64,000 bases of DNA from Verrucomicrobiaceae bacterium UBA2429. Lineage in GTDB: Bacteria > Verrucomicrobiota > Verrucomicrobiia > Verrucomicrobiales > Verrucomicrobiaceae. The stretch spans positions 1 through 64,000 of the forward strand of contig DDQZ01000066.1 of the NCBI GenBank assembly GCA_002343505.1, in the 5' to 3' direction. Below are positions 1-64,000 of the stretch, in pieces (position 1 is the stretch's first letter; each line of letters begins with the position of its first letter). Under the pieces are notes generated by a model. It made no database searches. It had not been told where the DNA came from and saw only the letters and a list, made by a program, of their open reading frames with translations. Made by a program: the position numbers and the translations under genes.

Positions 1-120
1 AAGGTGTCTCGGATGACGCTTACACCAGAACAGCAAATCCGTCCACTCCCCGCCCAGATTGTAAATCTGCGACACCAGCGCGATGCAGGCCCCCGGCGGC
101 GCGCCGCCACGCCCGTCAGC
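1..120 (-). pseudogene. Possible relic of a DUF2157-type membrane protein gene
   Basis: Read on the minus strand, one frame across about positions 20-105 gives a stretch containing ACIALVSQIYNLGGEW followed by TDLLFW. I recall this as similar to the conserved segment of DUF2157 membrane proteins (pattern ALVAQIY-GEW-LLFW). After LLFW the frame continues as CKRHPRHL to the window edge, which does not look like the family. No credible start lies upstream, where the sequence is GC-rich and protein-unlike. It is either a decayed fragment or a chance match; the identification rests on memory of one motif. Confidence 0.2.
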
Positions 121-317
121 CCCCGGGGCCACCCGCCTCCTGGCCGCCGTCCCTCCTCCCTCGATCCCGCACTCTGTTTGCCTTCAACCGCCATGACCGG
201 CAGAAAATGAGCCGCTTCTGACTCCGCCAAAGGGGTTCATGGATGGAAAAACTCGCCGATTTTGAGGTAAAAGTTCGTTTGTAGCTCAAATACAACCGAA
301 TGTTTTGCTCGAACATT

Positions 318-340
318 CGATTGTATTCAAAATACAATCG
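318..340. repeat. Perfect AT-rich inverted repeat (10-bp arms, 3-nt loop)
   Basis: CGATTGTATT and AATACAATCG flank a CAA loop and are exact reverse complements. The hairpin adjoins the 63-bp repeat array and is built from the same words (ATTCGATTGTATT). It could be a protein-binding site, or an inverted copy of the repeat block. Confidence 0.7.
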
Positions 341-613
341 AACTTTCCGGCAAAAAGTTCGCCTGTATTTTGAATACATTCGATTGTTTGCGCAATACAG
401 ATGAACTTTTCAGCAAAAAGATCGCCTGTATTTGGATTACATTCGATTGTTTTTGGAATACAGGTTAATATTTCAGCAAAAAGATCGAATGTATTTTAAA
501 TACATTCGATTGTATTTTAAATACATTCGATTGTTTTGGGAATACAGGTTAACTTTTCAGCAGAAAGTTCGCCTGTATTTGAATTACATCCGATTGTTCT
601 GGGAATACTTTCG
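341..613. repeat. Four-copy 63-bp tandem repeat made of 21-bp blocks
   Basis: Diverged copies occupy 341-403, 404-466, 467-550 and 551-613. Three are exactly 63 bp; the third is 84 bp because the 21-bp block ATTTTAAATACATTCGATTG(T) is duplicated. Each copy opens with AACTTTTCAGCAAAAAG-like sequence, continues TCGCCTGTATTT, then ACATTCGATTGTTTT and GGAATACAGGTT. The array is far more AT-rich than its surroundings. Because 63 and 21 are multiples of three, both strands read as heptapeptide repeats (YIRLFLE, YRLIFQQ, KDRMYFK). I see no start signal that would make either a convincing gene. The rest of 1-718 shows no supported gene. Confidence 0.85.
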
Positions 614-718
614 ACTTTTCCGACCACTAGGAGTGCCGCAGCGGCACTCCGGCAGCCATCCCGGCGGTTATCGTCCATGCCGCGCTGGGCGATCCCACCC
701 GCCGCCGCTGCTACCGCA

Positions 719-1393
719 TCACTCCGGGACCGTCGAAAGTGTCAGGCCGTCAGCGGTGACCTTGACGCTGCGGATGGCTTTGAGCACGGTTCCGGACGGC
801 TCAATGCCGCGGTAAGGGGCGAGCCAGGTCCAGATTTCCATGCCGACGATGAAGCCTTCCGGCACTGCTTTTCCGGGCACTTCGACTTCGACGACTTTGG
901 CGTCCACGCCCTCCGCGTGGATGTGCATGTGGAAGCCGAGCCCGCCGATGAGGTAGCGTTTTTTGCCCTCCCAAAATTTGATCCGGTTCATGGGCAGGCA
1001 GGCGCGGGCTATGAGGAGATTTTTGGCGGGGTCGGTCTTTTCGAAATGCAGCATCTCCGCGTAGCTGCCGTAGCCGGTGTCGGGCGCGAGCACGAGGAGG
1101 GCGTTGAGTTCGGGAAGGCTGAGGCGGAGTTCGGCGCTGCGGCCGGCGCTGACGGCTTTGGTGAATTCTGACAGCCGGCCCTCCAGGGCGGCGCGGGCCG
1201 GTGCCGCGAGGGTCTTGTCCGGCAGTGCGACCGGATCATCCACGGTGAGGCTGGCGATGACCTTGTCCTGAGTGAGGAGCGAGTACGCGCTCCAGGCGAT
1301 GATGCCGCCGAAGGTGAGCACGGCCATGAGCATGATGGCGCAGCCGTAGTAGGGGCTGAAGGGGGCGGTGGGGACTTTCTGGACGCGGGCCAT
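719..1393 (-). CDS. Hypothetical membrane-anchored protein
   Basis: This 224-residue protein has a short basic N-terminus (MARVQKVPTAPFSPYYG) and one hydrophobic segment at about residues 17-40, so it is probably a membrane-anchored protein with a periplasmic or extracellular domain of about 185 residues. The rest is a soluble alpha/beta-looking domain with LRLSLPELNALLVLAPD and IGGLGFHMHIHAEGVDAKVVEVEVPGK. I do not recognise the family. It begins 6 nt after the mutY stop codon, so it is the last gene of the minus-strand unit TPR protein-mutY-this gene. Coding is supported by length, a credible N-terminus and tight operon spacing. No DNA-repair role should be assumed from the position. Confidence 0.75.
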   Translation of the reverse strand: MARVQKVPTAPFSPYYGCAIMLMAVLTFGGIIAWSAYSLLTQDKVIASLTVDDPVALPDKTLAAPARAALEGRLSEFTKAVSAGRSAELRLSLPELNALLVLAPDTGYGSYAEMLHFEKTDPAKNLLIARACLPMNRIKFWEGKKRYLIGGLGFHMHIHAEGVDAKVVEVEVPGKAVPEGFIVGMEIWTWLAPYRGIEPSGTVLKAIRSVKVTADGLTLSTVPE

Positions 1394-1399
1394 GCGCAG

Positions 1400-2413
1400 T
1401 CAATGCAACCGGAACTCCCTCCGGGCAAGAAGTGTGTCGAGCGCGCGCCGGTAGGGGCTGGGCATGGGCGTGGCGCCGAGTTCCGCGCGCGGGATGAGGC
1501 GGTGATTCTCCGCGCGGACGAGTTCGCCCGGCGGCGGCTCGTGCACCCAGAGCGTGACTTTGTAGCGGGTGATGGTGTAGGCGGTTTTCAAAAGCACGGG
1601 CGGCGCGGCGGCGTGCGCGGCATCCGGCAGGGCGGGCAGCTTCCAGAGGCCGGTGCGGCGCGGGCCGCGCTCCTGCTCGAGCAGGACGGAGCCGTTTTCC
1701 TGGAGGAGGAAAACACGCTCGACCACCCGGGTGGGGGCGGGGCGTGCGCGCTTCACCGGCAGCGCCGCCGGGTCGGTGGCGCGGCAGTGTTTTTTGACGG
1801 GGCATGACAGGCAAAGCGGCGCGCCGGGCCGGCAGAGGGTCTGGCCGAGCTCCATGAGCGCGGCGTTGAAGACGCGCGGCGAGGACGCGGCGAGAACCAG
1901 CTCCGCGGCGCGCTGCCAGAGGCGTTTTTGCCCGGCGGTGGAGTCCGCGGGTGTGGCGTCGTCGTCGAGCCGGGAGAGCACGCGCGCCACGTTGCCATCC
2001 ACGAGCGGCGCCGGCGTGTCGTGGGCGAAGCTGGCCACCGCGCCGGCGGTGTAGGGGCCGATGCCGGGCAGCGCGCGGATGCTTTCGAGGTCGCGGGGAA
2101 AGACGCCGCCGTGCCGGTGTGCGACGGTGCGGGCCAGGGCGAGCAGGTTGCGCGCGCGGCGGTAGTAGCCAAGGCCCTCCCATGCCTGAAGCACGGCGTT
2201 TTCCTCCGCGGCGGCGAGCGTGGCGAAGTCGGGGAAGCGCTCCATCCAGCGCGTGTAATGGCCGCGCTCCAGCACGGTGGCCACCTGCGTCTGCTGGAGC
2301 ATGACCTCGGAAACGAGGATGGCGTAGGGATCGGTGGTGCGCCGCCAGGGCAGGTCACGCCCGTTCTTCCGAAACCAGGCGGAGAGATCGCGGGCAAATG
2401 CGGCGGCGGACAC
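1400..2413 (-). CDS. mutY: A/G-specific adenine glycosylase
   Basis: The 337-residue protein removes adenine mispaired with 8-oxoguanine in base-excision repair. All hallmarks are visible. The helix-hairpin-helix core has the catalytic Glu36 in SEVMLQQTQV, the hairpin LPGIGPYTAGAVASFA at 115-130, and Asp139 in LVDGNVARV. The iron-sulphur cysteines are Cys194, Cys201, Cys204 and Cys210, in the C-X6-C-X2-C-X5-C spacing. Residues from about 225 form the C-terminal NUDIX-like domain that recognises 8-oxoG (VFLLQENGSVLLEQERGPRRTGLWKLP). Length is normal for the family. The start lies 15 nt after the upstream TPR gene, which suggests cotranscription. Confidence 0.96.
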   Translation of the reverse strand: MSAAAFARDLSAWFRKNGRDLPWRRTTDPYAILVSEVMLQQTQVATVLERGHYTRWMERFPDFATLAAAEENAVLQAWEGLGYYRRARNLLALARTVAHRHGGVFPRDLESIRALPGIGPYTAGAVASFAHDTPAPLVDGNVARVLSRLDDDATPADSTAGQKRLWQRAAELVLAASSPRVFNAALMELGQTLCRPGAPLCLSCPVKKHCRATDPAALPVKRARPAPTRVVERVFLLQENGSVLLEQERGPRRTGLWKLPALPDAAHAAAPPVLLKTAYTITRYKVTLWVHEPPPGELVRAENHRLIPRAELGATPMPSPYRRALDTLLARREFRLH

Positions 2414-2428
2414 GGTTGGCCGGGGTGC

Positions 2429-4543
2429 TCAGCGCGCGGAGACGGACTTGGCGGCGCTGCCGTTGAGCAGTTTTTCCAGAGCCTCGTCGGGGGTGACGCC
2501 TTTTTTGAGCGCCTGCTCGTACTCGGCCTTGGCCTTGTCCCACTGGGGCGGGTCCCAGGTGGCGTAGAGGACGGCGAGGTTGAAGTGCGCCTCGCCATAA
2601 GCGGGGTCAATGGCAAGGGCGGTTTTGAACTCGCGCTCGGCGCGGTCGAGCAGGTTGAGCTTGGTGGAGATGATGCCGAGGTAGTGGCGGGCGCGGGCGT
2701 TGTTCGGGGCTTTGGCGAGGGATTTTTCAAAGGAGGCCATGGAGTCCTGCCACTGCTGCTGTTTGAAATGGGTGACGCCGAGATGGAAGGAGGCAAGATC
2801 GTGGCCGGGATCAATGGCGAGGCATTTTTTCAGCGCGGCGGCCGCGGCGTCGAGCTTGTTTTCCCGCTGGCGGGCGTAGCCGAGGCCGACGAGGGCGGTG
2901 GTGTTTTGCGGGTCGGCGCGCAGGGCGTCCTCGAAGAGTCCGGCGGCCTCGGCGAAGCGCTGCGCGGCAAAGGCCTCGTTGGCGCTGTTGAGCAGGGTGT
3001 CCACCGGGCTTGCGCCGGGTTTGGCGGCACCGTCGTTTTTGGGGATGCGGGCGATGAGGGTGCCCTGGATGCCGCCATCCTGGCCGAGCATCTCGCGCAC
3101 GGCGGGGTCGGTGAAGAGTTTTTCCTCATCCGGGGTGAGGGCCAGGCGGTTGGTCTCGAGTTCCTGCACCTGCTCGAGAAGATCCCTGGAGACTCCCTCC
3201 ATCTTTTTGAGTTCGGCCAGGACGAGTTCCTTGGCCTGCTGCTGGCGGTACTGGCCGCGGAGCTGGCGCATGATGATCTCGCGCAGCAGTTCGTTTTCCC
3301 TGGCCAGCTCGGGGGTGAGCATGGCGCCGCCTTCGGAGGAGAGGTTTTTCAGTTGGAGGGTGAGGTCCGCCACCTGGGTCTGGTAGGCGGCGCTTTCCTG
3401 GCGCAGGGTGGCGATCTCCCCCTGCAGGGTGGCGACCTGGGAGCGCAGGGCGGCCACTTCCTGGTCCTTGCGGGAAACGTCGGCCTTCAGGGTGACGATC
3501 TGCTTTTGCGCGCTTTCCAGGTCGCTGCGCAGGCGCTCGTTTTCCGCGATGAGCTTCTTGACCTCCTCGGCGGCGGGGTTGGCTTTTTTGAGCGATTCGA
3601 TCTCGGCGGTCATGCCGAGGTTCTGGGTTTTGAGCTTGTCGCGCTCGGCGACGGCGGCATCCCGCGCGGAGGCGGCGCTGTCACGCTCTGTCATGGCGGT
3701 GTCGCGCTCCTTGACGGCGGCGTCGCGCTCGGCCAGGGCCTTGTTGCGCTCGGTCTCCAGCTCGGAGATGCGCAGGGAGGCGTCGGCGAGTTTTTGCGAG
3801 GCTTCCCTGGCGGCCAGCTCCGCGCCGTTGAGGCGCTGGCTGACTTTTCGATACTCGACCTCGATGGCGAGTTTTTCCTTGGTGAGGGCGTCGAGCTCTG
3901 ACGCCTTGGCCCTGCCGGCGGCCACCTCGACCTGCATGGCCTGGATGGCTGCCTCAAGGGTGGCGGACTTCCGCTCCAGCTCGGTCATGCGCTGGCGCGC
4001 GGTGGTGATCTCGCCGGAGGCCCATTGGTACCACTGCTGCCATTTGCCGAGGTCCACCTGCATCTGGCTGTTTTGAGTTTCCAGCTCGGTCATGCGCTGG
4101 CGCCAGGTCTGCTCCCACTGCGCCAGCGCCTCGGTGAGGCTGGGCAACGGACCACTTGTGCCCGGCTGGGCTGGTCCCGCTTGTGGAATGACAAGTCCTG
4201 CGGCGGGAGCTGCCTGGGCCGGCGCGGCGGGCTGAATGAGACCGGCCTGCACGCGGTTCATGGCCTTTTCCACGAGGCTCCGCCGTGTGGCGAGCATGCC
4301 CGGCTGCCATTCGGGATGCGCGCGGGCGACTCCGTCAAAAATCTCCGCCATTTGCTGGTAGAGTGAAAAGGCGCCGTTCAGATTTCCCTCGGACTCCATT
4401 TTTTCCGCGTCCTTGAGCATCATGTAGCCGCGAAAATATTCGTCGCCCGGATCGTCGGCGGCCTTCACCGGCAGGGCGGTGAGGCACATGGCCAGCAGGC
4501 GCAAACCGGCCAGGAGGGCTGGATGGGAGGTGTGGAATTTCAT
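2429..4543 (-). CDS. Secreted coiled-coil protein with C-terminal TPR repeats
   Basis: The 704-residue protein starts with a signal peptide (about residues 1-28, ending near PVKAADD). A Pro/Ala-rich linker at about 105-140 is followed by a long coiled coil at about 150-420, shown by heptad-like runs such as ERNKALAERDAAVKERD. A tetratricopeptide block covers about 520-690 (repeats with LVGLGYARQRENKLDAAAAAL, SFHLGVTHFKQQQWQDSMAS, ARHYLGIISTKLNLLDRAER, AHFNLAVLYA). It is probably a periplasmic scaffold protein; partners are unknown. It is the first gene of the unit that continues with mutY. The intergenic space to the divergent symporter (4544-4724) must hold promoters for both, but I cannot point to a convincing one. 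Confidence 0.85.
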   Translation of the reverse strand: MKFHTSHPALLAGLRLLAMCLTALPVKAADDPGDEYFRGYMMLKDAEKMESEGNLNGAFSLYQQMAEIFDGVARAHPEWQPGMLATRRSLVEKAMNRVQAGLIQPAAPAQAAPAAGLVIPQAGPAQPGTSGPLPSLTEALAQWEQTWRQRMTELETQNSQMQVDLGKWQQWYQWASGEITTARQRMTELERKSATLEAAIQAMQVEVAAGRAKASELDALTKEKLAIEVEYRKVSQRLNGAELAAREASQKLADASLRISELETERNKALAERDAAVKERDTAMTERDSAASARDAAVAERDKLKTQNLGMTAEIESLKKANPAAEEVKKLIAENERLRSDLESAQKQIVTLKADVSRKDQEVAALRSQVATLQGEIATLRQESAAYQTQVADLTLQLKNLSSEGGAMLTPELARENELLREIIMRQLRGQYRQQQAKELVLAELKKMEGVSRDLLEQVQELETNRLALTPDEEKLFTDPAVREMLGQDGGIQGTLIARIPKNDGAAKPGASPVDTLLNSANEAFAAQRFAEAAGLFEDALRADPQNTTALVGLGYARQRENKLDAAAAALKKCLAIDPGHDLASFHLGVTHFKQQQWQDSMASFEKSLAKAPNNARARHYLGIISTKLNLLDRAEREFKTALAIDPAYGEAHFNLAVLYATWDPPQWDKAKAEYEQALKKGVTPDEALEKLLNGSAAKSVSAR

Positions 4544-4724
4544 GCGGGCGCGCAGTCTAAGCGCCCGGTTCCTTTTTGTAAACAGCGCCGGAAACGGCCT
4601 GCCGGGCGCCGGGACATGGGTGTGTTTGCTCCGCTTTGTCGAAAAGTCGCCGTGCGGGAGGTGTTATTTTGTGACCTGTCCGCCAGGCTTGACCCTTCAA
4701 GGCGCGGTGTTCAGGATGATTTTT

Positions 4725-6329
4725 ATGAGACGCAAATCCCGGCCGCTTCTGTTCCCAGCCCTCCTGCTTCCCGCCACGATCCATGCGGCTGAGACCGGCG
4801 GCACCCCGGCGGCGCATGGACTGCTGTGGGTGGACTGGCTGGTGGTGGCGGTTTACATGGCGCTGACGCTTTACATCGGCTGGCGCTGCTCGCGTGATGA
4901 GAAAACGACGGGGTCTTATTTCATCGGTTCGGGAAAAATGAATCCGGTGCTCATCGGTGTGTCGCTCTTTGCCACACTTCTGAGCACGATTTCTTACATG
5001 GCGATGCCGGGAGAGAGTCTTGGCAAGGGGCCGGTGTTCTTTTCCAACTACCTGGCCTACCCCCTGGTCTTCCTGGTCGTGTCCTTCGGACTGCTGCCGA
5101 TCTACATGCGCCACAAGGTCCACAGCGCCTACGAGCTGCTGGAGGAGCGGCTGGGCGCGAGCGTGCGCCTGCTGGGCGCTGGTCTTTTTCTGCTGCTGCG
5201 GCTGGTGTGGATGTCGCTCATGATCCACATGACCTCGAACGCCATCGCCATCATGGCGGGGCTGGGGGAGGAATGGGTGCCGTGGATCGCGGCGGCAAGC
5301 GGGCTGGTGGCGGTCACCTACACTTCAATGGGCGGACTGCGCGCGGTGGTGATCACGGATTTCATGCAGACCCTCCTGCTCTATGGAGGCGCCCTGCTGG
5401 TAATCGCCACAGTGACGGTGCAGCTGGGCGGCTTTTCCTGGTTCCCCACCGAATGGCGTGACAACTGGGACAGGCAGGTGGTCTTCACCTGGGACTGGTC
5501 TGAGCGGGTGACCATGGCCGGGTCCATCATTTCCGTGTTTTTCTGGATGGTGGCCACGATGGGCGGCGACCAGGTCTCGGTGCAGCGCTTCATGGCCACC
5601 GAGGACGCGGGCGCGGCGCGGCGCGCGCTGGCGGTGCAGCTCTGTTGCAGTGTGGTGGTGGGTCTCACACTGGCTTGCGTCGGCTTCGCGCTGCTGGGCT
5701 ACTTCGAGGCGTTTCCCGAAAGGCTCGGCGCTGGACTGGACTTGAAGGGAAAAGCCGACAAAATCTTCCCGCACTTCATCGCCTTTCATCTGCCGCCGGT
5801 GGTTTCCGGCCTGGTGGTCTCGGGTCTGTTCGCGGCGGCAATGTCGAGCCTCGACTCGGGTGTGAACTCCGTCACCGCCGTGGTGACGCGGGATTTCCTC
5901 GACCGCGCCGGCATAGGCCCGAAGGATGACGCGGCGCACTTCCGCATGGCGCGCTGGATGGCCTTCGGCATCGGAGCCGTGGTCGTGGCGGGCAGCTCCC
6001 TGATGAAGCATGTGCACGGAAATTTCATGGCTGTGACAAACAAGGTCGTCAATTTTTTCACCGTGCCGATCTTCTGCCTTTTCCTCTTCGCCCTGGTCCT
6101 GCGCTTTGTCTCCCCCGCCGGAGCTTGGATCGGCGCGCTGTGCGGTGTGGCGGCGGCAGGCATGGTGGCTTTTTCGGGGTGGATCTTTGTGCCCGGTTTC
6201 GATGCCGCGACGATGAAAGACCCGGTGAGCTTCCAATGGATGCAGCCCGCTTCGTTCATCGCCGCCATGGCTGGAGGCATTCTGGGCAGCCTCGTCTTTC
6301 CGAGAAAAGAAGCGTCGCTCAAAAAATGA
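4725..6329 (+). CDS. Sodium:solute symporter (SSS family)
   Basis: This integral membrane transporter couples sodium uptake to an organic solute. An open frame extends back to 4479, but AGGA at 4713-4716 lies 8 nt before the ATG at 4725, and the protein from there starts with a hydrophobic leader (MRRKSRPLLFPALLLPA). The result is about 534 residues with some 13 hydrophobic segments. Family signatures are FIGSGKMNPVLIGVSLFATLLSTISY, TSMGGLRAVVITDFMQ at the expected position, and GLFAAAMSSLDSGVNSV. The substrate cannot be read from the sequence. The next gene starts 15 nt downstream, suggesting an operon that may feed a sugar derivative to the cell. Confidence 0.92.
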   Translation: MRRKSRPLLFPALLLPATIHAAETGGTPAAHGLLWVDWLVVAVYMALTLYIGWRCSRDEKTTGSYFIGSGKMNPVLIGVSLFATLLSTISYMAMPGESLGKGPVFFSNYLAYPLVFLVVSFGLLPIYMRHKVHSAYELLEERLGASVRLLGAGLFLLLRLVWMSLMIHMTSNAIAIMAGLGEEWVPWIAAASGLVAVTYTSMGGLRAVVITDFMQTLLLYGGALLVIATVTVQLGGFSWFPTEWRDNWDRQVVFTWDWSERVTMAGSIISVFFWMVATMGGDQVSVQRFMATEDAGAARRALAVQLCCSVVVGLTLACVGFALLGYFEAFPERLGAGLDLKGKADKIFPHFIAFHLPPVVSGLVVSGLFAAAMSSLDSGVNSVTAVVTRDFLDRAGIGPKDDAAHFRMARWMAFGIGAVVVAGSSLMKHVHGNFMAVTNKVVNFFTVPIFCLFLFALVLRFVSPAGAWIGALCGVAAAGMVAFSGWIFVPGFDAATMKDPVSFQWMQPASFIAAMAGGILGSLVFPRKEASLKK

Positions 6330-6344
6330 TCCCCCCCCACTGAC

Positions 6345-7094
6345 ATGCGCCACCTGTTGTTTCTGATCACAGCCATCGCCGCGGCGCACGGCATCGAGCC
6401 AGTGAAATACGAGGGCGCGCTCTACCATGTGCGGCGCATCCCGCCAGGCGGGCACTCCCGGCTGGAACTGCTCTGGCTGGATGCCGCAGGCCAGCCGCTG
6501 GTCCATTTTGGCGGTCTGAAAAAACAGCTCGCCACGGAGGGCAAAAAGATCGCATTCGCCACGAATGCGGGGCTTTATGAAAAAGGACCGAGGCCTTGCG
6601 GGCTGACGATCATCGAAGGCCGCGAGCTGGTGCCGCTTCAACTCGGGGAGGGCTTTGGGAACTTCTACCTGAAGCCGAACGGGGTTTTCTTTCTCGATGA
6701 CAAAACCGGACCGGGCATCATGGAGACCACCGGGTATGCCGCGCTAAGCCTGCGCCCGAGACTCGCCCAGCAGTCGGGACCTTTGCTCCTGAGGAAGGGC
6801 GCCATCCACCCTGCATTTCGTGCGGACTCGCCGAACAAGCGCCAGCGCAGCGCGGTGGGCATCGTGGCGGCAACGAAGGAGGTGGTCTTTGTCATGAGCG
6901 ACCGGGAGGATCGTGTGCAGGGGCGCGTGACCTTCCACCAGCTCAGCCGCTTTTTTCTGCATATCGGCTGCCAGGACGCGCTCTACCTGGATGGTGACAT
7001 CTCCGAGATGATGGACACCACCACACGCCTGCCCGCCGATGCCGCCGAGCGTCCCACGAACACCTTCGCGGGCATGTTTGCGCTGGTGGAGTGA
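6345..7094 (+). CDS. Phosphodiester glycosidase-like (NAGPA/DUF2233) protein
   Basis: The 249-residue protein has a short signal peptide (MRHLLFLITAIAAAHG) and then one domain. The features fit the phosphodiester glycosidase family: FATNAGLYEKGPRPCGLTI near residue 75, LKPNGVFFLDDKTG near 107, QSGPLLLRKGAIHP near 142, QRSAVGIVAATKEVVFVMSD, and a terminal CQDALYLDGDISEMM. Family members remove sugars from phosphodiesters or act on cell-envelope glycans; the substrate here is unknown. It follows the symporter by 15 nt and is probably cotranscribed with it. Confidence 0.8.
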   Translation: MRHLLFLITAIAAAHGIEPVKYEGALYHVRRIPPGGHSRLELLWLDAAGQPLVHFGGLKKQLATEGKKIAFATNAGLYEKGPRPCGLTIIEGRELVPLQLGEGFGNFYLKPNGVFFLDDKTGPGIMETTGYAALSLRPRLAQQSGPLLLRKGAIHPAFRADSPNKRQRSAVGIVAATKEVVFVMSDREDRVQGRVTFHQLSRFFLHIGCQDALYLDGDISEMMDTTTRLPADAAERPTNTFAGMFALVE

Positions 7095-7101
7095 GTCCTG
7101 C

Positions 7102-7209
7102 TGGAATGAAGCCTTCAAGTGCCGCAGGTTGGAGTGAAGCCTTCAGGCGCCACGGGAGTTGACTCCGCTGCGGGAATTCATGGAACAAGCTAAAGCTTGA
7201 ACTCCAACC
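7102..7209. repeat. Intergenic composite repeat (28-bp direct repeat plus palindromes)
   Basis: Two diverged 28-bp units start at 7102 (TGGAATGAAGCCTTCAAGTG) and 7130 (TGGAGTGAAGCCTTCAGGCG). They are followed by the palindrome GGAGTTGACTCC at 7155-7166 and by an arm, GGAACAAGCTAAAGCTTGAA, that contains another palindrome. The block fills the gap between the glycosidase-like and serine hydrolase genes. It resembles short dispersed elements I recall from verrucomicrobial intergenic regions. No transposase or coding potential is visible. Confidence 0.6.
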
Positions 7210-7230
7210 GGCGGCGAGGTGTAATGCGGC

Positions 7231-8367
7231 ATGAGCCCGCTGACCCGCCGCCGCTTCCTCGCCACCAGCACCTGCGCCCTGCTGGCGCGCCCCGCCCCGG
7301 CGGTGGAGACGATCCCCGCCTGGGCGGCAAAGCTGGAGGGCATCCGCGCCCGCTACGACCTGCCCGCGCTCGGCGCGGCCATCGTCACGGCGGAGGGCTG
7401 CCAAAGCCTGGCGGTGACCGGAGTGCGGAAGAAGGACGCCGAGACCCCGGTGACAACCGCCGACCTTTGGCATCTCGGCTCGAATACGAAGGCGATGACC
7501 GCCACACTCGCCGCCATCGCGGTGGAGGAAGGCAAACTGCGGTGGGACAGCACGCTGGGGGAGCTTTTCCCCAGGCAGCGGGACTTGAAGAAGTCCCCGC
7601 TCGCCAAGGCCACCCTCACCCACCTGCTCAGCCACTGGTCCGGCCTGCCGCCCAACGCCCAGTGGGGCATGCTCGCGCTGGCCGGCGGCGGCAGGCCCGG
7701 CAGCGAGCGCGCCCAGCGCGCCCTGGCGCTGGAGCTGGCGGCGCGCACGGCGGACCTGCCCGCGCCGGGGGAGCGGCACGAGTACTCGAACTTCGGTTAC
7801 GTGCTCGCCGGCCACATGCTGGAGGAGGTGTGGCGCGCCCCGTGGGAGGAGCTGATGCGCCGGCGCCTCTTTGCCCCGCTGGGCATCCAGAACGCGGGCT
7901 TCGGCGGCACCGGCACGCCCGGGAAACTGGACCAGCCCTGGCCGCACAACGGCAAAGGCGAGCCCATGCCGGGGAACGGTCCCCTGGTGGACAACCCCCC
8001 CGTGCTCGGCCCCGCGGGCACCGTCCACATGGCGCTGGCGGACTGGGGCCTCTTCCTCGCCGAGCACCTGGCCGGGCGCGCGGGCAGGGGCCGGCTTTTG
8101 AAGACCGCCGCCTACGAGCACCTGCACACCGCGGCGCAGGCCGGGGAGAACTACGCGCTCGGCTGGCTGGCCGTGGAGCGCCCGTGGGGAGGCCGGGTGC
8201 TGAACCACGCCGGCAGCAACACCATGAACCGCAGCGTCACCTGGCTGGCCCCGGAGAAGGGATTCGGCGTGCTCGCCTGCGCCAACACCGGCGCCGAGAC
8301 CGCCTCCAAGGCCCTCGATGATGTGTCCGGCCTGCTCATCCAGGCGCACCGCCAGGGCGGCGCGTGA
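7231..8367 (+). CDS. Serine hydrolase, class C beta-lactamase fold
   Basis: The 378-residue protein has an N-terminal RRRFLATSTCALLARP signal typical of TAT export. The catalytic SxxK motif is SNTK at about residues 84-87 (WHLGSNTKAMTATL), the YxN motif is in HEYSNFGYVLAGHML, and HAG in LNHAGSNTMNRS stands in for the KTG/HxG box. Relatives are penicillin-binding-protein-like esterases, D-aminopeptidases and AmpC-like enzymes. The substrate cannot be assigned, and beta-lactam resistance should not be assumed. The 3' end overlaps the opposing rtcA reading frame by 217 nt. Confidence 0.88.
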   Translation: MSPLTRRRFLATSTCALLARPAPAVETIPAWAAKLEGIRARYDLPALGAAIVTAEGCQSLAVTGVRKKDAETPVTTADLWHLGSNTKAMTATLAAIAVEEGKLRWDSTLGELFPRQRDLKKSPLAKATLTHLLSHWSGLPPNAQWGMLALAGGGRPGSERAQRALALELAARTADLPAPGERHEYSNFGYVLAGHMLEEVWRAPWEELMRRRLFAPLGIQNAGFGGTGTPGKLDQPWPHNGKGEPMPGNGPLVDNPPVLGPAGTVHMALADWGLFLAEHLAGRAGRGRLLKTAAYEHLHTAAQAGENYALGWLAVERPWGGRVLNHAGSNTMNRSVTWLAPEKGFGVLACANTGAETASKALDDVSGLLIQAHRQGGA

Positions 8368-9401
8368 GGCTGCGGCACCGCACCCCGCGCACTCCCCGGC
8401 GAGATTTCACTCACCTCGAACACCACCGGCAGAAACTGCTCGATGAGCGCCATGTTCGTGCGTGTGTGGTCGGTGATGGACAGCGTGTGAAACACACCGC
8501 CGCCTGCAAGGGCCATGGGCAGCAGCAACTGATCCGCCAGATGCATGCCGACGGGTGCCGTCGAGGCCAGATAGCCTCGCAGGCCCTTCGCCGCGCCGGT
8601 GGCGACGGCTTCGGCGGACTTGCCCATCTGCGCGATGCCGGTGCTGATCTCGCAAACGTTCTCATATTGAACGCCAAGCATGATGGCATTGCCTGGGCCG
8701 ATGCTCTCTGGCGCAGACCGAAAGTCGATCTGATGAACAGGCCACTGCAGGATGGCTGCCGCAGTCGAAATCTCACGATCCACGATGTCGCGATTGAGAT
8801 GCGCATGTCGCACCAACCCAAAGCAAGCTCCAGAACCTCCACGCTCCGTCAGCTCCAGCTTCTTCCACTTCTTCATCGGCCAAATCTTTGCGCACAGCAC
8901 CCCGCCGCCAGCCTGCATGAAGCCAGGACGCTCCAAATTCATTTCTGCGGCAACTCCCATGCTCTGAATCACGGGCAGGAAGCATTGTTCGATGAACTCG
9001 AAGGGCGGAGCCATCGGGTTGTGCGTGCCGCCTTCGATGCGCAGCGTGCTGGAGGTCTCGGCATGCAGCAGCGCGGGCAAAAGCGTCTGCAAAACAAGCG
9101 TGGTGCTGCCGCCGGAGCCGATGGCGAAGCGGTAGTCGCCCGCAGCGATCTTGCCGGGTGTGAAAACGAGTTCGGTGGAGCCCATTTCGGCTCCTTCGAC
9201 CTCCGCGCCACAAACCTCCGCCGCGGCCTTCACGCAGGTGAGGTGCTGACGCATCAGCCCGGGCTTCGGTCGCTTCCCACGAATGTTCGTCATGCGAAAC
9301 GCCCGCCCCGTGACCAGTGCCAGCGACAACGACGACCGCAGCAACTGCCCGCCGCCGGATTCGCCGGAGATGAAGAGGAAGGAGGTGTTGGTTTTGCTCA
9401 T
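8151..9401 (-). CDS. rtcA: RNA 3'-terminal phosphate cyclase with run-on C-terminus
   Basis: RtcA converts RNA 3'-phosphate ends to 2',3'-cyclic phosphates using ATP. Visible signatures are GESGGGQLLRSSLSLA (14-29), RGKRPKPGLMRQH (41-53), GSGGSTTLVLQTLLPALL (95-112), GGTHNP (124-129), and the adenylylated histidine His312 in TDHTRTNMALIEQFLP. Homologues are about 340 residues, and the homologous part ends near residue 334 (VVFEVSEIS), around plus-strand position 8400. The frame then continues about 82 residues antisense through the 3' end of the convergent serine hydrolase. That extension looks like non-native sequence and suggests the native stop was lost. It is the last gene of the RNA-repair island, beyond two opposite-strand genes. 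Confidence 0.93.
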   Translation of the reverse strand: MSKTNTSFLFISGESGGGQLLRSSLSLALVTGRAFRMTNIRGKRPKPGLMRQHLTCVKAAAEVCGAEVEGAEMGSTELVFTPGKIAAGDYRFAIGSGGSTTLVLQTLLPALLHAETSSTLRIEGGTHNPMAPPFEFIEQCFLPVIQSMGVAAEMNLERPGFMQAGGGVLCAKIWPMKKWKKLELTERGGSGACFGLVRHAHLNRDIVDREISTAAAILQWPVHQIDFRSAPESIGPGNAIMLGVQYENVCEISTGIAQMGKSAEAVATGAAKGLRGYLASTAPVGMHLADQLLLPMALAGGGVFHTLSITDHTRTNMALIEQFLPVVFEVSEISPGSARGAVPQPHAPPWRCAWMSRPDTSSRALEAVSAPVLAQASTPNPFSGASQVTLRFMVLLPAWFSTRPPHGRSTASQPSA

Positions 9402-9435
9402 TGCGAAAGAAATAGGGTTCAGATAGGCTCAGGAC

Positions 9436-9627
9436 ATGTCAGCCGGACTTGCCAGCATTGAGGAAAAGCGCGCCGCAGATCGCCAGCGCGTCGCCGAATA
9501 CCTCGAAAGCCAGCGCCCCTTCACCGATGCGGAGTGGGCGGCCCAATTGCGGTTGTTTGAGGCTGTCGGATGCGATACGACCTCGGCACTGCCTTTTTGG
9601 AAACGTTGGTTTTCACGATGGAACTGA
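9436..9627 (+). CDS. Small hypothetical protein, first of an antisense pair
   Basis: The 63-residue protein is rich in charged and helical residues (SIEEKRAADRQRVAEYLESQ, then FTDAEWAAQLRLFEAVG) and ends in FWKRWFSRWN. It starts 34 nt from the divergent rtcA start. Its last 10 nt overlap the next plus-strand gene, the typical geometry of a translationally coupled pair. I do not recognise a family. Coding is supported by its amino-acid makeup and the overlap, not by homology. It is opposite in direction to the RNA-repair genes on both sides, so their transcript would run antisense to it. Confidence 0.55.
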   Translation: MSAGLASIEEKRAADRQRVAEYLESQRPFTDAEWAAQLRLFEAVGCDTTSALPFWKRWFSRWN

Positions 9628-10124
9628 AGCCTGCCAGTCTTCCACCTGGATTTGGTCAAACACGAGGCTCCGAGCACGAAGTCTGGCTTTCCGCCGACAA
9701 ACTGCGCGTGATCAAAGCAACGCACGCTGGCGAGTTTGGACGCAAATTCGGCCCGGATCGCTTCGCGACGCTGGAGGAGTATCTGGAGCGCATTCGTCTG
9801 TTGAACGAGGAATTCGCCGTCAGATGGCAAATCGAGGGCGTGTGCGGCGAGGGCCGTTCGAGACGTCTCATCACCTCCCAGCCCGCCTATCACGGCAAGC
9901 CTCCCACTTTGGCGGAAATCCGCCAGTTCATGTTGGAGCGTGGTTTTGAGTTTCATCGCACTCGGTTTGGGGATGCTTGGTTTCGAAAAGAGGATCGCAT
10001 GCTGGTTTCGGATGCGGAGCCGAAGAACGCGGTGATGACGGAGAATGGAATCATGCCTTTTGATTTCATCATTGCCCGGCCCGCATCGAGTTTGCTGAAG
10101 GCCGCTGACATCATGCGCCCATGA
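9618..10124 (+). CDS. Hypothetical protein, possibly protein-kinase-like fold
   Basis: The ATG at 9618 overlaps the end of the preceding small gene and gives 168 residues. The N-terminal half has EHEVWLSADKLRVIKATHAGEFGR, which resembles the beta strands and lysine of a kinase N-lobe. Later come SQPAYHGKPPTLAEIRQFML and DRMLVSDAEPKNAVMTENGI followed by MPFDFI, which resembles the D-x4-N and DF catalytic elements of polyvalent protein-kinase domains in phage proteins. That assignment is inference from pattern only. The gene stops 4 nt before the stop of the convergent CCGVDA gene, leaving no room for a terminator. Confidence 0.6.
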   Translation: MELKPASLPPGFGQTRGSEHEVWLSADKLRVIKATHAGEFGRKFGPDRFATLEEYLERIRLLNEEFAVRWQIEGVCGEGRSRRLITSQPAYHGKPPTLAEIRQFMLERGFEFHRTRFGDAWFRKEDRMLVSDAEPKNAVMTENGIMPFDFIIARPASSLLKAADIMRP

Positions 10125-10128
10125 CGTC

Positions 10129-10491
10129 TCAATGCTTCTGCCAGAGGTGTTGAGGAGTATCCACAGCGGCCTGCAGCGATGCCCGGAGGTTTTCAAGGAA
10201 CGCTTTCGCTTCCTCACTGCGATCCCAATGCTCTCCAAAACCATTTTGATCCGAAAACACCGGCCCTTGGTGCGCCTCCACTGACATGATGATCACATCT
10301 AGCTGGGCAAGTGCCTTCATGGCTTTCTCCACGCCAAACTCCATCATGCCGTCGATGGCGCGCTGGACATCGAGATTGAGTGCATCGACTCCACAACAGC
10401 CCATGACGCAAGTGTCCTCATAGTAGTGCAGCACGGCCATGAGCTCTTCCGGAACAGAGAGGTTGAGAGTGGGTTTTAAAAACAAGGACAT
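10129..10491 (-). CDS. Small CCGVDA-motif protein downstream of rtcB
   Basis: The 120-residue protein contains HYYEDTCVMGCCGVDALNLD, with three cysteines in seven residues. The rest is helical (DVQRAIDGMMEFGVEKAMKA, SEEAKAFLENLRASLQAAVD). The CCGVDA motif resembles what I recall of DUF6331 proteins, but I cannot confirm it. It starts 27 nt after the rtcB stop and is very probably cotranscribed with rtcB. The cysteine cluster could bind metal. Its function in RNA repair, if any, is unknown. Confidence 0.65.
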   Translation of the reverse strand: MSLFLKPTLNLSVPEELMAVLHYYEDTCVMGCCGVDALNLDVQRAIDGMMEFGVEKAMKALAQLDVIIMSVEAHQGPVFSDQNGFGEHWDRSEEAKAFLENLRASLQAAVDTPQHLWQKH

Positions 10492-10518
10492 TGGATTGGT
10501 TTTTTATAGGCCAGGGTC

Positions 10519-12009
10519 TCAATCATCCGCCTCCGCCGCGTCTTTGATGACGAAGCGGGCTTTGAGTTTGCAGACCTGCTGGGCGAGGCCGGCGGCTTCG
10601 ACGCTGTGGAGGACTTCTTTGAAGTCTTTGTAGGCGTTTGGGGCTTCGTCGATGGGGTATTGGCGGGCGTTGTAGAGGATGTCGTGGGTTTCGAAGTCGG
10701 CGTTGACCTCCTGCTGGTTGAGATTGCGGGCGGCGGCTTTGCGGCCCATGCAGCGGCCGGCACCGTGATTGACGCTGTAGCAGCTTTTCACGGCATCGGG
10801 CTTCGCGACCATGACGACGGAGCCGTCGCGTGGATTTCCGGGCAGCAGGATGGGGTGGCCGGTTTCGGCGAAGGGCGTGTCTTTGAGTGCGTGGTGGCCG
10901 CCGGGGAAGGCACGCGTGGCACCTTTGCGGTGAACCCACGCGAGTTGGTTATCGACGACTTCCTGACGCGCGATGTTGTGGCTGATGAAGTAAACGAGCT
11001 GGCCTTTCGTGCCGGGAAGCACTTCTTGGAAGGCCTCCAGCACGAGCGCATTGATGAGCAGGTGGTTCACGGTGGCGAAGTTCGCTCCGAGCGCCATGTC
11101 GTCGAGATAGGCGTCCGCCTCGGGTGTGCCGAGCGGGGCATAGACGAGCTGTTTGTCATCGGCGGGAAACGGCAGGCCCCAGGTGCGGAAGAAGCCTTCC
11201 AGCGCTTTGAACTGACGCTGCGCGAGGATGTTCCCAAAGCCGCGCGATCCGCAGTGGCTCAGAAACGCGACGTGATTGTCCCGCAGGCCGAAAACTTCGG
11301 CGGTGCGGCGCATCGCGGGGTCATCGGCGAGCTGCACGACCTCGCACTCACCGAAGTGGTTGCCACCCCCGTAGGAGCCGAGCTGGGTCATCTTGTTTTC
11401 AAAGCCGGGGAAGCCGTTGAAGGCGCGCATCTTGTCCAGGCGCTCGTGGAGCGTGGAGACGTTTCCATCGTGGCCGAGGTGGGCGCTGTCTTCACAACGC
11501 TGCGCCCACTCGGGCGGGATGCCGAGGGCGTCGCACACGCTGCGGCTCGCGCCTTCGGTGCATACCTGCACGCCAAGATCGGCGGACACGCGGCGGGATT
11601 TTTTCGCCTCGCGCTGACCACGGCCCGCGTCCGTCGGCGTGCGGGCCACGATAGCTTCGATCAACCGGCGGCGGATGGTTTTGTCGATGATCTCATCGGC
11701 AGGGATGTCCATCTGGAGCAGGGACATAGAGCACTTGATGTCCACGCCGACCGGCCCCGGATAAATGTGCGTCGGCGAGACCATCACGCAGCCCACCGGC
11801 GCTCCGTAACCGCTGTGCGCGTCGGGATTGAGCACGAGATCGGTCACGCCCGGCGCGGAACGCGAGTTGAGCGCCTGCTCGATGCAGGACGGGTCAAAGC
11901 CAGCACGGATCGCCTCCGTCCCGATGACGGCGATGGGTTTTCCGGCGTTGTTACGGGCTGGGAGGATGGCTTCAGCTTCGCCGGTGATGTGGAAGGGGGA
12001 GGTGGACAT
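10519..12009 (-). CDS. rtcB: RNA-splicing ligase RtcB
   Basis: RtcB joins RNA 2',3'-cyclic-phosphate or 3'-phosphate ends to 5'-OH ends using GTP and Mn2+. From the ATG at 12009 the protein has 496 residues. Motifs in order are NPDAHSGYGAPVGCV (61-75), GPVGVDIKC with the metal-ligand Cys93, GSYGGGNHFGE, SHCGSRGFG, YFISHNIARQE, and VNHGAGRCMGRKAA with His415 as the guanylylated histidine. The frame is also open from an ATG at 12045 that overlaps the stop of the HEPN-like gene (TAATG). That start would add 12 residues (MHQSNTPFLHSS) resembling a repeat-derived sequence. No archease gene is nearby. It sits in the sigma-54-controlled repair unit. Confidence 0.96.
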   Translation of the reverse strand: MSTSPFHITGEAEAILPARNNAGKPIAVIGTEAIRAGFDPSCIEQALNSRSAPGVTDLVLNPDAHSGYGAPVGCVMVSPTHIYPGPVGVDIKCSMSLLQMDIPADEIIDKTIRRRLIEAIVARTPTDAGRGQREAKKSRRVSADLGVQVCTEGASRSVCDALGIPPEWAQRCEDSAHLGHDGNVSTLHERLDKMRAFNGFPGFENKMTQLGSYGGGNHFGECEVVQLADDPAMRRTAEVFGLRDNHVAFLSHCGSRGFGNILAQRQFKALEGFFRTWGLPFPADDKQLVYAPLGTPEADAYLDDMALGANFATVNHLLINALVLEAFQEVLPGTKGQLVYFISHNIARQEVVDNQLAWVHRKGATRAFPGGHHALKDTPFAETGHPILLPGNPRDGSVVMVAKPDAVKSCYSVNHGAGRCMGRKAAARNLNQQEVNADFETHDILYNARQYPIDEAPNAYKDFKEVLHSVEAAGLAQQVCKLKARFVIKDAAEADD

Positions 12010-12044
12010 GGATGAGTGGAGAAATGGAGTGTTGGATTGGTGCA

Positions 12045-12758
12045 TTAAGGAATTCCGATCAGGTCTAGGAGGTCGAAAAACGAGTCGGATACTGCGGGTG
12101 ATTGGTGGCCTGAGTGCTCTCGGCTCAGAGCGATAGCGGTTTTGTGAAGCGGAATGAACAATGGGTCCGCTGAGTTGATCTCGATCACAGTGCGTTTGCC
12201 TTGGCTTGCCAGTAGTCGAATCTCGAAAACTCTCTGCGCTTCTAAAAATTTGGCAAAGATTCGATCCTCGTATCTCTTCCCAATCTTCTTTTGGATCGAG
12301 AAGCCGCTCCAAAACAAATTCATAACGCGGCCAGTGGCTTCGACAAAAAGGGCAGCGAGATCGACCGCATCCTCTGCCTCTTCAGCGCTCGGCTTGCGGT
12401 ATTGATGTTCCATCAAGTTCCTGGGCGAGCTGATTTTCCTCAGGATTCGTGGTGCAAGAAGGCCGACTTGCTCAAGCAGTTTGAGCTGTTGATTGATTTT
12501 CAGCTTCTGACCATCAAAACCAAGAGCACCAATCGCATACTTAATCTGTGAGCGAACCGCTCTCTGCGCGTTGGACACAGCGTCCACGTAGTTTGGAGGG
12601 TCTCCGGTCAGGGCATTTTCAGCCATATATAGGAACTCCGCAGGGGGGATGTCCATCTTGTAGGTCAAAGCACCGCCATCTCCCATCTCGACGTATGCAT
12701 TGCTTTGTTTGAGCTTGATGCTTGCCGCGAATGTTCGGATTGTTTCGATTGTGTTCAT
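12045..12758 (-). CDS. HEPN-like protein with RNX3H motif, candidate RNase
   Basis: The open frame extends to 12962, but its first 68 codons read through the adjacent Y RNA, so the ATG at 12758 is chosen (237 residues). Helical segments EFLYMAENALTG and YVDAVSNAQRAVRSQIKYAI are followed by SSPRNLMEHQY, where Arg113-Asn114-X3-His118 matches the HEPN ribonuclease motif RNX3H. A further helix has EEAEDAVDLAALFVEATGRV. The C-terminal part is unfamiliar. HEPN membership is inferred from the motif and helix pattern. It lies between the Y RNA array and rtcB, 35 nt upstream of the rtcB start used here. It may cut RNA, or it may be an inactive binding protein. Confidence 0.6.
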   Translation of the reverse strand: MNTIETIRTFAASIKLKQSNAYVEMGDGGALTYKMDIPPAEFLYMAENALTGDPPNYVDAVSNAQRAVRSQIKYAIGALGFDGQKLKINQQLKLLEQVGLLAPRILRKISSPRNLMEHQYRKPSAEEAEDAVDLAALFVEATGRVMNLFWSGFSIQKKIGKRYEDRIFAKFLEAQRVFEIRLLASQGKRTVIEINSADPLFIPLHKTAIALSREHSGHQSPAVSDSFFDLLDLIGIP

Positions 12759-12780
12759 GATGGTGGGCTTGGGAAAAGGT

Positions 12781-12924
12781 GGTGACGACAAGGATTGATG
12801 AAACGTGTTACTCCGCTCTACCACTGAGCTACGGTCCCGAAGAAAATGAAAAGGTGGGACCGGAGGGATTCGAACCCCCGACCTGAGGCTCCGTAAGCAT
12901 GTAGTTCCATCGGCATTCGTCACC
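12781..12924 (-). ncRNA. Y RNA 1 with complete permuted tRNA module
   Basis: Read 5'-3' on the minus strand, the ends GGTGACGA and TCGTCACC pair perfectly to form the Ro-binding stem, which carries GACGAATG on the 5' strand and CCTTGTC on the 3' strand. Inside, a T arm (GGGGG, loop TTCGAAT, CCCTC) comes first. It is followed by CGGTCCC, a 17-nt loop beginning ACC, then GGGACCG, which is a perfect 7-bp acceptor stem. Last is a D arm (GCTC, AGTGGTA, GAGC). The tRNA halves are therefore in 3'-half-then-5'-half order, as in bacterial YrlA-type Y RNAs. Length is 144 nt. It ends 22 nt before the HEPN-like start codon. Confidence 0.85.
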
Positions 12925-12953
12925 ATTTGAGGTGATGGGTTTTGAAAAGAGAA

Positions 12954-13045
12954 TGGCGACAAGGGTGGAGAGACTTCTCCGCATCGCTGCGGGGCGAGAT
13001 TTGAACTCGCTGGTTACCAGATGTAGTCCGCTCCGGCATTCGCCA
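12954..13045 (-). ncRNA. Y RNA 2, reduced tRNA-like module
   Basis: The ends TGGCGA and TCGCCA pair, with GGCGAATG on the 5' strand and CCCTTGTC on the 3' strand. The internal module has a perfect 5-bp T arm (GCGAG, loop TTCAAAT, CTCGC) and a short acceptor-like stem (CCGCA, GCGA tetraloop, TGCGG). In place of the D arm there is a tiny hairpin, GGAGA-AGTC-TCTCC. Length is about 92 nt. It shares the ACTACAT word after the stem with all other copies. Confidence 0.75.
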
Positions 13046-13075
13046 AAGGGTGGGATGATGATTGGATGTGGTGAC

Positions 13076-13169
13076 GGCGACAAGGGGTGTGTGACGGCCT
13101 TCATTTTTCAAAAGGTGCTGGTTATCGGCCAGCTAGTGTTATGGTGATGTAGTCACAGGAGCATTCGCC
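13076..13169 (-). ncRNA. Y RNA 3, strongly diverged module
   Basis: The terminal GGCGA and TCGCC pair and keep the GGCGAATG and CCCCTTGTC words. The module has an arm GCTGG, 7-nt loop CCGATAA, CCAGC in the T-arm position, and a weak CCTT/AAGG hairpin where acceptor and D arm would be. The T-loop consensus is lost. Length is about 94 nt. It is recognised mainly by its conserved ends and its place in the array. Confidence 0.65.
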
Positions 13170-13203
13170 ATCATTTGAGAAAGGGTTGATGTGAAGTGGT
13201 GAC

Positions 13204-13319
13204 GGCGACAAGGAGGTCGAGAAACGTTTCAATTGCTCTACCGACTGAGCTACTGCCGAAGCAGGCAGGGATCGAACCTGCGACCGATTGATCAGATGTA
13301 GTTCCTCAGGGCATTCGCC
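13204..13319 (-). ncRNA. Y RNA 4 with compact permuted tRNA module
   Basis: The ends GGCGA and TCGCC pair, with GGCGAATG and CCTTGTC conserved. The T arm is GCAGG, loop TTCGATC, CCTGC. The acceptor-like stem CTGC-TTCG-GCAG is capped by a stable UUCG tetraloop. The D arm GCTC-AGTCGGTA-GAGC is canonical. The order is again T arm, acceptor, D arm, so it is not a normal tRNA gene. Length is 116 nt. It is the clearest tRNA mimic together with Y RNA 1. Confidence 0.82.
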
Positions 13320-13344
13320 ATCGTTTGAGAATGGGTTGGGAGAT

Positions 13345-13416
13345 GGAGCCTGGTGACAAGGATTGGAGAGACGTGACAGTTGAAAATGTAGTCCGCTCCA
13401 GCATTCACCAGGCTCC
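13345..13416 (-). ncRNA. Y RNA 5, stem-only form without tRNA module
   Basis: A strong terminal stem, GGAGCCTGGTGA pairing with TCACCAGGCTCC (12 bp), carries the variant word GGTGAATG and the conserved CCTTGTC. The interior is only about 25 nt (GGACTACATTTTCAACTGTC and a little more) with no T or D arm. It starts 10 nt after the Ro60 gene stop, so it is first in the array. Length is 72 nt. It may be a pure Ro-binding RNA or a processing element. Confidence 0.65.
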
Positions 13417-13426
13417 AAAGGGTTGG

Positions 13427-14995
13427 TTAGAGCGGGGTTTTCTCGATCTCGCCGACCCAGTGGTCGCCGGTGAGTTCGCCGCTCGCGAAAGCGGCGATCA
13501 CCTGGAACACGGAGTCGGAGAAACCGCCGATGTTGAGGATGTCCTCGCGTTCCTGAGCCTGCGTGGTCGTGTAAGGCTGGATGTCGAGGCACACGAGACG
13601 GGCTTTTGGATTCCGCTGCTTGAACTTCATCCATTCGCTCATTGTGCGCGTCGCGGAGCCACCAAAGCGGCCGTGCTGAGGCGTGTCCATCCACGACTCG
13701 TTGTCCGAGACGTAGATCACCAGATCGGCCTGCACTTTGCGGGCATTCAGATCAATGAGCACGGCGCTGCAGTTCGTCCCGCCGCAAGGCAGTGACGCGA
13801 GCTTTTGCGCGTTCGTCATCACGGAATCACGCGGATTCAGCTTCACACGAACGACATTCGTCTCAAACGGCAGCACCTCGGCATCGCGGTTCTGGCGCAG
13901 GAAGGCGGCGGCGACGAGCGCGGCGACATCAATGCAGCGCACCTTGCTCGTGGCGCCCTTGCGAACACCGGTCACAGGCGAGTGCATGGAGCCGGACACG
14001 TCTGGAGCCACGATCACTTTCCCAGCCACCACGGGCACGTTGGAGATGGCGATCTCCATCGCATCCTGCAGCGCTTCCTTCACCTCGTGCGGCACCTCGG
14101 CACCGACGTTGTGATAGGCGGCCATGAGCTGATACGGGAACACTTTGGCACGACGCACCTGCTCCTCGCTGCGCAGACGGCTGGCGATGAGACGGGTGAT
14201 CTCCTTCACGGAGAACACGCCATGACGGGCAAAGGTGTTCAGGTTCATCCGCGTCATCTGCCATGGGGCACGACGGGCGATGGCCTGCCACTGCTCCGCC
14301 GTCAAAGGCAGCGCGGTGAGCATCTGGAAGGGCACCTCAGGCGGATTTCCCGCAGGATCGGTCTTCCAGGCCTCGAACTCACGCACGACACGCGGCAGCG
14401 CCGACGCCTCGTGCTTTCGCCCGATGAGATAACCGTAGAGCGCCTCGCGGGCCTTCGTGGCCGGACGCGGGTGCACCATTTTCACGATGTCCGCCAGCGA
14501 TGGCGACTGACCCACGTCCGCGCGGAAGATGGCCTCGTCCGAGCGGGTCTCGAACCAGCGGCGCACGAGGCGCTTTGGCAGAGATCCGAGGGACTTCCGA
14601 CCCGTCACGCCGGAGCGGAGGATCTGGACGAAATTCCGCAGCATCTTGGCATCGTCGATCACGCGATCAAAGATCAGCTCCAGGCGCTCGGCATCGCGGG
14701 CGGCCAGCACGGCGCAAAGCAGCGCTGGCACGTCCTTCATAAAGCCCTTCTGGCGGCAGTGAAGCGCCGTGCGGGCAATGAAATCGGTCGGGACCTTCTC
14801 ACACAGCTTCAGCACTTTCTGCAGCTGGTCCTCCGCCGTGGCGTAGTAGGTGCGGTTCAGGCAACCCGTGGCCGCAAACTGCGCTAGCGCCTGACGCGGA
14901 GCGAGACTGTAGGCACGGCCTCCGGCCTCATTGAAGGTATTCGCCTTCGGAGCGAGGGCTCCGGCGATGGATTGGAAGAGAGTTTTGTTAGCCAT
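13427..14995 (-). CDS. rsr: Ro60/Rsr protein (TROVE domain plus vWA domain)
   Basis: Ro60 proteins form a HEAT-like ring that binds Y RNAs and misfolded RNA 3' ends. The frame is open to 15331, but the ATG at 14995 (MANKTLFQSIAG) lies just downstream of the sigma-54 promoter and gives 522 residues, the usual size. Residues about 20-320 are the TROVE domain (ALAQFAATGCLNRTYYATAE, VLAARDAERLELIFDRVI). A vWA domain follows, with the MIDAS motif Asp332-x-Ser-x-Ser (APDVSGSMHS), GGTNCS near 407 and YVSDNES near 430. It heads the repair unit, followed after 10 nt by the Y RNA array. Confidence 0.95.
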   Translation of the reverse strand: MANKTLFQSIAGALAPKANTFNEAGGRAYSLAPRQALAQFAATGCLNRTYYATAEDQLQKVLKLCEKVPTDFIARTALHCRQKGFMKDVPALLCAVLAARDAERLELIFDRVIDDAKMLRNFVQILRSGVTGRKSLGSLPKRLVRRWFETRSDEAIFRADVGQSPSLADIVKMVHPRPATKAREALYGYLIGRKHEASALPRVVREFEAWKTDPAGNPPEVPFQMLTALPLTAEQWQAIARRAPWQMTRMNLNTFARHGVFSVKEITRLIASRLRSEEQVRRAKVFPYQLMAAYHNVGAEVPHEVKEALQDAMEIAISNVPVVAGKVIVAPDVSGSMHSPVTGVRKGATSKVRCIDVAALVAAAFLRQNRDAEVLPFETNVVRVKLNPRDSVMTNAQKLASLPCGGTNCSAVLIDLNARKVQADLVIYVSDNESWMDTPQHGRFGGSATRTMSEWMKFKQRNPKARLVCLDIQPYTTTQAQEREDILNIGGFSDSVFQVIAAFASGELTGDHWVGEIEKTPL

Positions 14996-15034
14996 GTTGA
15001 TTTCGGGTGGTTGATCCCGTGTGCCAACCTCTAT

Positions 15035-15050
15035 TGCTAGCCGCGTGCCA
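15035..15050 (-). promoter_or_regulatory. Sigma-54 (-24/-12) promoter for rsr-Y RNA-rtcB unit
   Basis: On the minus strand TGGCACGCGGCTAGCA matches the consensus TGGCAC-N5-TTGCW at all but one position, with GG and GC correctly spaced. It lies about 40 nt upstream of the rsr start codon. Just upstream is an inverted repeat, CGTGCCA-GGTTT-TGGCACG, whose inner arm overlaps the -24 element. RtcR, encoded divergently, is the obvious activator. Confidence 0.75.
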
Positions 15051-15214
15051 AAACCTGGCACGGAGGGGTCGGATGACGCTGGAAGCCTTGTAAATACAGG
15101 GGAAGAAAATTTTTCGGGGTGTTTTGAGGTGAGTGTCGAGCCGCTTTCAAATTCTTCATTCAATAGATTATCCGCGATTGCTTTATCTGATAAGCTAGCT
15201 AATCCAAGAACTCG

Positions 15215-15460
15215 ATGCTCGTATCGCCTCCAGAACTGCCTCAGCTCACCATTGAACAGAAAGTGCGGCGCATTTTGGAACTGGGGGATGAGGCTCTCAA
15301 AGAGCCGGAGACTGTGGCCGAACTGACTCAAATGTTCAGCAGTGGTGGTGAGGCAGCTAGTGCGACTGCATCAAGTTGCTCGTCGAAGGAGTTCCTTTCT
15401 GCAGTGGAGAAGAGCATCGGTGCACCTGTGATCCCAAAACGGTTCAAAGTCGGGAGATAA
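15215..15460 (+). CDS. Small hypothetical protein immediately upstream of rtcR
   Basis: The 81-residue frame encodes LPQLTIEQKVRRILELGDEA and later KEFLSAVEKSIGAPVIPKRF, a plausible helical protein with no recognised domain. Its stop lies 3 nt before the rtcR start codon, so the two could be cotranslated. It begins about 165 nt upstream of the sigma-54 promoter on the opposite strand. It may be a real small regulator, a leader ORF or a chance frame; there is no clear ribosome binding site. Confidence 0.45.
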   Translation: MLVSPPELPQLTIEQKVRRILELGDEALKEPETVAELTQMFSSGGEAASATASSCSSKEFLSAVEKSIGAPVIPKRFKVGR

Positions 15461-15463
15461 GCC

Positions 15464-17038
15464 ATGAAACCCACCGTCACCTTCGGCTTCCTCGGCTCCA
15501 CACTCGACCGCGCTCAGGGCGCGGATCGGTGGTCGAAATGGCGGCCCACCGTCGCGATGTGCCAGCAGGAGGATTTGCTCATTTCGCGGCTGGAATTGCT
15601 CGTGGAGCCGAAGTTTGCGGATCTGGCAAAAAGCGTGGTCGCGGACATCGCGAAGGTTTCGCCGGAGACGGAGGTGGTGGTGCATGAGTTTGCGCTGAAG
15701 GACCCGTGGGACTTTCAGGAGGTGTATGAGCGGCTCTACGACTTCGTGCGCGGCTACGACTTCCAGCCGGAGAAGGAGGACTACCTCATCCACCTGACCA
15801 CCGGCACGCATGTGGCGCAGATTTGCTGGTTTCTGCTCAATGAGGCGAACTTCATCCCGGCGCGGCTGCTGCAAACCTCGCCCTCACGCGAGGGTGGACG
15901 CGATGCGCAGGCCTGCGGGCGCTACGAGATCATCGACATCGACCTCTCAAAGTATGACCGGCTCTCCACACGCTTCGCGCAGGAGCAGGAGCGCACGTTG
16001 GATTTCCTGAAAAGCGGTATCGCCACGAAGAGCAAGGGCTTCAACAAACTCATCGAGCAGATCGAACTAGTCGCCGTGAACTCGAAAGCGCCGATCCTCA
16101 TCATGGGACCAACCGGCGCGGGCAAATCGATGCTCGCAGGCCGCATCTACGACCTGCGACGCTCGCGAGCCGGATTGAGCGGTCGATTTGTCGAAGTGAA
16201 CTGCGCCACGCTGCGTGGCGATCAGGCGATGTCGGCGCTGTTTGGCCACAAACGCGGCTCCTTCACCGGTGCGCAGTCGGACCGGCCCGGACTGCTCAAA
16301 GAAGCCGACAAAGGCCTCATCTTCCTCGATGAGATCGGCGAACTCGGTCTCGACGAGCAGGCGATGCTGCTGCGCGCGCTCGAAGACAAAACCTTCCTGC
16401 CGCTGGGCAGCGACAAGGCCGTGCAGAGCGACTTTCAGCTCATCGCGGGCACGAATCGCGATCTGCGGGCACAAGTCGTCGCGGGCAAATTCCGCGATGA
16501 TTTGCTCGCGCGGATCAATCTGTGGACCTTCACGCTGCCAAGCCTCGCGGAGCGTCGCGAGGACATCGCCGCGAACCTCGATTTCGAACTCGAGCGATAC
16601 GCCAAGGCGCATCGCCGCCAGGTGCGCATGAACAAGGAGGCGCGTGAGGCGTTTCTGAAGTTCGCGAAAGGCCCGGAGGCCAAATGGAGCGCGAATTTCC
16701 GCGATTTGAATGCGGCGGTGACGCGCATGGCCACGCTGGCTCCGAAAGGGCGCATCACGGTGGAGTGCGTGGAGAGCGAGATCGGGCGGTTGCGGGAGAG
16801 TTGGAGGTCGGAAGTGAAAAGTGAGATGTCAGAGGTGGTGCCGGAGGACCTTGATCCGTTTGACCGCGTGCAGCTCGAATTTGTGATCAAGACATGCCGG
16901 GAGTGCAAGACGCTGTCGGACGCGGGGCGGAGGCTCTTTGCCGTGTCGCGGACGAAGCGCAGCGTCACGAATGACGCGGACCGTTTGAAGAAGTATTTGA
17001 AGCGCTTTGGACTGGACTGGGAAAAGGTCAGCGGCTGA
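15464..17038 (+). CDS. rtcR: RtcR, sigma-54 dependent activator of the RNA-repair genes
   Basis: The 524-residue protein has an N-terminal RtcR/CARF-type sensory domain (1-180; ligand-pocket-like LIHLTTGTHVAQICWF at 108-123). CARF domains typically sense oligonucleotide or cyclic-phosphate RNA signals. The central AAA+ domain has Walker A GPTGAGKS (215-222), the sigma-54 contact loop GSFTGA (265-270, usual form GAFTGA) and Walker B LIFLDE (285-290). The C-terminus carries a helix-turn-helix (TLSDAGRRLFAVSRTKRS). It is divergent from the promoter it presumably controls. GGGAGA upstream of the ATG is a reasonable ribosome binding site. It converges on ftsY with 16 nt between stops. Confidence 0.95.
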   Translation: MKPTVTFGFLGSTLDRAQGADRWSKWRPTVAMCQQEDLLISRLELLVEPKFADLAKSVVADIAKVSPETEVVVHEFALKDPWDFQEVYERLYDFVRGYDFQPEKEDYLIHLTTGTHVAQICWFLLNEANFIPARLLQTSPSREGGRDAQACGRYEIIDIDLSKYDRLSTRFAQEQERTLDFLKSGIATKSKGFNKLIEQIELVAVNSKAPILIMGPTGAGKSMLAGRIYDLRRSRAGLSGRFVEVNCATLRGDQAMSALFGHKRGSFTGAQSDRPGLLKEADKGLIFLDEIGELGLDEQAMLLRALEDKTFLPLGSDKAVQSDFQLIAGTNRDLRAQVVAGKFRDDLLARINLWTFTLPSLAERREDIAANLDFELERYAKAHRRQVRMNKEAREAFLKFAKGPEAKWSANFRDLNAAVTRMATLAPKGRITVECVESEIGRLRESWRSEVKSEMSEVVPEDLDPFDRVQLEFVIKTCRECKTLSDAGRRLFAVSRTKRSVTNDADRLKKYLKRFGLDWEKVSG

Positions 17039-17054
17039 GCCGGACCTTGCGATC

Positions 17055-17900
17055 TCACAGCAGTTCTGTGACGAATTTCTCCGGGTCGAAGCATTGAAAG
17101 TCCTCCGCCTTTTCCCCCAGGCCGATGTAGCGGGTGGGGATGCCGAGTTCCTGCTGGATGGCGACGAGGATGCCGCCTTTGCCGCTGCCGTCGAGCTTGG
17201 TGACGATGACTCCGGTGAGCGGGATGGCTTTATGAAACTCCCGCGCCTGCTGGAGCGCGTTGCCGCCTGTGGTGGCATCCACGACGAGGATGACCTCATG
17301 CGGCGAGGTCTCATCCTTGCGGCCGAGGATGCGGTGGACCTTTTTCAGCTCCTCCATGAGGTTGTGCTTGGTGTGCAGGCGGCCTGCGGTGTCGCACAGG
17401 AGGAAGTCGGCGCGGGTGCGGCAGGCGAGGTCGTAGGCCTCGAAGCAAACGGCGGCGGGGTCGCCATTCGGCGGGCCTTTGACCATGGGGATGCCGAGGC
17501 GCTGGGACCACACCTCGAGCTGCTCGACGGCGGCGGCGCGGAAGGTGTCGGCGGCGGCGAGGACGACCTTGCTTCCCTGGTCATGGAGGAGCTTGGCCAG
17601 CTTGGCCGTGGAGGTGGTCTTGCCGGTGCCATTGACGCCGACGATGAGCACCACCTTCGGCCGGCCCTCCAGCGGAGTGAGCGGCCTCACCTCGGCGGGC
17701 AGGATCTTGCGCACATGCTCGCGCGCCACCTGCACGATGTCGGCCCCGTGCAGCTTGCGGCCCTGCGCCTTCAGGTCGTCCACGATCCGCATGGCCAGCC
17801 GAGGCCCCAGGTCTCCGGTGACGAGCACGGCCTCGAGTTCGTCCCAGTCAATATCGGGTTTCGTGAAGCGCTGGAGGAGGGATTTGAAAAAGCCGGCCAT
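17055..17900 (-). CDS. ftsY: Signal recognition particle receptor FtsY
   Basis: FtsY is the SRP-receptor GTPase that delivers ribosomes making membrane proteins to the translocon. The 281-residue protein contains only the NG part, with a short N-terminus (MAGFFKSLLQRFTKPDIDWDEL) instead of the long acidic A domain of E. coli. Motifs are G1 GVNGTGKTTSTAKLA, DTFRAAAVEQLEVW, G3 DTAGRLHTKHNLMEEL, G4 TKLDGSGKGG, and the terminal GLGEKAEDFQCFDPEKFV. Short FtsY forms are common outside proteobacteria. Confidence 0.96.
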   Translation of the reverse strand: MAGFFKSLLQRFTKPDIDWDELEAVLVTGDLGPRLAMRIVDDLKAQGRKLHGADIVQVAREHVRKILPAEVRPLTPLEGRPKVVLIVGVNGTGKTTSTAKLAKLLHDQGSKVVLAAADTFRAAAVEQLEVWSQRLGIPMVKGPPNGDPAAVCFEAYDLACRTRADFLLCDTAGRLHTKHNLMEELKKVHRILGRKDETSPHEVILVVDATTGGNALQQAREFHKAIPLTGVIVTKLDGSGKGGILVAIQQELGIPTRYIGLGEKAEDFQCFDPEKFVTELL

Positions 17901-17982
17901 GAGAGTGTGTGCGGGCGTTTTGCATAAGCAGGATTCACCGGGGTGCCAGTTTTGATTGGGCGGACGAAGCGGCAGGCATGAC

Positions 17983-19404
17983 TCACCCCTTGAGGTAGAG
18001 CATGGCCTTGAGTCCGCCCTCGACAGGCAGCAACTCGATACCGCCGCCGTGGAGTTGGGCGACTTCCCGGACGAAGCAGAGGCCGAGGCCGCTGCTCTTC
18101 TTGCCGGTGCCGGGGCGCGGCAGGGAGTAGAAACGCTCGAACACGCGCTCGCGGGCGTATTCCGGGATGCCTGGCCCCTGGTCCTCGATCTCCATGACGG
18201 CGCGGTCCTCGAAGCTGTAGGCGCGCGCGGTGATCACGCCGTCATCCGGGGAGAAATCCACGGCGTTTTGGATCAGGTTGCCCAGTGCCAGCTCGACGAG
18301 CCATGAGTCGCCCCGGATGACGAGTCCGTGGCGCATTTCCCGGTGAAGGGTGATGCCGCGCGCGCCGGCGATAAGGGCGTGGTGGTCCCAGGCGCGGTCG
18401 AGAGCGCGCCGCAGGTCCACACTCTCGTGCGTTTCGAGCGCCTTCTTTTTTTCGAGCGCGGCCAGTTGCAGCAGGCGCTCGAGAAGATCGCGCAGGCGGC
18501 CGGCCTCGGCGCGGATGTTCTGGAGAAAGCGCGCGCGTTTTGGCGCGGGCACGTCGCCCTGCAGGATTTCGGAGGCTCCGAGAATGGCGGCCACGGGGCT
18601 TTTCATCTCGTGGGTGAGGCTTTGCACATAGTGCTCCACATACTCGCGGCCTTCGAGGGAGTCGCGCATGGACTCCAGGGCGCGGGCCAGGGTTTTCATC
18701 TGGCGCCCGGGCATGCGCGGAGGCGCGGGTCGCTCCCCCCGGCTGACGGCGAGGGCGTGGCGGGCCAGGTCGTCGAGCGGCCGGGTGGCCCAGCGCGCCA
18801 CGAGGTAGATGCCGATGAGCATGAAGACCACCACGCCGGCGAGGGTGGTCTTCAGCCAGGCCTCGGTCTCGCGGATAAAGGCCAGGAGGCTGCGCTGCGG
18901 CTTGGCCACGCTGACCATGCCGAGGGTCTTGCCGCCGGCCACGACCGGGGCGCCCACATACATGGTGACGGAGAGCGGGTCGGCGGGATCGGTACGGGAG
19001 GCGCGCGCGCCGTAGGCGCCCTGGAGGGTCAGGAAGACATCCCGATGGCCGAGCGGGCTGCCGGGATGCTCAATGCCTGCGGAGTCGAAAAGCAGGCGGC
19101 CCGCCGCGTCGGTCACATAGACGTGCATGTCCACGCGCTCCTTGAGCAGGCTCCAGATGCGCGCCTCGAAGCGCCGCTCGTGCGCGGAGCCAAGCGCTTT
19201 TTCCAGCACGGCGGTGTCGAGCGCGCCGTCCGCGGAATGGGCGGCGAGGATCCCGGCGATGATGTTCGCCACATCCACCATCGGCTCCTCGGCGGCCTCC
19301 ATGTACTGCCGCTCCACGCGCTGCAGCACGCGCGCGAGCAGCAGGTAGAGGCCGGCGGTGGAGACCAGCGCGAAGCCGAGGAGGAAGCGCGCGGTGAGGC
19401 TCAT
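17983..19404 (-). CDS. creC: CreC-type sensor histidine kinase
   Basis: The 473-residue kinase has a transmembrane segment at about 6-26, a periplasmic sensor of about 150 residues (with YVTDAAGRLLFDSAGIEHPG), a second membrane segment near 190-210 and a HAMP-like linker. The catalytic core has EYVEHYVQSLTHEMKSPVAA with the phospho-acceptor His, the N box LGNLIQNAVDFS, and G boxes DQGPGIPEY and SSGLGLCFV. The linker before the His closely resembles E. coli CreC as I recall it. Its start overlaps the response regulator stop by 4 nt. Confidence 0.88.
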   Translation of the reverse strand: MSLTARFLLGFALVSTAGLYLLLARVLQRVERQYMEAAEEPMVDVANIIAGILAAHSADGALDTAVLEKALGSAHERRFEARIWSLLKERVDMHVYVTDAAGRLLFDSAGIEHPGSPLGHRDVFLTLQGAYGARASRTDPADPLSVTMYVGAPVVAGGKTLGMVSVAKPQRSLLAFIRETEAWLKTTLAGVVVFMLIGIYLVARWATRPLDDLARHALAVSRGERPAPPRMPGRQMKTLARALESMRDSLEGREYVEHYVQSLTHEMKSPVAAILGASEILQGDVPAPKRARFLQNIRAEAGRLRDLLERLLQLAALEKKKALETHESVDLRRALDRAWDHHALIAGARGITLHREMRHGLVIRGDSWLVELALGNLIQNAVDFSPDDGVITARAYSFEDRAVMEIEDQGPGIPEYARERVFERFYSLPRPGTGKKSSGLGLCFVREVAQLHGGGIELLPVEGGLKAMLYLKG

Positions 19405-20111
19405 GAGGCGGGCCAGGTCTCCAGGAGTGAATAACCCATGCCGCGGTGGGTGACGATGGGGTCAATGCCGGGGCGCGCCTCTCGCAGCCGCGCGCGCAGG
19501 GTCTTGATGTGCGTGTCCACGGTGCGCTCCATGGAGGCGTCCGGCTCCTCGGAGGCGCGCTCCATGAGCTGCTCCCGGCTGAAGACACGGCCCGGATGCG
19601 CCGCGAAGGCGCGCAGCAGGCGGAACTCGTAGCGTGTTAGCGCGAGCGGGACGCCGTAGTAAGTCACCTGGCAGCGGGTCTCGTCCACCACCAGCGGCGG
19701 CGCGCCGCGCGCTGCGGCTGGCGCGGCTTCAGGCTCTAGCGCGTCAGGCCGCGCCCGGCGCAGGATGGCGCGCGCGCGGGCGGCCAGCTCGCGCGGGCTG
19801 AAGGGCTTCACCACATAGTCGTCACCGCCGATTTCCAGCCCCACCACACGATCCACTTCGGAGGAGCGCGCGGTGAGGAAGATCAGGGGTGTCTGGCTGG
19901 ACTGGCGCAGCGTTTTGCAGACCTCGAAGCCGGTCATGTCAGGCAGGCCCACATCGAGGATCACAAGCTGGAAGGCGCCCGCCCGCAGCGCCTCAAGCGC
20001 CTGGAAGCCCGTGCCCGCCGTCTCCACCGCGAAGCCGTCCGCCTCGAGGGCATAGACGATGTTTTCGCAGATGGAGGGCTCGTCCTCGACGACAAGAATG
20101 CGGGCGGGCAT
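19401..20111 (-). CDS. creB: CreB-type response regulator (OmpR family)
   Basis: The start at MPARILVVEDEP (20111) is chosen because the receiver domain begins there; upstream ATG (20132) and GTG (20153) codons are possible. The receiver has the acidic pair in VVEDEPS, the phosphorylated Asp in LVILDVGLPDMTGFEVC, Thr in IFLTARS and Lys in YVVKPFSP. After an Ala/Pro-rich linker comes an OmpR-type winged helix (LALTRYEFRLLRAFAAHPGR, VDTHIKTLRARLREA, THRGMGYSL). It lies between the CreD-like and CreC genes. It probably binds the 11-bp-period repeats ahead of the operon. Confidence 0.9.
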   Translation of the reverse strand: MPARILVVEDEPSICENIVYALEADGFAVETAGTGFQALEALRAGAFQLVILDVGLPDMTGFEVCKTLRQSSQTPLIFLTARSSEVDRVVGLEIGGDDYVVKPFSPRELAARARAILRRARPDALEPEAAPAAARGAPPLVVDETRCQVTYYGVPLALTRYEFRLLRAFAAHPGRVFSREQLMERASEEPDASMERTVDTHIKTLRARLREARPGIDPIVTHRGMGYSLLETWPAS

Positions 20112-20171
20112 GGCGGCGGAGTTCGGGCTCATGGTGGCGCGTGGGCGCGGCACACTGCAAACGGCATTTTC

Positions 20172-21356
20172 TCATGCCAGCTTCGGTGACACGGCGCCCA
20201 GCTTGCTGCTCCAGTCCACCTTCGCGGTCAGCGCCATCAGCATGCCGAGCGTGGCCACGCCGCCGAGAGTGAGGGTGAGCCCGGTGAGCCCCTTGAAAAA
20301 GAAGCTGTAGCTGAAGAGCACCATGTAGGCCGTCTGCGCCGCCAGGGCCACGCGGAAAAGAAACAGGCCGCCGGCGGCGCGCAGATAGCCGCAGACCAGC
20401 GCCAGCGAGGCGCCCGCGGCGACGATGAAGCTCAGATGCACCGGCGCGAGGTCGAGCATGTAGGCGAACAGCAGCGGAAAGGTGAAGAAGCCGGCGGCGA
20501 TGAAGAAATAGTTCACCGGATGCAGCGCGATGCCGCGTGTCACGCAGGTGATGAGCAGGACGCTGAAGAACAGCAGCAGGGAAAGCGGCGCGTACATGGA
20601 AATCTGCGCCGCCACCGGGCCGGCGTTCAGCTCGCGCGGCATGTCCATGGCAATTCCCGGCGCGGAGATGGCGTCCTCGTATTTCCACACCAGCGTCATG
20701 CCATCCGCCGCGGACTCGCGATCGGTGGGGGAGCTGACGGGGAAGTTCACGTCGTCAAAGTTCGTGCTCATCGTCAGCGTGAAGTCGCGGATGCGGCCCG
20801 CTCCAGGAAAAATATAGCGCCAGGTGTCCATGCCGCGGCATTCGTAGCCGACCGTCACCGGGATGCTCTCGCCGGGCGCGAGCTGGACGCTGTCCGTGAT
20901 GACTCCCTGCTCGGGCGCGGCCACGGAGCGGCGCGATTTTCCGCCCTCGCCGATGATGAAGCTGATCTTGTCGAGCAGCGTATTGCCGGGCGGCAGCTCG
21001 AAGTCAATGGACAGCGTCTGGGTGATGGAGGTGGGGTTCGTGAAAGTGTAGGCGCCCGCGAATTTCACGCCGTAGGTGCGGTGCCAAAGCAGGCCCATTT
21101 TCACCGGCTGATAGCGAAGGTCGGCCCGCACATCACTGAGCACGGGCTGGAGGGTGACACTCGTGCCATTTGAGGAGGTGTAGCGCGCCCTGGGATGGGT
21201 CTGTACCAGCGGCGGACCCCAGCGCCCACTGACGCTGTCCCCTGTCTGGGCGGCGACGTGATGCGTGCGATAGGTGATGGTGCTGCCGAGGAGCCACCAC
21301 GCGAAGGTGGTGCAGACAAAGATGAAGGCGATGGTGAAGAGGTGGGTCAGTTTCAT
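20172..21356 (-). CDS. creD: CreD-like inner-membrane protein
   Basis: The 394-residue protein has one N-terminal membrane anchor (LFTIAFIFVCTTFAWWLLGS), a large extracytoplasmic beta-rich domain (about 30-250, including YGVKFAGAYTFTNPTSITQT and MDTWRYIFPGAGRIRDFTLT) and about five C-terminal hydrophobic segments from residue 255. HPVNYFFIAAGFFTFPLLFA corresponds to the LHPVQY-type segment of CreD. It lies upstream of creB and creC in the same direction, as a CreBCD-like system would. CreD family proteins are linked to envelope stress; the exact role is unknown. Confidence 0.75.
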   Translation of the reverse strand: MKLTHLFTIAFIFVCTTFAWWLLGSTITYRTHHVAAQTGDSVSGRWGPPLVQTHPRARYTSSNGTSVTLQPVLSDVRADLRYQPVKMGLLWHRTYGVKFAGAYTFTNPTSITQTLSIDFELPPGNTLLDKISFIIGEGGKSRRSVAAPEQGVITDSVQLAPGESIPVTVGYECRGMDTWRYIFPGAGRIRDFTLTMSTNFDDVNFPVSSPTDRESAADGMTLVWKYEDAISAPGIAMDMPRELNAGPVAAQISMYAPLSLLLFFSVLLITCVTRGIALHPVNYFFIAAGFFTFPLLFAYMLDLAPVHLSFIVAAGASLALVCGYLRAAGGLFLFRVALAAQTAYMVLFSYSFFFKGLTGLTLTLGGVATLGMLMALTAKVDWSSKLGAVSPKLA

Positions 21357-21396
21357 GGGATGTCGTGAGATTCAGGTTTGGATTCGGGTTCGGAGT

Positions 21397-22542
21397 TCAG
21401 AGGGAGGTGCGCTTGCGGTAGGTGACGCGGACTTGCGGCTGCTGGTCGCGGCAGAAGGACTGGCGGAGATGGAGGCCGGGCGTCTTTGGCGGATCGTCCG
21501 CGGCGTCCATGCTGCCGCTGAAAGAGAGCTCGTAGGCGGCGGGCAGGAGAATATTCCACTCGATCTGCCGGGCAAAGAGCGGGGTGCCGGGCAGGGCCAG
21601 CTCCAGCTCGCCCTCGGCGGGGTCCAGGGTCGGAAGACGATCTGTGTAGGAAAGGTGAATGACGCCGTCCGGCGCCTTGTCCGCGTCCGGAGCTGGCAGC
21701 GGCACGGTGATTTGATTTCCACCGTCGGGCGTGAGACGCAGGGTGCTGTCATCCACACGGCAGCGCAGCAGCCGGGCCGACGCGGGCAATTGGAGGCGCG
21801 CCTCGGCAGCCTGGTCGCGGGTGGTCTCCAGCACGCCCTCGGTGAGCACGGAGCCGTCCCGCGCCACCTGGGTGGTGTAGGTGGCGCGCGTGATGAGGGC
21901 CGCATCTCCTGTGGTGGCGGGCTGGGGAGGCCTGCCCGTCTCCTGAAAAGAGAGCAGCACCTCGCCGCCCGCGGCCGGCAGAGGCACGGTGCCGGCCTGG
22001 GCCGCCACAAATTCACCCCCGCCATGGCGCACATGCAGGCTCCTGCCCTCCGGCAGCCCGGTGACCCGCAGTGAAGCGGCCGCCGCCGGTGCCAGATGCA
22101 GCGCGCCGGGCCGGTCAGCTCCGGGCGGCGCAAAGGACAACCTCAATGTCTGCCGCCCCGGTTTGTCGGTGAGCAGGCAAAGCTGGCCCTCGGTAAAGAC
22201 CAGCCGCGCGTCCTGCGGCTCGAAGGTCACGACACCCGCGCCGGGGCCCGCCACGGGGATCAACTGCCACCCTTCCGCAAAACTCTCCACGAGCAGCTCG
22301 GCCTCCAGCGTGTCCGTGTCGAGACGGCAGTGGAAGGCGAGCAGGGCGGCGGCCAGCGGCGGCGGCTTGGGCTTCGGCTCCGCGGCGGATGGAGCGGGCT
22401 GCGCGGCGGTGACGAGGCGCTTCAGCTCGCCGTAGGTGATGCGCACCTCGCTGTCGTCGAGTGACGCGGAGGTGACACGGGATGAGTTTTGAGCGGGCGC
22501 AAGGCCGGCTCCCAGCAGCAGGAGGATGAGCAGTTTCATCAC
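21397..22542 (-). CDS. Exported protein at the head of the Cre-like operon
   Basis: The 381-residue protein has a signal peptide (KLLILLLLGAGLAPAQN) followed by a soluble region rich in Ala, Pro and Leu. It includes VTFEPQDARLVFTEGQLCLL and VARDGSVLTEGVLETTRDQ, which suggest repeated beta-sandwich domains. I recognise no family. It is 40 nt upstream of the creD-like gene, and its topology (exported beta-rich protein) resembles the CreD extracytoplasmic domain, so the two may act together in the envelope. The start is preceded by 11-bp-spaced TTCAY repeats at 22563-22589. Confidence 0.75.
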   Translation of the reverse strand: MMKLLILLLLGAGLAPAQNSSRVTSASLDDSEVRITYGELKRLVTAAQPAPSAAEPKPKPPPLAAALLAFHCRLDTDTLEAELLVESFAEGWQLIPVAGPGAGVVTFEPQDARLVFTEGQLCLLTDKPGRQTLRLSFAPPGADRPGALHLAPAAAASLRVTGLPEGRSLHVRHGGGEFVAAQAGTVPLPAAGGEVLLSFQETGRPPQPATTGDAALITRATYTTQVARDGSVLTEGVLETTRDQAAEARLQLPASARLLRCRVDDSTLRLTPDGGNQITVPLPAPDADKAPDGVIHLSYTDRLPTLDPAEGELELALPGTPLFARQIEWNILLPAAYELSFSGSMDAADDPPKTPGLHLRQSFCRDQQPQVRVTYRKRTSL

Positions 22543-22562
22543 CGCGCATCCTCAAGAGGTGT

Positions 22563-22589
22563 GTGAAGTCTTGATGAAGCCGGGATGAA
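22563..22589 (-). promoter_or_regulatory. Cre-tag-like direct repeats, candidate CreB operator
   Basis: On the plus strand GTGAA, ATGAA and ATGAA occur at 22563, 22574 and 22585, exactly 11 bp apart. Read on the minus strand they are TTCAT-N6-TTCAT-N6-TTCAC. The E. coli CreB tag is TTCAC-N6-TTCAC, the same spacing, with one mismatch in the promoter-proximal pair. The site ends 21 nt upstream of the first gene of the operon. Confidence 0.5.
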
Positions 22590-22638
22590 ATGGCGGTGGA
22601 TTTTGCGCGGGGCGCGTGAAGCCCGCCGCCCGGTGGAG

Positions 22639-24546
22639 TCACTCACCTTCCCTGGCAGGCGCCTCCGGCTTGAGCAGCTCGGCGAGGTTGTAAGCCGTGT
22701 AGCGGGTGTGGCTGGCGACGTATTCACCATCGGCGTTCGCGACCCAGAAGTCGAGCGTTTCGGGCGCGAAGAGCACGGACTGGATGTTCGAGGTCATGCA
22801 CACGGGGCGCGTCATGAGATCGCGCGCTCGGTCCGCGTCGAAGCGCCCGTAACCCTCGCGCACGCGGGAGACGAGCGCTTCGTAGCGGTCGCCGGCGGAC
22901 ATGAGCACGGTGTCTTTGACAGGATGCGGGAGCTGCGGGTGGCTGGCACCGGCCCAGATGGTCTCGAATTTCTCCGGCGTGGCGGCGATGCCGACGGCGC
23001 GGCGCGTGTTGCCGTCGGAGATCACATAGTAATACTCGCAGGTGCGCGGGCTGGAGCGCATGATCTCAACGGCCTCGTCAATGGTGGAGGCTTTTTCCAT
23101 CACCTCGCGCATGAGCTGCGCCATGGGCTTGCCGTCCCACGCGCCCTCGCCGCGCCCGCCCATTTCGCCGATGGCGATGCGCTTCTCGTTCATGGCGGTG
23201 ACGGTGCCGAGGAAGCCGGCGTAGCCGAGGTTCACCCAGGCGTGGCCCTCGTCCGGGCGCATGACGATGACGCAGGCGTTTTGCTCCAGGCCCACGCCCT
23301 TCATGTAGTCGAGGATGCGCCCGTGATACATGCGCCCGCCCTCGGTGGCGTCGCCAAAGACCGCGAAGCCGCTGCAATGGAAGAGCTCGGGGAAAAAGTT
23401 CGCCAGCCGGGCCTCCTCGACACGCACTCCCGCCGCGGCGGCCAGGGCATCCATCTCGCGCAGATGACGCCCGCTGACGAAGGGCTGAAGCCGGGATTGC
23501 GCCTCCTCGATCTCGCCGAAAAACCAGCGCCCTTTGCCAAAGGAGCTGCCGACGCCGACTCCGTAAAGGATGCGCCGCACGAGGTGATGCACCTCCTTCT
23601 TCATGAGCGTGCCGTGCTGCGCGCCGATCTCCTCGGGCATGCCTTCGAGGAAGAGCACGCGCGTGCCGTCGCGCATTTCCAGCCGCCCTTTGCCATGCCG
23701 GGCCAGCACGCGGCGCTCGCCGGTGGCGGGTCCGAGCGGGGGCAGTTTTTGGCCGAGCATGTCGAGCGCGGCGGGGAGAAAACGAGTGAGGTGGCCGAGC
23801 GCGACGGTCTCGATGTTGTCCTCCGGTCCGGCTTGCAAGTTCCAGGCGCTGTCCGGCCAGGCGGGCTCCAGCGCGAGGCCGTCCAGCTCGACTATGACTT
23901 CCACCTTCCTGCCGTCCGCATAACCGATGCGCAGCGGCGCGTCGTCGCTCTTGCGCAGCCAGAGGGTGACAGTGGCGGCGGGCAGGTTCATGGCGGCGCG
24001 CGCCTCGCTTTTGGGAGTGAGGCGAAGGACGGCGCAGGGTTCATCGAGCACGGCCTCATCCGGCAGTGTCTCCACGGAGCAGAGCAGCGGCAGCAGGAGC
24101 AGTTGCTCGCGCGTGACGGGCAGCTTGAAAGGCGGCAGCTTGGTGCCGTCCGGGCGGCCCTCGTCCGTCTTGAAACGCGGCGCGTCCGGCGAGCCGATGA
24201 CGCCGAATTTTTTCCCCGCGACATGCATCCAGAGGCGGCCGCCGTTGCGCCCGGCGCTGTAGGTTTCATCGCCGACTTTGGCGCTGAGGCGCAGCTTGTC
24301 AGGCGCTTGGAAAGCCAGGGCCGCCTCGCGCCCGACCACGTCCTGCGGCAGGCCCGTGGCGCGGACGATCCTCAGCGTGGTGGAGAAGGTGCGCGGAGCC
24401 GAGTCCGGGGCCGGAGCCAGCACGGACATGATTTGATTCACGCCGGAGAGCAGCGTCTTCTGCGCGGCCAGAGCGTCGGCGCGCGCGGATGACGGCAGGC
24501 AGGCGATGGCGACGAGGCTGGCGAGAAGGAGCGCGCGGAGTTTCAT
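22639..24546 (-). CDS. C45-type autoproteolytic acyltransferase/hydrolase with N-terminal domain
   Basis: The 635-residue protein has a signal peptide (1-24) and an N-terminal region to about 265 resembling an outer-membrane lipoprotein-carrier-like beta domain (TLRIVRATGLPQDVVG, PATVTLWLRKSDDAPLRIGY). A C-terminal Ntn-hydrolase domain follows. The likely nucleophile is the Cys in FPELFHCSGFAVFGDATEGG, followed by YHGRILDY and AGFLGTVTAMNEKRIAIGEM, as in acyl-CoA:penicillin acyltransferase/C45 relatives. Such enzymes cleave or transfer amide-linked acyl groups; the substrate is unknown. It lies 96 nt upstream of the Cre-like operon, which has its own putative operator in between. Confidence 0.82.
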   Translation of the reverse strand: MKLRALLLASLVAIACLPSSARADALAAQKTLLSGVNQIMSVLAPAPDSAPRTFSTTLRIVRATGLPQDVVGREAALAFQAPDKLRLSAKVGDETYSAGRNGGRLWMHVAGKKFGVIGSPDAPRFKTDEGRPDGTKLPPFKLPVTREQLLLLPLLCSVETLPDEAVLDEPCAVLRLTPKSEARAAMNLPAATVTLWLRKSDDAPLRIGYADGRKVEVIVELDGLALEPAWPDSAWNLQAGPEDNIETVALGHLTRFLPAALDMLGQKLPPLGPATGERRVLARHGKGRLEMRDGTRVLFLEGMPEEIGAQHGTLMKKEVHHLVRRILYGVGVGSSFGKGRWFFGEIEEAQSRLQPFVSGRHLREMDALAAAAGVRVEEARLANFFPELFHCSGFAVFGDATEGGRMYHGRILDYMKGVGLEQNACVIVMRPDEGHAWVNLGYAGFLGTVTAMNEKRIAIGEMGGRGEGAWDGKPMAQLMREVMEKASTIDEAVEIMRSSPRTCEYYYVISDGNTRRAVGIAATPEKFETIWAGASHPQLPHPVKDTVLMSAGDRYEALVSRVREGYGRFDADRARDLMTRPVCMTSNIQSVLFAPETLDFWVANADGEYVASHTRYTAYNLAELLKPEAPAREGE

Positions 24547-24604
24547 GCGGCGGTTTTACTTCGCGCCCGGTGAGGTGGGCAATCTCAAAAAATCCCCGCC
24601 TCTC

Positions 24605-25657
24605 TCATTGCGCCGTCAAATCCACCGCAGGCTCCAGCGGAGCTCCATCCAGCAGGTGCTCCACGAGATGCCGCGCGAGCCAGGGTGAGCGCAGCACGCC
24701 TTTGGAGCCGAGGCCGTTGAGGATGGCCACGCGCGGCCGGCCGGGGTGGAGGCCGAGCAGGGCCTCGTGCCCGTGGACGATGGGGCGCACGGCGGTCTGC
24801 TCTTCGATGACCTGGAAGTCCGCCCTCACCATGGCGCGCAGCTTTGCCTCCAGGCCGGCCACGGCCTCGCGCGCGGGAGTGTGCGGCGCGGTGAAGGGTA
24901 TCTCATAAGTGGGTCCGGCGCGCGCGCTGCCGTCGGCGCGCGGCACGACCCAGCAGCCGGAGCTGATGACGCGCCGCTCGCCGCCGAGATCCGCGCGCAG
25001 GGTGAGGATGGTGCCGCGCGCGGACTTGAAGGGTGCCCAGTCGAACCACGGGTGGCGGGCAGCCTCCCAGCCTGTGCAAAAGACCGCGCTCTCATACTCG
25101 CGGCCATCCCAGCTCGCCGAGCCGGCATTCACCTGGAGGGCATCGGCGGCCACCTCGCCCGTGAGCCAGGCGCCCTGGCGGGTGAAAAAGTCGCGGCTGG
25201 CCTGGAGCCAGGCGGCGGTGTCGAGCCATCCGGCGGGCCTTTGCTCGAAGCCGCCGTGGGGGTTGGCGAAAACGGTGTCATTCACCAGCGGCTCGCGGGT
25301 GGCATGAATGAAGGACGCGATCTCCGGCTGGGCACGGCGCTCCTGCCAGCGGTGGACCTCTTTCTCACTGCGCAGCAGGCGTACGACGGGGGTTTCGTAA
25401 AAAAACACGCCGCCGAGCAGGGCCTCCTTGTCCCGGTAAAAACGCAGCGCCTCGGCGTGAAAGGCGGAGTATCGCCAGCTTAAAGTCAGGCGCATTCCCG
25501 TGATGGGAGTGACGAGGCCGGCGGCGATCTTCGAGGCTGTGACGGGCGCGTCGCGGTCCACGAGCAGGAAGGGCGCGCCGCGCTCATGCAGCCGCCACGC
25601 CAGCGCGGTGCCGGCGAGCCCGCCGCCGATGATGAGGATGGGGCGCGCGGGTTTCAT
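24605..25657 (-). CDS. FAD-dependent oxidoreductase (DAO family)
   Basis: The ATG at 25657 overlaps the folP-like stop (ATGA) and gives 350 residues, beginning MKPARPILIIGGGLAGTALA, the dinucleotide-binding GxGxxG motif. Other features are FLLVDRD (end of beta-2), SKIAAGLVTPITGMRLTLSW, and the C-terminal FAD contact ILNGLGSKGVLRSPWLARHL. It resembles glycine oxidase/DadA/MnmC-C type amino-acid oxidases. The longer open frame to 25723 lies within the upstream gene and is not needed. Substrate unknown. Confidence 0.85.
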   Translation of the reverse strand: MKPARPILIIGGGLAGTALAWRLHERGAPFLLVDRDAPVTASKIAAGLVTPITGMRLTLSWRYSAFHAEALRFYRDKEALLGGVFFYETPVVRLLRSEKEVHRWQERRAQPEIASFIHATREPLVNDTVFANPHGGFEQRPAGWLDTAAWLQASRDFFTRQGAWLTGEVAADALQVNAGSASWDGREYESAVFCTGWEAARHPWFDWAPFKSARGTILTLRADLGGERRVISSGCWVVPRADGSARAGPTYEIPFTAPHTPAREAVAGLEAKLRAMVRADFQVIEEQTAVRPIVHGHEALLGLHPGRPRVAILNGLGSKGVLRSPWLARHLVEHLLDGAPLEPAVDLTAQ

Positions 25658-26559
25658 GCGGCGGGCGGAGCCGCGGCATCCGCGTGCTTTTTGCGCGCCA
25701 GCGCCCACAGCACCTTCACGCACTGGGCAGCGGCGCGGACATTGTGGACGCGGAAGATGTGCGCGCCGCGCATCACGCCCGCGGTCAGGCAGGCGATGGT
25801 GCCGGGATCACGCAGGCTGGCATCGGGCTGGTCGAGCACTTGACCGATGATGGTCTTGCGGGACACGGGCAGCAGCACGGGCCGCTGGAAACGATGGAGC
25901 CGGTCCAGATGATTATAGATGGCGAGGTTGTCATCCCGCTGCTTGGCGAAGTCTATGCCGGGATCGAGGATGATTTGCCCGGCGGAAAGCCCGGCCTGCA
26001 GGGCGAGCGCCAGCTTTTCCTCGAAGAAGCTGTCGAGCGCGCCGAGCACCGACTCATAGGCGACATGCGTGTGCGGCACCTTGGGCTGGCCGACGCTGTG
26101 CATGATGAGGAGGGAGGCTCCGTGTTCCGCGCAGAGGCGCGCGTTGGCGGCGTCCGGCAGGGCGCTGATGTCATTGATCAAATCTCCCCCATGCGGGAGC
26201 ACGGCGGCGATGACACCGGGACGCCAGGTGTTGATGGAAAGCAGCGGCGGCCAGAGCTGCGCGTCATCCCACGGTGCTTTGGCGTGCTCGTCCAGCAGCT
26301 CAGGCCAGGCTTTGAGAAAAGGCAGAAGACGGCGCACCTCCTCCTCCACGGTGATGGCTTGGCGGTTGGTGCGGGCGCTCTCGGATCCGATGTCTATGAT
26401 GTCGGCCCCTTCGCGCAACTGCCGCGCCGCCAGCGCCAGCGCCTGCTCAGGGTCAAGCGTTCCGTCCCCGCAGAAGGAGTCGTCGTTGATGTTCACGATG
26501 CCCATCACCAGGGGACGGCGCGGGAATTCGATGCGGTGGTGGCGTGCCTGCCAGATCAT
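25654..26559 (-). CDS. folP: Dihydropteroate synthase family protein
   Basis: DHPS condenses p-aminobenzoate with the pterin diphosphate in folate synthesis. The 301-residue TIM-barrel protein has the expected order of motifs, but several differ from textbook DHPS: LVMGIVNINDDSFCGDG (usually NVTPDSFSDGG), ADIIDIGSESARTN (usually GGESTRPG), GGDLINDIS, ILDPGIDFAKQRDDN (usually PGIGFGK) and HIFRVHNVRAA (usually RVHDV). It could be the only folate enzyme of the strain or a divergent paralogue. It overlaps the downstream FAD oxidoreductase by 4 nt. Confidence 0.82.
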   Translation of the reverse strand: MIWQARHHRIEFPRRPLVMGIVNINDDSFCGDGTLDPEQALALAARQLREGADIIDIGSESARTNRQAITVEEEVRRLLPFLKAWPELLDEHAKAPWDDAQLWPPLLSINTWRPGVIAAVLPHGGDLINDISALPDAANARLCAEHGASLLIMHSVGQPKVPHTHVAYESVLGALDSFFEEKLALALQAGLSAGQIILDPGIDFAKQRDDNLAIYNHLDRLHRFQRPVLLPVSRKTIIGQVLDQPDASLRDPGTIACLTAGVMRGAHIFRVHNVRAAAQCVKVLWALARKKHADAAAPPAA

Positions 26560-26641
26560 GATGAAAACTGCCTCTTCGGGAATGCCCGGCTACCTGCGCG
26601 GCAAAGCGCGGCTGGCAAGCACTTCCCCGCCCCGCGCAAGC

Positions 26642-28129
26642 TCACGCGAGCATCCCCTTCACGAGATGCCCATGCACATCCGTGAGGCGGAAGTCGCGGC
26701 CTTGGAAGCGGTAGGTGAGGCGCTCGTGGTCAAAGCCGAGCAGGTGCAGCAGGGTGGCGTTGAGGTCGTGGACATGCACGGGGTCGCTCACGGCGTTGAA
26801 ACCGAGGTCGTCGGTGGCGCCGTGGACGCGGCCTTTTCGCACGCCGCCGCCGGCGAACCACATGGAAAAGCCGCGGTTGTGGTGGTCGCGCCCGTCATTG
26901 CCGCCCTGGACCATGGGCGTGCGGCCGAACTCGCCGCCCCAGACGACGAGGGTGTCATCAAGCAGGCCGCGCTGCTTGAGGTCCTTCACCAGCGCGGCGC
27001 TGGCCTGGTCGGTGTCCTGGCAGTTGGTCTTGATGGCTTTGGTGAGGTTGCCATGCTGGTCCCAGGCCTCGTGGAAGAGCTGCACAAATCGCACCCCGCG
27101 CTCGATGAGGCGGCGGGCAAGGAGGCAATTGCGCGCGTAGCCGGGCGTGGACACATCCTTGATGCCATACATGTCCAGGATGTGCTGCGGCTCGCTGGAG
27201 AGGTCCATGAGTTCGGGGGCGCTGGTTTGCAGGCGGTAGGCCATTTCATAGGCCTCGATGCGCGCGGCGATCTCGGGATCGGCGAAGGCGCCGAAAGACT
27301 GGCGGTTCAGCTCGTGCAGCGTGTCGAGCGAGGCGCGCTGGGCGGCGGCGTCCACGCCTTTCGGATTGGACAGGTAGAGCACAGCATCGCCCGTGGAGCG
27401 CAGGGGCACGCCGCCGTAGAGGGTGGGGAGGAAACCGGAGCCGTAGTTGCTGGCGCCGCCGCTGGTGCCTTTGGCGCTGGTGAGCACGACGTAACCAGGC
27501 AGGTTTTCACTGTCGCTGCCCAGGCCGTAAAGCGTCCACGCGCCGAAGCTTGGGCGGCCGAACTGTTCGGAGCCGGTGTTCATGAGGATCTGGCCGGGCG
27601 CGTGATTGACGGCATCCGTCTGCATGGAGCGCACCAGGCAGATCTCGTCGGCAATGGAGCCGGTGTGGGGCAGGATCTCGCCCAACTCCATGCCGCACTG
27701 GCCGTGGCGGTTGAACTTGTACTTGGGCGCGAGCAGGGCGGAGTCCGGCTGGATGAAGGCCGCGCGGTAGTTTTTGAGGAGGTCAGCGGGCGGGAGCTGC
27801 CCGTCCCGTTTTGCCAGCTCCGGCTTCGGATCGAAAAGCTCCAGATGACTCGGCGCGCCGGCCTGGAACATGTGGATGACCCGCTTTGCCCTTGGCTCAT
27901 GATGCGCCGCGCGCCTCGGCACGGCGGCCCCCGCCTCGCGCGAGAGCAAAGCGTGCGCGGCAATGCCCGCCAGTCCGACTCCGCAGTCGCGCAGAAACCA
28001 GCGGCGGGGGAGGAAATTCGAAGATCGAAAATCGAAATTCGAAGTTGGTATATCGGGCCTCGGGCTTCGAATTTCGAGCTTCGAATTTTCCGTGCAGGCT
28101 CGTGGGGGCTGAGAAGAGGTGGAGGACAT
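26642..28129 (-). CDS. DUF1501 protein with repeat-derived N-terminus
   Basis: DUF1501 proteins are sulfatase-fold exported proteins almost always encoded next to DUF1549/DUF1553 cytochrome-like proteins in Planctomycetes and Verrucomicrobia. Here 495 residues include RRWFLRDCGVGLAGIAAHAL as a TAT-like signal, then AKRVIHMFQAGAPSHLELFD, PSFGAWTLYGLGSDSENLPG, VVWGGEFGRTP, GRDHHNRGFSMWFAGGGV and VHDLNATLLHLLGFDHERLT. The signal is preceded by about 40 unusual residues, part of which is translated from an AT-rich palindromic repeat at 28012-28092. A later start nearer the RR motif is possible. Its partner DUF1549 gene lies upstream, separated by a four-helix-bundle gene. Confidence 0.88.
   Translation of the reverse strand: MSSTSSQPPRACTENSKLEIRSPRPDIPTSNFDFRSSNFLPRRWFLRDCGVGLAGIAAHALLSREAGAAVPRRAAHHEPRAKRVIHMFQAGAPSHLELFDPKPELAKRDGQLPPADLLKNYRAAFIQPDSALLAPKYKFNRHGQCGMELGEILPHTGSIADEICLVRSMQTDAVNHAPGQILMNTGSEQFGRPSFGAWTLYGLGSDSENLPGYVVLTSAKGTSGGASNYGSGFLPTLYGGVPLRSTGDAVLYLSNPKGVDAAAQRASLDTLHELNRQSFGAFADPEIAARIEAYEMAYRLQTSAPELMDLSSEPQHILDMYGIKDVSTPGYARNCLLARRLIERGVRFVQLFHEAWDQHGNLTKAIKTNCQDTDQASAALVKDLKQRGLLDDTLVVWGGEFGRTPMVQGGNDGRDHHNRGFSMWFAGGGVRKGRVHGATDDLGFNAVSDPVHVHDLNATLLHLLGFDHERLTYRFQGRDFRLTDVHGHLVKGMLA
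28012..28092. repeat. TTCGAA-rich palindromic element inside the DUF1501 5' end
   Basis: The stretch is a series of TTCGAA, ATCGAAAATCGAAATTCGAA and TTCGAATTTCGAGCTTCGAA words, forming an imperfect inverted repeat around about 28050. It is AT-rich against a GC-rich background. It stays in frame with the DUF1501 protein and encodes the SKLEIRSPRPDIP-TSNFDFRSSNF segment ahead of the TAT signal. A related block occurs at 28631-28680. Confidence 0.7.
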
Positions 28130-28148
28130 GTGGATCAGTTTTGAGGAA

Positions 28149-28619
28149 TTAGGCTTTTCTCCAGATGCTGGAGAAGATCAGGTTGAGTTCCGTGGCCTCG
28201 CGCCAGAGGGCGCGGGCTTCATCCGTGATTTTGGGTTCTGAAGTGGCAAGCATGCGCAGCCAGTAGCGAGTTTCTTTGGCCTCCTTGCGGCAGATGGAGA
28301 TGCGGTGCTTGAAGTCTTTGGCGGAAATCGAGTCATTGGCCTCGCAGTAGTTGGCTCCAGGGCTGGTCGCCGCTTTGACCAACTGGGTAAGGATCGGATT
28401 GTTCACGGGATTGAAGGGAACAGTCTTCGCGAGCCGGATCACCTTCTGTCCGAATACCGCCGTGCGCTCGCCGAGATCATAAGGGCGGGCTTCTTCCCTC
28501 AACATAGCAGAGTCAGCCGACGCTGGAAGGGTGATGGCGGCTTCATGGACTCCCCAAAAGTCCAACTCCCCCGAAGAAGGAAAGTCTTCTTCGGTTTCGG
28601 TGAATTCAGAAAGCATCAT
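28149..28619 (-). CDS. Four-helix-bundle protein (23S rRNA intervening-sequence type)
   Basis: The 156-residue protein matches the small four-helix-bundle family (S23/IVP, related to diversity-generating-retroelement Avd). The conserved stretch begins YDLGERTAVFGQKVIRLAKT and continues LVKAATSPGANYCEANDSIS, then KDFKHRISICRKEAKETRYW. Family members are about 115-125 residues, so the first 40 or so residues (MMLSEFTETEEDFPSSGELD) are an unusual extension; an internal start near MLREEARP is possible. It sits between a DUF1549 gene and its DUF1501 partner, all in the same direction. Function unknown. Confidence 0.8.
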   Translation of the reverse strand: MMLSEFTETEEDFPSSGELDFWGVHEAAITLPASADSAMLREEARPYDLGERTAVFGQKVIRLAKTVPFNPVNNPILTQLVKAATSPGANYCEANDSISAKDFKHRISICRKEAKETRYWLRMLATSEPKITDEARALWREATELNLIFSSIWRKA

Positions 28620-28630
28620 GGTTTCAGAGG

Positions 28631-28680
28631 GTTCTTCGAAATTCGAAATGTGAGCTTCGAGCTTCGAATTTCGAATTTCA
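28631..28680. repeat. TTCGAA-type palindromic element, second copy
   Basis: TTCTTCGAAATTCGAAATGT and GAGCTTCGAGCTTCGAATTT form a short AT-rich imperfect palindrome. It fills the gap between the DUF1549 gene and the four-helix-bundle gene and just reaches the DUF1549 stop codon. It has the same words as the element inside the DUF1501 gene at 28012-28092. Confidence 0.6.
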
Positions 28681-31600
28681 AGACTTGCTCAAGGTCTCGT
28701 CCAAATTCAGCAGCACCCGCGCAACGAGAGTCCAGGAGGCGATGTCGTTGGGGGTGGCGTCGGGCGGGAGGGCCTCCGGTTTGGTGAGCGGGGAAAAGGC
28801 GATCTCTCCGGCTTTCAGTTCGCCCGCGCGGAGGCGGGCGCGGTTTTGCTCCAGGAGACGGAGCACGGCGCCGGTCTCGGCGGCGGTGGGGGCGCGGCTG
28901 GTGCAGAGAAGATAGGCGCGGCGGATGCGGGACTCGTCATTGCCGCCGCCCTCGCGCAGGATGCGCTGGGCCAGGGCCTGGGCGGCTTCGACAAAGAGCG
29001 TTTCATTGAGGCTGGTGAGGGCGGCTAGGGGTGTGTTCGAGCGGGTGCGGCGCGCGCAGGAGAAGTCGCCGTTCGGCGCGTCGAAAGCCTGCAGCACGGG
29101 GTCGGGCATGGAGCGTTTGCGGAAGTGGTAGAGGCTGCGGCGGTAGCGCTGGGCATCGGTGGGCGCGTGCCAGTAATCGGGCGGGTTGTAATTGTAATCG
29201 AGCACGCTCTGGGGCACGGGCGGGTAAATGCTGGGGCCGCCGACCTGCTCGTGCAGCAGGCCGGAGATGGCGAGAGCCATGTCGCGCACGGTCTCGGCAT
29301 CGGCACGGAAGCGCGGGCCGCGGGCGAGCAGGCGGTTGTTCGGGTCCTTCTCCCGCAGTTCGGGCGTGAGGGTGGAGCGCTGCTGATAGACGCTGCTGGT
29401 GACGATGGTGCGCAGCAGGTGCTTCTGGCTCCAGCCGTTCCGCATGAAATCCGCGGCCAGCCAGTCGAGCAGGGCGTGGTGCTCCGGCGTGGGCGCGCGC
29501 GTGCCGAAGTCCTCGGAGGTCTCCACGAGGCCCGTGCCGAACAAAGTCTGCCACACGCGGTTCACGGCGACGCGCGCGGTGAGAGGCGAGCGCTCGTCCA
29601 CGAGCCAGCGGGCAAAGGTGAGGCGGTCGGCCGTGTCACCGGCGGGCAGGGGATGCAGCGCGGCGGGAACATGCGGCCGCACGTCGTGCTTCGGCTGGTT
29701 CCAGACGCCGCGCTCGAGCAGATGCGTGGATCGGGCCATCTCCGGTTCGCGCTCGGCGAGGTGGAGCACGGAGGTCTTCGGCTCGGCGGGCCAGTTTTTC
29801 CACAAGGCCTCGGCCTCGTCGTTGAGCTTTTTGGCTTCGGGTAAAGTGCGGCTCCATGCGGTGAGAAGGGCGTCATGCTCGTCAGCGCCGCGTTTTTCCG
29901 CAGGCACCTGCATGGCGAGCTGCGCGGCGTGGTCCACGGCGGGCGTCTTCGGCGTCGTGCTGCGGGTGGTGGAGAAGCGCATGCGTCCGAGCATGGCGAT
30001 GGCGCGCTGGCCGCGGCCGTTGCCGTCGCCGCTGTGATTCATGCGCACGGTGAGACGCATCCGGGTGCCGGCGGGGGCCTTCAAAGGCGTGGCAAATTGC
30101 ACGACGGCCACGGAGGGGGCGTTGCGTCGTCCGGGACCTCGATCCGCGCGCCAAGCGGTGAGGTTGCTGCCATCTATGAGGAAGGCCACGGGGCCGACAC
30201 GGCGCTCGCTCTTTTCATCCGCCTTGGTCTGCCATTCGGGTTCGATGCGGTGGTCGGGCTCGGAGAAATCGGCGGTGGCGTTTTTCATCTCCACCTTTTG
30301 CCAGTCTTTCTCTCCCGGCTTCTGGGTGTGGCACTCCAGCTCGGTAATGGCCCAGATGCCATGCCGGCTGTGCCCAGGGCCGGTGTGAGGCAGATCGCGG
30401 TGGGTGAGCGCCTCAAGGCGCAGGCCGGTGACGCCGTCAAGCGCGGGCTCGGCAAAGATGAGATGATCGCTGCTGGATGAGGGATGTCCGAGGGTGAGAA
30501 TGGATTCATCCTCCAAGCGCGTGGGGTGGTTCAACCCGCTGACGGTCATGAGTTTTTTTGGCGGCAAAGGCTGCCATTCGGCCTGCTGTGCGGCGACACT
30601 TTTCTCCCAGGCGGCCAGCTTTTCCTGCCAGTCGGGGGTTTGCTTTTTCAGCCGGTCCCGGATGCTGGTGAGGCCGGAGCGGACTTTGGCGACGGCCTTC
30701 TGCTGCGCTTCATCATAGACCCAGGTCTGCGCCTCGTAGGCGTTGTTGAGGAAGGCGAACATGCCGAAGTATTCGTCATGCGTGATGGGATCGAACTTGT
30801 GCGTGTGGCACTGCGCGCATTGCAGGGTGAGGCCGAGCACGGCTTTGCCCACGCAGTCTATGCGGTCGAAGACGCCTTCGATGCGGAACTGCTCGGGCAC
30901 GATGGCTCCCTCCTCATTGACCATGCCGTTGCGCAGAAATCCGGTGGCGATGACCTGCTCCTGTGTGGCGCCGGGGAGCAAATCGCCCGCGATCTGCTCA
31001 ATGATGAACTGGTCGTAAGGCATGTCGCGGTTCAGCGCGGCGATCACCCAGTCCCGCCAGGCCCATTGCTGGCGCGGCAGGTCTTTTTCATAACCGTTGC
31101 TGTCGGAGTAGCGGGCGGCATCCAGCCAGACGCGGGCCCATTTTTCGCCGTAGCGTGCGGTTTGCAGGAGTTCGGCAGCGGATTTGTCGAGGGCGTCTTG
31201 AAGTCCTGAATTCGCGGCTTGAAGCTCGAAGTCCGCGACTTCCTCGGTAGTCGGCGGCAGGCCGGTGAGGTCGAGCCAGAGGCGGCGCGCGAGGGTGGCG
31301 GGCTCGGCGGGCGGGGAGAGCTTCAGGTCCTCTTGGGTGAGCCGCTCCTCCACCAGCGCGTCCACCGGGGACTTGTCGTCCGTCGGATGTCGAGCTTCAG
31401 CTTTCGGACTTTCGAAAGCCCAGTGCCCGGCATACTCGGCACCCTCGGCGATCCATTTTTTCAAAGTCTCGATCTGCGCGGCTGTGACGGGCTTTTTCTC
31501 CTTCGGCGGCGGCATGATCTCATCGGCGTCATGGGCCGTCATGCGGACGAGGATGGAGCTTTCCTCCGGTTTGCCGGGGGTGATGGCCGGTCCGTCGCTC

Positions 31601-31803
31601 TTGCCGCCCTTCAACGCGGCCTCGCGCACATCGAGGCGCAGGCCGCCCTTGCGTGACTTTTCATCCACGCCGTGGCAGTGGTAACAGTGCTCGGAAAGGA
31701 CCGGCTGCACCTCGCGGCGGAAGTCCACGGCGGCGGCGGGCAGGCAGGCGGCGGCCAGGGCAAGCGTGAGGATCCGGACGGGTTGTGGGAAAACGAATGG
31801 CAT
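28678..31803 (-). CDS. PSCyt1-DUF1549-DUF1553 protein, module 1
   Basis: This large exported protein has a planctomycete-type cytochrome domain (haem-binding CYHCHG near residue 40), a PSCyt2/DUF1549 domain (LARRLWLDLTGLPPTTEEVA, YGEKWARVWLDAARYSDSNG, LQCAQCHTHKFDPI) and a DUF1553 domain (VNRVWQTLFGTGLVETSEDF, LLRTIVTSSVYQQ, YLLCTSRAPTAAETGA). A 220-residue insert between them (about 400-620) looks like a carbohydrate-binding domain (GLRLEALTHRDLPHTGPGHS). MPFVFPQPVRILTLALAAAC at 31803 gives a proper signal peptide; upstream starts add 19 residues. About 1041 residues. It pairs with the DUF1501 gene downstream. Such pairs are thought to work in periplasmic breakdown of complex glycans. Confidence 0.9.
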   Translation of the reverse strand: MPFVFPQPVRILTLALAAACLPAAAVDFRREVQPVLSEHCYHCHGVDEKSRKGGLRLDVREAALKGGKSDGPAITPGKPEESSILVRMTAHDADEIMPPPKEKKPVTAAQIETLKKWIAEGAEYAGHWAFESPKAEARHPTDDKSPVDALVEERLTQEDLKLSPPAEPATLARRLWLDLTGLPPTTEEVADFELQAANSGLQDALDKSAAELLQTARYGEKWARVWLDAARYSDSNGYEKDLPRQQWAWRDWVIAALNRDMPYDQFIIEQIAGDLLPGATQEQVIATGFLRNGMVNEEGAIVPEQFRIEGVFDRIDCVGKAVLGLTLQCAQCHTHKFDPITHDEYFGMFAFLNNAYEAQTWVYDEAQQKAVAKVRSGLTSIRDRLKKQTPDWQEKLAAWEKSVAAQQAEWQPLPPKKLMTVSGLNHPTRLEDESILTLGHPSSSSDHLIFAEPALDGVTGLRLEALTHRDLPHTGPGHSRHGIWAITELECHTQKPGEKDWQKVEMKNATADFSEPDHRIEPEWQTKADEKSERRVGPVAFLIDGSNLTAWRADRGPGRRNAPSVAVVQFATPLKAPAGTRMRLTVRMNHSGDGNGRGQRAIAMLGRMRFSTTRSTTPKTPAVDHAAQLAMQVPAEKRGADEHDALLTAWSRTLPEAKKLNDEAEALWKNWPAEPKTSVLHLAEREPEMARSTHLLERGVWNQPKHDVRPHVPAALHPLPAGDTADRLTFARWLVDERSPLTARVAVNRVWQTLFGTGLVETSEDFGTRAPTPEHHALLDWLAADFMRNGWSQKHLLRTIVTSSVYQQRSTLTPELREKDPNNRLLARGPRFRADAETVRDMALAISGLLHEQVGGPSIYPPVPQSVLDYNYNPPDYWHAPTDAQRYRRSLYHFRKRSMPDPVLQAFDAPNGDFSCARRTRSNTPLAALTSLNETLFVEAAQALAQRILREGGGNDESRIRRAYLLCTSRAPTAAETGAVLRLLEQNRARLRAGELKAGEIAFSPLTKPEALPPDATPNDIASWTLVARVLLNLDETLSKS

Positions 31804-32201
31804 CTGCAAACCAACGCGCGCGGGCATGACTTCTGACGCGGCCCGGCCAGCCTGCGGCATCCAGACAAAGCGCGGGCATGATTGGACAAGGGTGGAGGTC
31901 GTGCGAGGCCTGAAGGGAGGTTTTCGAGCATCGAGTTCCCCCTCACGAGCAGGCCATCCAGTGCGCAGAACAGGATTTCCATCTTATCAAACAAGCCTCC
32001 TGCGTATCAGACATGTCAATCCGGCGATGAGGACTGCCACCCCGACTCAAGTTTGTTTTGATGGAGCCGGTCTTCATACCTCAACACTGCGGGAAAGCGG
32101 CGCGCAGGCTGTGCTCATGGCTGTGTTCGGCGCTTCATTGTCCCGGTCTCCTTTGAAATGGCTTGCCGAGTCGGTGGAGAGGGCGGATTCCTCGGCCGGT
32201 C
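31804..32201. other. Divergent intergenic region, no gene seen
   Basis: These 398 bp separate the minus-strand DUF1549 gene from the plus-strand alpha/beta hydrolase. I see no credible gene, RNA or strong repeat. The part around 31970-32050 is more AT-rich and is the likely place for the divergent promoters, but no clear -35/-10 pair can be named. Confidence 0.4.
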
Positions 32202-33206
32202 ATGCCCCGGATCATCCTTCGTACCCTGCTCAAAATGCTGCTTGTCACTCTCGGTGTCTTCGTTGCCGGGGTGGCGGGCCTGGCTTTGTGGGCGGGGTCG
32301 GAGATCGCGAGTCCGGAGAGGCGGGGATTGCAGGATTATCACCGTGAGTTTCTGGATAATCCAGCCGCGCACGGGGTCGGGCTTGCCTCCTTTGCCCTGA
32401 AGGACGGCACACCCTGTGTGATGTGCGCGCCGCATCCCGGCGGAAAACCCGGCGCGCGCGGTGTGAAAGTGCGGGAACAGCTTGTGCAACGCGGGATCAC
32501 GCTGGCGGAGCCTGGAAAGATCACCGGCACACTCGTGCTGGCGCATGGGCGGCGCGGACGGAAGGAGGATTATCTGCTCATCGCCGAGCGCCTCTGCGCC
32601 GCCGGCTTCCGCTGCCTGATGCCAGACCTGCCTGCGCATGGCGACCACCCGGCCGCCCATGCGGGTTATGGAGTGCTTGAAACAGAGCTGCCCGCGCGCG
32701 TGCTGACAGAGGCGGCGGAGCGCTTTGGCTTCGAGCCGCGGCCCGCCGGTCTGTTGGGAATCTCCATGGGCGGCTCGGTGGTGGTGCATTCCGCCGCGCA
32801 GGCGGACGCGCCCTGGCGCGCGCTGGTGGTCATCGCCAGCTTCGACTCCTTCACCGCGGTGGTGGAGCATCAGACTTCGAAACTGTTCGGCGGATGGAGC
32901 GGCCCGGCCTGGGCGCGGATGGCGGGCGCGGTCTATCGAATGCGGTCGGGTGTCGCCCTGACGGACATCCAGCCGGGGCGGAAAGCGGCATCCCTGGGCA
33001 TGCCAGCGCTCATCGCGCATGGCAGCGCCGACCGCGTGGTGCCCATGTCCGCCGGGCGGCGTCTCTTTGACGCGCTGCCCGCCGGGATTGAGAAAAAGTG
33101 GATCGAGATCCCAGGCGCTGATCATGACAATGTGCTCATCACCGACTTCCCCATCTATGCCGAGGTGGCGGAGTGGATGCTGCGCCATGTGAGCGCGGCG
33201 GAGTGA
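32202..33206 (+). CDS. Membrane-anchored alpha/beta hydrolase
   Basis: ATG at 32202 gives 334 residues beginning MPRIILRTLLKMLLVTLGVF, an N-terminal membrane anchor or signal. The hydrolase fold shows the oxyanion HG in GTLVLAHGRRGRKEDYLL, the nucleophile elbow GISMGGSVV, an Asp in ALIAHGSADRVVPM and the catalytic His in IPGADHDNVL, so a full Ser-Asp-His triad is plausible. The substrate is unknown; the fold is typical of esterases and peptidases. It stands alone, 113 nt ahead of an ECF sigma operon. Confidence 0.85.
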   Translation: MPRIILRTLLKMLLVTLGVFVAGVAGLALWAGSEIASPERRGLQDYHREFLDNPAAHGVGLASFALKDGTPCVMCAPHPGGKPGARGVKVREQLVQRGITLAEPGKITGTLVLAHGRRGRKEDYLLIAERLCAAGFRCLMPDLPAHGDHPAAHAGYGVLETELPARVLTEAAERFGFEPRPAGLLGISMGGSVVVHSAAQADAPWRALVVIASFDSFTAVVEHQTSKLFGGWSGPAWARMAGAVYRMRSGVALTDIQPGRKAASLGMPALIAHGSADRVVPMSAGRRLFDALPAGIEKKWIEIPGADHDNVLITDFPIYAEVAEWMLRHVSAAE

Positions 33207-33242
33207 GTTTGATAAGGGTCGGCCCGGGTCGTTAAATTTCCT

Positions 33243-33275
33243 GTGAACCTTTTGCATCGTCAAAGTCACGTCTCG
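33243..33275 (+). promoter_or_regulatory. Candidate ECF-type promoter of the sigma/anti-sigma operon
   Basis: TGTGAACCTTTTGC begins at 33243 and CGTCTCG lies at 33269-33275. An AACC-containing -35 and a CGTC-type -10 are typical of ECF sigma promoters, and many ECF genes are self-regulated. The spacing (19 bp between TGAACC and CGTCTC) is slightly long. The GTG start of the sigma gene is 44 nt downstream. Confidence 0.35.
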
Positions 33276-33319
33276 AATGGTAGGCTGCGCTGGCAGCCGC
33301 CGAATGGCTATCCAACCTC

Positions 33320-33814
33320 GTGGACACCACCGGACATCCTCCCCTGCTCGAACGCCTCTTCGCGGAGAGCGCGGGGGATCTGACGCGCTACTTCGCGCGG
33401 CGGCATGGCGGTGACGAAGGCGTGCAGGATCTGGTACAGCAGACCTTTCTCGAAATGGCGCGCGGGCTGCGCGATGGAAAGAATCCCAAATGCGCGCGCG
33501 GCTATTTGTTCGGCATCGCGCGGCATCTGAGCCAGGCGGCGTGGTCGCGCGGCGCGCGTGAAAAGACGGTGCCATTTGAGGCTGCGGCGGATGTTCCCGC
33601 GCCGGACGACGACGACCGTGTGGAAGCGGCGCGGCAGACCATCGCGGCGCTGCAGCCGATCCAGCGCGAGATTCTGGACCTGCGTTTCGCACAGGGACTG
33701 TCCTACGCGGAGATCGCCGAAGCTTTGAGCATTCCCATCGGCACCGTGCGCTCGCGTTTGCATCACGCCGTGGCGGAGGTGCGCCATCGTTTGAAACATG
33801 AAATTGACCCCTGA
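33320..33814 (+). CDS. ECF RNA polymerase sigma factor
   Basis: The 164-residue protein has region 2 (LTRYFARRHGGDEGVQDLVQ, then QTFLEMARGLRDGKNPKCAR) and region 4 (ALQPIQREILDLRFAQGLSY followed by AEIAEALSIPIGTVRSRLHHA), the standard two-domain ECF layout. It starts with GTG. The anti-sigma-like gene begins 6 nt downstream. The three-gene operon continues with a lipoprotein and then with a DUF1549 gene, through ATGA overlaps, so this sigma factor may control the following module. Confidence 0.92.
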   Translation: MDTTGHPPLLERLFAESAGDLTRYFARRHGGDEGVQDLVQQTFLEMARGLRDGKNPKCARGYLFGIARHLSQAAWSRGAREKTVPFEAAADVPAPDDDDRVEAARQTIAALQPIQREILDLRFAQGLSYAEIAEALSIPIGTVRSRLHHAVAEVRHRLKHEIDP

Positions 33815-33820
33815 ATCCCC

Positions 33821-34288
33821 ATGAAAACCGAGTCCCTTCACGCACTGATCATTGACCATCATCTCGGCGAGCTTTCACCGGAGGCGGCGGAGCTGCTGGA
33901 GCATCATCTGGCGGCCAACGCGCAGGCCCGCGCCGAGGCGGAGCGCATTTTGCAATCCCTTGATGCCACGCGCGAGGCCGTGCTGCGGCATACCGAGCTG
34001 GCGCAAGTGCCGGCGGCAGTGCTTCACACGCCGCTCATCGTGAAAAAGGCCGCGCCGACGCCCTGGATGGCGCGCGCGGCGGCAGTCGCGCTGCTGGCGG
34101 GCGGCGGCGGATTTTTCGCGGGGCGCAACCACGCGCCGCCCACTCCCGAGGCCATGGTGGAAAATGCGTCAAAACCGCGCCAGCAGAGTCCGTGGGCACA
34201 ATACCGCATGTCCTTTGATCCAGCGGGCTCCGGCGTGCAGGTGGTGCGCGTGGACACGGACAAGCTCCAAAACAAATCCCTGCGATGA
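33821..34288 (+). CDS. Anti-sigma-factor-like membrane protein
   Basis: The 155-residue protein has a cytoplasmic helical N-terminus typical of anti-sigma domains (IIDHHLGELSPEAAELLEHH), one transmembrane segment at about 84-102 (RAAAVALLAGGGGFFAGR) and a short extracytoplasmic tail. No zinc-binding HxxxCxxC is present. It follows the ECF sigma gene by 6 nt and overlaps the next gene by 4 nt. Role by position: hold the sigma factor inactive until an envelope signal arrives. Confidence 0.75.
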   Translation: MKTESLHALIIDHHLGELSPEAAELLEHHLAANAQARAEAERILQSLDATREAVLRHTELAQVPAAVLHTPLIVKKAAPTPWMARAAAVALLAGGGGFFAGRNHAPPTPEAMVENASKPRQQSPWAQYRMSFDPAGSGVQVVRVDTDKLQNKSLR

Positions 34289-35796
34289 ATGCCGCCAAGC
34301 GCGATTTGAACTCAAGCATGGGGCACAGGCATCCCGCCTGTGCTGAACAGGCGGGACGCCTGTTCCCCATGCTCTTTCCGCCCATGCTTGCCATTCTGCT
34401 CTCCGGCTGCCTGCCGGAGGATCGAGTGTGGTGGTCGCCGCAGGGAGATGTCGCGGTGGTCGCCGCAGGAGACATGGTTCAACTTGTGACGGCTGACGGC
34501 CATCGCTCGCGACCACTGGATCTCGGAAAGCAGGGCGATCTCTTCAAAAGCGTGAGCTGGCTGCGCGATGGCAGCGGCTTTGTGGCGCAGCGCACGCGAA
34601 TCGTCGCCAAATGGGACGAACTGATCGCCTTGATCCCGGCGGAGGAGATTCGCTCGGTGGAGACGATGCTGCCTCTCATCATCCCCATGCTTGAAGCTGC
34701 GGAGCGCCTGGGAGATGAGACGAAGACGCTTGAAGACCTGATCGCCAGCCTGCCGGAAGGTCAGATGGCACGCTTCGCACACGCTGCGCGACGGAAATTC
34801 GAGCAGGAGCCGGAGCGCGTCGAGAAACTGCTCCTCGCGCTGCCGGAGGGGGCGAAACTGGCCGGGGAATTCGGGAAACCTGAGTCGGGTTATGAGATCA
34901 GCGAGCTGTGCATGTTCAAACTGGGTGACACAGAGTTTATCAATTCGACACCGCTCGTCTGCAGCTTGCTACGGCCTGCATTGATGCCACGCATGTCTCC
35001 AAGGCATGACGCGCTGGCGTTTCTGCGTCTCGACGAGGATGGCGAAAGCGCGGCGCTGGAGGTCATCCCACTCGATGGCGGCGCGGGGCAGACGGTGGCG
35101 CGTCTGGCGAGCGGAGCGTTTGACTGGACGCCGGACGGCCGGTCGCTCGTTTTCATGGCGCCGCTCGGTGGCGAGGGAGAAAAGCTGCAAAGCATCCACC
35201 GCGTCAGCGTCATTGACGGGAATGGAGCACTCGCAAACCCTGGGAAGCCGGTCACGCTGGCCACGGCGGTCACACTGAACCGCCCGGTGGTGCAGGTGCT
35301 GGCGGACGGGCGCGTGCTCTTCGCCAGCCAGCCGGTCACGCTGCCAGCGACAGGCACGGGGCCGGAGTTGTCACCGCTTTTATTCCTTATCGCCGCCGAT
35401 GGCAGCGCGGTGACACCGGTGCCGACCGCGCCGGGCGATCTGCCGGTAAATCTCGGCTTCTTCACCGCCTCGCCGGATGGCAAACGCGTCGCCGTGGTGG
35501 AGAGCGAGACAGACGCGGTGGCCGTGGTCGAGATCGCCACCGGCAAAACGCAGATCATCTCGCCACCGCATCCGTCGTGGCAGTGCCGCACGATGCCCGC
35601 GTGGAAATCAGCCACCGAACTGACCTTTGCCGCGTTGCACGACGGCGCGCCCGCATGGTTGCTGTGGCGCGAGGACGCTCCTCTGCGCTGCATCAGTGAA
35701 TCGTGGCCGAAATCCAGCACCGCGAACTGGCTGGAGCAAAAAAAAGACAGTGCCGCCAATCCCGCCCCGGTCTCCAAACTCGATCCTGCCCGATGA
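34285..35796 (+). CDS. Lipoprotein with WD40-like beta-propeller
   Basis: The frame starts at ATG 34285, overlapping the anti-sigma stop, and gives 503 residues. The lipobox LLSGC at about residues 38-42 comes after MLFPPMLAI, so the mature protein is probably a lipoprotein. Its propeller-like repeats include RVWWSPQGDVAVVAAGDMVQ, GAFDWTPDGRSLVFMAPLGG and GFFTASPDGKRVAVVESETD. Residues 11-29 come from a 59-bp palindromic element (34315-34373). The ATG at 34369, inside that element, would give a normal lipoprotein signal, so it may be the real start. The gene overlaps the next one by 4 nt. Confidence 0.78.
   Translation: MNAAKRDLNSSMGHRHPACAEQAGRLFPMLFPPMLAILLSGCLPEDRVWWSPQGDVAVVAAGDMVQLVTADGHRSRPLDLGKQGDLFKSVSWLRDGSGFVAQRTRIVAKWDELIALIPAEEIRSVETMLPLIIPMLEAAERLGDETKTLEDLIASLPEGQMARFAHAARRKFEQEPERVEKLLLALPEGAKLAGEFGKPESGYEISELCMFKLGDTEFINSTPLVCSLLRPALMPRMSPRHDALAFLRLDEDGESAALEVIPLDGGAGQTVARLASGAFDWTPDGRSLVFMAPLGGEGEKLQSIHRVSVIDGNGALANPGKPVTLATAVTLNRPVVQVLADGRVLFASQPVTLPATGTGPELSPLLFLIAADGSAVTPVPTAPGDLPVNLGFFTASPDGKRVAVVESETDAVAVVEIATGKTQIISPPHPSWQCRTMPAWKSATELTFAALHDGAPAWLLWREDAPLRCISESWPKSSTANWLEQKKDSAANPAPVSKLDPAR
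34315..34373. repeat. 59-bp near-perfect palindromic element in a coding region
   Basis: The element is bounded by AGCATGGGG and CCCCATGCT, exact reverse complements. Inside are ACAGGCATCCCGCCTGT and ACAGGCGGGACGCCTGT, which are near reverse complements of each other. It lies in frame between the gene's first ATG and its lipoprotein signal, and its right end supplies an ATG (34369). Confidence 0.8.
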
Positions 35797-38201
35797 AACA
35801 CGCGATCCTCTTTCTCTTCACCACCAGCGTGCTCGCGGACGACACGGCCTTCTTTGAGGCCAAAATCCGCCCCGTGCTCGTGAAGCACTGCTACGAGTGC
35901 CACTCCGCCGAGGCGGGCAAATCGAAGGGCGGGCTCATGCTCGACACGAAGCACAGCATCCGCGAAGGCGGCGAGACGGGACCAGCGGTGGTGCCAGGCG
36001 ATCCTGCGAAAAGCCTGTTACTGACCGCGATCAAGCACAGTGACCCCGATCTGGAAATGCCTCCGAAGGAGCCGAAACTGCCGGATTCGGTCATCGCGGA
36101 CTTTGAATCGTGGATCAAGACCGGCGCGGCTGATCCGCGTGAATCAGCCGCGAAAGCGGCGGAGCGTCCGCCGGTGGATGTTGAGAGCGGAAAGAAGTTT
36201 TGGGCCTATCAAAAGCCCGTGATGCCGAAAAACGCAGCGCAGGGCATCGACGGCTTCATTCGCGAGAAACTGGCGGCTGCCGGTTTGAAGCCCGCGCCTC
36301 GTGCGGAGGCAGGTGTGCTGAAAAGGAGGCTTTCTTTCGATCTTGTGGGTCTTCCGCCGTCGGACATGTCCGACCCGTCGGACTACGAGAAGCATGTGGA
36401 CGCCCTTTTGAAATCACCGCGCTTCGGCGAGCGCTGGGGCCGCCACTGGCTGGACGTCGCGCGCTATGCCGAATCGAACGGCCGCGAGTCCAACCTGACC
36501 TTCCCGCACGCGTGGCGCTTCCGCGATTACGTCATCGACGCGGTGAACGCGGACATTCCCTTCGACCGCTTCATCACGGAGCAGATCGCCGGAGATCTGC
36601 TGCCCGCCAAAGATGACGCGGAACGCGCGCGCCTGCTCACAGCCACCGGACTTCTCGCCATGGGGCCGAAGGGGCTCAACGAGCAGAACAAAGCGCAGTT
36701 CGCCGCTGATGTGGCCGATGAACAGCTCGACACCGTGACACGCGCCGTGCTCGCCAGCAGCATCGCCTGCGCGCGCTGCCACGATCACAAGACGGAGCCC
36801 TTCAGCATGGAGGACTACTATGGCCTCGCGGGCATCTTCAAGAGCACGCAGACCTTTTACGGGAACTGGATTGACTCCGAAAACAACAACCACGGCCACC
36901 TCATCCGTCTGCCGGATTTACCGGGGCAGACCATCGTCGGCAAATCGCTGCCCCCGGCGCGGGTGAAGCAGCTCCAGACCGATCTGGCGAAGCTGAACGC
37001 CGAAGACAAGGAGATGAACGACTACATCGCGAAGGCCAAGGCGGAGAACCGCGACATCAGCGGCGAGTTCAACAAACTGCTGGGCAACGCGCTGCGCATC
37101 ATCTGGTCGCGCGGCGGCGTGGAGGGCGCGCTGGAGGCGGTGGATGAAAAGGGCCGCGCCCTGCCTCTGTGCATGGGTGCGAAGGACGGGAAAATTCATG
37201 ATTCGGCGCTCTACGAGCGCGGCGAGATCGCGCATCCCGGCAAGGTCGTGCCGCGCGGATTCCCTCGCGTGATGGATCTGAAAATCGCCGTGCCCAAGGA
37301 GCAAAGCGGCCGCCTTGAGCTGGCGAAGTGGCTCACCAGCCGCGAAAACCCGCTCGCCGCGCGTGTGATGGTGAACCGCGTGTGGCGGCATCTCTTTGGC
37401 ACAGGCCTGGTGCGCACCGTGGACAACTTCGGCTTCAGCGGCGAGCGCCCGAGTCATCCTGAACTGCTCGATTACCTCGCGATCAAGTTCATGGACGGAG
37501 GCTGGTCGGTGAAGAAGCTGATCAAGGAAATCGTGATGTCGGAGACTTACAGGCAGGGGAGTGATGGAGTGATGGAGCATGGGATTCATGCCCAGAACTC
37601 CAACACTCCAGTACTCCACGACTCCATCGACCCCGACAACCGCCTCCTCTCGCACGCAAACAAGCGCCGGCTCGATGCGGAGGTGATTCGTGACTCGATG
37701 CTCGCAGTTTCAGGCTTGTTGGACACCTCGCGTCGTCCCGGATCACTCGTGGCGGAACTGGATGGGCAGTCGGTGTCATTGATCGGCTTCAACACGAAGC
37801 TGCCGCCCGATCTCGACGGCTCGCATCGCCGCTCGATTTACCTGCCCGTGATCCGCGATCATCTTCCCGACGTGCTGGAGCAGTTCGACGTGGCGAATCC
37901 GAATCTGGTGACTGGAGATCGCGACGTGACCAACGTGCCCCTCCAGGCGCTCTACCTTCTCAACGGCCCCTTCGTGCAGGAAATGGCCGCCGCACTGGCG
38001 AAGTGCCTCGAAAGTGAAAAAGGGGGACGCGCTGAACAAATCCGCCGCGCCTTTACCCTCTGCTTCAACCGCGCCCCGGACGCGAAGGAGCAGCAACTGG
38101 CTGAATCCTTCTTCCAAACCTCCCCGGGCGATCCATCCAAGCTGCTCGCTGTCTTCTGCCAGTCCCTGCTGTGCAGCGCGGAGTTTCGTTTCGCGGATTG
38201 A
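35793..38201 (+). CDS. PSCyt1-DUF1549-DUF1553 protein, module 2
   Basis: The ATG at 35793 overlaps the lipoprotein stop and gives 802 residues with the signal MKHAILFLFTTSVLA. PSCyt1 has the haem motif CYECHS near residue 32. DUF1549 shows KRRLSFDLVGLPPSDMSDPS, FGERWGRHWLDVARYAESNG and a second CxxCH, ACARCHDHKTEPFSMEDYYG. DUF1553 shows ENPLAARVMVNRVWRHLFGT, and HRRSIYLPVIRDHLPDVLEQ. A 23-residue in-frame insert (GSDGVMEHGIHA, then QNSNTPVLHDS) encoded at 37557-37625 interrupts the usual TYRQ-DPDNRLL sequence. Its DUF1501 partner is 3.3 kb downstream, beyond four inserted genes. Confidence 0.9.
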   Translation: MKHAILFLFTTSVLADDTAFFEAKIRPVLVKHCYECHSAEAGKSKGGLMLDTKHSIREGGETGPAVVPGDPAKSLLLTAIKHSDPDLEMPPKEPKLPDSVIADFESWIKTGAADPRESAAKAAERPPVDVESGKKFWAYQKPVMPKNAAQGIDGFIREKLAAAGLKPAPRAEAGVLKRRLSFDLVGLPPSDMSDPSDYEKHVDALLKSPRFGERWGRHWLDVARYAESNGRESNLTFPHAWRFRDYVIDAVNADIPFDRFITEQIAGDLLPAKDDAERARLLTATGLLAMGPKGLNEQNKAQFAADVADEQLDTVTRAVLASSIACARCHDHKTEPFSMEDYYGLAGIFKSTQTFYGNWIDSENNNHGHLIRLPDLPGQTIVGKSLPPARVKQLQTDLAKLNAEDKEMNDYIAKAKAENRDISGEFNKLLGNALRIIWSRGGVEGALEAVDEKGRALPLCMGAKDGKIHDSALYERGEIAHPGKVVPRGFPRVMDLKIAVPKEQSGRLELAKWLTSRENPLAARVMVNRVWRHLFGTGLVRTVDNFGFSGERPSHPELLDYLAIKFMDGGWSVKKLIKEIVMSETYRQGSDGVMEHGIHAQNSNTPVLHDSIDPDNRLLSHANKRRLDAEVIRDSMLAVSGLLDTSRRPGSLVAELDGQSVSLIGFNTKLPPDLDGSHRRSIYLPVIRDHLPDVLEQFDVANPNLVTGDRDVTNVPLQALYLLNGPFVQEMAAALAKCLESEKGGRAEQIRRAFTLCFNRAPDAKEQQLAESFFQTSPGDPSKLLAVFCQSLLCSAEFRFAD
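37557..37625. repeat. In-frame palindromic insertion within a DUF1553 gene
   Basis: Between TATYRQ-type and DPDNRLL-type codons lies a 69-bp stretch made of GGAGTGATGGAGTGATGGAG, CATGGGATTCATGCCC and AACTCCAACACTCCAGTACT words. GGAGT and ACTCC arms pair to make an imperfect hairpin. It is a multiple of three and contains no stop, so the protein gains about 23 residues. A related half-element sits at the start of rtcB (12011-12040). Confidence 0.7.
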
Positions 38202-38214
38202 ATCAGCCATGAAG

Positions 38215-38634
38215 TCAATCCAGCCAGTTTTCCATTTTCAAACCTGGGACAACAGCAAAGTCCCTCGTGTTGCGTGTCAGCACGGTGGCGTCGTACTCAA
38301 GCGCTATACAGGCGATTTTAAGATCTTTGGAGCCGATGCGAACGCCCGCTTTGCGAAAAGACTGGAACCGGGCCGCTGCATCCAGGTCGTAGGGAAGTCG
38401 AACGAGGTCGCCGAGAATGCTGATGGTTTCGTTGAGTCTGGAATAAGCCTCGGATTCGCGTTCCGGCGAGGCTGCCCTCGCAATCAGCGCCAGCCAGCCA
38501 CGAAGGCTTTCATCCGCGCTGATGATCGAAGTCACAACACCGGTCTTCGAAGCAAGGATGCGCTGGCGGAGCTTTTCGCCCAGCACGGTGCCGTCCGTGA
38601 GCTCCCGGAGGTGATTGGTGTCCAGGATGAACAT
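38215..38634 (-). CDS. vapC: VapC-type PIN-domain toxin
   Basis: The 139-residue PIN-domain protein is a putative RNase toxin. Acidic active-site residues are visible at Asp5 (MFILDTNHLREL), a Glu in SIISADESLRGW, Asp in KAGVRIGSKDLKIACIALEY and Asp in TVLTRNTRDFAVV. It is encoded 7 nt downstream of a small antitoxin-like gene on the minus strand, against the direction of the flanking DUF1549/DUF1501 module, so the pair looks like cargo that entered between the two partner genes. Confidence 0.88.
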   Translation of the reverse strand: MFILDTNHLRELTDGTVLGEKLRQRILASKTGVVTSIISADESLRGWLALIARAASPERESEAYSRLNETISILGDLVRLPYDLDAAARFQSFRKAGVRIGSKDLKIACIALEYDATVLTRNTRDFAVVPGLKMENWLD

Positions 38635-38641
38635 GTGTCAT

Positions 38642-38839
38642 TCAGGGAGCCTCTGACTTGCGCCATGCCTCTCCGAGCGCCCAGGCCTCACGGGTCATCT
38701 CGTCATCTGGGAGCCTGCCAAACACACCGCTGCCGTCCCTGCCGCTTTTTCGGATCAGTTCCCGTGCGGCGGCCTGCTTGCGCCTGGCGCGCTCGGCGGC
38801 GCTTTCGAGGGGCGTTGTCTCCATTTCGACTGGTTTCAT
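38642..38839 (-). CDS. vapB: Putative VapB-type antitoxin
   Basis: The 65-residue protein is rich in Arg, Lys and Glu (ESAAERARRKQAAARELIRK) with a C-terminal acidic/aromatic tail (DDEMTREAWALGEAWRKSEA), as expected for an antitoxin whose tail blocks a PIN toxin. Its order before the toxin and the 7-nt gap support the pairing. The DNA-binding domain type is not clear from sequence. Confidence 0.72.
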   Translation of the reverse strand: MKPVEMETTPLESAAERARRKQAAARELIRKSGRDGSGVFGRLPDDEMTREAWALGEAWRKSEAP

Positions 38840-38909
38840 GCTGCGAACCTAACCGTTGGGAGCTGTTTTCCAATCTTATTCTCCCGACGCCTTCCGCTCA
38901 CCTGCCCCC

Positions 38910-40286
38910 ATGAGCATACGCGTTGTCATTTTCTCGATTCTTGCCTTTGTACCGTCGTTTGCGCACGCGGAAACACCAAAACCGTGCCGCATTGAGGTGG
39001 TGGAGAAAGGCAGCGGCTGGCCGGTGCCGTTGGTGGAATTGCGCACCACGCACCAGATGCGCTTCATCACCGACAACGCGGGCGTCATCGCGATGGACGC
39101 GCCGGAACTGATGGGCCGGCAGATTTGGTTCGATGTCATCGGCCACGGTTACGGGGTGCCGAAGGATGGTTTTGGCATGCGTGGTGTGCGGATCACGCCG
39201 GAGCCTGGCGAGACGTTGCGGATTGAGGTGAACCGTATGAACATCGCGAAACGCATCGGCAGGATCACCGGCGCGGGCTTGTTCGCGGAGAGCCAGAAAC
39301 TCGGCAGCAATCTGGACTGGCAGGACTCGGGCATTCATGGTTCCGACAGCGTGCAGAACGCGGTGCATCGCGGCCGCCTGTTTTGGGCCTGGGGCGACAC
39401 GACGATGCCCAATTATCCGCTGGGCATTTTCGACATGAGCAGCGCCACGACCGCAGTCCAGCCCCTGACCTCACTGGAGCCGCCGCTGCGGCTGAGGCTC
39501 GATTACTTTACCGATGACAAAGGCAGACAGCGCGGCGTGGCAAAGATGCCCGGCAGCGGCCCGACATGGGTCACAGCGTATGTGAGCCTGCCAGACAAAA
39601 CGGGCACGCAGCGTCTCGTCGGCAGTTATGTGAAGATCAAACCGCCGTTGGACGCCTACGAGTCCGGATTGTGCGTGTGGAATGACGAAACGAGCCGCTT
39701 TGACCTGCTGCGCGTGCTTTGGACGCAGTCCGACGCCGCTCCGAAGCAAACGCCGATGCCCGAAGGCCATCCCGCGCTCTGGAAGGACGCGATGGGGAAG
39801 GAATGGGTGCTGTTTGGCAATCCGCTGCCGACCCTGCGCTGCCCGGCGACGTTCGAGGCCTGGCAGGATTCATCGACGTGGGAGGTCTTGAAGCCGCAAG
39901 AGACGCTTGCGTCCACGGATGGCGGCAAAGTCAAACCACACAGCGGTTCGATCGCGTGGAGTGACTTCCGCAAGCGCTGGGTCACCGTGTTCATGGAGAA
40001 CTTCGGCAAACCGTCCGTCTTTGGCGAGCTGTGGTATGCCGAGGCCGATGAGCCGACCGGGCCATGGAGCACGGCGGTGAAAGTGCTGACACACGAGAAC
40101 TACACCTTCTACAACCCGCGCATTCATCCCGAGTTCACGCCCGCCGGATCGCCCGTGCTGTTCTTCGAGGGCACCTACACGAAAGAGTTCGCCAGACACG
40201 CGCACGCCACCCCGCGTTACGACTACAACCAGATCCTCTACCGCCTCGATCTTGATGATCCGGGGCTGGAGGCGGCCCAAAGATGA
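38910..40286 (+). CDS. Exported beta-propeller protein (DUF4185-like)
   Basis: The ATG at 38910 gives 458 residues with a signal peptide (MSIRVVIFSILAFVPSFAHA). The N-terminal 90 residues resemble a carboxypeptidase-regulatory-like domain (RIEVVEKGSGWPVPLVELRT). The rest looks like a five-bladed glycoside-hydrolase-like propeller (DSVQNAVHRGRLFWAWGDTT, YYNPRIHPEF-like NYTFYNPRIHPEFTPAGSPV). DUF4185 is suggested by GDTT and the blade pattern; it is an inference. It probably acts on extracellular polysaccharide. It is one of four genes between a DUF1549 gene and its DUF1501 partner. Confidence 0.72.
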   Translation: MSIRVVIFSILAFVPSFAHAETPKPCRIEVVEKGSGWPVPLVELRTTHQMRFITDNAGVIAMDAPELMGRQIWFDVIGHGYGVPKDGFGMRGVRITPEPGETLRIEVNRMNIAKRIGRITGAGLFAESQKLGSNLDWQDSGIHGSDSVQNAVHRGRLFWAWGDTTMPNYPLGIFDMSSATTAVQPLTSLEPPLRLRLDYFTDDKGRQRGVAKMPGSGPTWVTAYVSLPDKTGTQRLVGSYVKIKPPLDAYESGLCVWNDETSRFDLLRVLWTQSDAAPKQTPMPEGHPALWKDAMGKEWVLFGNPLPTLRCPATFEAWQDSSTWEVLKPQETLASTDGGKVKPHSGSIAWSDFRKRWVTVFMENFGKPSVFGELWYAEADEPTGPWSTAVKVLTHENYTFYNPRIHPEFTPAGSPVLFFEGTYTKEFARHAHATPRYDYNQILYRLDLDDPGLEAAQR

Positions 40287-40316
40287 GCATCGCCCCGACG
40301 TTTCCGATCTGATCTC

Positions 40317-41465
40317 ATGCCACGCCCCAAGAAATCCACCTCCCCCGTCCGTGTCGCCCCTGAAAAACGGCTCTCACGCGGTCGTGCGCGTGATGATGCG
40401 CGATTCACGGCCCCTGCGCCCGCCTCGGAGATGCCGTCCGGCTACGGCAGCATGCTCACTGAGATCAAAGAGCGCGTGCGCCAAGCGCGCCTGCGCACGG
40501 TGCTGGCCGCGAATGCCTCCATGGTGATTTCCTATTGGGAGGTGGGCCGCGTCATCCTCGCCCGCCAGCAGGCGGAGGGCTGGGGCGCGAAGGTGATTGA
40601 CCGTCTCTCCAACGACCTCCGCGAGGCATTTCCCGACATGCAGGGCCTCTCGCCGCGCAATCTCAAGTACATGCGCGCCTTTGCCGCCGCATGGCCCGAG
40701 GAGGCAATTGTGCAACGGGTGGTTGCACAATTGCCGTGGAAGCAAAACATCGCCCTGCTCGACAAGCTGAAAACGCCGGGAGAGAGGCTCTGGTATGCGC
40801 AAAAGGCGGCGCAGGAGGGCTGGTCGCAGCCGGTCCTCTGTCTCCAGATCGAGGGCCGCCTGCATGAGCGTGATGGCAAGGCTCAGAACAATTTCGCTCT
40901 CACGCTCCCACCGGCGGATTCTGATCTCGCGGCGCAGATTTTCAAAGACCCGTATCTCTTCGATTTTGTCGGCACGGGTGATCCGCGCCGCGAGCGCGAG
41001 GTGGAGCAGGCGCTGGTGGACCACATTCAGAAATTCCTGCTGGAACTGGGCACCGGTTTCGCCTTTGTCGGACGGCAGGTGCATCTGGAGGTGGGCGGTG
41101 AGGACTTTTACCTGGACCTGCTTTTCTATCATATGCGTCTGCGCCGCTACGTCGTGGTGGAGTTGAAAAACCGCGAGTTTCAGGCCGGGGATGCCGGGCA
41201 GATGAACCTGTATCTTTCTGCAGCGGATGATCTTCTGCGGCATCCCGACGACCAGCCGGCCATCGGCCTCCTTTTGTGCAAGGGGCGCAACAAGCTCGTC
41301 GTCGAGTATGCGCTGCGCGGCATTGCCAAGCCCATTGGTGTTGCGGCATGGAAGACACAGCTCGTGGACTCACTGCCACCGGATTTGCAAAGCAGCCTGC
41401 CCACCGTGGCGCAGATCGAGGCGGAGCTTGCAGGAAAGAAACCAGCCAGAAACAGCAAACCATGA
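40317..41465 (+). CDS. DUF1016 (YhcG-type) PD-(D/E)XK nuclease-like protein
   Basis: The 382-residue protein has an N-terminal DUF1016 helical domain (VLAANASMVISYWEVGRVIL, AKVIDRLSNDLREAFPDMQG, LSPRNLKYMRAFAAAWPEE) and a C-terminal nuclease-fold domain (FAFVGRQVHLEVGGEDFYLD, LLFYHMRLRRYVVVELKN). D...ELK gives the PD-(D/E)XK pattern. Related proteins are found with restriction-modification and mobile defence genes. No methylase or specificity gene is nearby. Its stop overlaps the DUF1501 start (ATGA), so it is translationally tied to the module it interrupts. Confidence 0.9.
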   Translation: MPRPKKSTSPVRVAPEKRLSRGRARDDARFTAPAPASEMPSGYGSMLTEIKERVRQARLRTVLAANASMVISYWEVGRVILARQQAEGWGAKVIDRLSNDLREAFPDMQGLSPRNLKYMRAFAAAWPEEAIVQRVVAQLPWKQNIALLDKLKTPGERLWYAQKAAQEGWSQPVLCLQIEGRLHERDGKAQNNFALTLPPADSDLAAQIFKDPYLFDFVGTGDPRREREVEQALVDHIQKFLLELGTGFAFVGRQVHLEVGGEDFYLDLLFYHMRLRRYVVVELKNREFQAGDAGQMNLYLSAADDLLRHPDDQPAIGLLLCKGRNKLVVEYALRGIAKPIGVAAWKTQLVDSLPPDLQSSLPTVAQIEAELAGKKPARNSKP

Positions 41466-42859
41466 ACACGCATCCATTCTCACGCCGTCACATGCTCACG
41501 ACGATGTCCTCCGGCATCGGCTGGCTGGCCTTTTCCGCGCTGGCGCAGGCCAGAAGCGGTCTGGCCTCGAAAACGCCGCATTTCGCGGCACGGGCGAAGC
41601 GCGTGATCTTTCTCACGATGCGCGGCGGGCCATCGCATGTGGACTTGTTTGACTACAAGCCCGAGTTGGCGAAGCGCGACGGCAAAACGGCGACTTTGGG
41701 GCGTGATTCGGCGGGGGCGAAGCTGTTTGGCGCGGTGCATCCTTTCGGCCAGTATGGCCAATCTGGTCAATGGATGACGACGCTGTATCCGAAGCTGGCG
41801 AAGCACGCGGACGACCTGTGCATCATCAATTCGATGAACACCGACCTGCCGAATCATGCGCAGGCGTTTGTGCAGATGCACACGGGCAGTTTTCAGTTCG
41901 TGCGCCCTTCGGTGGGCGCGTGGTCGCTTTATGGTCTGGGCACGGAGAATGAGAATCTGCCGGGTTTCATCACGCTGAATCCGCCTGCGGACAACGGCGG
42001 TGCGCAGAACTACGGCAGCGCGTTTCTGCCCGCGATCTGCCAGGGAACGAAGATCGGCGGATCGCAGCTTCCCGATTTGTATGCGGCGCTTTTGAAGAAG
42101 GACGTGGCTCCAGGGCCGCCGATGAAGAACATCGAGAACAAAAACGTGCCGCGCGATCTCCAGCGCGCGCAGATCGACCTCATCCGTGGCTTGAACGAGC
42201 GCAAGATGGAGCGCGATGGACATCATCCCGAGATTGAGGGCGCGATTGAATCGTTTGAACTCGCGTTTCGCATGCAGAGCGAGGTGCCTGACGTGCTCGA
42301 CCTGCGTGGCGAGCCGGAGCATATCCTGAAGCTCTACGGCATCGGTGGCGGGAAAGATCAATTTGCGCGGCAGTGCCTGCTGGCGCGGCGCATGGCCGAG
42401 GCAGGCGTGCGTTTCATCGAAATCGCCTCCGGCGTGCAATGGGATCATCACAACCGCCTGCGCGAGCAGCTCGCCGCAAATTGCGCGGCCACGGACCAGC
42501 CCATCGCTGCCTTGCTCACTGATTTGAAGACGCGCGGCATGCTCAAGGACACGCTCGTCGTCTGGGCGGGCGAGTTTGGCCGCACACCGTATGCGCAAGC
42601 CGGGGACGGCCGCGATCACAATCACAAAGGTTACTCCATCTGGATGGCCGGCGGCGGCGTGAAGGGAGGTCTGCGCTACGGCGCGACGGACGAGATCGGC
42701 TACAAGGCCGCCCTGAACCCCATGCACATTCACGACTGGCACGCCACGATGCTGCACCTGCTCGGTCTCGACCACACGAAGCTCACCTACAACTACGGCG
42801 GCCGGAATTTCCGCCTGACGAATGTGAGCGGCGAGGTGGCGACGGGCATCCTGGCATGA
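41462..42859 (+). CDS. DUF1501 protein, partner of module 2
   Basis: The 465-residue exported protein begins MNTHPFSRRHMLTTMSSGIG, a TAT-like signal. Family motifs include KRVIFLTMRGGPSHVDLFDY, RPSVGAWSLYGLGTENENLP, VVWAGEFGRTPYAQAGDGRD, HNHKGYSIWMAGGGVKGG and HIHDWHATMLHLLGLDHTKL. It overlaps the DUF1016 stop by 4 nt, probably a remnant of an original overlap with another upstream gene. The related module-1 protein has the same motifs but lacks this clean N-terminus. Confidence 0.92.
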   Translation: MNTHPFSRRHMLTTMSSGIGWLAFSALAQARSGLASKTPHFAARAKRVIFLTMRGGPSHVDLFDYKPELAKRDGKTATLGRDSAGAKLFGAVHPFGQYGQSGQWMTTLYPKLAKHADDLCIINSMNTDLPNHAQAFVQMHTGSFQFVRPSVGAWSLYGLGTENENLPGFITLNPPADNGGAQNYGSAFLPAICQGTKIGGSQLPDLYAALLKKDVAPGPPMKNIENKNVPRDLQRAQIDLIRGLNERKMERDGHHPEIEGAIESFELAFRMQSEVPDVLDLRGEPEHILKLYGIGGGKDQFARQCLLARRMAEAGVRFIEIASGVQWDHHNRLREQLAANCAATDQPIAALLTDLKTRGMLKDTLVVWAGEFGRTPYAQAGDGRDHNHKGYSIWMAGGGVKGGLRYGATDEIGYKAALNPMHIHDWHATMLHLLGLDHTKLTYNYGGRNFRLTNVSGEVATGILA

Positions 42860-42937
42860 ACAGGCCGCCTCTTCTGAGCAGGGAGGGGCAAGTTGTGCTT
42901 GCGTAATCGCGTTGTTTTTGCGCATTCTGCAAGCCTT

Positions 42938-44326
42938 ATGGAAAATTCATCCCTCTACCCCTCGTCCCGACGCGATTTTTTGAAGACCACCGGCAAAACC
43001 GTCGCCGGGCTTTCCGCGCTTTCGGGCATCCAGATCCCCTATGTCCACGCCCAGGGGGATGACACCATCAATGTGGCCCTCGTGGGCTGCGGCGGCCGCG
43101 GCACCGGTGCCTCCAGCAATGCCATGGGCGTCAAGCAGCGCACGCGCCTCATCGCCATGGCCGATGTGCAGGAAAACCGCCTCGAAGCCAGCTTCAACGG
43201 CCTCAGCAACAAGCACCCCGACCGCTTCTCCGTCTCCGCCGACGCCAAATTCATCGGCTTCGACGCCTACAAGCAGGCGATTGACATGCTCAAGCCCGGC
43301 GACGTGGTCGTGCTCGCCACCCCGCCCGCCTTCCGCTGGGTGCAGTTTAAATACGCCATCGAAAAAGGCGTGAACGTCTTCATGGAAAAGCCCATCTGCG
43401 TAGACGCCCCCAGCGGCAAGCGCATGCTTGAGCTGGGCAAGCAGGCGGACGCCAAGGGCCTCAAGGTCGGCGTCGGCCTCATGTGCCGCCACTGCCGCGT
43501 GCGTGGCGAGCTGTTCGACCGCATCCAGCAGGGCGAGATCGGCGACATCATCCTCGGCCGCGCCTACCGCCTGCAAGGCCCCGTGGGCACCTGCTTCACC
43601 CAGCCGCGCAACCCGGAGACCGACCCCAGCGAGCTGATCTACCAGATCAAAAACTTCCACTCCTTCCTCTGGGCCTCCGGCGGCGCGTTCAGCGACTTCA
43701 ACATCCACAACATTGACGAGATCTGCTGGATGAAGAACGACTTCCCCATCGAGGCCAAGGCCACCGGCGGCCGCACCGACCGCGGCGACTATGTGGACCA
43801 GAACTTCGACCACTACAGCGTCGAGTACACCTTCCGCGACGGCACCAAGTTCTGGCTCGAAGGCCGCAACGCCATGAAGACGCACAACGAGTTCGCCAGC
43901 TACGTGCATGGCACCAAGGGCATGGCCGTGGTCTCCACCGCCGGCCACTTCCCCTCCAAGGCGATGACCTTCAAAGGCCAGAACAAGGACCCGAAAAACA
44001 TCATCTGGCGCGGCAAGCAGCCCGAGCCGAACCCCTACGACCTGGAGTGGCAGGACCTCATTGACGCCATCGTCAACGGCAAGCCCTACAGCGAGGTCGA
44101 GCGCGGCGCCAAGGCCAGCCTTGTCACCGTCATGGGCCGCATGTCCGCCCACACCGGCCAGCTCGTCACCTACGACCAGCTCATGGCGCACGACCATGAG
44201 TTCGCCCCGGATGCGGACAAGCTCAGCCTCGACGGCCCCGCGCCGCTGAAAGCCGATGCCAACGGCAAGTACCCCATCCCCTACCCCGGCCGCCACGGCA
44301 TGTACGAGTACGTTGTCGGCGCCTGA
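42938..44326 (+). CDS. Gfo/Idh/MocA family oxidoreductase, TAT-exported
   Basis: The ATG at 42938 gives 462 residues with SSRRDFLKTTGKTVAGLSAL, a TAT signal. The Rossmann motif is INVALVGCGGRGTGASSNAM, the EKP motif is in VFMEKPICVDAPSG, and the C-terminal domain has GGAFSDFNIHNIDEICWMKN (conserved H-x3-D region). Such exported oxidoreductases act on sugars using a bound NAD(P). It follows module 2 by 78 nt and may belong to the same glycan-degradation pathway. Confidence 0.92.
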   Translation: MENSSLYPSSRRDFLKTTGKTVAGLSALSGIQIPYVHAQGDDTINVALVGCGGRGTGASSNAMGVKQRTRLIAMADVQENRLEASFNGLSNKHPDRFSVSADAKFIGFDAYKQAIDMLKPGDVVVLATPPAFRWVQFKYAIEKGVNVFMEKPICVDAPSGKRMLELGKQADAKGLKVGVGLMCRHCRVRGELFDRIQQGEIGDIILGRAYRLQGPVGTCFTQPRNPETDPSELIYQIKNFHSFLWASGGAFSDFNIHNIDEICWMKNDFPIEAKATGGRTDRGDYVDQNFDHYSVEYTFRDGTKFWLEGRNAMKTHNEFASYVHGTKGMAVVSTAGHFPSKAMTFKGQNKDPKNIIWRGKQPEPNPYDLEWQDLIDAIVNGKPYSEVERGAKASLVTVMGRMSAHTGQLVTYDQLMAHDHEFAPDADKLSLDGPAPLKADANGKYPIPYPGRHGMYEYVVGA

Positions 44327-44416
44327 TGCGCCGCTTGGCGCGGCATGGATGAGGTCTGCGACTCATTCATGCCGCGGCCCGATTTTGTTTGATTCAGCAC
44401 CACACTTTCCACCCTC

Positions 44417-44773
44417 ATGAACCAGACACAGCGCGAGGCGCTCTTTGACCTTCTGACTCTCTCCATCTACGCGGACTCGCACATTTCTCTGACCGAGGAG
44501 GCGCTCATCGAATCGGCCTTCATCGCGGAAGGCTGGGAGTCGGAGTATCCGAAGAATTTGTTCATCGAAAAGTCCTTCGCCCGCGCCAGGGAGGCGGCGG
44601 AGTCGGACGCGGCGGCAAATGATTACATCGCCTCCAGGGCGAAAGCATTCACCGATGCGTCCAGCCAGGCGGAGGCGGTCGGAGTCGTGTCCAACATCCT
44701 GTCGCGGGATGGATTGACGTCCGAGGAAAACCGCTTCATCGCCGCGCTGAAAAGCGCGCTGCCAGCGCTGTGA
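44417..44773 (+). CDS. TerB-like small helical protein
   Basis: The 118-residue all-helical acidic protein (EALFDLLTLSIYADSHISLT, AEAVGVVSNILSRDGLTSEE, NRFIAALKSALP) resembles TerB/tellurite-resistance-type small domains. That label is inference from helix pattern and the ADSHISLTEEALI segment. No ter cluster is nearby. Its last 38 nt overlap the convergent HTTM gene. Confidence 0.65.
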   Translation: MNQTQREALFDLLTLSIYADSHISLTEEALIESAFIAEGWESEYPKNLFIEKSFARAREAAESDAAANDYIASRAKAFTDASSQAEAVGVVSNILSRDGLTSEENRFIAALKSALPAL

Positions 44774-45656
44774 GGCATTGCCCGATGCGCCGGACATCCT
44801 CCCCTGTGAGGAAAGCCGCATAAGTCGCGGCCATCACCACCATGAACGGGCCGATCTGCGGCGCTGCCAGGGTGATCAGTCCATGCAGGATCATGCCAAG
44901 CGCCATGCCATAAAAGCGCGTCCTGCGGATGAGCAGCAACACAGGCACGACCGCCTCCGCCAGCAAGGCGGCCCAGGTGCCCAGAGCCAGCGCGTCCGCG
45001 TATTCCGCCACCCAGGCTCCAGGCCAGCGCGAGTATTCCGACAGGAGGAAGTAGGGCAGAAACTCGCCGTTCCACCAATATGGATTGGGGTTCGCCAGCT
45101 TGAGCACCACGGTCTGCCAGTAAACCACCAGCACCTGCAGGCGCATGAGCACCAGGCCGTAGCGCGCGACCCGCGCCGGAACGCTGCTCCGCCGCCCGAT
45201 AATCGCCAGCAGGGACCAGCATTTTCCCAGAGGGCTGACCAGCACCAGGAAGCTGAAGGAACGCAGCACCATGTCCCACCCCGCCGCCGCCAGCGGGGCG
45301 CGCTCCATGAGGGATAGCTGCCAGAGAAAAACAAAAAACGCCGCCATCCTCGGCAGCACGCCTGCCATCAGCAGCAGCATGGCGGCCCCGGCCAGCAGCA
45401 TGAGCAATGTGACGCCGTCCCCCGAAGGGAAAAAGTGAAAGAGCAGCACGGTACACATTTCACTCTGCTCTGCCGCGGCCGCCTGAGGCACAGATCCCTC
45501 CTCGGCAAGAAGTGTGACACGCAAAGGCCAGAGCATGACCAGGCTCCACAAGGCCGCGAGAGCCAGGCCGATGCGCACAGCAGCGTAAACGCGCTCATCC
45601 TCGGTGGAGAGAAAGATTTTTCCCGGCAGGGTGGCTTTGAGCGCGTCGTGCTTCAT
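44736..45656 (-). CDS. HTTM-domain membrane protein
   Basis: The 306-residue protein has about seven hydrophobic segments and the horizontally transferred transmembrane (HTTM) domain look of vitamin K-dependent gamma-carboxylase relatives: VYAAVRIGLALAALWSLVML, WDMVLRSFSFLVLVSPLGKC, VLVVYWQTVVLKLANPNPYW, WWNGEFLPYFLLSEYSRWPG and GMALGMILHGLITLAAPQIG. The ATG overlaps the upstream companion gene stop. HTTM proteins often come with a short companion, as here. Biochemical role unknown. Confidence 0.85.
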   Translation of the reverse strand: MKHDALKATLPGKIFLSTEDERVYAAVRIGLALAALWSLVMLWPLRVTLLAEEGSVPQAAAAEQSEMCTVLLFHFFPSGDGVTLLMLLAGAAMLLLMAGVLPRMAAFFVFLWQLSLMERAPLAAAGWDMVLRSFSFLVLVSPLGKCWSLLAIIGRRSSVPARVARYGLVLMRLQVLVVYWQTVVLKLANPNPYWWNGEFLPYFLLSEYSRWPGAWVAEYADALALGTWAALLAEAVVPVLLLIRRTRFYGMALGMILHGLITLAAPQIGPFMVVMAATYAAFLTGEDVRRIGQCLTALAARFSARR

Positions 45657-46261
45657 CGTGCCTCCATGCGTTCTCCGGCTGGCGCTGGCGGCGGCTCATG
45701 ACGATTCACGCGCCTTTCATAAAGACGGCCGTCCCTGCCGATATGCACGAGATGCCTGGTGAAGTCCTCAAGGGTCTCCAGATGCCAGCGCTCGCCGGGA
45801 GCGATGAGTCCGCGCCCGCGCAATTCATCGTCCAGCCGGCGCAGGCACGCCTCGCGCATCACAGGAGAATGATCGCCGGAGAATAGCCGCTCATTCTGCA
45901 CATAAAGCCTCACCGGCGCTGGTTCCATCCATTCCTGGAAACCTGGAAGTAAAGGCCCAAGCTCGCGCGTCCTGCCATCCGGCGTTGTGATCACAAGCCG
46001 TGATCGCCATTTGTGATAGCTGGGGATTGTCTCGAACATCGTCCATCTCTGCTTGCTGCCAGTCAGCGCCTCATATGCCTGGGCCAGTTCGTGCGGCACG
46101 GGGACGGGCCGCGACGCCTCGGGAATGACACCCGCCAGCAGCTTCAGCGCATGGATGGAGGCAAAAACGAGGATGATCCAATCCCGGAGCACCCCCGCGC
46201 CGCGCGCGGGAGGATGGCTCTCCGGCTCATCGCGGTTGGATTGGGGAACTGCGGCGGGCAT
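45653..46261 (-). CDS. HTTM-associated small membrane protein
   Basis: From the ATG at 46261 the protein has 202 residues; an open frame extends to 46417 but the added sequence is Arg/Cys-rich and unlikely. One membrane segment near 25-45 (LRDWIILVFASIHALKLLAG) is followed by a periplasmic domain (WTMFETIPSYHKWRSRLVIT, GPLLPGFQEWMEPAPVRLYV). The pattern MF-IPSYHKW is typical of proteins encoded beside HTTM genes. It overlaps the HTTM start by 4 nt. Confidence 0.7.
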   Translation of the reverse strand: MPAAVPQSNRDEPESHPPARGAGVLRDWIILVFASIHALKLLAGVIPEASRPVPVPHELAQAYEALTGSKQRWTMFETIPSYHKWRSRLVITTPDGRTRELGPLLPGFQEWMEPAPVRLYVQNERLFSGDHSPVMREACLRRLDDELRGRGLIAPGERWHLETLEDFTRHLVHIGRDGRLYERRVNRHEPPPAPAGERMEAR

Positions 46262-46403
46262 TACGCGCCATGGAAGCCCATGCACAAGGGTTTCGTCAAG
46301 CAGGCAACGCACCCGGAACCTGTTTGCAGGCGGCATCGCGGGATGAAAAATGGCGCGGCACTCCTGCGAGCGCCGCGCCATGCGGATCAGGCAACCGTGT
46401 AGA

Positions 46404-46772
46404 TTATTGAATCTCAATCCGCCGCGGTCTGGCGGCCTCCTTGACCGGGAGATGCACGCTGAGGACGCCGTTTTCCACGACTGCCTTCAGGCTTTCCTCG
46501 TCCACGGGTGTGTTCAGCCGCAGACGCAGGAGGAAGTCGAGGGCCGGAATCTCGCTATGCAGGGTCTTCCAGCCGTCGGGCACTCCGGCTGCGCGTTTGC
46601 CGCGGATGGTGAGGATGTTGTCCTCCAGGTCAATCGAGACGCCGGACTTCGGCACTCCGGGCAGTTCGACGCGCACTTCATAAGCGTGCTCATTGCCGTT
46701 GATGCGGTAGAGCGGCTTGAGCAGGTTTTCGTCCGCTTCGGCGCGGGCGGGTTTTTCAAGGGTGGTGGTCAT
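46404..46772 (-). CDS. Small heat-shock protein (Hsp20), second of pair
   Basis: The 122-residue protein is an alpha-crystallin-domain holdase: EHAYEVRVELPGVPKSGVSI, EDNILTIRGKRA, and VENGVLSVHLPVKEAARPRR with the C-terminal IEIQ (IXI-like) motif. The N-terminal arm is short (about 25 residues). It follows another Hsp20 by 36 nt on the same strand. Paired sHSPs of different N-terminal length often form mixed oligomers. Confidence 0.93.
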   Translation of the reverse strand: MTTTLEKPARAEADENLLKPLYRINGNEHAYEVRVELPGVPKSGVSIDLEDNILTIRGKRAAGVPDGWKTLHSEIPALDFLLRLRLNTPVDEESLKAVVENGVLSVHLPVKEAARPRRIEIQ

Positions 46773-46808
46773 GGCTTGGATGGGCTGGATGTTCGCGGAA
46801 ACAGATGC

Positions 46809-47240
46809 TCAGGCGATTTCGATGAGCTTGGGTTTGCGGTGCTCCTGCTTCGGCAGGGTCACGACGAGGATGCCGTCCTCGAGCCTGGCTGAGATGCCCT
46901 CGGCATTGACGCCTTCCGGCACCGAGATCGAGCGGCAGAGTGTGAGGGACGACTCCTGCTCGCCGTTTTTCTCCTTGCGCTCGGCGCTGACATTGAGCAG
47001 GCGGTCGTGGATTTCGACCTTGAGGTCCTCCTTCTTCACGCCAGGCAGTTCGAAACAGGCATAGTAGTTGTCCTTGTCCTCATGGACATCCGTGGCGGGG
47101 CGGCCCGAGGTGAAAGCGGGAGCGAAGTCTCCCAGCAGTTGCCCCATCAGCGGGAAGGCGGCAAAAGGATTGCGCAGCCACTGGTCGAAGTCGGCGACGC
47201 GGCCAAGGTTAAGCGATGGATTGAAGCGTGTGATTTTCAT
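46809..47240 (-). CDS. Small heat-shock protein (Hsp20), first of pair
   Basis: The 143-residue protein has an N-terminal arm of about 50 residues (FDQWLRNPFAAFPLMGQLLG) and an alpha-crystallin domain (DKDNYYACFELPGVKKEDLK, VEIHDRLLNVSAERKEKNG, LEDGILVVTLPKQEHRKPKL with final IEIA). It starts downstream of a -24/-12-like element at 47290-47305. I see no CIRCE (inverted GCACTC) sequence. Confidence 0.94.
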   Translation of the reverse strand: MKITRFNPSLNLGRVADFDQWLRNPFAAFPLMGQLLGDFAPAFTSGRPATDVHEDKDNYYACFELPGVKKEDLKVEIHDRLLNVSAERKEKNGEQESSLTLCRSISVPEGVNAEGISARLEDGILVVTLPKQEHRKPKLIEIA

Positions 47241-47576
47241 AAGGGTTGGATTTGGGTTTGAGGTTAGTCAGATGACATTTTCATATTCCTGCACGGGCCA
47301 TGCCAAAGGCACCTCAAGGCTCAAAACTCTCTCGAAATCAAAGTCTTGTGTTGATTGACCGAAAATGGACCCGAGCAGTTTTTGGGAATGAATGGCACAA
47401 ATAAGAATCCAATTTTTCACTTCCAAAAGACGTCTTGTCTCAACTTCAAATGAAGTTCCATTTGGGAAGACGACCCGGAGTTTAAATGCAGCAGCAGGCG
47501 GGCGGAGACTCGCTTTGCAGGTGCGAAGCGCCGTGCAATACCCGACGCATGACCGCGTTTCCGGGAGCAAACCCCC
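47241..47576. promoter_or_regulatory. Divergent regulatory region with two palindromes
   Basis: This 336-bp gap separates the Hsp20 pair and the DUF1549 gene on opposite strands and contains no gene I can support. Besides the -24/-12-like element it holds two perfect palindromes, AAGACGTCTT at 47427-47436 and AACTTCA-AA-TGAAGTT at 47442-47457. They are closer to the DUF1549 gene (start 47577) and could bind a regulator of either direction. The centre is markedly AT-rich. Confidence 0.5.
47290..47305 (-). promoter_or_regulatory. Sigma-54-like promoter upstream of the Hsp20 pair
   Basis: On the minus strand TGGCATGGCCCGTGCA shows GG and GC at the -24/-12 spacing and differs from TGGCAC-N5-TTGCW at two positions. 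It lies 50-65 nt before the Hsp20 start codon. A sigma-54 activator-binding site is not identified, though palindromes lie further upstream. Confidence 0.45.
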
Positions 47577-50500
47577 ATGAACAAGAAGCATCCCTGGATC
47601 TGGCTGGGCGCGCTGGTGTGCGCCTCGGCTGTTTTTTCCTCCCACGCGGCCGCGCCGAAGAAGCGCGGCGGTGTGGACACCTCGTCCCTGCCGGAACCGG
47701 CGGGCAGACCGGTGAAGTATTTCGGTGACGTGCATCCGCTGCTGGCGGAGCACTGCATTTCCTGCCACGGCGCGGACAAGCAGAAGGGCGGGCTGCGCCT
47801 GGACTCGCGGGAAGCGGCGCTGAAGGGCGGCAGCTCTTACGGGCCGGCCATCATCCCTGGGAACAGCGCGGAGAGCCCGTTCATCCAGTTCATCGCGCAC
47901 CTGGAGCCGGACATGGAGATGCCGCCGGATGAGGAGATGCTCACGGAGGACCAGATCGCCGTGTTGCGCGCGTGGATTGACCAGGGCGCGAAGTGGCCGG
48001 CCAAGGCGGGCGTGGCGGCGGAGGGCGGGGAGTCCACGCTGGGAAATCAGGAGCTGTTTTTCAAAAAGGCGGCCACGCACTGGGCCTTCCAGCCCGTGCC
48101 GGTGCTGGCGGCGGCGCAGCTCGCGGACGGCCCGGCGCGCATTGACGCGCTGGTGGCCGCGAAGCTGGGTGAAAAAAATCTGGCGCGCTCTCCCCGCGCC
48201 GACGCGCGCACCCTGATGCGGCGCATTCATTTTGACCTGACGGGCCTGCCGCCCGCGCCGGAGGAGGTGGAGCGCTTCAGCGCCGACTTCGCCAAAGATG
48301 CGGACGCCGCCGTGTCGGCGCTGGTGGACGGGCTGCTGGCCTCCCCGCACTTCGGCGAGCGCTGGGGGCGCTACTGGCTGGACCTGGCGCGCTACGCGGA
48401 CACGCAGGACTTCCGCGCGCAGCAGGATTTGAGGTATCCCTTCGCGTGGACGTATCGCGACTATGTGGTGGCCGCCTTCAATGCGGACAAGCCGTATGAC
48501 CGTTTCCTCCAGGAGCAGATCGCGGCGGATCAGCTCGGCCTGGAGAAGGACGATCCGACACTGGCGGCGCTCGGATTCATGACGGTGGGGCCGCGCTTCC
48601 GGGGGCGGGTGGATGAGATCATCAACGACCGCATTGACGTGGTGACGCGCGGCCTCATGGGCATGACTGTGGCCTGCGCGCGCTGCCATGACCACAAGTA
48701 TGACCCCATCCCGACGGCGGATTTTTATGCCATGTATGGCGTCTTCGCCAGCACGCAGGATGCCGAGGAGCTGCCGGAGATCGCGCTCAAGCAGGCGGAG
48801 CCGACGCCGGAGCAGCGCGCGGATTACGAGGCGAAAAAAGGCGCCGCCAAGCAGGCGCTGGAGGCCTTTGTGCAGGACCTGAAGGACAAGGCCGTGGCGG
48901 ATGTGCTGGCGAAGCCGGAACTCTATTTCGACGCGCTCTGCCAGATGGAGATCCGCAAGACGGCGGACGTGCGCAAGCTCATCACCGGCAATAAAATGAT
49001 GGAGACCGCGCTCACACCCATCAGCCGCCAATGGAGCGAACTCCGCCGGCGGGAGGACTGGCAGGCCAGTTCGGTGCTCGGCCCGCTGGCGCGAGTGGCG
49101 AGCGCCTCGGCGGACAGGAAGGCGGGCATCATTGAGGGCATTTTGGAAAATGGCCGCGTGCCCGGCAGCCGCGCCGAAGTGCAGCCCGCGCTGCTCGCCG
49201 CCCTTCGCGCGGCCAAGCCGAAGGATGAGGAGGCGCTCGTGAAGGCCTACGGCAAGGTGCTGGCCGAGGCCGTGAAGAAGCCGAAGGGTCCGCTCGGCGA
49301 GGTGCTCGCGGCATTCAAAGACAAGGGCGGCTGGCTGGATTTTCCGCTCGACTCGGTGGAGGGCGCTTACCGCCTTTTGGGCAAGGGCCGCGCGGATTTG
49401 AACAAGCTGCACTCCGCCGTCTCCGAAGTGGAGGCCACGCATCCCGGAGCACCTCCGCGCGCCATGGCCGTGGCCGACCGCGCCAAGCCTGTGACGCAGG
49501 CCATCTTCGTGCGCGGTGATCCGCAGCGCCGGGGCGACACCGTGGAGCGCCGCTTCCTGGAGGTGCTCGATCCCTCCAAAAAGCCCTACCCCGCCGACCG
49601 CAGCGGCCGCCGCGAGCTGGCGGAGCAGATCACCGCGCGGGACAATCCGCTCACCGGCCGCGTGTGGGCCAACCATGTGTGGCGCCACCTGCTGGGCGAG
49701 CCGCTGGTAAAAACCGTGGGAGACTTCGGCCTGCAAGCCGAGCCGCCCAGCCACCCCGAGCTGCTCGACTGGCTTGCCGCCGCGCTCGTGGACCGCGGCT
49801 GGTCCACGAAGAAGCTGATCCGGGATGTGATGCTCTCCGCCACCTACCAGCAAAGCAGCGCCGACCGGCCCGAGGCCGCCGCCGTGGATGCCGACAACAC
49901 CCTGCTCTGGCGCGCCAACCGCCGCCGCATGGACTTCGAGGCCATGCGTGACGCCATGCTGGCCACCAGCGGCCAGCTCCAGCTCACACTCGGCGGCCGC
50001 GCCGAGAGCCTCTCCGCCGAGCCCTTCAGCGGCAGGCGCACGCTTTACGGTTATGTGGACCGCGTGAATCTCGACCCGCTTTTCACCACCTTCGACTTCC
50101 CCTCGCCGGACATCGCCAGCCCCGAGCGCTCCGAGACCCTGGTGCCGCAGCAGGCGCTCTTCGCCCTCAATGACGGCTTCATCGTCAGCCAGGCTCGTGC
50201 TTTGGCAAAGAATGCCCGGCAAGCCGCGGGCACCTCGGACAGCGGCATGGTGGACTGGCTCTACCGTCATGTGTTTTACCGCCAGCCCACAGGGGAGGAG
50301 TCGGCGCTGGCGCAGGCCTTTTTGAAGGAGACCGCCGGGATCTCAGGCGCCTCCGCGCGTGGCTCCTGGCTCTATGGCTACGGCAGTGCCGACCCCGCCG
50401 TGCCGCGCGCGGGGGCCTTCAAGCGCCTGCCGTATTTCGATCCCGCCACGAAGCGCTACCAGGGCGGGCGCGTCTATCCGCACCCCGAACTCAGCCATGT

Positions 50501-50966
50501 GAGTCTGAGCGCCGCTGGCGGCCATCCGGGGCGCAATCTCGCCAGCGCCGCCATCCGCCGCTGGGTGGCTCCCTATGATGGCGAGGTGTCCATCGGCGGC
50601 GAGTTCGCCCTTAACCGCCAGGGTGGAGATGGCGTGCGCGCGCGCATCATTTCCTCGCGCCAGGGTTTGTTAGGCGAGTGGACCGTGGGTGAGCAGCCCG
50701 CGAAGACGCTCGTGGAGAAGCACAGCGTGAAGCGCGGGGAAATCCTCGACTTTACCGTGGACTGCGTGGGCCACCCGAGCCGCGACGCTTACCGCTGGGC
50801 GCCCACCATCCAACTTCTCATCCGCGCCGAGGACGCCCCCACCGACGTGCAGACCGTCTGGGACGCCCAGGCCGACTTCAAAGCCCCGCCCCCGCCGAAG
50901 CTGCAGCCCCTGGAGCAAATGGCGCACGCGCTGCTGATGACGAACGAGTTTCTTTTTGTGGACTGA
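47577..50966 (+). CDS. PSCyt1-DUF1549-DUF1553 protein, orphan module 3
   Basis: The 1129-residue exported protein starts MNKKHPWIWLGALVCASAVF, preceded by GGGAG. PSCyt1 has CISCHGADKQKGGLRLDSRE near 60. DUF1549 has MRRIHFDLTGLPPAPEEVER, FGERWGRYWLDLARYADTQD and ACARCHDHKYDPI. DUF1553 has VWANHVWRHLLGEPLVKTVG and SATYQQSS. A C-terminal region of about 200 residues (GGHPGRNLASAAIRRWVAPY, DGEVSIGGEFALNRQGGDGV) looks like an extra carbohydrate-binding/jelly-roll domain. Unlike the other two it has no DUF1501 neighbour; the downstream gene is on the opposite strand. Confidence 0.9.
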   Translation: MNKKHPWIWLGALVCASAVFSSHAAAPKKRGGVDTSSLPEPAGRPVKYFGDVHPLLAEHCISCHGADKQKGGLRLDSREAALKGGSSYGPAIIPGNSAESPFIQFIAHLEPDMEMPPDEEMLTEDQIAVLRAWIDQGAKWPAKAGVAAEGGESTLGNQELFFKKAATHWAFQPVPVLAAAQLADGPARIDALVAAKLGEKNLARSPRADARTLMRRIHFDLTGLPPAPEEVERFSADFAKDADAAVSALVDGLLASPHFGERWGRYWLDLARYADTQDFRAQQDLRYPFAWTYRDYVVAAFNADKPYDRFLQEQIAADQLGLEKDDPTLAALGFMTVGPRFRGRVDEIINDRIDVVTRGLMGMTVACARCHDHKYDPIPTADFYAMYGVFASTQDAEELPEIALKQAEPTPEQRADYEAKKGAAKQALEAFVQDLKDKAVADVLAKPELYFDALCQMEIRKTADVRKLITGNKMMETALTPISRQWSELRRREDWQASSVLGPLARVASASADRKAGIIEGILENGRVPGSRAEVQPALLAALRAAKPKDEEALVKAYGKVLAEAVKKPKGPLGEVLAAFKDKGGWLDFPLDSVEGAYRLLGKGRADLNKLHSAVSEVEATHPGAPPRAMAVADRAKPVTQAIFVRGDPQRRGDTVERRFLEVLDPSKKPYPADRSGRRELAEQITARDNPLTGRVWANHVWRHLLGEPLVKTVGDFGLQAEPPSHPELLDWLAAALVDRGWSTKKLIRDVMLSATYQQSSADRPEAAAVDADNTLLWRANRRRMDFEAMRDAMLATSGQLQLTLGGRAESLSAEPFSGRRTLYGYVDRVNLDPLFTTFDFPSPDIASPERSETLVPQQALFALNDGFIVSQARALAKNARQAAGTSDSGMVDWLYRHVFYRQPTGEESALAQAFLKETAGISGASARGSWLYGYGSADPAVPRAGAFKRLPYFDPATKRYQGGRVYPHPELSHVSLSAAGGHPGRNLASAAIRRWVAPYDGEVSIGGEFALNRQGGDGVRARIISSRQGLLGEWTVGEQPAKTLVEKHSVKRGEILDFTVDCVGHPSRDAYRWAPTIQLLIRAEDAPTDVQTVWDAQADFKAPPPPKLQPLEQMAHALLMTNEFLFVD

Positions 50967-50987
50967 AGCGCTTGGCCCGAAGCGCTT
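50966..50987. terminator. Bidirectional hairpin between convergent genes
   Basis: AAGCGCTT, a 6-nt GGCCCG spacer and a second AAGCGCTT give a hairpin in both orientations, since the arm is itself palindromic. It lies in the 30-nt gap between the DUF1549 stop and the stop of the opposing kinase fusion. The T tract is very short, so it is a likely but not classical terminator. Confidence 0.5.
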
Positions 50988-50996
50988 TCCGCATTC

Positions 50997-52445
50997 TCAT
51001 GATGCCAGACGCCGGCGCCCGCTGAAAAAGATGCGAGCACTTTCGGCCACGCCGTAGGCTGTCTCCGGCTGGCTGAGCTCGCCAGTCTGGATGCGCAGGT
51101 CGGCCAGCGACTTGTAAAGCGGTCCGCGCTCGGCGAGCAGGCGGCGCAGCTTTTCCAGCGGCGACTCATCCCCGCCGCGAAGCAGCGGGCGGTCATTGTT
51201 GCCGGCAGTGCGGCGGGCGAGGAGTTCGGGGTCGGCCTCCAGCCAGGTGATGAAGCCCAAGTGCTGGAGCAGGGGGCGGTTCCGCGCCTGGGTGATGATG
51301 CCGCCGCCGGTGGCGATGACGCAGTGCCGCCGCCCGATGAGCCGGCGCAGCGCGGCGGACTCGCGCAATCGGAAACCAGCCTCGCCCTCGCTGGCGAAGA
51401 TGGCGGGGATGGGGCGGCCGGCCTCCTCGATGATGAGATGATCCGTGTCGAGAAACTGAAAGCCGAGCATGTTCGCGACGGTGCGCCCGACGGAGGTCTT
51501 GCCGCAGCCCATGAGGCCGATGAGGACGATGTTTTCCGCGCGCGGCAGACTGGCCGCGCCGCCCTCGCTCACGAGCTGGAGGATGCTGGAGGCGAGGTCG
51601 GGATCGTCTCGCAGGGCGGCGAAGTAGTCGGGATAAAGCGGCGTCCAGCCGGCGGCGCGCAGGCGCGCGTTGGAGACGGCTTTGTGCGTCCAGCCGCGCT
51701 TGCGTCCAGGGTCGGGCGCGGTGTCGCGGGGACGCGGCAGGCTGAAAAGAAAGGCCAGTTTTTCCAGGCAGGCGCGCTGCGGCATGGGCGCGTCATCCAC
51801 CACGTTGAAGACGCCCGTGAGCTCCTGCGTGACGATGCGGGCGAGCGCGGCGGCGGCATCGTCGCGGTGGATTTGATTGATGATGCGCCCGTCGGGCGCG
51901 CCCTCCGCAGTCTCGACGCCGGATTTGCCCTCCAGCAGGTTTTTCAAAACGAAGGAGCGCCCCGGCCCGTAAATGCCCGCCAGCCGCGCCACCGCACCAC
52001 CCGCGTCCAGCGCGAGTTGCTCGGCGGCGCGCAGCAGGCGGCCGGTGTCGCGCGCAGGCTCGGCGGGGCTGATTTCATCCACCGTGGAGCCGTCGGTCTG
52101 CGCATAGACGCTGGTGCTGCTGGTGAAAACCGGGCGCGCGGAGGGGAATGCGGCCAGCAGGTTTTTCATGCCATCCATGTAGACGGCCTGGTAGCTCTCC
52201 GCGCCGCCCTTGCCGGAGCTGGCGCAGTGGATGAAGGCATCCACCGCTCCGGTCTCCGCAGCGATGGCGAGGGTCTGCGCGGGCGAGCTGACATCGCAGG
52301 CACGCGCCTGCCAGGGCTTGGCGGCGGCGAGACGCTCGGCGGACTCGGGCGAATGCGTGATGCCTGTGACCTGATGGCCGGCTTCATGCAGGAGATCGGC
52401 GGCGCGCTCGCCGACGTAACCGCAGCCGATGACGAGAACTCTCAT
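50997..52445 (-). CDS. NAD-dependent epimerase/dehydratase-shikimate kinase fusion
   Basis: Two enzymes are fused in 482 residues. Residues 1-280 are an SDR-type epimerase (VLVIGCGYVGERAADLLHEA, AGIYGPGRSFVLKNLLEG). Residues about 308-480 are shikimate kinase: Walker A IGLMGCGKTSVGRTVANMLG, LDTDHLIIEEAGRPIPAIFA, FRLRESAALRRL, ATGGGIITQARN and the lid RPLLRGG. Shikimate kinase phosphorylates shikimate in aromatic amino-acid synthesis. The short linker (LVSEGGAASLPRAE) has no stop or start signal. A separate aroK is not visible in this window. The gene overlaps the amidase stop by 4 nt. Confidence 0.88.
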   Translation of the reverse strand: MRVLVIGCGYVGERAADLLHEAGHQVTGITHSPESAERLAAAKPWQARACDVSSPAQTLAIAAETGAVDAFIHCASSGKGGAESYQAVYMDGMKNLLAAFPSARPVFTSSTSVYAQTDGSTVDEISPAEPARDTGRLLRAAEQLALDAGGAVARLAGIYGPGRSFVLKNLLEGKSGVETAEGAPDGRIINQIHRDDAAAALARIVTQELTGVFNVVDDAPMPQRACLEKLAFLFSLPRPRDTAPDPGRKRGWTHKAVSNARLRAAGWTPLYPDYFAALRDDPDLASSILQLVSEGGAASLPRAENIVLIGLMGCGKTSVGRTVANMLGFQFLDTDHLIIEEAGRPIPAIFASEGEAGFRLRESAALRRLIGRRHCVIATGGGIITQARNRPLLQHLGFITWLEADPELLARRTAGNNDRPLLRGGDESPLEKLRRLLAERGPLYKSLADLRIQTGELSQPETAYGVAESARIFFSGRRRLAS

Positions 52446-53785
52446 GGCCTGCGGTGCTTTTGATAGTAAGCGGTGAGACCATGAACCACCCCGTGCGCAT
52501 AATCCTCCAGCGCGCTGGTCTGGAGCCTGCCGCCGATGAGCGTGCGCCCCAGCCAGTGGCCGTGAATCAGGCGGCGGTAGGTCTCCTCATGATTCATGAC
52601 GTAAGGCTCAAGATAGACGACGGGGCATTCATACAGGCGGTTCGCCAGCAGGTTCCGCGCATAGACATGGGCATTCCCGGCGGCCCTGCGCGCATTGGGC
52701 GTGGTATAGACATAGGCGGGCAGGCCGGTGGCGAAGGCCATGCCGTCGGCCACTGCGGCGGCCAGGGGCAGCTCCTGCTCATGCGCGCGCTGAAAAATGC
52801 GCCGGAGCATCTCAAAGCGCACATCCGCCTGTTCCAGCTCCACGGCGGAGTAGCACCCGTTGACAAGGATGTGCAGGTGGTTCTGCGGCGAGAACTGCGG
52901 CGCCTCCGCCGCGCCCCAGGACTCGGCGTTGAGGTGCAGGCAGAGGACGAGGTCGGGCTTGATGCGCTCGTTCACCCTGCCGGCGCGCGCATGGATTTCG
53001 CTGACGCGGTAAAAGAGCTTCTCAGCCTGCCATTGCAGGGTCTGGCTTTTGGCATCACCCGCCAGGCCCTCGTAGCTTTGCGCGGGATTCAGGATGCCCA
53101 TCTCCTTGAGGATTTCGGCGGCCTCAGCCATCAGATCCCCCGGCCTCTGAAGGGTGACGGGTTCGGGCTGCTCGCGCACCAGGACCACCTCCGCGCCGAG
53201 GGCGGCCAGCCTTTCCTGCAAAACGCGCGCGGTGATGAGGGCCAGGTCCCCCTCCTGGATGGCCTCGCCGGGCTGGAAGCTCAAAAAGCGCTCCTCCATG
53301 CGCGCCCACGCGCCGCCGATGTGGCCGGGGTCGAGGGCGATCTTCAGATCACTGAGCACGGGCCGCCCGGCCTGCGGCGGCAGCTCCTCCACCGCGCGCC
53401 AGTAACGCGCGGGCTGCGGCGGACGCGGCGCGCCTTCCGGGCGGAAGGCGATGTGCTTGACCGGCGTCAACGGCTGTCCCGTGGGCACCTCCACGGTGTC
53501 GGCCAGGATTTTCAAAGGCGCGGGCAGCCCGCTCTCCGTCGAGTAAATCTCCCTCCACGCCGACTCGAACTCCGCGCGCGTAAAGACGCCCTGATAAGCG
53601 TCGAGGCCGGACCAGTCGGGCTTCTTGCCCAGCGGAGTCGTTTTGGAAAGCCGCAGGGCCAGCACCTCCGGGCTGGGCGCGTCCGCCGGGGAAGGCGGCG
53701 CGGACAGTGGCAGCGCCGGCGTCTGCGCGGCCAGGGAGCCGGCCAGGACGCAGACGGTGAGCGCGGCGCGGAAAAGAAGTGTCAT
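52442..53785 (-). CDS. N-acetylmuramoyl-L-alanine amidase
   Basis: The 447-residue protein has a signal peptide (LFRAALTVCVLAGSLAAQTP) and a long N-terminal region to about 140. The Amidase_3 zinc-enzyme domain then shows KIALDPGHIGGAW with the zinc His, EGDLALITARVLQERL with the conserved Glu, VLCLHLNAESWG with the second His, and YLEPYVMNHEETYRR with a Glu near the end. It probably cuts the peptide-sugar bond of peptidoglycan. A long insert between the third and fourth motifs is unusual. Confidence 0.82.
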   Translation of the reverse strand: MTLLFRAALTVCVLAGSLAAQTPALPLSAPPSPADAPSPEVLALRLSKTTPLGKKPDWSGLDAYQGVFTRAEFESAWREIYSTESGLPAPLKILADTVEVPTGQPLTPVKHIAFRPEGAPRPPQPARYWRAVEELPPQAGRPVLSDLKIALDPGHIGGAWARMEERFLSFQPGEAIQEGDLALITARVLQERLAALGAEVVLVREQPEPVTLQRPGDLMAEAAEILKEMGILNPAQSYEGLAGDAKSQTLQWQAEKLFYRVSEIHARAGRVNERIKPDLVLCLHLNAESWGAAEAPQFSPQNHLHILVNGCYSAVELEQADVRFEMLRRIFQRAHEQELPLAAAVADGMAFATGLPAYVYTTPNARRAAGNAHVYARNLLANRLYECPVVYLEPYVMNHEETYRRLIHGHWLGRTLIGGRLQTSALEDYAHGVVHGLTAYYQKHRRP

Positions 53786-53825
53786 GAGCGCATCCTAGAC
53801 TTGATGCGCGCGCCCATCACCTACT

Positions 53826-54686
53826 ATGTGCGCCATGATTTCCGAAGCCGCCGCAGCGACTGAATCCGGCTCCCCGACAGCCTCCGATCACTTCCGCATC
53901 CTCTTCCTCGGCGACGTGGTCGGCGAGCCGGGCCGCAAGGCGGTGACGGCGCTGCTGCCCGTGCTCAAGCAGGAGCTGGCGGTGGACTTCATTATCGTCA
54001 ATGGCGAGAACTCAGCTGGAGGCCGCGGCATCACGCCGAAGATCGCCATCGGGCTCATGCGCGCCGGGGCGGCCGTCATCACCACCGGCGACCACATCTG
54101 GGATCAGAAGGAGATCGTCCCCTTCCTTGCCGAGGAGCCGCGTGTGCTGCGGCCGTTGAACTACCCCGAGGGCGCGCCCGGCCAGGGCAGCCTGGTTTTG
54201 GAGACAAAGAAGGGCTGCAAAGTCGGCGTCATCAATCTCCAAGGCCGCGTCTTCATGCGCGACCAGCTCGAGAACCCCTTCACCGTCATCACCCGCGAGG
54301 TTGAGCGGATGCGGCTCGATACATCCATCATCTTCGTGGACTTCCACGCCGAGGCCACCAGTGAAAAAGTGGCCATGGGCTGGCATCTCGACGGCAAAGT
54401 CACCGCCGTCATCGGCACGCACACCCATGTGCCCACCGCCGACGAGCGCGTGCTGCCCCGGGGCACCGCCTACCAGAGCGATGCCGGCATGTGCGGCCCG
54501 CTGGAGTCGGTCATCGGCAGCCAGATCGAGCCCGTGCTGGAGAAATTCCACACCCAGCTCCCCGCCCGCTACGGCGTGGGACGCGGAACCGTGCGCGTCA
54601 ACGGCGTGCTCGTCACACTCGACCCCGCCACAGGCCGCGCCCTCGCCATCGAGCGCGTGGCGCGAATGTGGGAAGGTCACAACTAA
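53826..54686 (+). CDS. ymdB: YmdB-family metallophosphoesterase (TIGR00282)
   Basis: The 286-residue protein has the two-metal active-site motifs of the YmdB/TIGR00282 family: ILFLGDVVGEPGRKAV, IIVNGENSAGGRGITPKIAI, TTGDHIWDQKE, FVDFHAEATSEKVAMGWHLD and IGTHTHVPTADERVLP. Characterised members hydrolyse 2',3'-cyclic nucleotides, which is notable because the RNA-repair island in this window makes and uses 2',3'-cyclic phosphates, though no link is shown. The first ATG at 53826 gives 9 nt more than a second ATG at 53835. Confidence 0.93.
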   Translation: MCAMISEAAAATESGSPTASDHFRILFLGDVVGEPGRKAVTALLPVLKQELAVDFIIVNGENSAGGRGITPKIAIGLMRAGAAVITTGDHIWDQKEIVPFLAEEPRVLRPLNYPEGAPGQGSLVLETKKGCKVGVINLQGRVFMRDQLENPFTVITREVERMRLDTSIIFVDFHAEATSEKVAMGWHLDGKVTAVIGTHTHVPTADERVLPRGTAYQSDAGMCGPLESVIGSQIEPVLEKFHTQLPARYGVGRGTVRVNGVLVTLDPATGRALAIERVARMWEGHN

Positions 54687-54701
54687 GGTCGCCGCAGGCC
54701 A

Positions 54702-57700
54702 TCAAAAGTTGAAGCCCGCTCCGTCCTGACCGATGAGACCCGCGCCATCCTGTCCGATGAGGCCCGCTCCGTCTTGGCCGATGAGGCCCGCGCCATCCTG
54801 CCCGATGAGTTTGAGATTGCCGGCATCCAGCAGCTTGGCGGGGTCTACCAGCGCAATCTTGGCGATCAGCGCGCTTATTTTAGAGATATCAAACTTGAGG
54901 CCGTCAACGCTGATGAGGTTGCCGCCGCCCGCCGCGACGATGTTGCCTCCCCCGGCGGCCACGATGTTGCCGCCGCCTGCCGCGACGATGTTGCCGCCTC
55001 CTGCAGCCACGATGTTGCCGCCACCCGCCGCGACGATGCCTGGATTCACTCCCGGAATGGAAAAGTTGATGCTGCCGGGCAGGAAGCCGGCGCCGTCATT
55101 GGCCACCACATTGCCGCCGCCACCCGCGACGATGTTGCCGCCGCCTCCTGCCACGATATTGCCGCCGCCAGCGGCGACGATGTTGCCACCGCCTGCCGCG
55201 ACAATGCTGGATGGCAGGGTCAGCTCCGCAAGGATACTATGGACCGTGCGGTCCTGCTGGATGCTTCCAGGAACGAAGACTTGCTGGGCGCTGGTCAGGC
55301 CGGCGGCCATCGCCAAGTAGCCGTTCCTGACCCCTGTCTCGCCATGCAGCATGATGGCGGATGATGGCATCCGACCCACGATGTCATCATATTCGGCGAT
55401 GATTGCGGAACGGCTGCTTCCCAGCGGAATGATGATGGGACCGCTGGCGAGATGAACAAAGTCCGCGCCTCCCAGGGTGACAATGGCGCGGTCATAACGA
55501 AACTCGCCGTTGCCACCGCCGAAGATATTGCGCAGGGCCGCATTGATGTCGCTCCCCAGCTTGTCGAAGAAATTGCCCGCTGCCTGCCACCAGTCGGTGG
55601 CGCCACTGGTGTTGCGCAGCACCTGCACGGAGAGCGGCGGCGGCGATTTTCCAGCCACGCCGTCGAACTTGATGTAAAGCGACTGGTCCGTGAGGAAGCC
55701 CATGGGGAAATCCTGCGTGACGAAGAGCCGCACCCGCACCACGCCGACCTCGGCAGGCGCCATATTGCCAAACTTGAAAAACACAACGCCGGCATTGCCA
55801 TCCTGAGGACGGCGTTTCGGCCCTTTTTCCGTCTTGATGGTGAACCAGCCTCTGGAGAAACCCTGAGTTTGGTTGGGGCTTCCAGCCTCTGGATTGTAGC
55901 AGATGGGTTCGGCGGCCACCAGGGAGGTGCCCCAGGGGATCTGCATGGCAATCTCGCCATTGTCCGTGCGGACTCCGCCGTGATTGCCGTAAAAAATGAA
56001 GATGTCCATTTCACTCCCCGCCTGCACGGCCGCCGGGGCGATGCGGCCGACGAAGACACGCGGGTCGGTATGGGTCTTCATGACAGGCAAAGCGGAGACA
56101 TTCGCGGCACGCGCGTCAAACTTGATCTCGAACCTCGGCTCGGAAGCGGCGGTGGAAAGCAGGCTGAAGCCGGAGGATGGCGGCTCGCTGCTGACGCGGG
56201 TGGAGACGACGTTCGCATGGTTGAACGCCTGGGTCTGCAGCAGGACGCCTTTTTTATCCGTCCAGCCCGCGGGCATGGGCGGCAGGAAACGGCTGGTGAT
56301 CTGGCGCTCGATCTGCTGGCCGGGGGCCACCTCGCCGATGTCCAGGACAAAGGTGCCGGGGGATTTGTCTAGCTTGGCGTCTAGCTTGGCGTCGAACTTT
56401 TGCAAGCTGCCGCCCGGCGCGGTGACCTCGAAGCCCTGGGGCACGGGAATCCTCAGCTTGGCGTCGAGCGCGTAAAGGTCGCTGCTGGTGTTTCTGAAGC
56501 GGATGAGATGCGGAACCGCCCGCAAAAGCGGATCATCCGTCACATAGCCCGCATCCAGGGGATGGGGCGGCTCCATCAGCCAGGTCATCCGGGAAACGAC
56601 ACGGGTGTGCAGCAGCTCGGGGGTGCCGGACAGGGGGTAGATGAAATCGGGGCTGACGAGTTCGAGCCCCTCGCCTCTTTTCACCGAGGAGGAGCCGAAG
56701 GCGGTGATCTGGGTGCCAGACTTCACCGTGGGGCGCACCTTGACTCGGTAGCTCAGGGTGCGGACTGCGGGCCTGGTCATCTGCGTCAGATGCCCGAGGC
56801 GGAATTCAAAGCTGCGCACCTTGTCCGGCCCGTCGTATTTGCCATTGCCGTTGCCGTCCACGAACTCGCCTTTGTCCACTTTGCCGTTGCCGTTGGTGTC
56901 CACAAAGGCCTCGCCGTCGGGCAGGATCACCGCGCCTTTTTCATCGAAGAAGGTGAAGCCGTCGGGAAATGCAAAGGGCGCGCCATCCAGGGTGAAGCGC
57001 GACATGAAGCGCGGCCAGTCGTAAGCGATGCGGCGCGCGTCGCCCACGCTGACATCGGTAGTGAAGTTCAGAACCGGTCCGCCGGCGGAGGTGGAGACGG
57101 TGAACGTGTCCGCCGAGGGCACCGAGCTGACGAAATAGATCTTGTTCACCGCCAGCCCCTTGCCGCCGGTCAGGGCGGTGAAGATGATTTTCTCGCCGGC
57201 GGTGAAGCCGTGCGGCTCATCGGTGGTGAGGATGTCCTCGGCATGGCTGCCAGTGAGGCTCATGTCCATGTCAAAGTCTGTGCCCTGGGGCAGCACATCG
57301 TAGATGACCGTGTCCTCGGCGGTGATGTTGCCGTAGTTCCACGCCTCAATCTTGTAGGTGACGCGCCGCCACTCGTCGGCGAGGACGGCGGCCGCCTCCT
57401 TTCCTCCCACCGTCGCCACGGTGTCGGAGACGGCCTTTTTCACCAGGCCCAGCTCCGGCCGCTGCGCGGGAGTCTCGGCGGAGACGGGATTGCGGGTGAT
57501 GCGGTCGCTGGGGATGGCGCCGTTGTAAGCCGCGATGACGCCGCCGCTGGGCGGCGTGCCAGTGAAGTCAAAGTTCAGGTTGCGGATCTCCGTGTTGTAG
57601 GACTCGCCGTTGCGGGCGATTTTTTCAAACAGGTCATAGGCCACGCGCACCGTGTAACGGAGCTGGCGCTGGCTGCCGCCGGCCAGGGTGCCGATGTTCC

Positions 57701-60700
57701 AAAGCAGGGTGCGGTTGTGGAGCGTGTAGCCGGGGCGCGTCATGCCCTGCGGCGACTCCTCCAGCAAAGTGTGGGCAAGCTCCGTGCCGAGGTAATTGCC
57801 CGCGCCGTCCCCCTGTCTGACACTGTAAAGCCGAGTGCCATCCGGGATCTGGTTTCTCACCTGGCCGCCAGTGATCTGATAAGAGGCGTCATTTGTGGCG
57901 GTGAGGGTGTAGGTGATGAGATCGCCAGCCTGGACGATGTTTTTGTCTCGGGTCAGCGTCAGAAGCAGGGGCGATTCAATCTGGGTGGCCAACGAGGGCG
58001 TGAAAAATTCCTTCACACCGGTTCCCTTGTAAGTCAGCCGGTTGTTCAGAACGAGCCTGGCGAACTCCACCTCCTGATTCACCTGGACGGTGACAAACTC
58101 GCTGACATGCTGGCCTGCCTGGATGTCTCCGACGTTCCACTGCACGTCCGTGATCACTCCCTTGGAGCTGGTCACACGCTTGAAATACCCTGGAGAGGCC
58201 GCGTTGTCATGGCTGGCGGAGTCCAGCCTTGTCTGCGCCGGAATGAGACTGTTGAGCACCACTTTTTTTGCCGGCGCCGCGCCGATGTTGTCGCAGCGCA
58301 GATGGTAGGTGATGAACTCGCCCGGCTTCACGGTGAGTCCGTTGGGATGGGAGTCCGTAACCACCCAAGTGGTCAGTACGAGCATGGGCGCGGGGGTGAT
58401 TTTGAATGGACCGGCCACGGGGCCGGCATTGGAGCGATGACCGGTGGCATACGAGCGCGTGCGGAAATGCAGAGTGCCATGCGGCAGCACCGAGGCGGTC
58501 ACGGAGCCCTTCCATGTCATGCTGGTCTTGGTGGCTCTTTTCATTATCAGATTTGGCACGTTGGTCCAACTGGCAGGGTCATTCGGAGTGGCGCTTGTCT
58601 GGATTTTCACATCGAGTCCCGGCAGCAGCGCTCCCAGATCCTGCCGCACTGTGAATGCAAAGCGGTCGCCTGTCTTGGCGCCGCCTTTTTTGAGCGTCTT
58701 GCCGTTCACCACCACCACGATCTCCGCAGCCGCAGGGGTGAAAGGCAGTTGATTGCTGTCGCTGTCGTTGAGCGTCACCAGGGTGCTCGTGATGCCCCCG
58801 AGCGCTCCGGAACTGGTGGAGACCAGTTCCAATTCGATCGTCTCGTCCCCCTCGTCATCCAGGGAGTCAGGCAGCGGTGTGACGAGGATCTGCGCCTCCG
58901 TCTGCCCGTCGGCAAAGACGAGAGGACTTTCTGTCAGAGTGTAGTCCAGCCCGTCTTCGGCCGTGCCCCCGGTGACTGTGAAGTCCACCTCCAGTTCTCC
59001 CGACACACTTCCGGTGCGCATCACCCGGACGATGATTGGATCGCCATCCTCATTGCCCGCGTAGGTCGGAGCCTGGAAGGCGACAATCGCGGGCAGCGCC
59101 CTGTCGCTCACGGGCTGCTGGAAGGATGGTTGAAAAGCGTCGCCGTCCGTCCCTTGGCTGGTCAAAAGGATGCGCGGGTTGGAGCCGTCCAGCTCCGCTG
59201 GCCGGATGATCTCCACACGATGCTCCCCGTTGTTCTCCGTCTCCAATGCAAGCAGGGCGCCATCGGGGCTCCAGGACACCGTTTTCACCTGGGGAGCGCC
59301 CGTCATGGCGTGCAGTTCCTGGCGTGGATTGCCAGCATTCTCCTGCGTTGGAGCGATCTCGGGCGTCAGCGTGCCGAAAGCATCAAAGGCGGTGAGCAGG
59401 GAAATTTTCGCCTGATCACCGCTGATGGCGCGCTCCACAAAGGCGATGGTCTGGCCATCGGGCGACCAGGCGGCGTGTGTCTTGGTGGAGGTAAAGTCGC
59501 TTTGCAGCGTGAGCGGCACCGGCATGTTGGTGGCGCCGCCGGTGGTGATGTTGCCAGCCACGTCCGACACTTCCAGCAGCTCGATGGAGTTTGCACCCAG
59601 CAGCGCCAGATGCCTGCCATCGGGACTCCATGCGGGGTTCGGCGCGCCGGAGAGCGTGCCGCCCACATCCACCAGGGGCACGGAGGAGCCATTGAACGGG
59701 TTGATATTGCCACCGTCATCAAGCACCTCGATCACATGGACGCGGCTGTCCGTCCCCGCAAAAGCCAGATGCGGGCCGAAGGGCGACCAAGTGATGCCTG
59801 AGCCAAACATCGGCCCCACTGCCGCCGCCTCCAGGATGTCCACGGGTTCATTCGTCTCGCTGTCCATCGGCTCCGCCTTCATCACAAAAAGTTTGCCAGC
59901 CAGGGTTGTGAACGCTGCATGCTCCCCGTCCGCGCTCAGCGCACACTGCTGCACATTGAAGATGCCGCCGCTGACCAGCACCGTCTTGCCGCTGCCATCC
60001 GCCTCCATGAGCACCAACTCGCGGTCAAGAACGCTGCCGCGCGTGTAGAGAATGCGCCCGGCAGTGGAAATGACATCGTAGCTCTGCGGTTCAACCGTCT
60101 TGCTGTCCTGCAATCCGGTGGCTGCGGCGATGACACGGAAATAGCGGGTTCCCGCGGGGATGACGGCACTTTCCAACGACCAAAAAATGCCATCGCGCGT
60201 CATCTGCCCGCCGCCCGGCAGGTCAATCCAGCTTCCCTCAATGTCCGGCGTCAGCGTGCTTTGAATGCGCAGAAAAAGGCCGGAGGCATCGGAGTCGAGA
60301 GTGGCCGTGAATGACCAGGGCTGGCCGGCCTCCCCGGGTGAGACGACAAAATTTTCGGGAGTGGTTAGCACCCCGCCGCCGGTCGGCGCGGCAGGTTGGA
60401 AAACGGCCCGCCTGCCGCCGGGCGTGCCCGTGCCGAAGTTGGTGATCTCCGTCAGCGCCACACCGGGGTTTATCACGGCATCTTCCAGCTCCGGTTTGAC
60501 TGAAATAACCGTGTTCAACTCCGGAAGTCCGGCAAACCGGTGGCCGTAGGTCACACGGCTGCCGTCCGGACTCCATGAAGGCTCGCCCACAAAATTCGGC
60601 GCCTCGTGGACATAGTCGGGATTGGGACCGCCGGACAGGTCGCGAAAGAGCGACAGCCGCCCGTCATCCGAGCCGTCCTGAGCCGCCGGCAAAATGGCCC

Positions 60701-61514
60701 CTCCCACCCCCTGAGGCTGCCGCACTGTGCGGATGGCGATGTCCGTCCTGTCACCTCCCGGCGCACCTGACTGCAAGGAGGAGAACACAAGTTGCGTCCC
60801 GTCCGGACTCCAGGCGGGAAAATCCTCGCCGGAATAGAGATTCGAAGTCAGCGGCACGGGTTCATGGGTCCCCGGCGCCTCGGGCGTGAGCGCTCCAGAG
60901 CCATCCTGGACGGCCAGCGCCCAAAGCGCCGTGCCATTCGAGTAGGCGAGGAATTTCCCGTCAGGACTCCAGGCGGGGTTTTGCGCCTGTGCGTTCAGGC
61001 TGGTCACCTGCACGGCCAGGTTGTCACCGCTTTCGGGCGTGACATCCCCACTGCCATCCACCGCCTCAAGCGCATAAATCTGGGGGTCAAAGGCATCCGC
61101 GAACGCGATGCGCCGACCATCGGGTGACCAGCAGACACGGCTTTGCGCGCTGACATTCTCGCGCACCATCACCGCCGGATTGTCCTGCGGATCATGCGGC
61201 TCCGCCTTCATCACCCAAAGTTTCGGTCCGCCCCCACCCTGCTCCGCCACAAAGGCCACGCGGGTTCCATCCGCGTTTAGAGCGGCATGGCCGTAATTCT
61301 CAAACTCCGAACCGGCGATCACCTCACTGTTTCCTCCATCGGCATCCATGAGCACCATCTCCACGCCGCGCCCGTCGAGGTCGTTCACAAAAGCATCCGT
61401 GAACTGCTGATAAACGATCCTGCCCGTGCCAGGGTCAGCCGCCAGTCCGCCGCTCCCAAGAAACAAGGATGCGGCGAGGAAAGGAAGGAGAGGATGAGGA
61501 TTCATGCGGAACAC
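54702..61514 (-). CDS. Giant surface protein: TolB-like propellers, Calx-beta, DUF11 and octapeptide repeats
   Basis: The 2270-residue protein has a signal peptide and two TolB-like propeller regions (about 40-380 and 490-830; repeats such as RVCWSPDGRRIAFADAFDPQ). Next is a Calx-beta domain (FTVTGGTAEDGLDYTLTESP, near 900). Repeated DUF11-type domains follow (ITYTLTATNDASYQITGGQV, VTYKIEAWNYGNITAEDTVI), then a dockerin-like VDTNGNGKVDKGEFVDGNGN near 1560. The last 200 residues are octapeptide arrays: IVAAGGGN, IVAGGGGN and LIGQDGAG. It is probably secreted or surface-anchored. No sortase or PEP-CTERM tail is seen. It is divergent from the ECF sigma gene at 61592. Confidence 0.88.
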   Translation of the reverse strand: MFRMNPHPLLPFLAASLFLGSGGLAADPGTGRIVYQQFTDAFVNDLDGRGVEMVLMDADGGNSEVIAGSEFENYGHAALNADGTRVAFVAEQGGGGPKLWVMKAEPHDPQDNPAVMVRENVSAQSRVCWSPDGRRIAFADAFDPQIYALEAVDGSGDVTPESGDNLAVQVTSLNAQAQNPAWSPDGKFLAYSNGTALWALAVQDGSGALTPEAPGTHEPVPLTSNLYSGEDFPAWSPDGTQLVFSSLQSGAPGGDRTDIAIRTVRQPQGVGGAILPAAQDGSDDGRLSLFRDLSGGPNPDYVHEAPNFVGEPSWSPDGSRVTYGHRFAGLPELNTVISVKPELEDAVINPGVALTEITNFGTGTPGGRRAVFQPAAPTGGGVLTTPENFVVSPGEAGQPWSFTATLDSDASGLFLRIQSTLTPDIEGSWIDLPGGGQMTRDGIFWSLESAVIPAGTRYFRVIAAATGLQDSKTVEPQSYDVISTAGRILYTRGSVLDRELVLMEADGSGKTVLVSGGIFNVQQCALSADGEHAAFTTLAGKLFVMKAEPMDSETNEPVDILEAAAVGPMFGSGITWSPFGPHLAFAGTDSRVHVIEVLDDGGNINPFNGSSVPLVDVGGTLSGAPNPAWSPDGRHLALLGANSIELLEVSDVAGNITTGGATNMPVPLTLQSDFTSTKTHAAWSPDGQTIAFVERAISGDQAKISLLTAFDAFGTLTPEIAPTQENAGNPRQELHAMTGAPQVKTVSWSPDGALLALETENNGEHRVEIIRPAELDGSNPRILLTSQGTDGDAFQPSFQQPVSDRALPAIVAFQAPTYAGNEDGDPIIVRVMRTGSVSGELEVDFTVTGGTAEDGLDYTLTESPLVFADGQTEAQILVTPLPDSLDDEGDETIELELVSTSSGALGGITSTLVTLNDSDSNQLPFTPAAAEIVVVVNGKTLKKGGAKTGDRFAFTVRQDLGALLPGLDVKIQTSATPNDPASWTNVPNLIMKRATKTSMTWKGSVTASVLPHGTLHFRTRSYATGHRSNAGPVAGPFKITPAPMLVLTTWVVTDSHPNGLTVKPGEFITYHLRCDNIGAAPAKKVVLNSLIPAQTRLDSASHDNAASPGYFKRVTSSKGVITDVQWNVGDIQAGQHVSEFVTVQVNQEVEFARLVLNNRLTYKGTGVKEFFTPSLATQIESPLLLTLTRDKNIVQAGDLITYTLTATNDASYQITGGQVRNQIPDGTRLYSVRQGDGAGNYLGTELAHTLLEESPQGMTRPGYTLHNRTLLWNIGTLAGGSQRQLRYTVRVAYDLFEKIARNGESYNTEIRNLNFDFTGTPPSGGVIAAYNGAIPSDRITRNPVSAETPAQRPELGLVKKAVSDTVATVGGKEAAAVLADEWRRVTYKIEAWNYGNITAEDTVIYDVLPQGTDFDMDMSLTGSHAEDILTTDEPHGFTAGEKIIFTALTGGKGLAVNKIYFVSSVPSADTFTVSTSAGGPVLNFTTDVSVGDARRIAYDWPRFMSRFTLDGAPFAFPDGFTFFDEKGAVILPDGEAFVDTNGNGKVDKGEFVDGNGNGKYDGPDKVRSFEFRLGHLTQMTRPAVRTLSYRVKVRPTVKSGTQITAFGSSSVKRGEGLELVSPDFIYPLSGTPELLHTRVVSRMTWLMEPPHPLDAGYVTDDPLLRAVPHLIRFRNTSSDLYALDAKLRIPVPQGFEVTAPGGSLQKFDAKLDAKLDKSPGTFVLDIGEVAPGQQIERQITSRFLPPMPAGWTDKKGVLLQTQAFNHANVVSTRVSSEPPSSGFSLLSTAASEPRFEIKFDARAANVSALPVMKTHTDPRVFVGRIAPAAVQAGSEMDIFIFYGNHGGVRTDNGEIAMQIPWGTSLVAAEPICYNPEAGSPNQTQGFSRGWFTIKTEKGPKRRPQDGNAGVVFFKFGNMAPAEVGVVRVRLFVTQDFPMGFLTDQSLYIKFDGVAGKSPPPLSVQVLRNTSGATDWWQAAGNFFDKLGSDINAALRNIFGGGNGEFRYDRAIVTLGGADFVHLASGPIIIPLGSSRSAIIAEYDDIVGRMPSSAIMLHGETGVRNGYLAMAAGLTSAQQVFVPGSIQQDRTVHSILAELTLPSSIVAAGGGNIVAAGGGNIVAGGGGNIVAGGGGNVVANDGAGFLPGSINFSIPGVNPGIVAAGGGNIVAAGGGNIVAAGGGNIVAAGGGNIVAAGGGNLISVDGLKFDISKISALIAKIALVDPAKLLDAGNLKLIGQDGAGLIGQDGAGLIGQDGAGLIGQDGAGFNF
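54714..55210 (-). repeat. 24-bp tandem repeats encoding octapeptides
   Basis: Three arrays of 24-bp units encode the protein C-terminus. Reading the protein direction: two IVAAGGGN, two IVAGGGGN and one VVANDGAG; after a 20-residue spacer, five IVAAGGGN; after a helical spacer, four LIGQDGAG ending FNF. The shared pattern hydrophobic-hydrophobic-x-x-G/D-G-x-N/G suggests a beta-solenoid. Individual copies differ at several synonymous positions, so the units are old or under protein-level selection. Confidence 0.85.
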
Positions 61515-61591
61515 AGAGGGTTCAGGCTTGCTTTACCGGCGGCGGGCCGGTTGTTTCGAAATTCTGGAAATATTTTCCGTTTTAACATCAC

Positions 61592-62311
61592 ATGGCTTTA
61601 AAAGCGAACTTCCCCACCACAAGCTGGACGCTCATCCGCAAAGTGCGGGAGGGCGGCGAAAAGGACGCCGCAGCAGCCATGGAGGAGATTTGCCGGGGTT
61701 ACTGGTACCCCATTTATGCCTTCGCCCGCCGGGCCGGGCATTCCATCGAGGACGCCGAGGACCTCACCCAGGAGGTCTTCGCCAGCCTCGTCACCCATGA
61801 TTCCATCCGCGCCGCGCGGGAGGACAAAGGCCGCATGAGAACCTTCATGCTCGGCGCCGCCAAGAACGTCTTCCAAAAAAAGCTCCGGCGTGACCGCGCC
61901 GAAAAACGCGGCGCGGGCCAGGCGCCGCTGTCGCTTGATGAGCTGGACGCGGAGGGTCGCTACGCCCGCGAGCCGGCGGACATCCGCGACCCCGACTCCA
62001 TCTTCGACCGCGCCTGGGCCGAGGGCGTGCTTTCCGCGGCGGAGGAAAAGCTGCGCGCAGACTTCGCCAAGGCGGACAACCTCGACGGCTACGCGCAGCT
62101 CCGCGAGTTCCTGCCCCTGGGCGACCACGCCACCCCCTATGCGCAGGCCGCAAAGAAGCTGTGCCTCAGCGAGGCCACCCTGCGCCTGCAAATCCACCGC
62201 ATGAGAAAGCGCTACGGCAAGCTCATTGAGGAGGAGATCGCCCAGACCGTCAGCGACCCCGCCGCGCAAAAAGCCGAGCTGGCCCATCTGATGGCGGTGA
62301 TGGGGCGATGA
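61592..62311 (+). CDS. ECF-type sigma factor (planctomycete/verrucomicrobial type)
   Basis: The 239-residue protein has the family opening FPTTSWTLIRKVREGGEKDA, region 2 (YAFARRAGHSIEDAEDLTQE, VFASLVTHDSI) and region 4 (YAQAAKKLCLSEATLRLQIH, RMRKRYGKLIEEEI). This subgroup is longer than ordinary ECFs and is usually next to a Ser/Thr kinase gene. Here the next gene is convergent, and its C-terminal part is all that is visible. It is divergent from the giant surface protein with 77 nt between starts, so it may regulate it. Confidence 0.9.
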   Translation: MALKANFPTTSWTLIRKVREGGEKDAAAAMEEICRGYWYPIYAFARRAGHSIEDAEDLTQEVFASLVTHDSIRAAREDKGRMRTFMLGAAKNVFQKKLRRDRAEKRGAGQAPLSLDELDAEGRYAREPADIRDPDSIFDRAWAEGVLSAAEEKLRADFAKADNLDGYAQLREFLPLGDHATPYAQAAKKLCLSEATLRLQIHRMRKRYGKLIEEEIAQTVSDPAAQKAELAHLMAVMGR

Positions 62312-62360
62312 GGAAGGGATGCCTGTTGGAGATGGGTCTTCCAAGCCGTGTCGCAAGCCG

Positions 62361-62478
62361 GGTAGGGCGCGTTGTCCTCAACGCGCCGCTTGGGCAGAGT
62401 GCGGGTCCAAATTTACCGGCAGTGACTTTCGCACCCTCAGCGTCGCTCGCGGCGGATCGAGGACCAGCCGCCCTACCT
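62361..62478. repeat. Intergenic element bounded by GGTAGGGC/GCCCTACC
   Basis: GGTAGGGC near 62361 and GCCCTACC near 62471 form a terminal 8-bp inverted repeat. Inside is a perfect hairpin, GGCGCGTTG-TCCT-CAACGCGCC, at about 62366-62387. The right end overlaps the stop codon of the minus-strand gene. It lies between convergent genes. Coordinates may be off by one base. Confidence 0.65.
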
Positions 62479-64000
62479 GGGGGAATCCAGCGCCTGAATC
62501 TCCACTTTTTTGACCAGCACGCCTTGGGTGAGCACGACGGCGCAAAGACCTTGCTTGAGCAGGCTGTGACGGGTGGAGACGCGGTGGACGCCGTCGAGGA
62601 TGGCAGTCAGCTCCTCGCCGATGAAACGAAACTCCAGAGTGTGTTCCTCTCTTGAACGGACTTCTTCCGCGACCGGCTCGTTGATCAGCCGCTTCGTCGC
62701 GCTCCCGTCCGGCGGTGAGTGGGAGATATAGAGGTTTTTGCCGGTGTACTGGGCATTGTAGAGGTGCCGGCCGCCACTTTCCTTCGTCTCCCGGCAGTCG
62801 AGAAGCACGCCTTCTGAGCCACGCATCACAAAGGTCACCTTCACCGCGCCGTCGCGCGTGTCTTTGGGGAGGACATCAAAACCCGCGAGGACTTGATCGG
62901 TCGAGATTCCGCCGGCTTCGCGCTTCCACTGCCCGCCGGCAAAACCGCCCGCCGCCAGCTTCGGCCCGAGCCAGTCGGTCCAGTTTTCGGAAGACGGTTC
63001 CACCTCCCCGACCTCCACCCTTCTCACGTCCCCAAACTTGGTGAAAACCAGCGCGGTGGAGCTGCCAGGGATGTCCGGGTCCCGCGCCTCGCCGACGAAG
63101 CGGCCATCCAGCCAGGCGCGCACCGTGTCGCCTTGCACGGCGACGAGCAGTTCGTGCGGCTTCAAGGCATCGTAGGCGGCGGGATGCGGCACCGCAGCCC
63201 GGAGATCGGTGGAAGCCGTCGCCCCTTTCTCCGCCCGTTTGAATAGGGTCTGGGTGCGCTGCGCAAGCACGAAGGCTGATGAACGGCTGCCTTTGAACCA
63301 CAGGCTCACCTGCGCGTCGCCGACGTAGCGCAGCCACACGGCGCGATCTCCCGAACCTTCCTCCATCAATGAAATGTCCACTGTCTTGCCGCTGCCGACA
63401 TGCCGCACGCGGTCCTCTTCGACGACCAGTTCGGGAATGGCTCGCGCCCGCGCGCGCACCGCTTCCGTCACATCCCGCCATCGGGTGATTTTGGACAGCG
63501 CAGGTGCGGCTTCAGTCTCCTTGGCGACCCCCAGTGTCTCCAGTTTGAGAATGCGCACTCCGGGACTGGCCATCATGACGCAGGACCCGGCAGACAGCCG
63601 GCTGTCCTGTGCGGATGCGATGGTTTTCCCATCCTGAAGCAGGGCCAGGTTTCCTCCCTCGGCGCGGATTTCCAAATCCGCGACCGCTCCGGCATCAGGC
63701 CAAGGCCTGTCCTTCCACAGGTACTCCGGCGGCGGGTCGTTCTGGCCTGGAGGACCTTTGGCAAGATAAAGCAGGTGGCTGATCCGGCGGTCTGGATAAA
63801 TCTGAATTTGATAGGTACCGCGGACCTTTGCCTCCTCATCATAGTAAGTGGAGCGGAGTGAGATTTGCAGCGGCGGGTTGTTGCCAGGCAGCAGTTTTTC
63901 AGGCTCCGGCTGGAAACCGATCCGCAACGCTCCATCGGTCATCCGTCCGAGATACGCGGTGGGATTCTTGTCCGTGGTGCGAAGCACCCCGCCCTCGAAT
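62473..64000 (-). CDS. Partial gene, C-terminal part of a large protein with jelly-roll domains
   Basis: The frame is open to the window edge (codons FEGG precede the first possible GTG start at 63987), so the N-terminus is missing. The visible 508 or so residues contain two or more concanavalin-like/DUF1080-type beta-sandwich domains (DGALRIGFQPEPEKLLPGNN, HELLVAVQGDTVRAWLDGRF, HTLEFRFIGEELTAILDGVH). In this phylum such tails often belong to Ser/Thr kinases encoded next to ECF sigma factors of the kind at 61592. That identity is inferred from context only. Confidence 0.7.
   Translation of the reverse strand, partial: FEGGVLRTTDKNPTAYLGRMTDGALRIGFQPEPEKLLPGNNPPLQISLRSTYYDEEAKVRGTYQIQIYPDRRISHLLYLAKGPPGQNDPPPEYLWKDRPWPDAGAVADLEIRAEGGNLALLQDGKTIASAQDSRLSAGSCVMMASPGVRILKLETLGVAKETEAAPALSKITRWRDVTEAVRARARAIPELVVEEDRVRHVGSGKTVDISLMEEGSGDRAVWLRYVGDAQVSLWFKGSRSSAFVLAQRTQTLFKRAEKGATASTDLRAAVPHPAAYDALKPHELLVAVQGDTVRAWLDGRFVGEARDPDIPGSSTALVFTKFGDVRRVEVGEVEPSSENWTDWLGPKLAAGGFAGGQWKREAGGISTDQVLAGFDVLPKDTRDGAVKVTFVMRGSEGVLLDCRETKESGGRHLYNAQYTGKNLYISHSPPDGSATKRLINEPVAEEVRSREEHTLEFRFIGEELTAILDGVHRVSTRHSLLKQGLCAVVLTQGVLVKKVEIQALDSPR

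Follow-up and report, generated by a model that had tools for sequence, protein, structure and literature searches.

A predicted array of five Y RNA genes with differing heads in an RtcR/sigma54-type RNA-repair locus of a Verrucomicrobiaceae bacterium

Introduction

Salmonella carries an rsr-yrlBA-rtcBA operon, which brings together Ro60, Y RNAs, RtcB and RtcA under the control of RtcR (PMC7790460). In D. radiodurans a Y RNA tethers Rsr to PNPase, forming RYPER (PMC7790460, PMC8394870, PMC8058203), and Y RNAs carried by phages are already in print (PMC7765460). The role of Y RNAs in the bacterial RNA-repair operon is an open question according to Hughes et al. (PMC7790460). The locus described here lies in Verrucomicrobiaceae bacterium UBA2429, within a window of 64,000 nucleotides (the whole stretch of DNA that was analysed). 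It has the same components as the Salmonella operon but contains five Y RNA units of at least three head classes and an extra ORF before rtcB, and its first unit has no match to the Rfam YrlB model. The known members of the family, YrlA and YrlB, are free RNAs. Chen 2014 reportedly attributes a tRNA-like domain to "at least one Y RNA in each species", a wording by which the presence of multiple Y RNAs per genome would already be known.

Results

Organization of the array and of its operon

The array comprises five tandem Y RNA genes on the minus strand at window positions 12780-13417, between rsr (Ro60) and an accessory ORF preceding rtcB. Five minus-strand units with complementary ends had been predicted for this interval and are indeed present; their positions, set by the paired ends, are the following.

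13344..13417 (minus): U1, 74 nt; short class with an 11-bp end stem and a small loop, without a tRNA-like head; defined by its paired ends
13201..13322 (minus): U2, 122 nt; permuted tRNA mimic with T-arm, short acceptor hairpin and D-arm; matched by Rfam YrlA
13072..13173 (minus): U3, 102 nt; common frame, head formed by a 5-bp/7-nt hairpin with the loop CCGATAA; matched by the short-class model
12954..13045 (minus): U4, 92 nt; half tRNA mimic with GGTAA, T-arm and hairpin, without D-arm; placed by the half-mimic alignment and model
12780..12925 (minus): U5, 146 nt; complete permuted tRNA mimic, composed of T-arm, D-arm and an acceptor of 7 bp; matched by Rfam YrlA

The predicted common words, GRCGAATG or GGTGAATG, ACTACAT and CCTTGTC, occur in all five units. 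They belong to a shared frame in which a lower stem displays GRYGAAUG on its 5' side and CUUGUC on its 3' side, GAAUG and CUUGUC facing each other in an internal loop, and is followed by an inner stem beside ACUACAU. With its conserved internal-loop nucleotides in a long end stem, present in 5/5 units, this frame is a candidate Ro60-docking frame. The heads differ: U1 has none, U2 and U5 carry complete permuted tRNA mimics, U4 a half mimic consisting of a D-loop-like GG plus a T-arm, and U3 a changed head. No anticodon arm was seen in the tRNA-like heads of U2, U4 and U5. The T-loop consensus was not found in the hairpin loop of U3, whose Ile-anticodon-like GATAA is a weak resemblance. Measured between stem ends the spacers are 21, 27, 26 and 28 nt, compared with the 25-34 nt claimed earlier. 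The proposed order from simplest to richest holds for the two ends of the array (U1, 74 nt; U5, 146 nt) but not as a monotonic series, as U2 (122 nt) is richer than U3 (102 nt) and U4 (92 nt).

The genes that surround the array are listed below.

15464..17038 (plus): rtcR, divergent sigma54 activator; Pfam RtcR E 3.6e-81, Sigma54_activat E 1.3e-48
15036..15050 (minus): sigma54-type site TGGCACGCGGCTAGC (GG-N10-GC) upstream of rsr, recognised as a sequence pattern
13427..14995 (minus): rsr / Ro60, 522 aa; Pfam vWA_Ro60 E 9.8e-18, TROVE E 7.3e-6
12045..12758 (minus): accessory 237-aa ORF between the array and rtcB, HEPN-like by one source's name
10519..12009 (minus): rtcB RNA ligase; Pfam RtcB E 9e-100
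8151..9401 (minus): rtcA RNA 3'-phosphate cyclase; Pfam RTC E 1.3e-76

The gene rtcR is thus divergent from rsr, rtcB and rtcA and a sigma54-type promoter pattern is present, the arrangement by which an RtcR-controlled RNA-repair operon is recognised. A pattern of this type also occurs upstream of Ro60 in 24/80 related loci, a count that has no chance control. RtcR was matched in 55 of these 80 loci and not in the other 25, and RtcB within 4 kb downstream in 57 and not in the other 23, some contigs ending too soon to decide; identity to the window RtcB is at least 60% in 40 of the 57 and 25-31% in 17. U1 starts about 10 nt past the rsr stop. Since neither sigma70-like promoter nor terminator patterns were found in 12600-13500, and a sigma54-type site lies before rsr, the predicted co-transcription of the array with the rtcB ligase is plausible. 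The array does lie between the Ro60 and RtcB genes, as had been stated, but its direct neighbour is the 237-aa ORF, followed by rtcB. This ORF has no Pfam match at E 0.001 and four homologues, one of them termed HEPN by its source. It had no match in the other 55 relatives' genomes searched, a set that does not contain the closest relative, and is thus regarded as accessory. In the closest relative the RtcB match begins 544 nt past rsr, leaving no room for such an ORF.

The interval between rtcB and rtcA holds two ORFs, at 9570-10124 (plus) and 10129-10491 (minus), one a DUF6331 gene and one an opposite-strand Kinase-PolyVal ORF, so that rtcA may sit outside the rsr-rtcB transcript. The rtcA ORF (8151-9401, minus) overlaps an opposite-strand ORF (7231-8367, plus) by about 0.2 kb, and its Pfam match extends no further than residue 330 of 416.

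Identification of the units as Y RNAs

U5 matches the Rfam YrlA family (RF02553) with 70.1 bits (E 6.7e-15), above the gathering score of 69, while U2 (58.6 bits, E 1.4e-11 to ~1e-12), although clearly homologous, and U4 (28.1 bits, E 0.0097), a truncated mimic, remain below it. Neither U1 nor U3 is matched by any Rfam Y RNA family. As a short Y RNA without a tRNA domain U1 resembles YrlB (RF02565), yet gave no match to that model up to E 5; a weak YrlB match was obtained elsewhere, with the short unit of locus L084 (35.5 bits, E 0.0016, gathering 97). Bacterial Y RNAs are recognised by an adjacent Ro60/Rsr gene and by a tRNA-like domain in at least one unit, and here rsr adjoins the array and both U5 and U2 display such a domain.

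A detector built from the motifs and the outer stem, run on the window at the loose threshold of 8, found the five units on the minus strand and, on the plus strand, one weak match (8.4); in a base-shuffled control of 20 windows of 64 kb, each read on one strand, it made 6 matches in all. The short-class covariance model, R1, was constructed from U1 and 54 short Y RNAs of other loci, 55 sequences in all, with U2-U5 outside the training set. At E 0.01 it matched all five units and nothing else in the window (E 3e-12 to 2e-6), with scores of 57.5 bits for U1 (in the training set), 46.7 for U5, 42.5 for U3, 41.5 for U2 and 36.4 for U4. The half-mimic model, R2, scored U4 at 76.1 bits (U4 in the training set). 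In the window's own genome R1 matched at the array locus only, where four units were found and U5 was lost by the pre-filter. Over 81 sources R1 gave 261 matches, by inspection all on the strand of Ro60; the model had itself been built from 55 of the units matched, and some matches are counted twice because the two locus sets overlap (for example, L057 of the 80 surveyed loci, 1.02 Mb in total, is the contig of L038 in the set of relatives). Among 194 genomes of the phylum, taken irrespective of Ro60 content and searched with stricter filters that lose weak matches, R1 at E <=1e-4 matched three, and all three have the window-type Ro60.

The proposed structures covary strongly. The short-class alignment (55 sequences: U1 and 54 out of 71 short units, after removal of near-identical congeners and of a small different-loop subtype) gave a covariation score of 0.593, compared with 0.180 when shuffled and at most 0.140 when slid, and its inner helix is 91.8% paired with both-side changes in 7 of 8 pairs. 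Similarly the half-mimic alignment (33 sequences: 29 of 46 candidates, L069, L072, L074 and the window U4) scored 0.472, compared with 0.164 when shuffled; here the T-stem, inner and outer stems all covary and one inner pair is seen as GC, CG, AU and UA. The outer stem is a selection criterion of the detector, the inner stem being independent of it. End-stem covariation among relatives, which had been proposed as a check, is therefore present in both the short and the half-mimic classes, two structured classes brought out here whose members in the window fall below any Rfam gathering score. Model matches, covariation and gene context together support the original prediction of an rsr-Y-rtcB arrangement whose Y RNAs belong to the Ro60 and RNA-repair type, and the identity of the array as a Y RNA array is, from its sequence, near certain.

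Y RNA arrays at related Ro60 loci

The survey covered the best 80 of 191 Ro60 loci by similarity to the window Ro60, and hence that Ro60 clade only; the locus titles name Verrucomicrobia, Acidobacteria, Planctomycetes and others, mostly metagenome bins. The detector found 292 units on the Ro60 strand, one of which is false (L071, inside the Ro60 gene), against none on the opposite strand at the cut-off applied. Within 2.5 kb downstream lie 242 units, and 45, in 13 of the 80 loci, are upstream of the Ro60 gene. At least one unit was detected in 77/80 loci, the exceptions being L068, L080 and L120; the detector misses units, and the covariance model adds some, for instance in L120 and L131.

Downstream counts were taken in the 73 loci with at least 1.5 kb of downstream sequence, seven shorter loci being left out. 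Two of them have no detected unit, 7 have one, 16 two, 14 three, 22 four, 8 five, 3 six and 1 seven. Five Y RNAs in a row had been considered an unusually large set, a view that these numbers contradict, with four or more units in 34/73 related loci and five or more in 12/73. The same is seen at genus level. A close Ro60 is present in 11 of 47 congeners searched, and these together with the window genome make 12 genomes with window-type Ro60, all of which carry 4-5 units in the same general order (the short unit of L046 was detected by R1 only). In Brevifollis gellanilyticus (L059/L045), a cultured relative, the array consists of four units measuring about 73, 125, 91 and 140 nt. For the other Ro60 type, whose identity to the window Ro60 is about 30%, no Y units were found in 10 loci (L028-L037) of the 17 matches listed, scanned on both strands at threshold 8 with flanks up to 1.5 kb. 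What appears to be new in the locus is its conserved, ordered mix of head classes rather than the number five. No earlier account of ordered Y RNA arrays or of rRNA-like Y RNA heads was found among the titles and abstract openings searched.

Conservation and order of the head classes

The head classes to which U1, U2, U4 and U5 belong are found again in loci whose titles name Verrucomicrobia, Acidobacteria and Planctomycetes. Within L068-L136 the nearest neighbour from another locus belongs to the unit's own class for 57/61 short units, 90/91 tRNA mimics, 5/8 D-loop-broken mimics, 2/3 normal-order units and 72/89 others, the class labels coming from simple motif rules that misfile some units (L072_76, a short unit, and several permuted mimics with an odd T-loop are labelled H). 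For U1 the 12 best matches in global alignments against the same loci are short units with a single exception; for U4 they are without exception half mimics, and for U2 and U5 permuted mimics, with top matches that differ between the two. U3 falls in no clear class in these alignments.

The order of the head classes is non-random. Among arrays of at least two units that hold a short unit (core length <=66 nt), the short unit stands first in 37/48, where 15.8 are expected and 20,000 random draws never exceeded 29. At the other end, a permuted mimic stands last in 41/50 arrays containing one plus another unit, where 22.0 are expected and no random draw exceeded 35. Eleven of the 48 arrays are exceptions to the first rule and 9 of the 50 to the second. 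When L057-L067 are omitted, short-first is seen in 27/38 arrays (13.0 expected) and mimic-last in 30/39 (16.2 expected). The short-first order also fits Salmonella, since yrlB precedes yrlA in the operon name and the Rfam model of YrlB is short (78 positions, compared with 114 for YrlA).

Duplication had been suggested as the source of the diversity of the five units; this is supported in part, as U3 alone has the look of a recent local duplicate. U2 and U3 agree almost completely in their 5' flank and are identical over a stretch that spans the 3' end, so that the simplest explanation of U3 is a duplication of the U2 frame in which the head has changed. The closest relative, L038, has a Ro60 97% identical to that of the window and a collinear array, from which, however, U3 and one spacer are missing and in which the U5 head is shorter on both arms. 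A local duplication of the U2 frame is probable, and U3 could alternatively have been lost in L038. For U1, U2, U4 and U5 the nearest matches outside the family fall in their own head class in other phyla, and their separation therefore looks old.

Additional head types in bacterial and viral loci

Other tRNA-like forms are carried by the Y frame at related loci. A normal-order tRNA-like domain with D-arm, anticodon arm and T-arm occurs at L078 4472-4592 and L081 8834-8954, and the tRNA model scores L078 4494-4569 at 47 bits. D-loop-broken mimics with an anticodon arm occur in L070, L072 and L074.

A few heads resemble 23S rRNA near helix 69, with the word AACGxxCCTAAGGTAGC: L099 9294-9501, L164 5903, L165 213 and L166 (minus strand, about 2976-3012), the last three being viral contigs. 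A Y unit of L099 aligns with positions 1909-1937 of E. coli 23S rRNA (29 nt, 90% identity, 35.4 bits); when 342 units were shuffled 20 times, no score exceeded 29.7 bits. A pattern joining the 5' Y frame to the 23S word matched in the three viral contigs, while one control pattern gave 4 matches, none with a Y unit, and the other gave none. L164 and L165 also pass the detector, which additionally requires the 3' motif and the stem; L166 has a variant closing stem, assigned by eye only. The 23S word lies close behind the TACA (ACTACA) box in 4/4 units, a placement partly imposed by the pattern for the viral three. Among the units at 38 viral Ro60 loci none had a 23S match above the shuffled range.

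Of these 38 viral loci, some of them near-duplicates, 22 have at least one detector match, up to nine in L179; 55 matches are on the Ro60 strand and one is on the opposite strand. Five to nine diverse Y RNA units, no fewer than in the window, occur in the viral contigs L179, L165, L185 and L197.

Two further candidates were rejected. As rRNA imitations the window heads gave at best 24.0 bits in BLAST against E. coli rRNA, compared with 26.8 for shuffled units. Heads resembling the sarcin-ricin loop (SRL) reduced to a 13-base match in one unit (L121 10433-10505), with a chance expectation of about 1.5, and a viral Y-frame-plus-SRL pattern gave 21 matches with no Y unit within 1.5 kb of any.

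Discussion

In the reading that we consider probable, the locus is a five-gene Y RNA array within an RtcR/sigma54-type RNA-repair operon whose heads would serve as interchangeable Ro60 adaptors. RtcR would sense damaged RNA and the operon would be switched on, after which the rsr-Y-rtcB transcript would be cut into discrete Y RNAs. All five units would compete for one Ro60 site through the common frame, and the head would set the coupling partner of Ro60, giving several alternative Ro60 particles per cell during RNA repair. U1 may act as a plain gate that merely covers Ro60, while the tRNA-like heads may bring in tRNA-binding enzymes or PNPase. A division of labour among the five heads is thus hypothesised, by analogy with RYPER of Deinococcus, where a Y RNA couples Ro60 to an effector. 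As a natural set varying chiefly in the head, within one operon and with classes found across phyla, the window units would make the role of Y RNAs directly testable.

A broader and more tentative proposal, possible though doubtful, is that the Y RNAs of bacterial Ro60 loci form a conserved panel with a set order, in which the heads are exchangeable copies of damage-prone RNAs. The RNAs copied would be whole and half tRNAs of differing topology and, for some bacteria and viral contigs, the 23S helix 69 region. This idea is favoured by the further tRNA-like and 23S-like head types and by the viral Y RNAs, which do not directly concern the window units. If true, the panel would enable a single ring protein to display or protect numerous RNA targets while RNA is being repaired.

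The main rival to the adaptor reading, which we hold to be rather unlikely, treats the heads as decoys. They would be baits for RNA-cutting enzymes, imitating the sites at which RNA is vulnerable (the elbow and the anticodon arm of tRNA, the helix 69 region of 23S rRNA), and would soak up or mark the damaging nucleases while RtcB and RtcA repair the real targets. Related heads do copy tRNA parts in various ways (permuted, half, D-loop-broken with anticodon arm, normal order), a few resemble 23S rRNA, and 18/80 Ro60 loci adjoin tRNA gene arrays; moreover, Hughes et al. propose YrlA as a possible competitive inhibitor of anticodon nuclease (PMC7790460). The same source reports that YrlA is not a substrate of that nuclease (PMC7790460). 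In the window itself, U2, U4 and U5 are without an anticodon arm and no rRNA-like head was found. Action in cis is improbable: the units would then serve the rsr/rtcB mRNA as 3' hairpins, protective or regulatory, to which Ro60 binds in an autoregulatory manner, instead of being free RNAs. The position of U1 directly behind the rsr stop with its 11-bp stem, and the failure to find promoter or terminator patterns inside the array, are compatible with such a role, which is disfavoured because YrlA and YrlB are free RNAs. Units upstream of the Ro60 gene (45/292) also speak against it, and a protective hairpin has no need of conserved tRNA-like heads.

Slightly more improbable still is an effect of dosage only, in which five near-equivalent Y RNAs would supply more Y RNA per transcript and the head differences would be drift. 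The frame is common to all units and U3 is present or missing as a whole unit between close relatives, as dosage would have it, but the head classes are ordered and recur across phyla and the T-stem of the half mimics displays compensatory changes, which argues for separate constraint on the heads. The tRNA words in U2, U4 and U5 could finally be read as degenerate tRNA genes left by a tRNA array or a mobile element. This is extremely improbable given the Ro60-docking frame on 5/5 units and their strand specificity; it is contradicted by the covariation, and ARAGORN finds no tRNA gene within the 64-kb window.

Further observations

Partial YrlA matches covering the tRNA-like part only occur elsewhere in the window's own genome, at C79:159014-159097 (29.2 bits) and C48:67366-67431 (25.6 bits).

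The Ro60-Y RNA loci that stand beside tRNA genes (L073, L078, L079, L081, L082, L086, L092, L094, L105-L108, L116, L121, L122, L125, L127 and L129) adjoin arrays of 7-34 of them. An RtcR match was obtained in 0/18 of these loci, and their titles name Acidobacteria groups in 17 cases and Polyangia in one.
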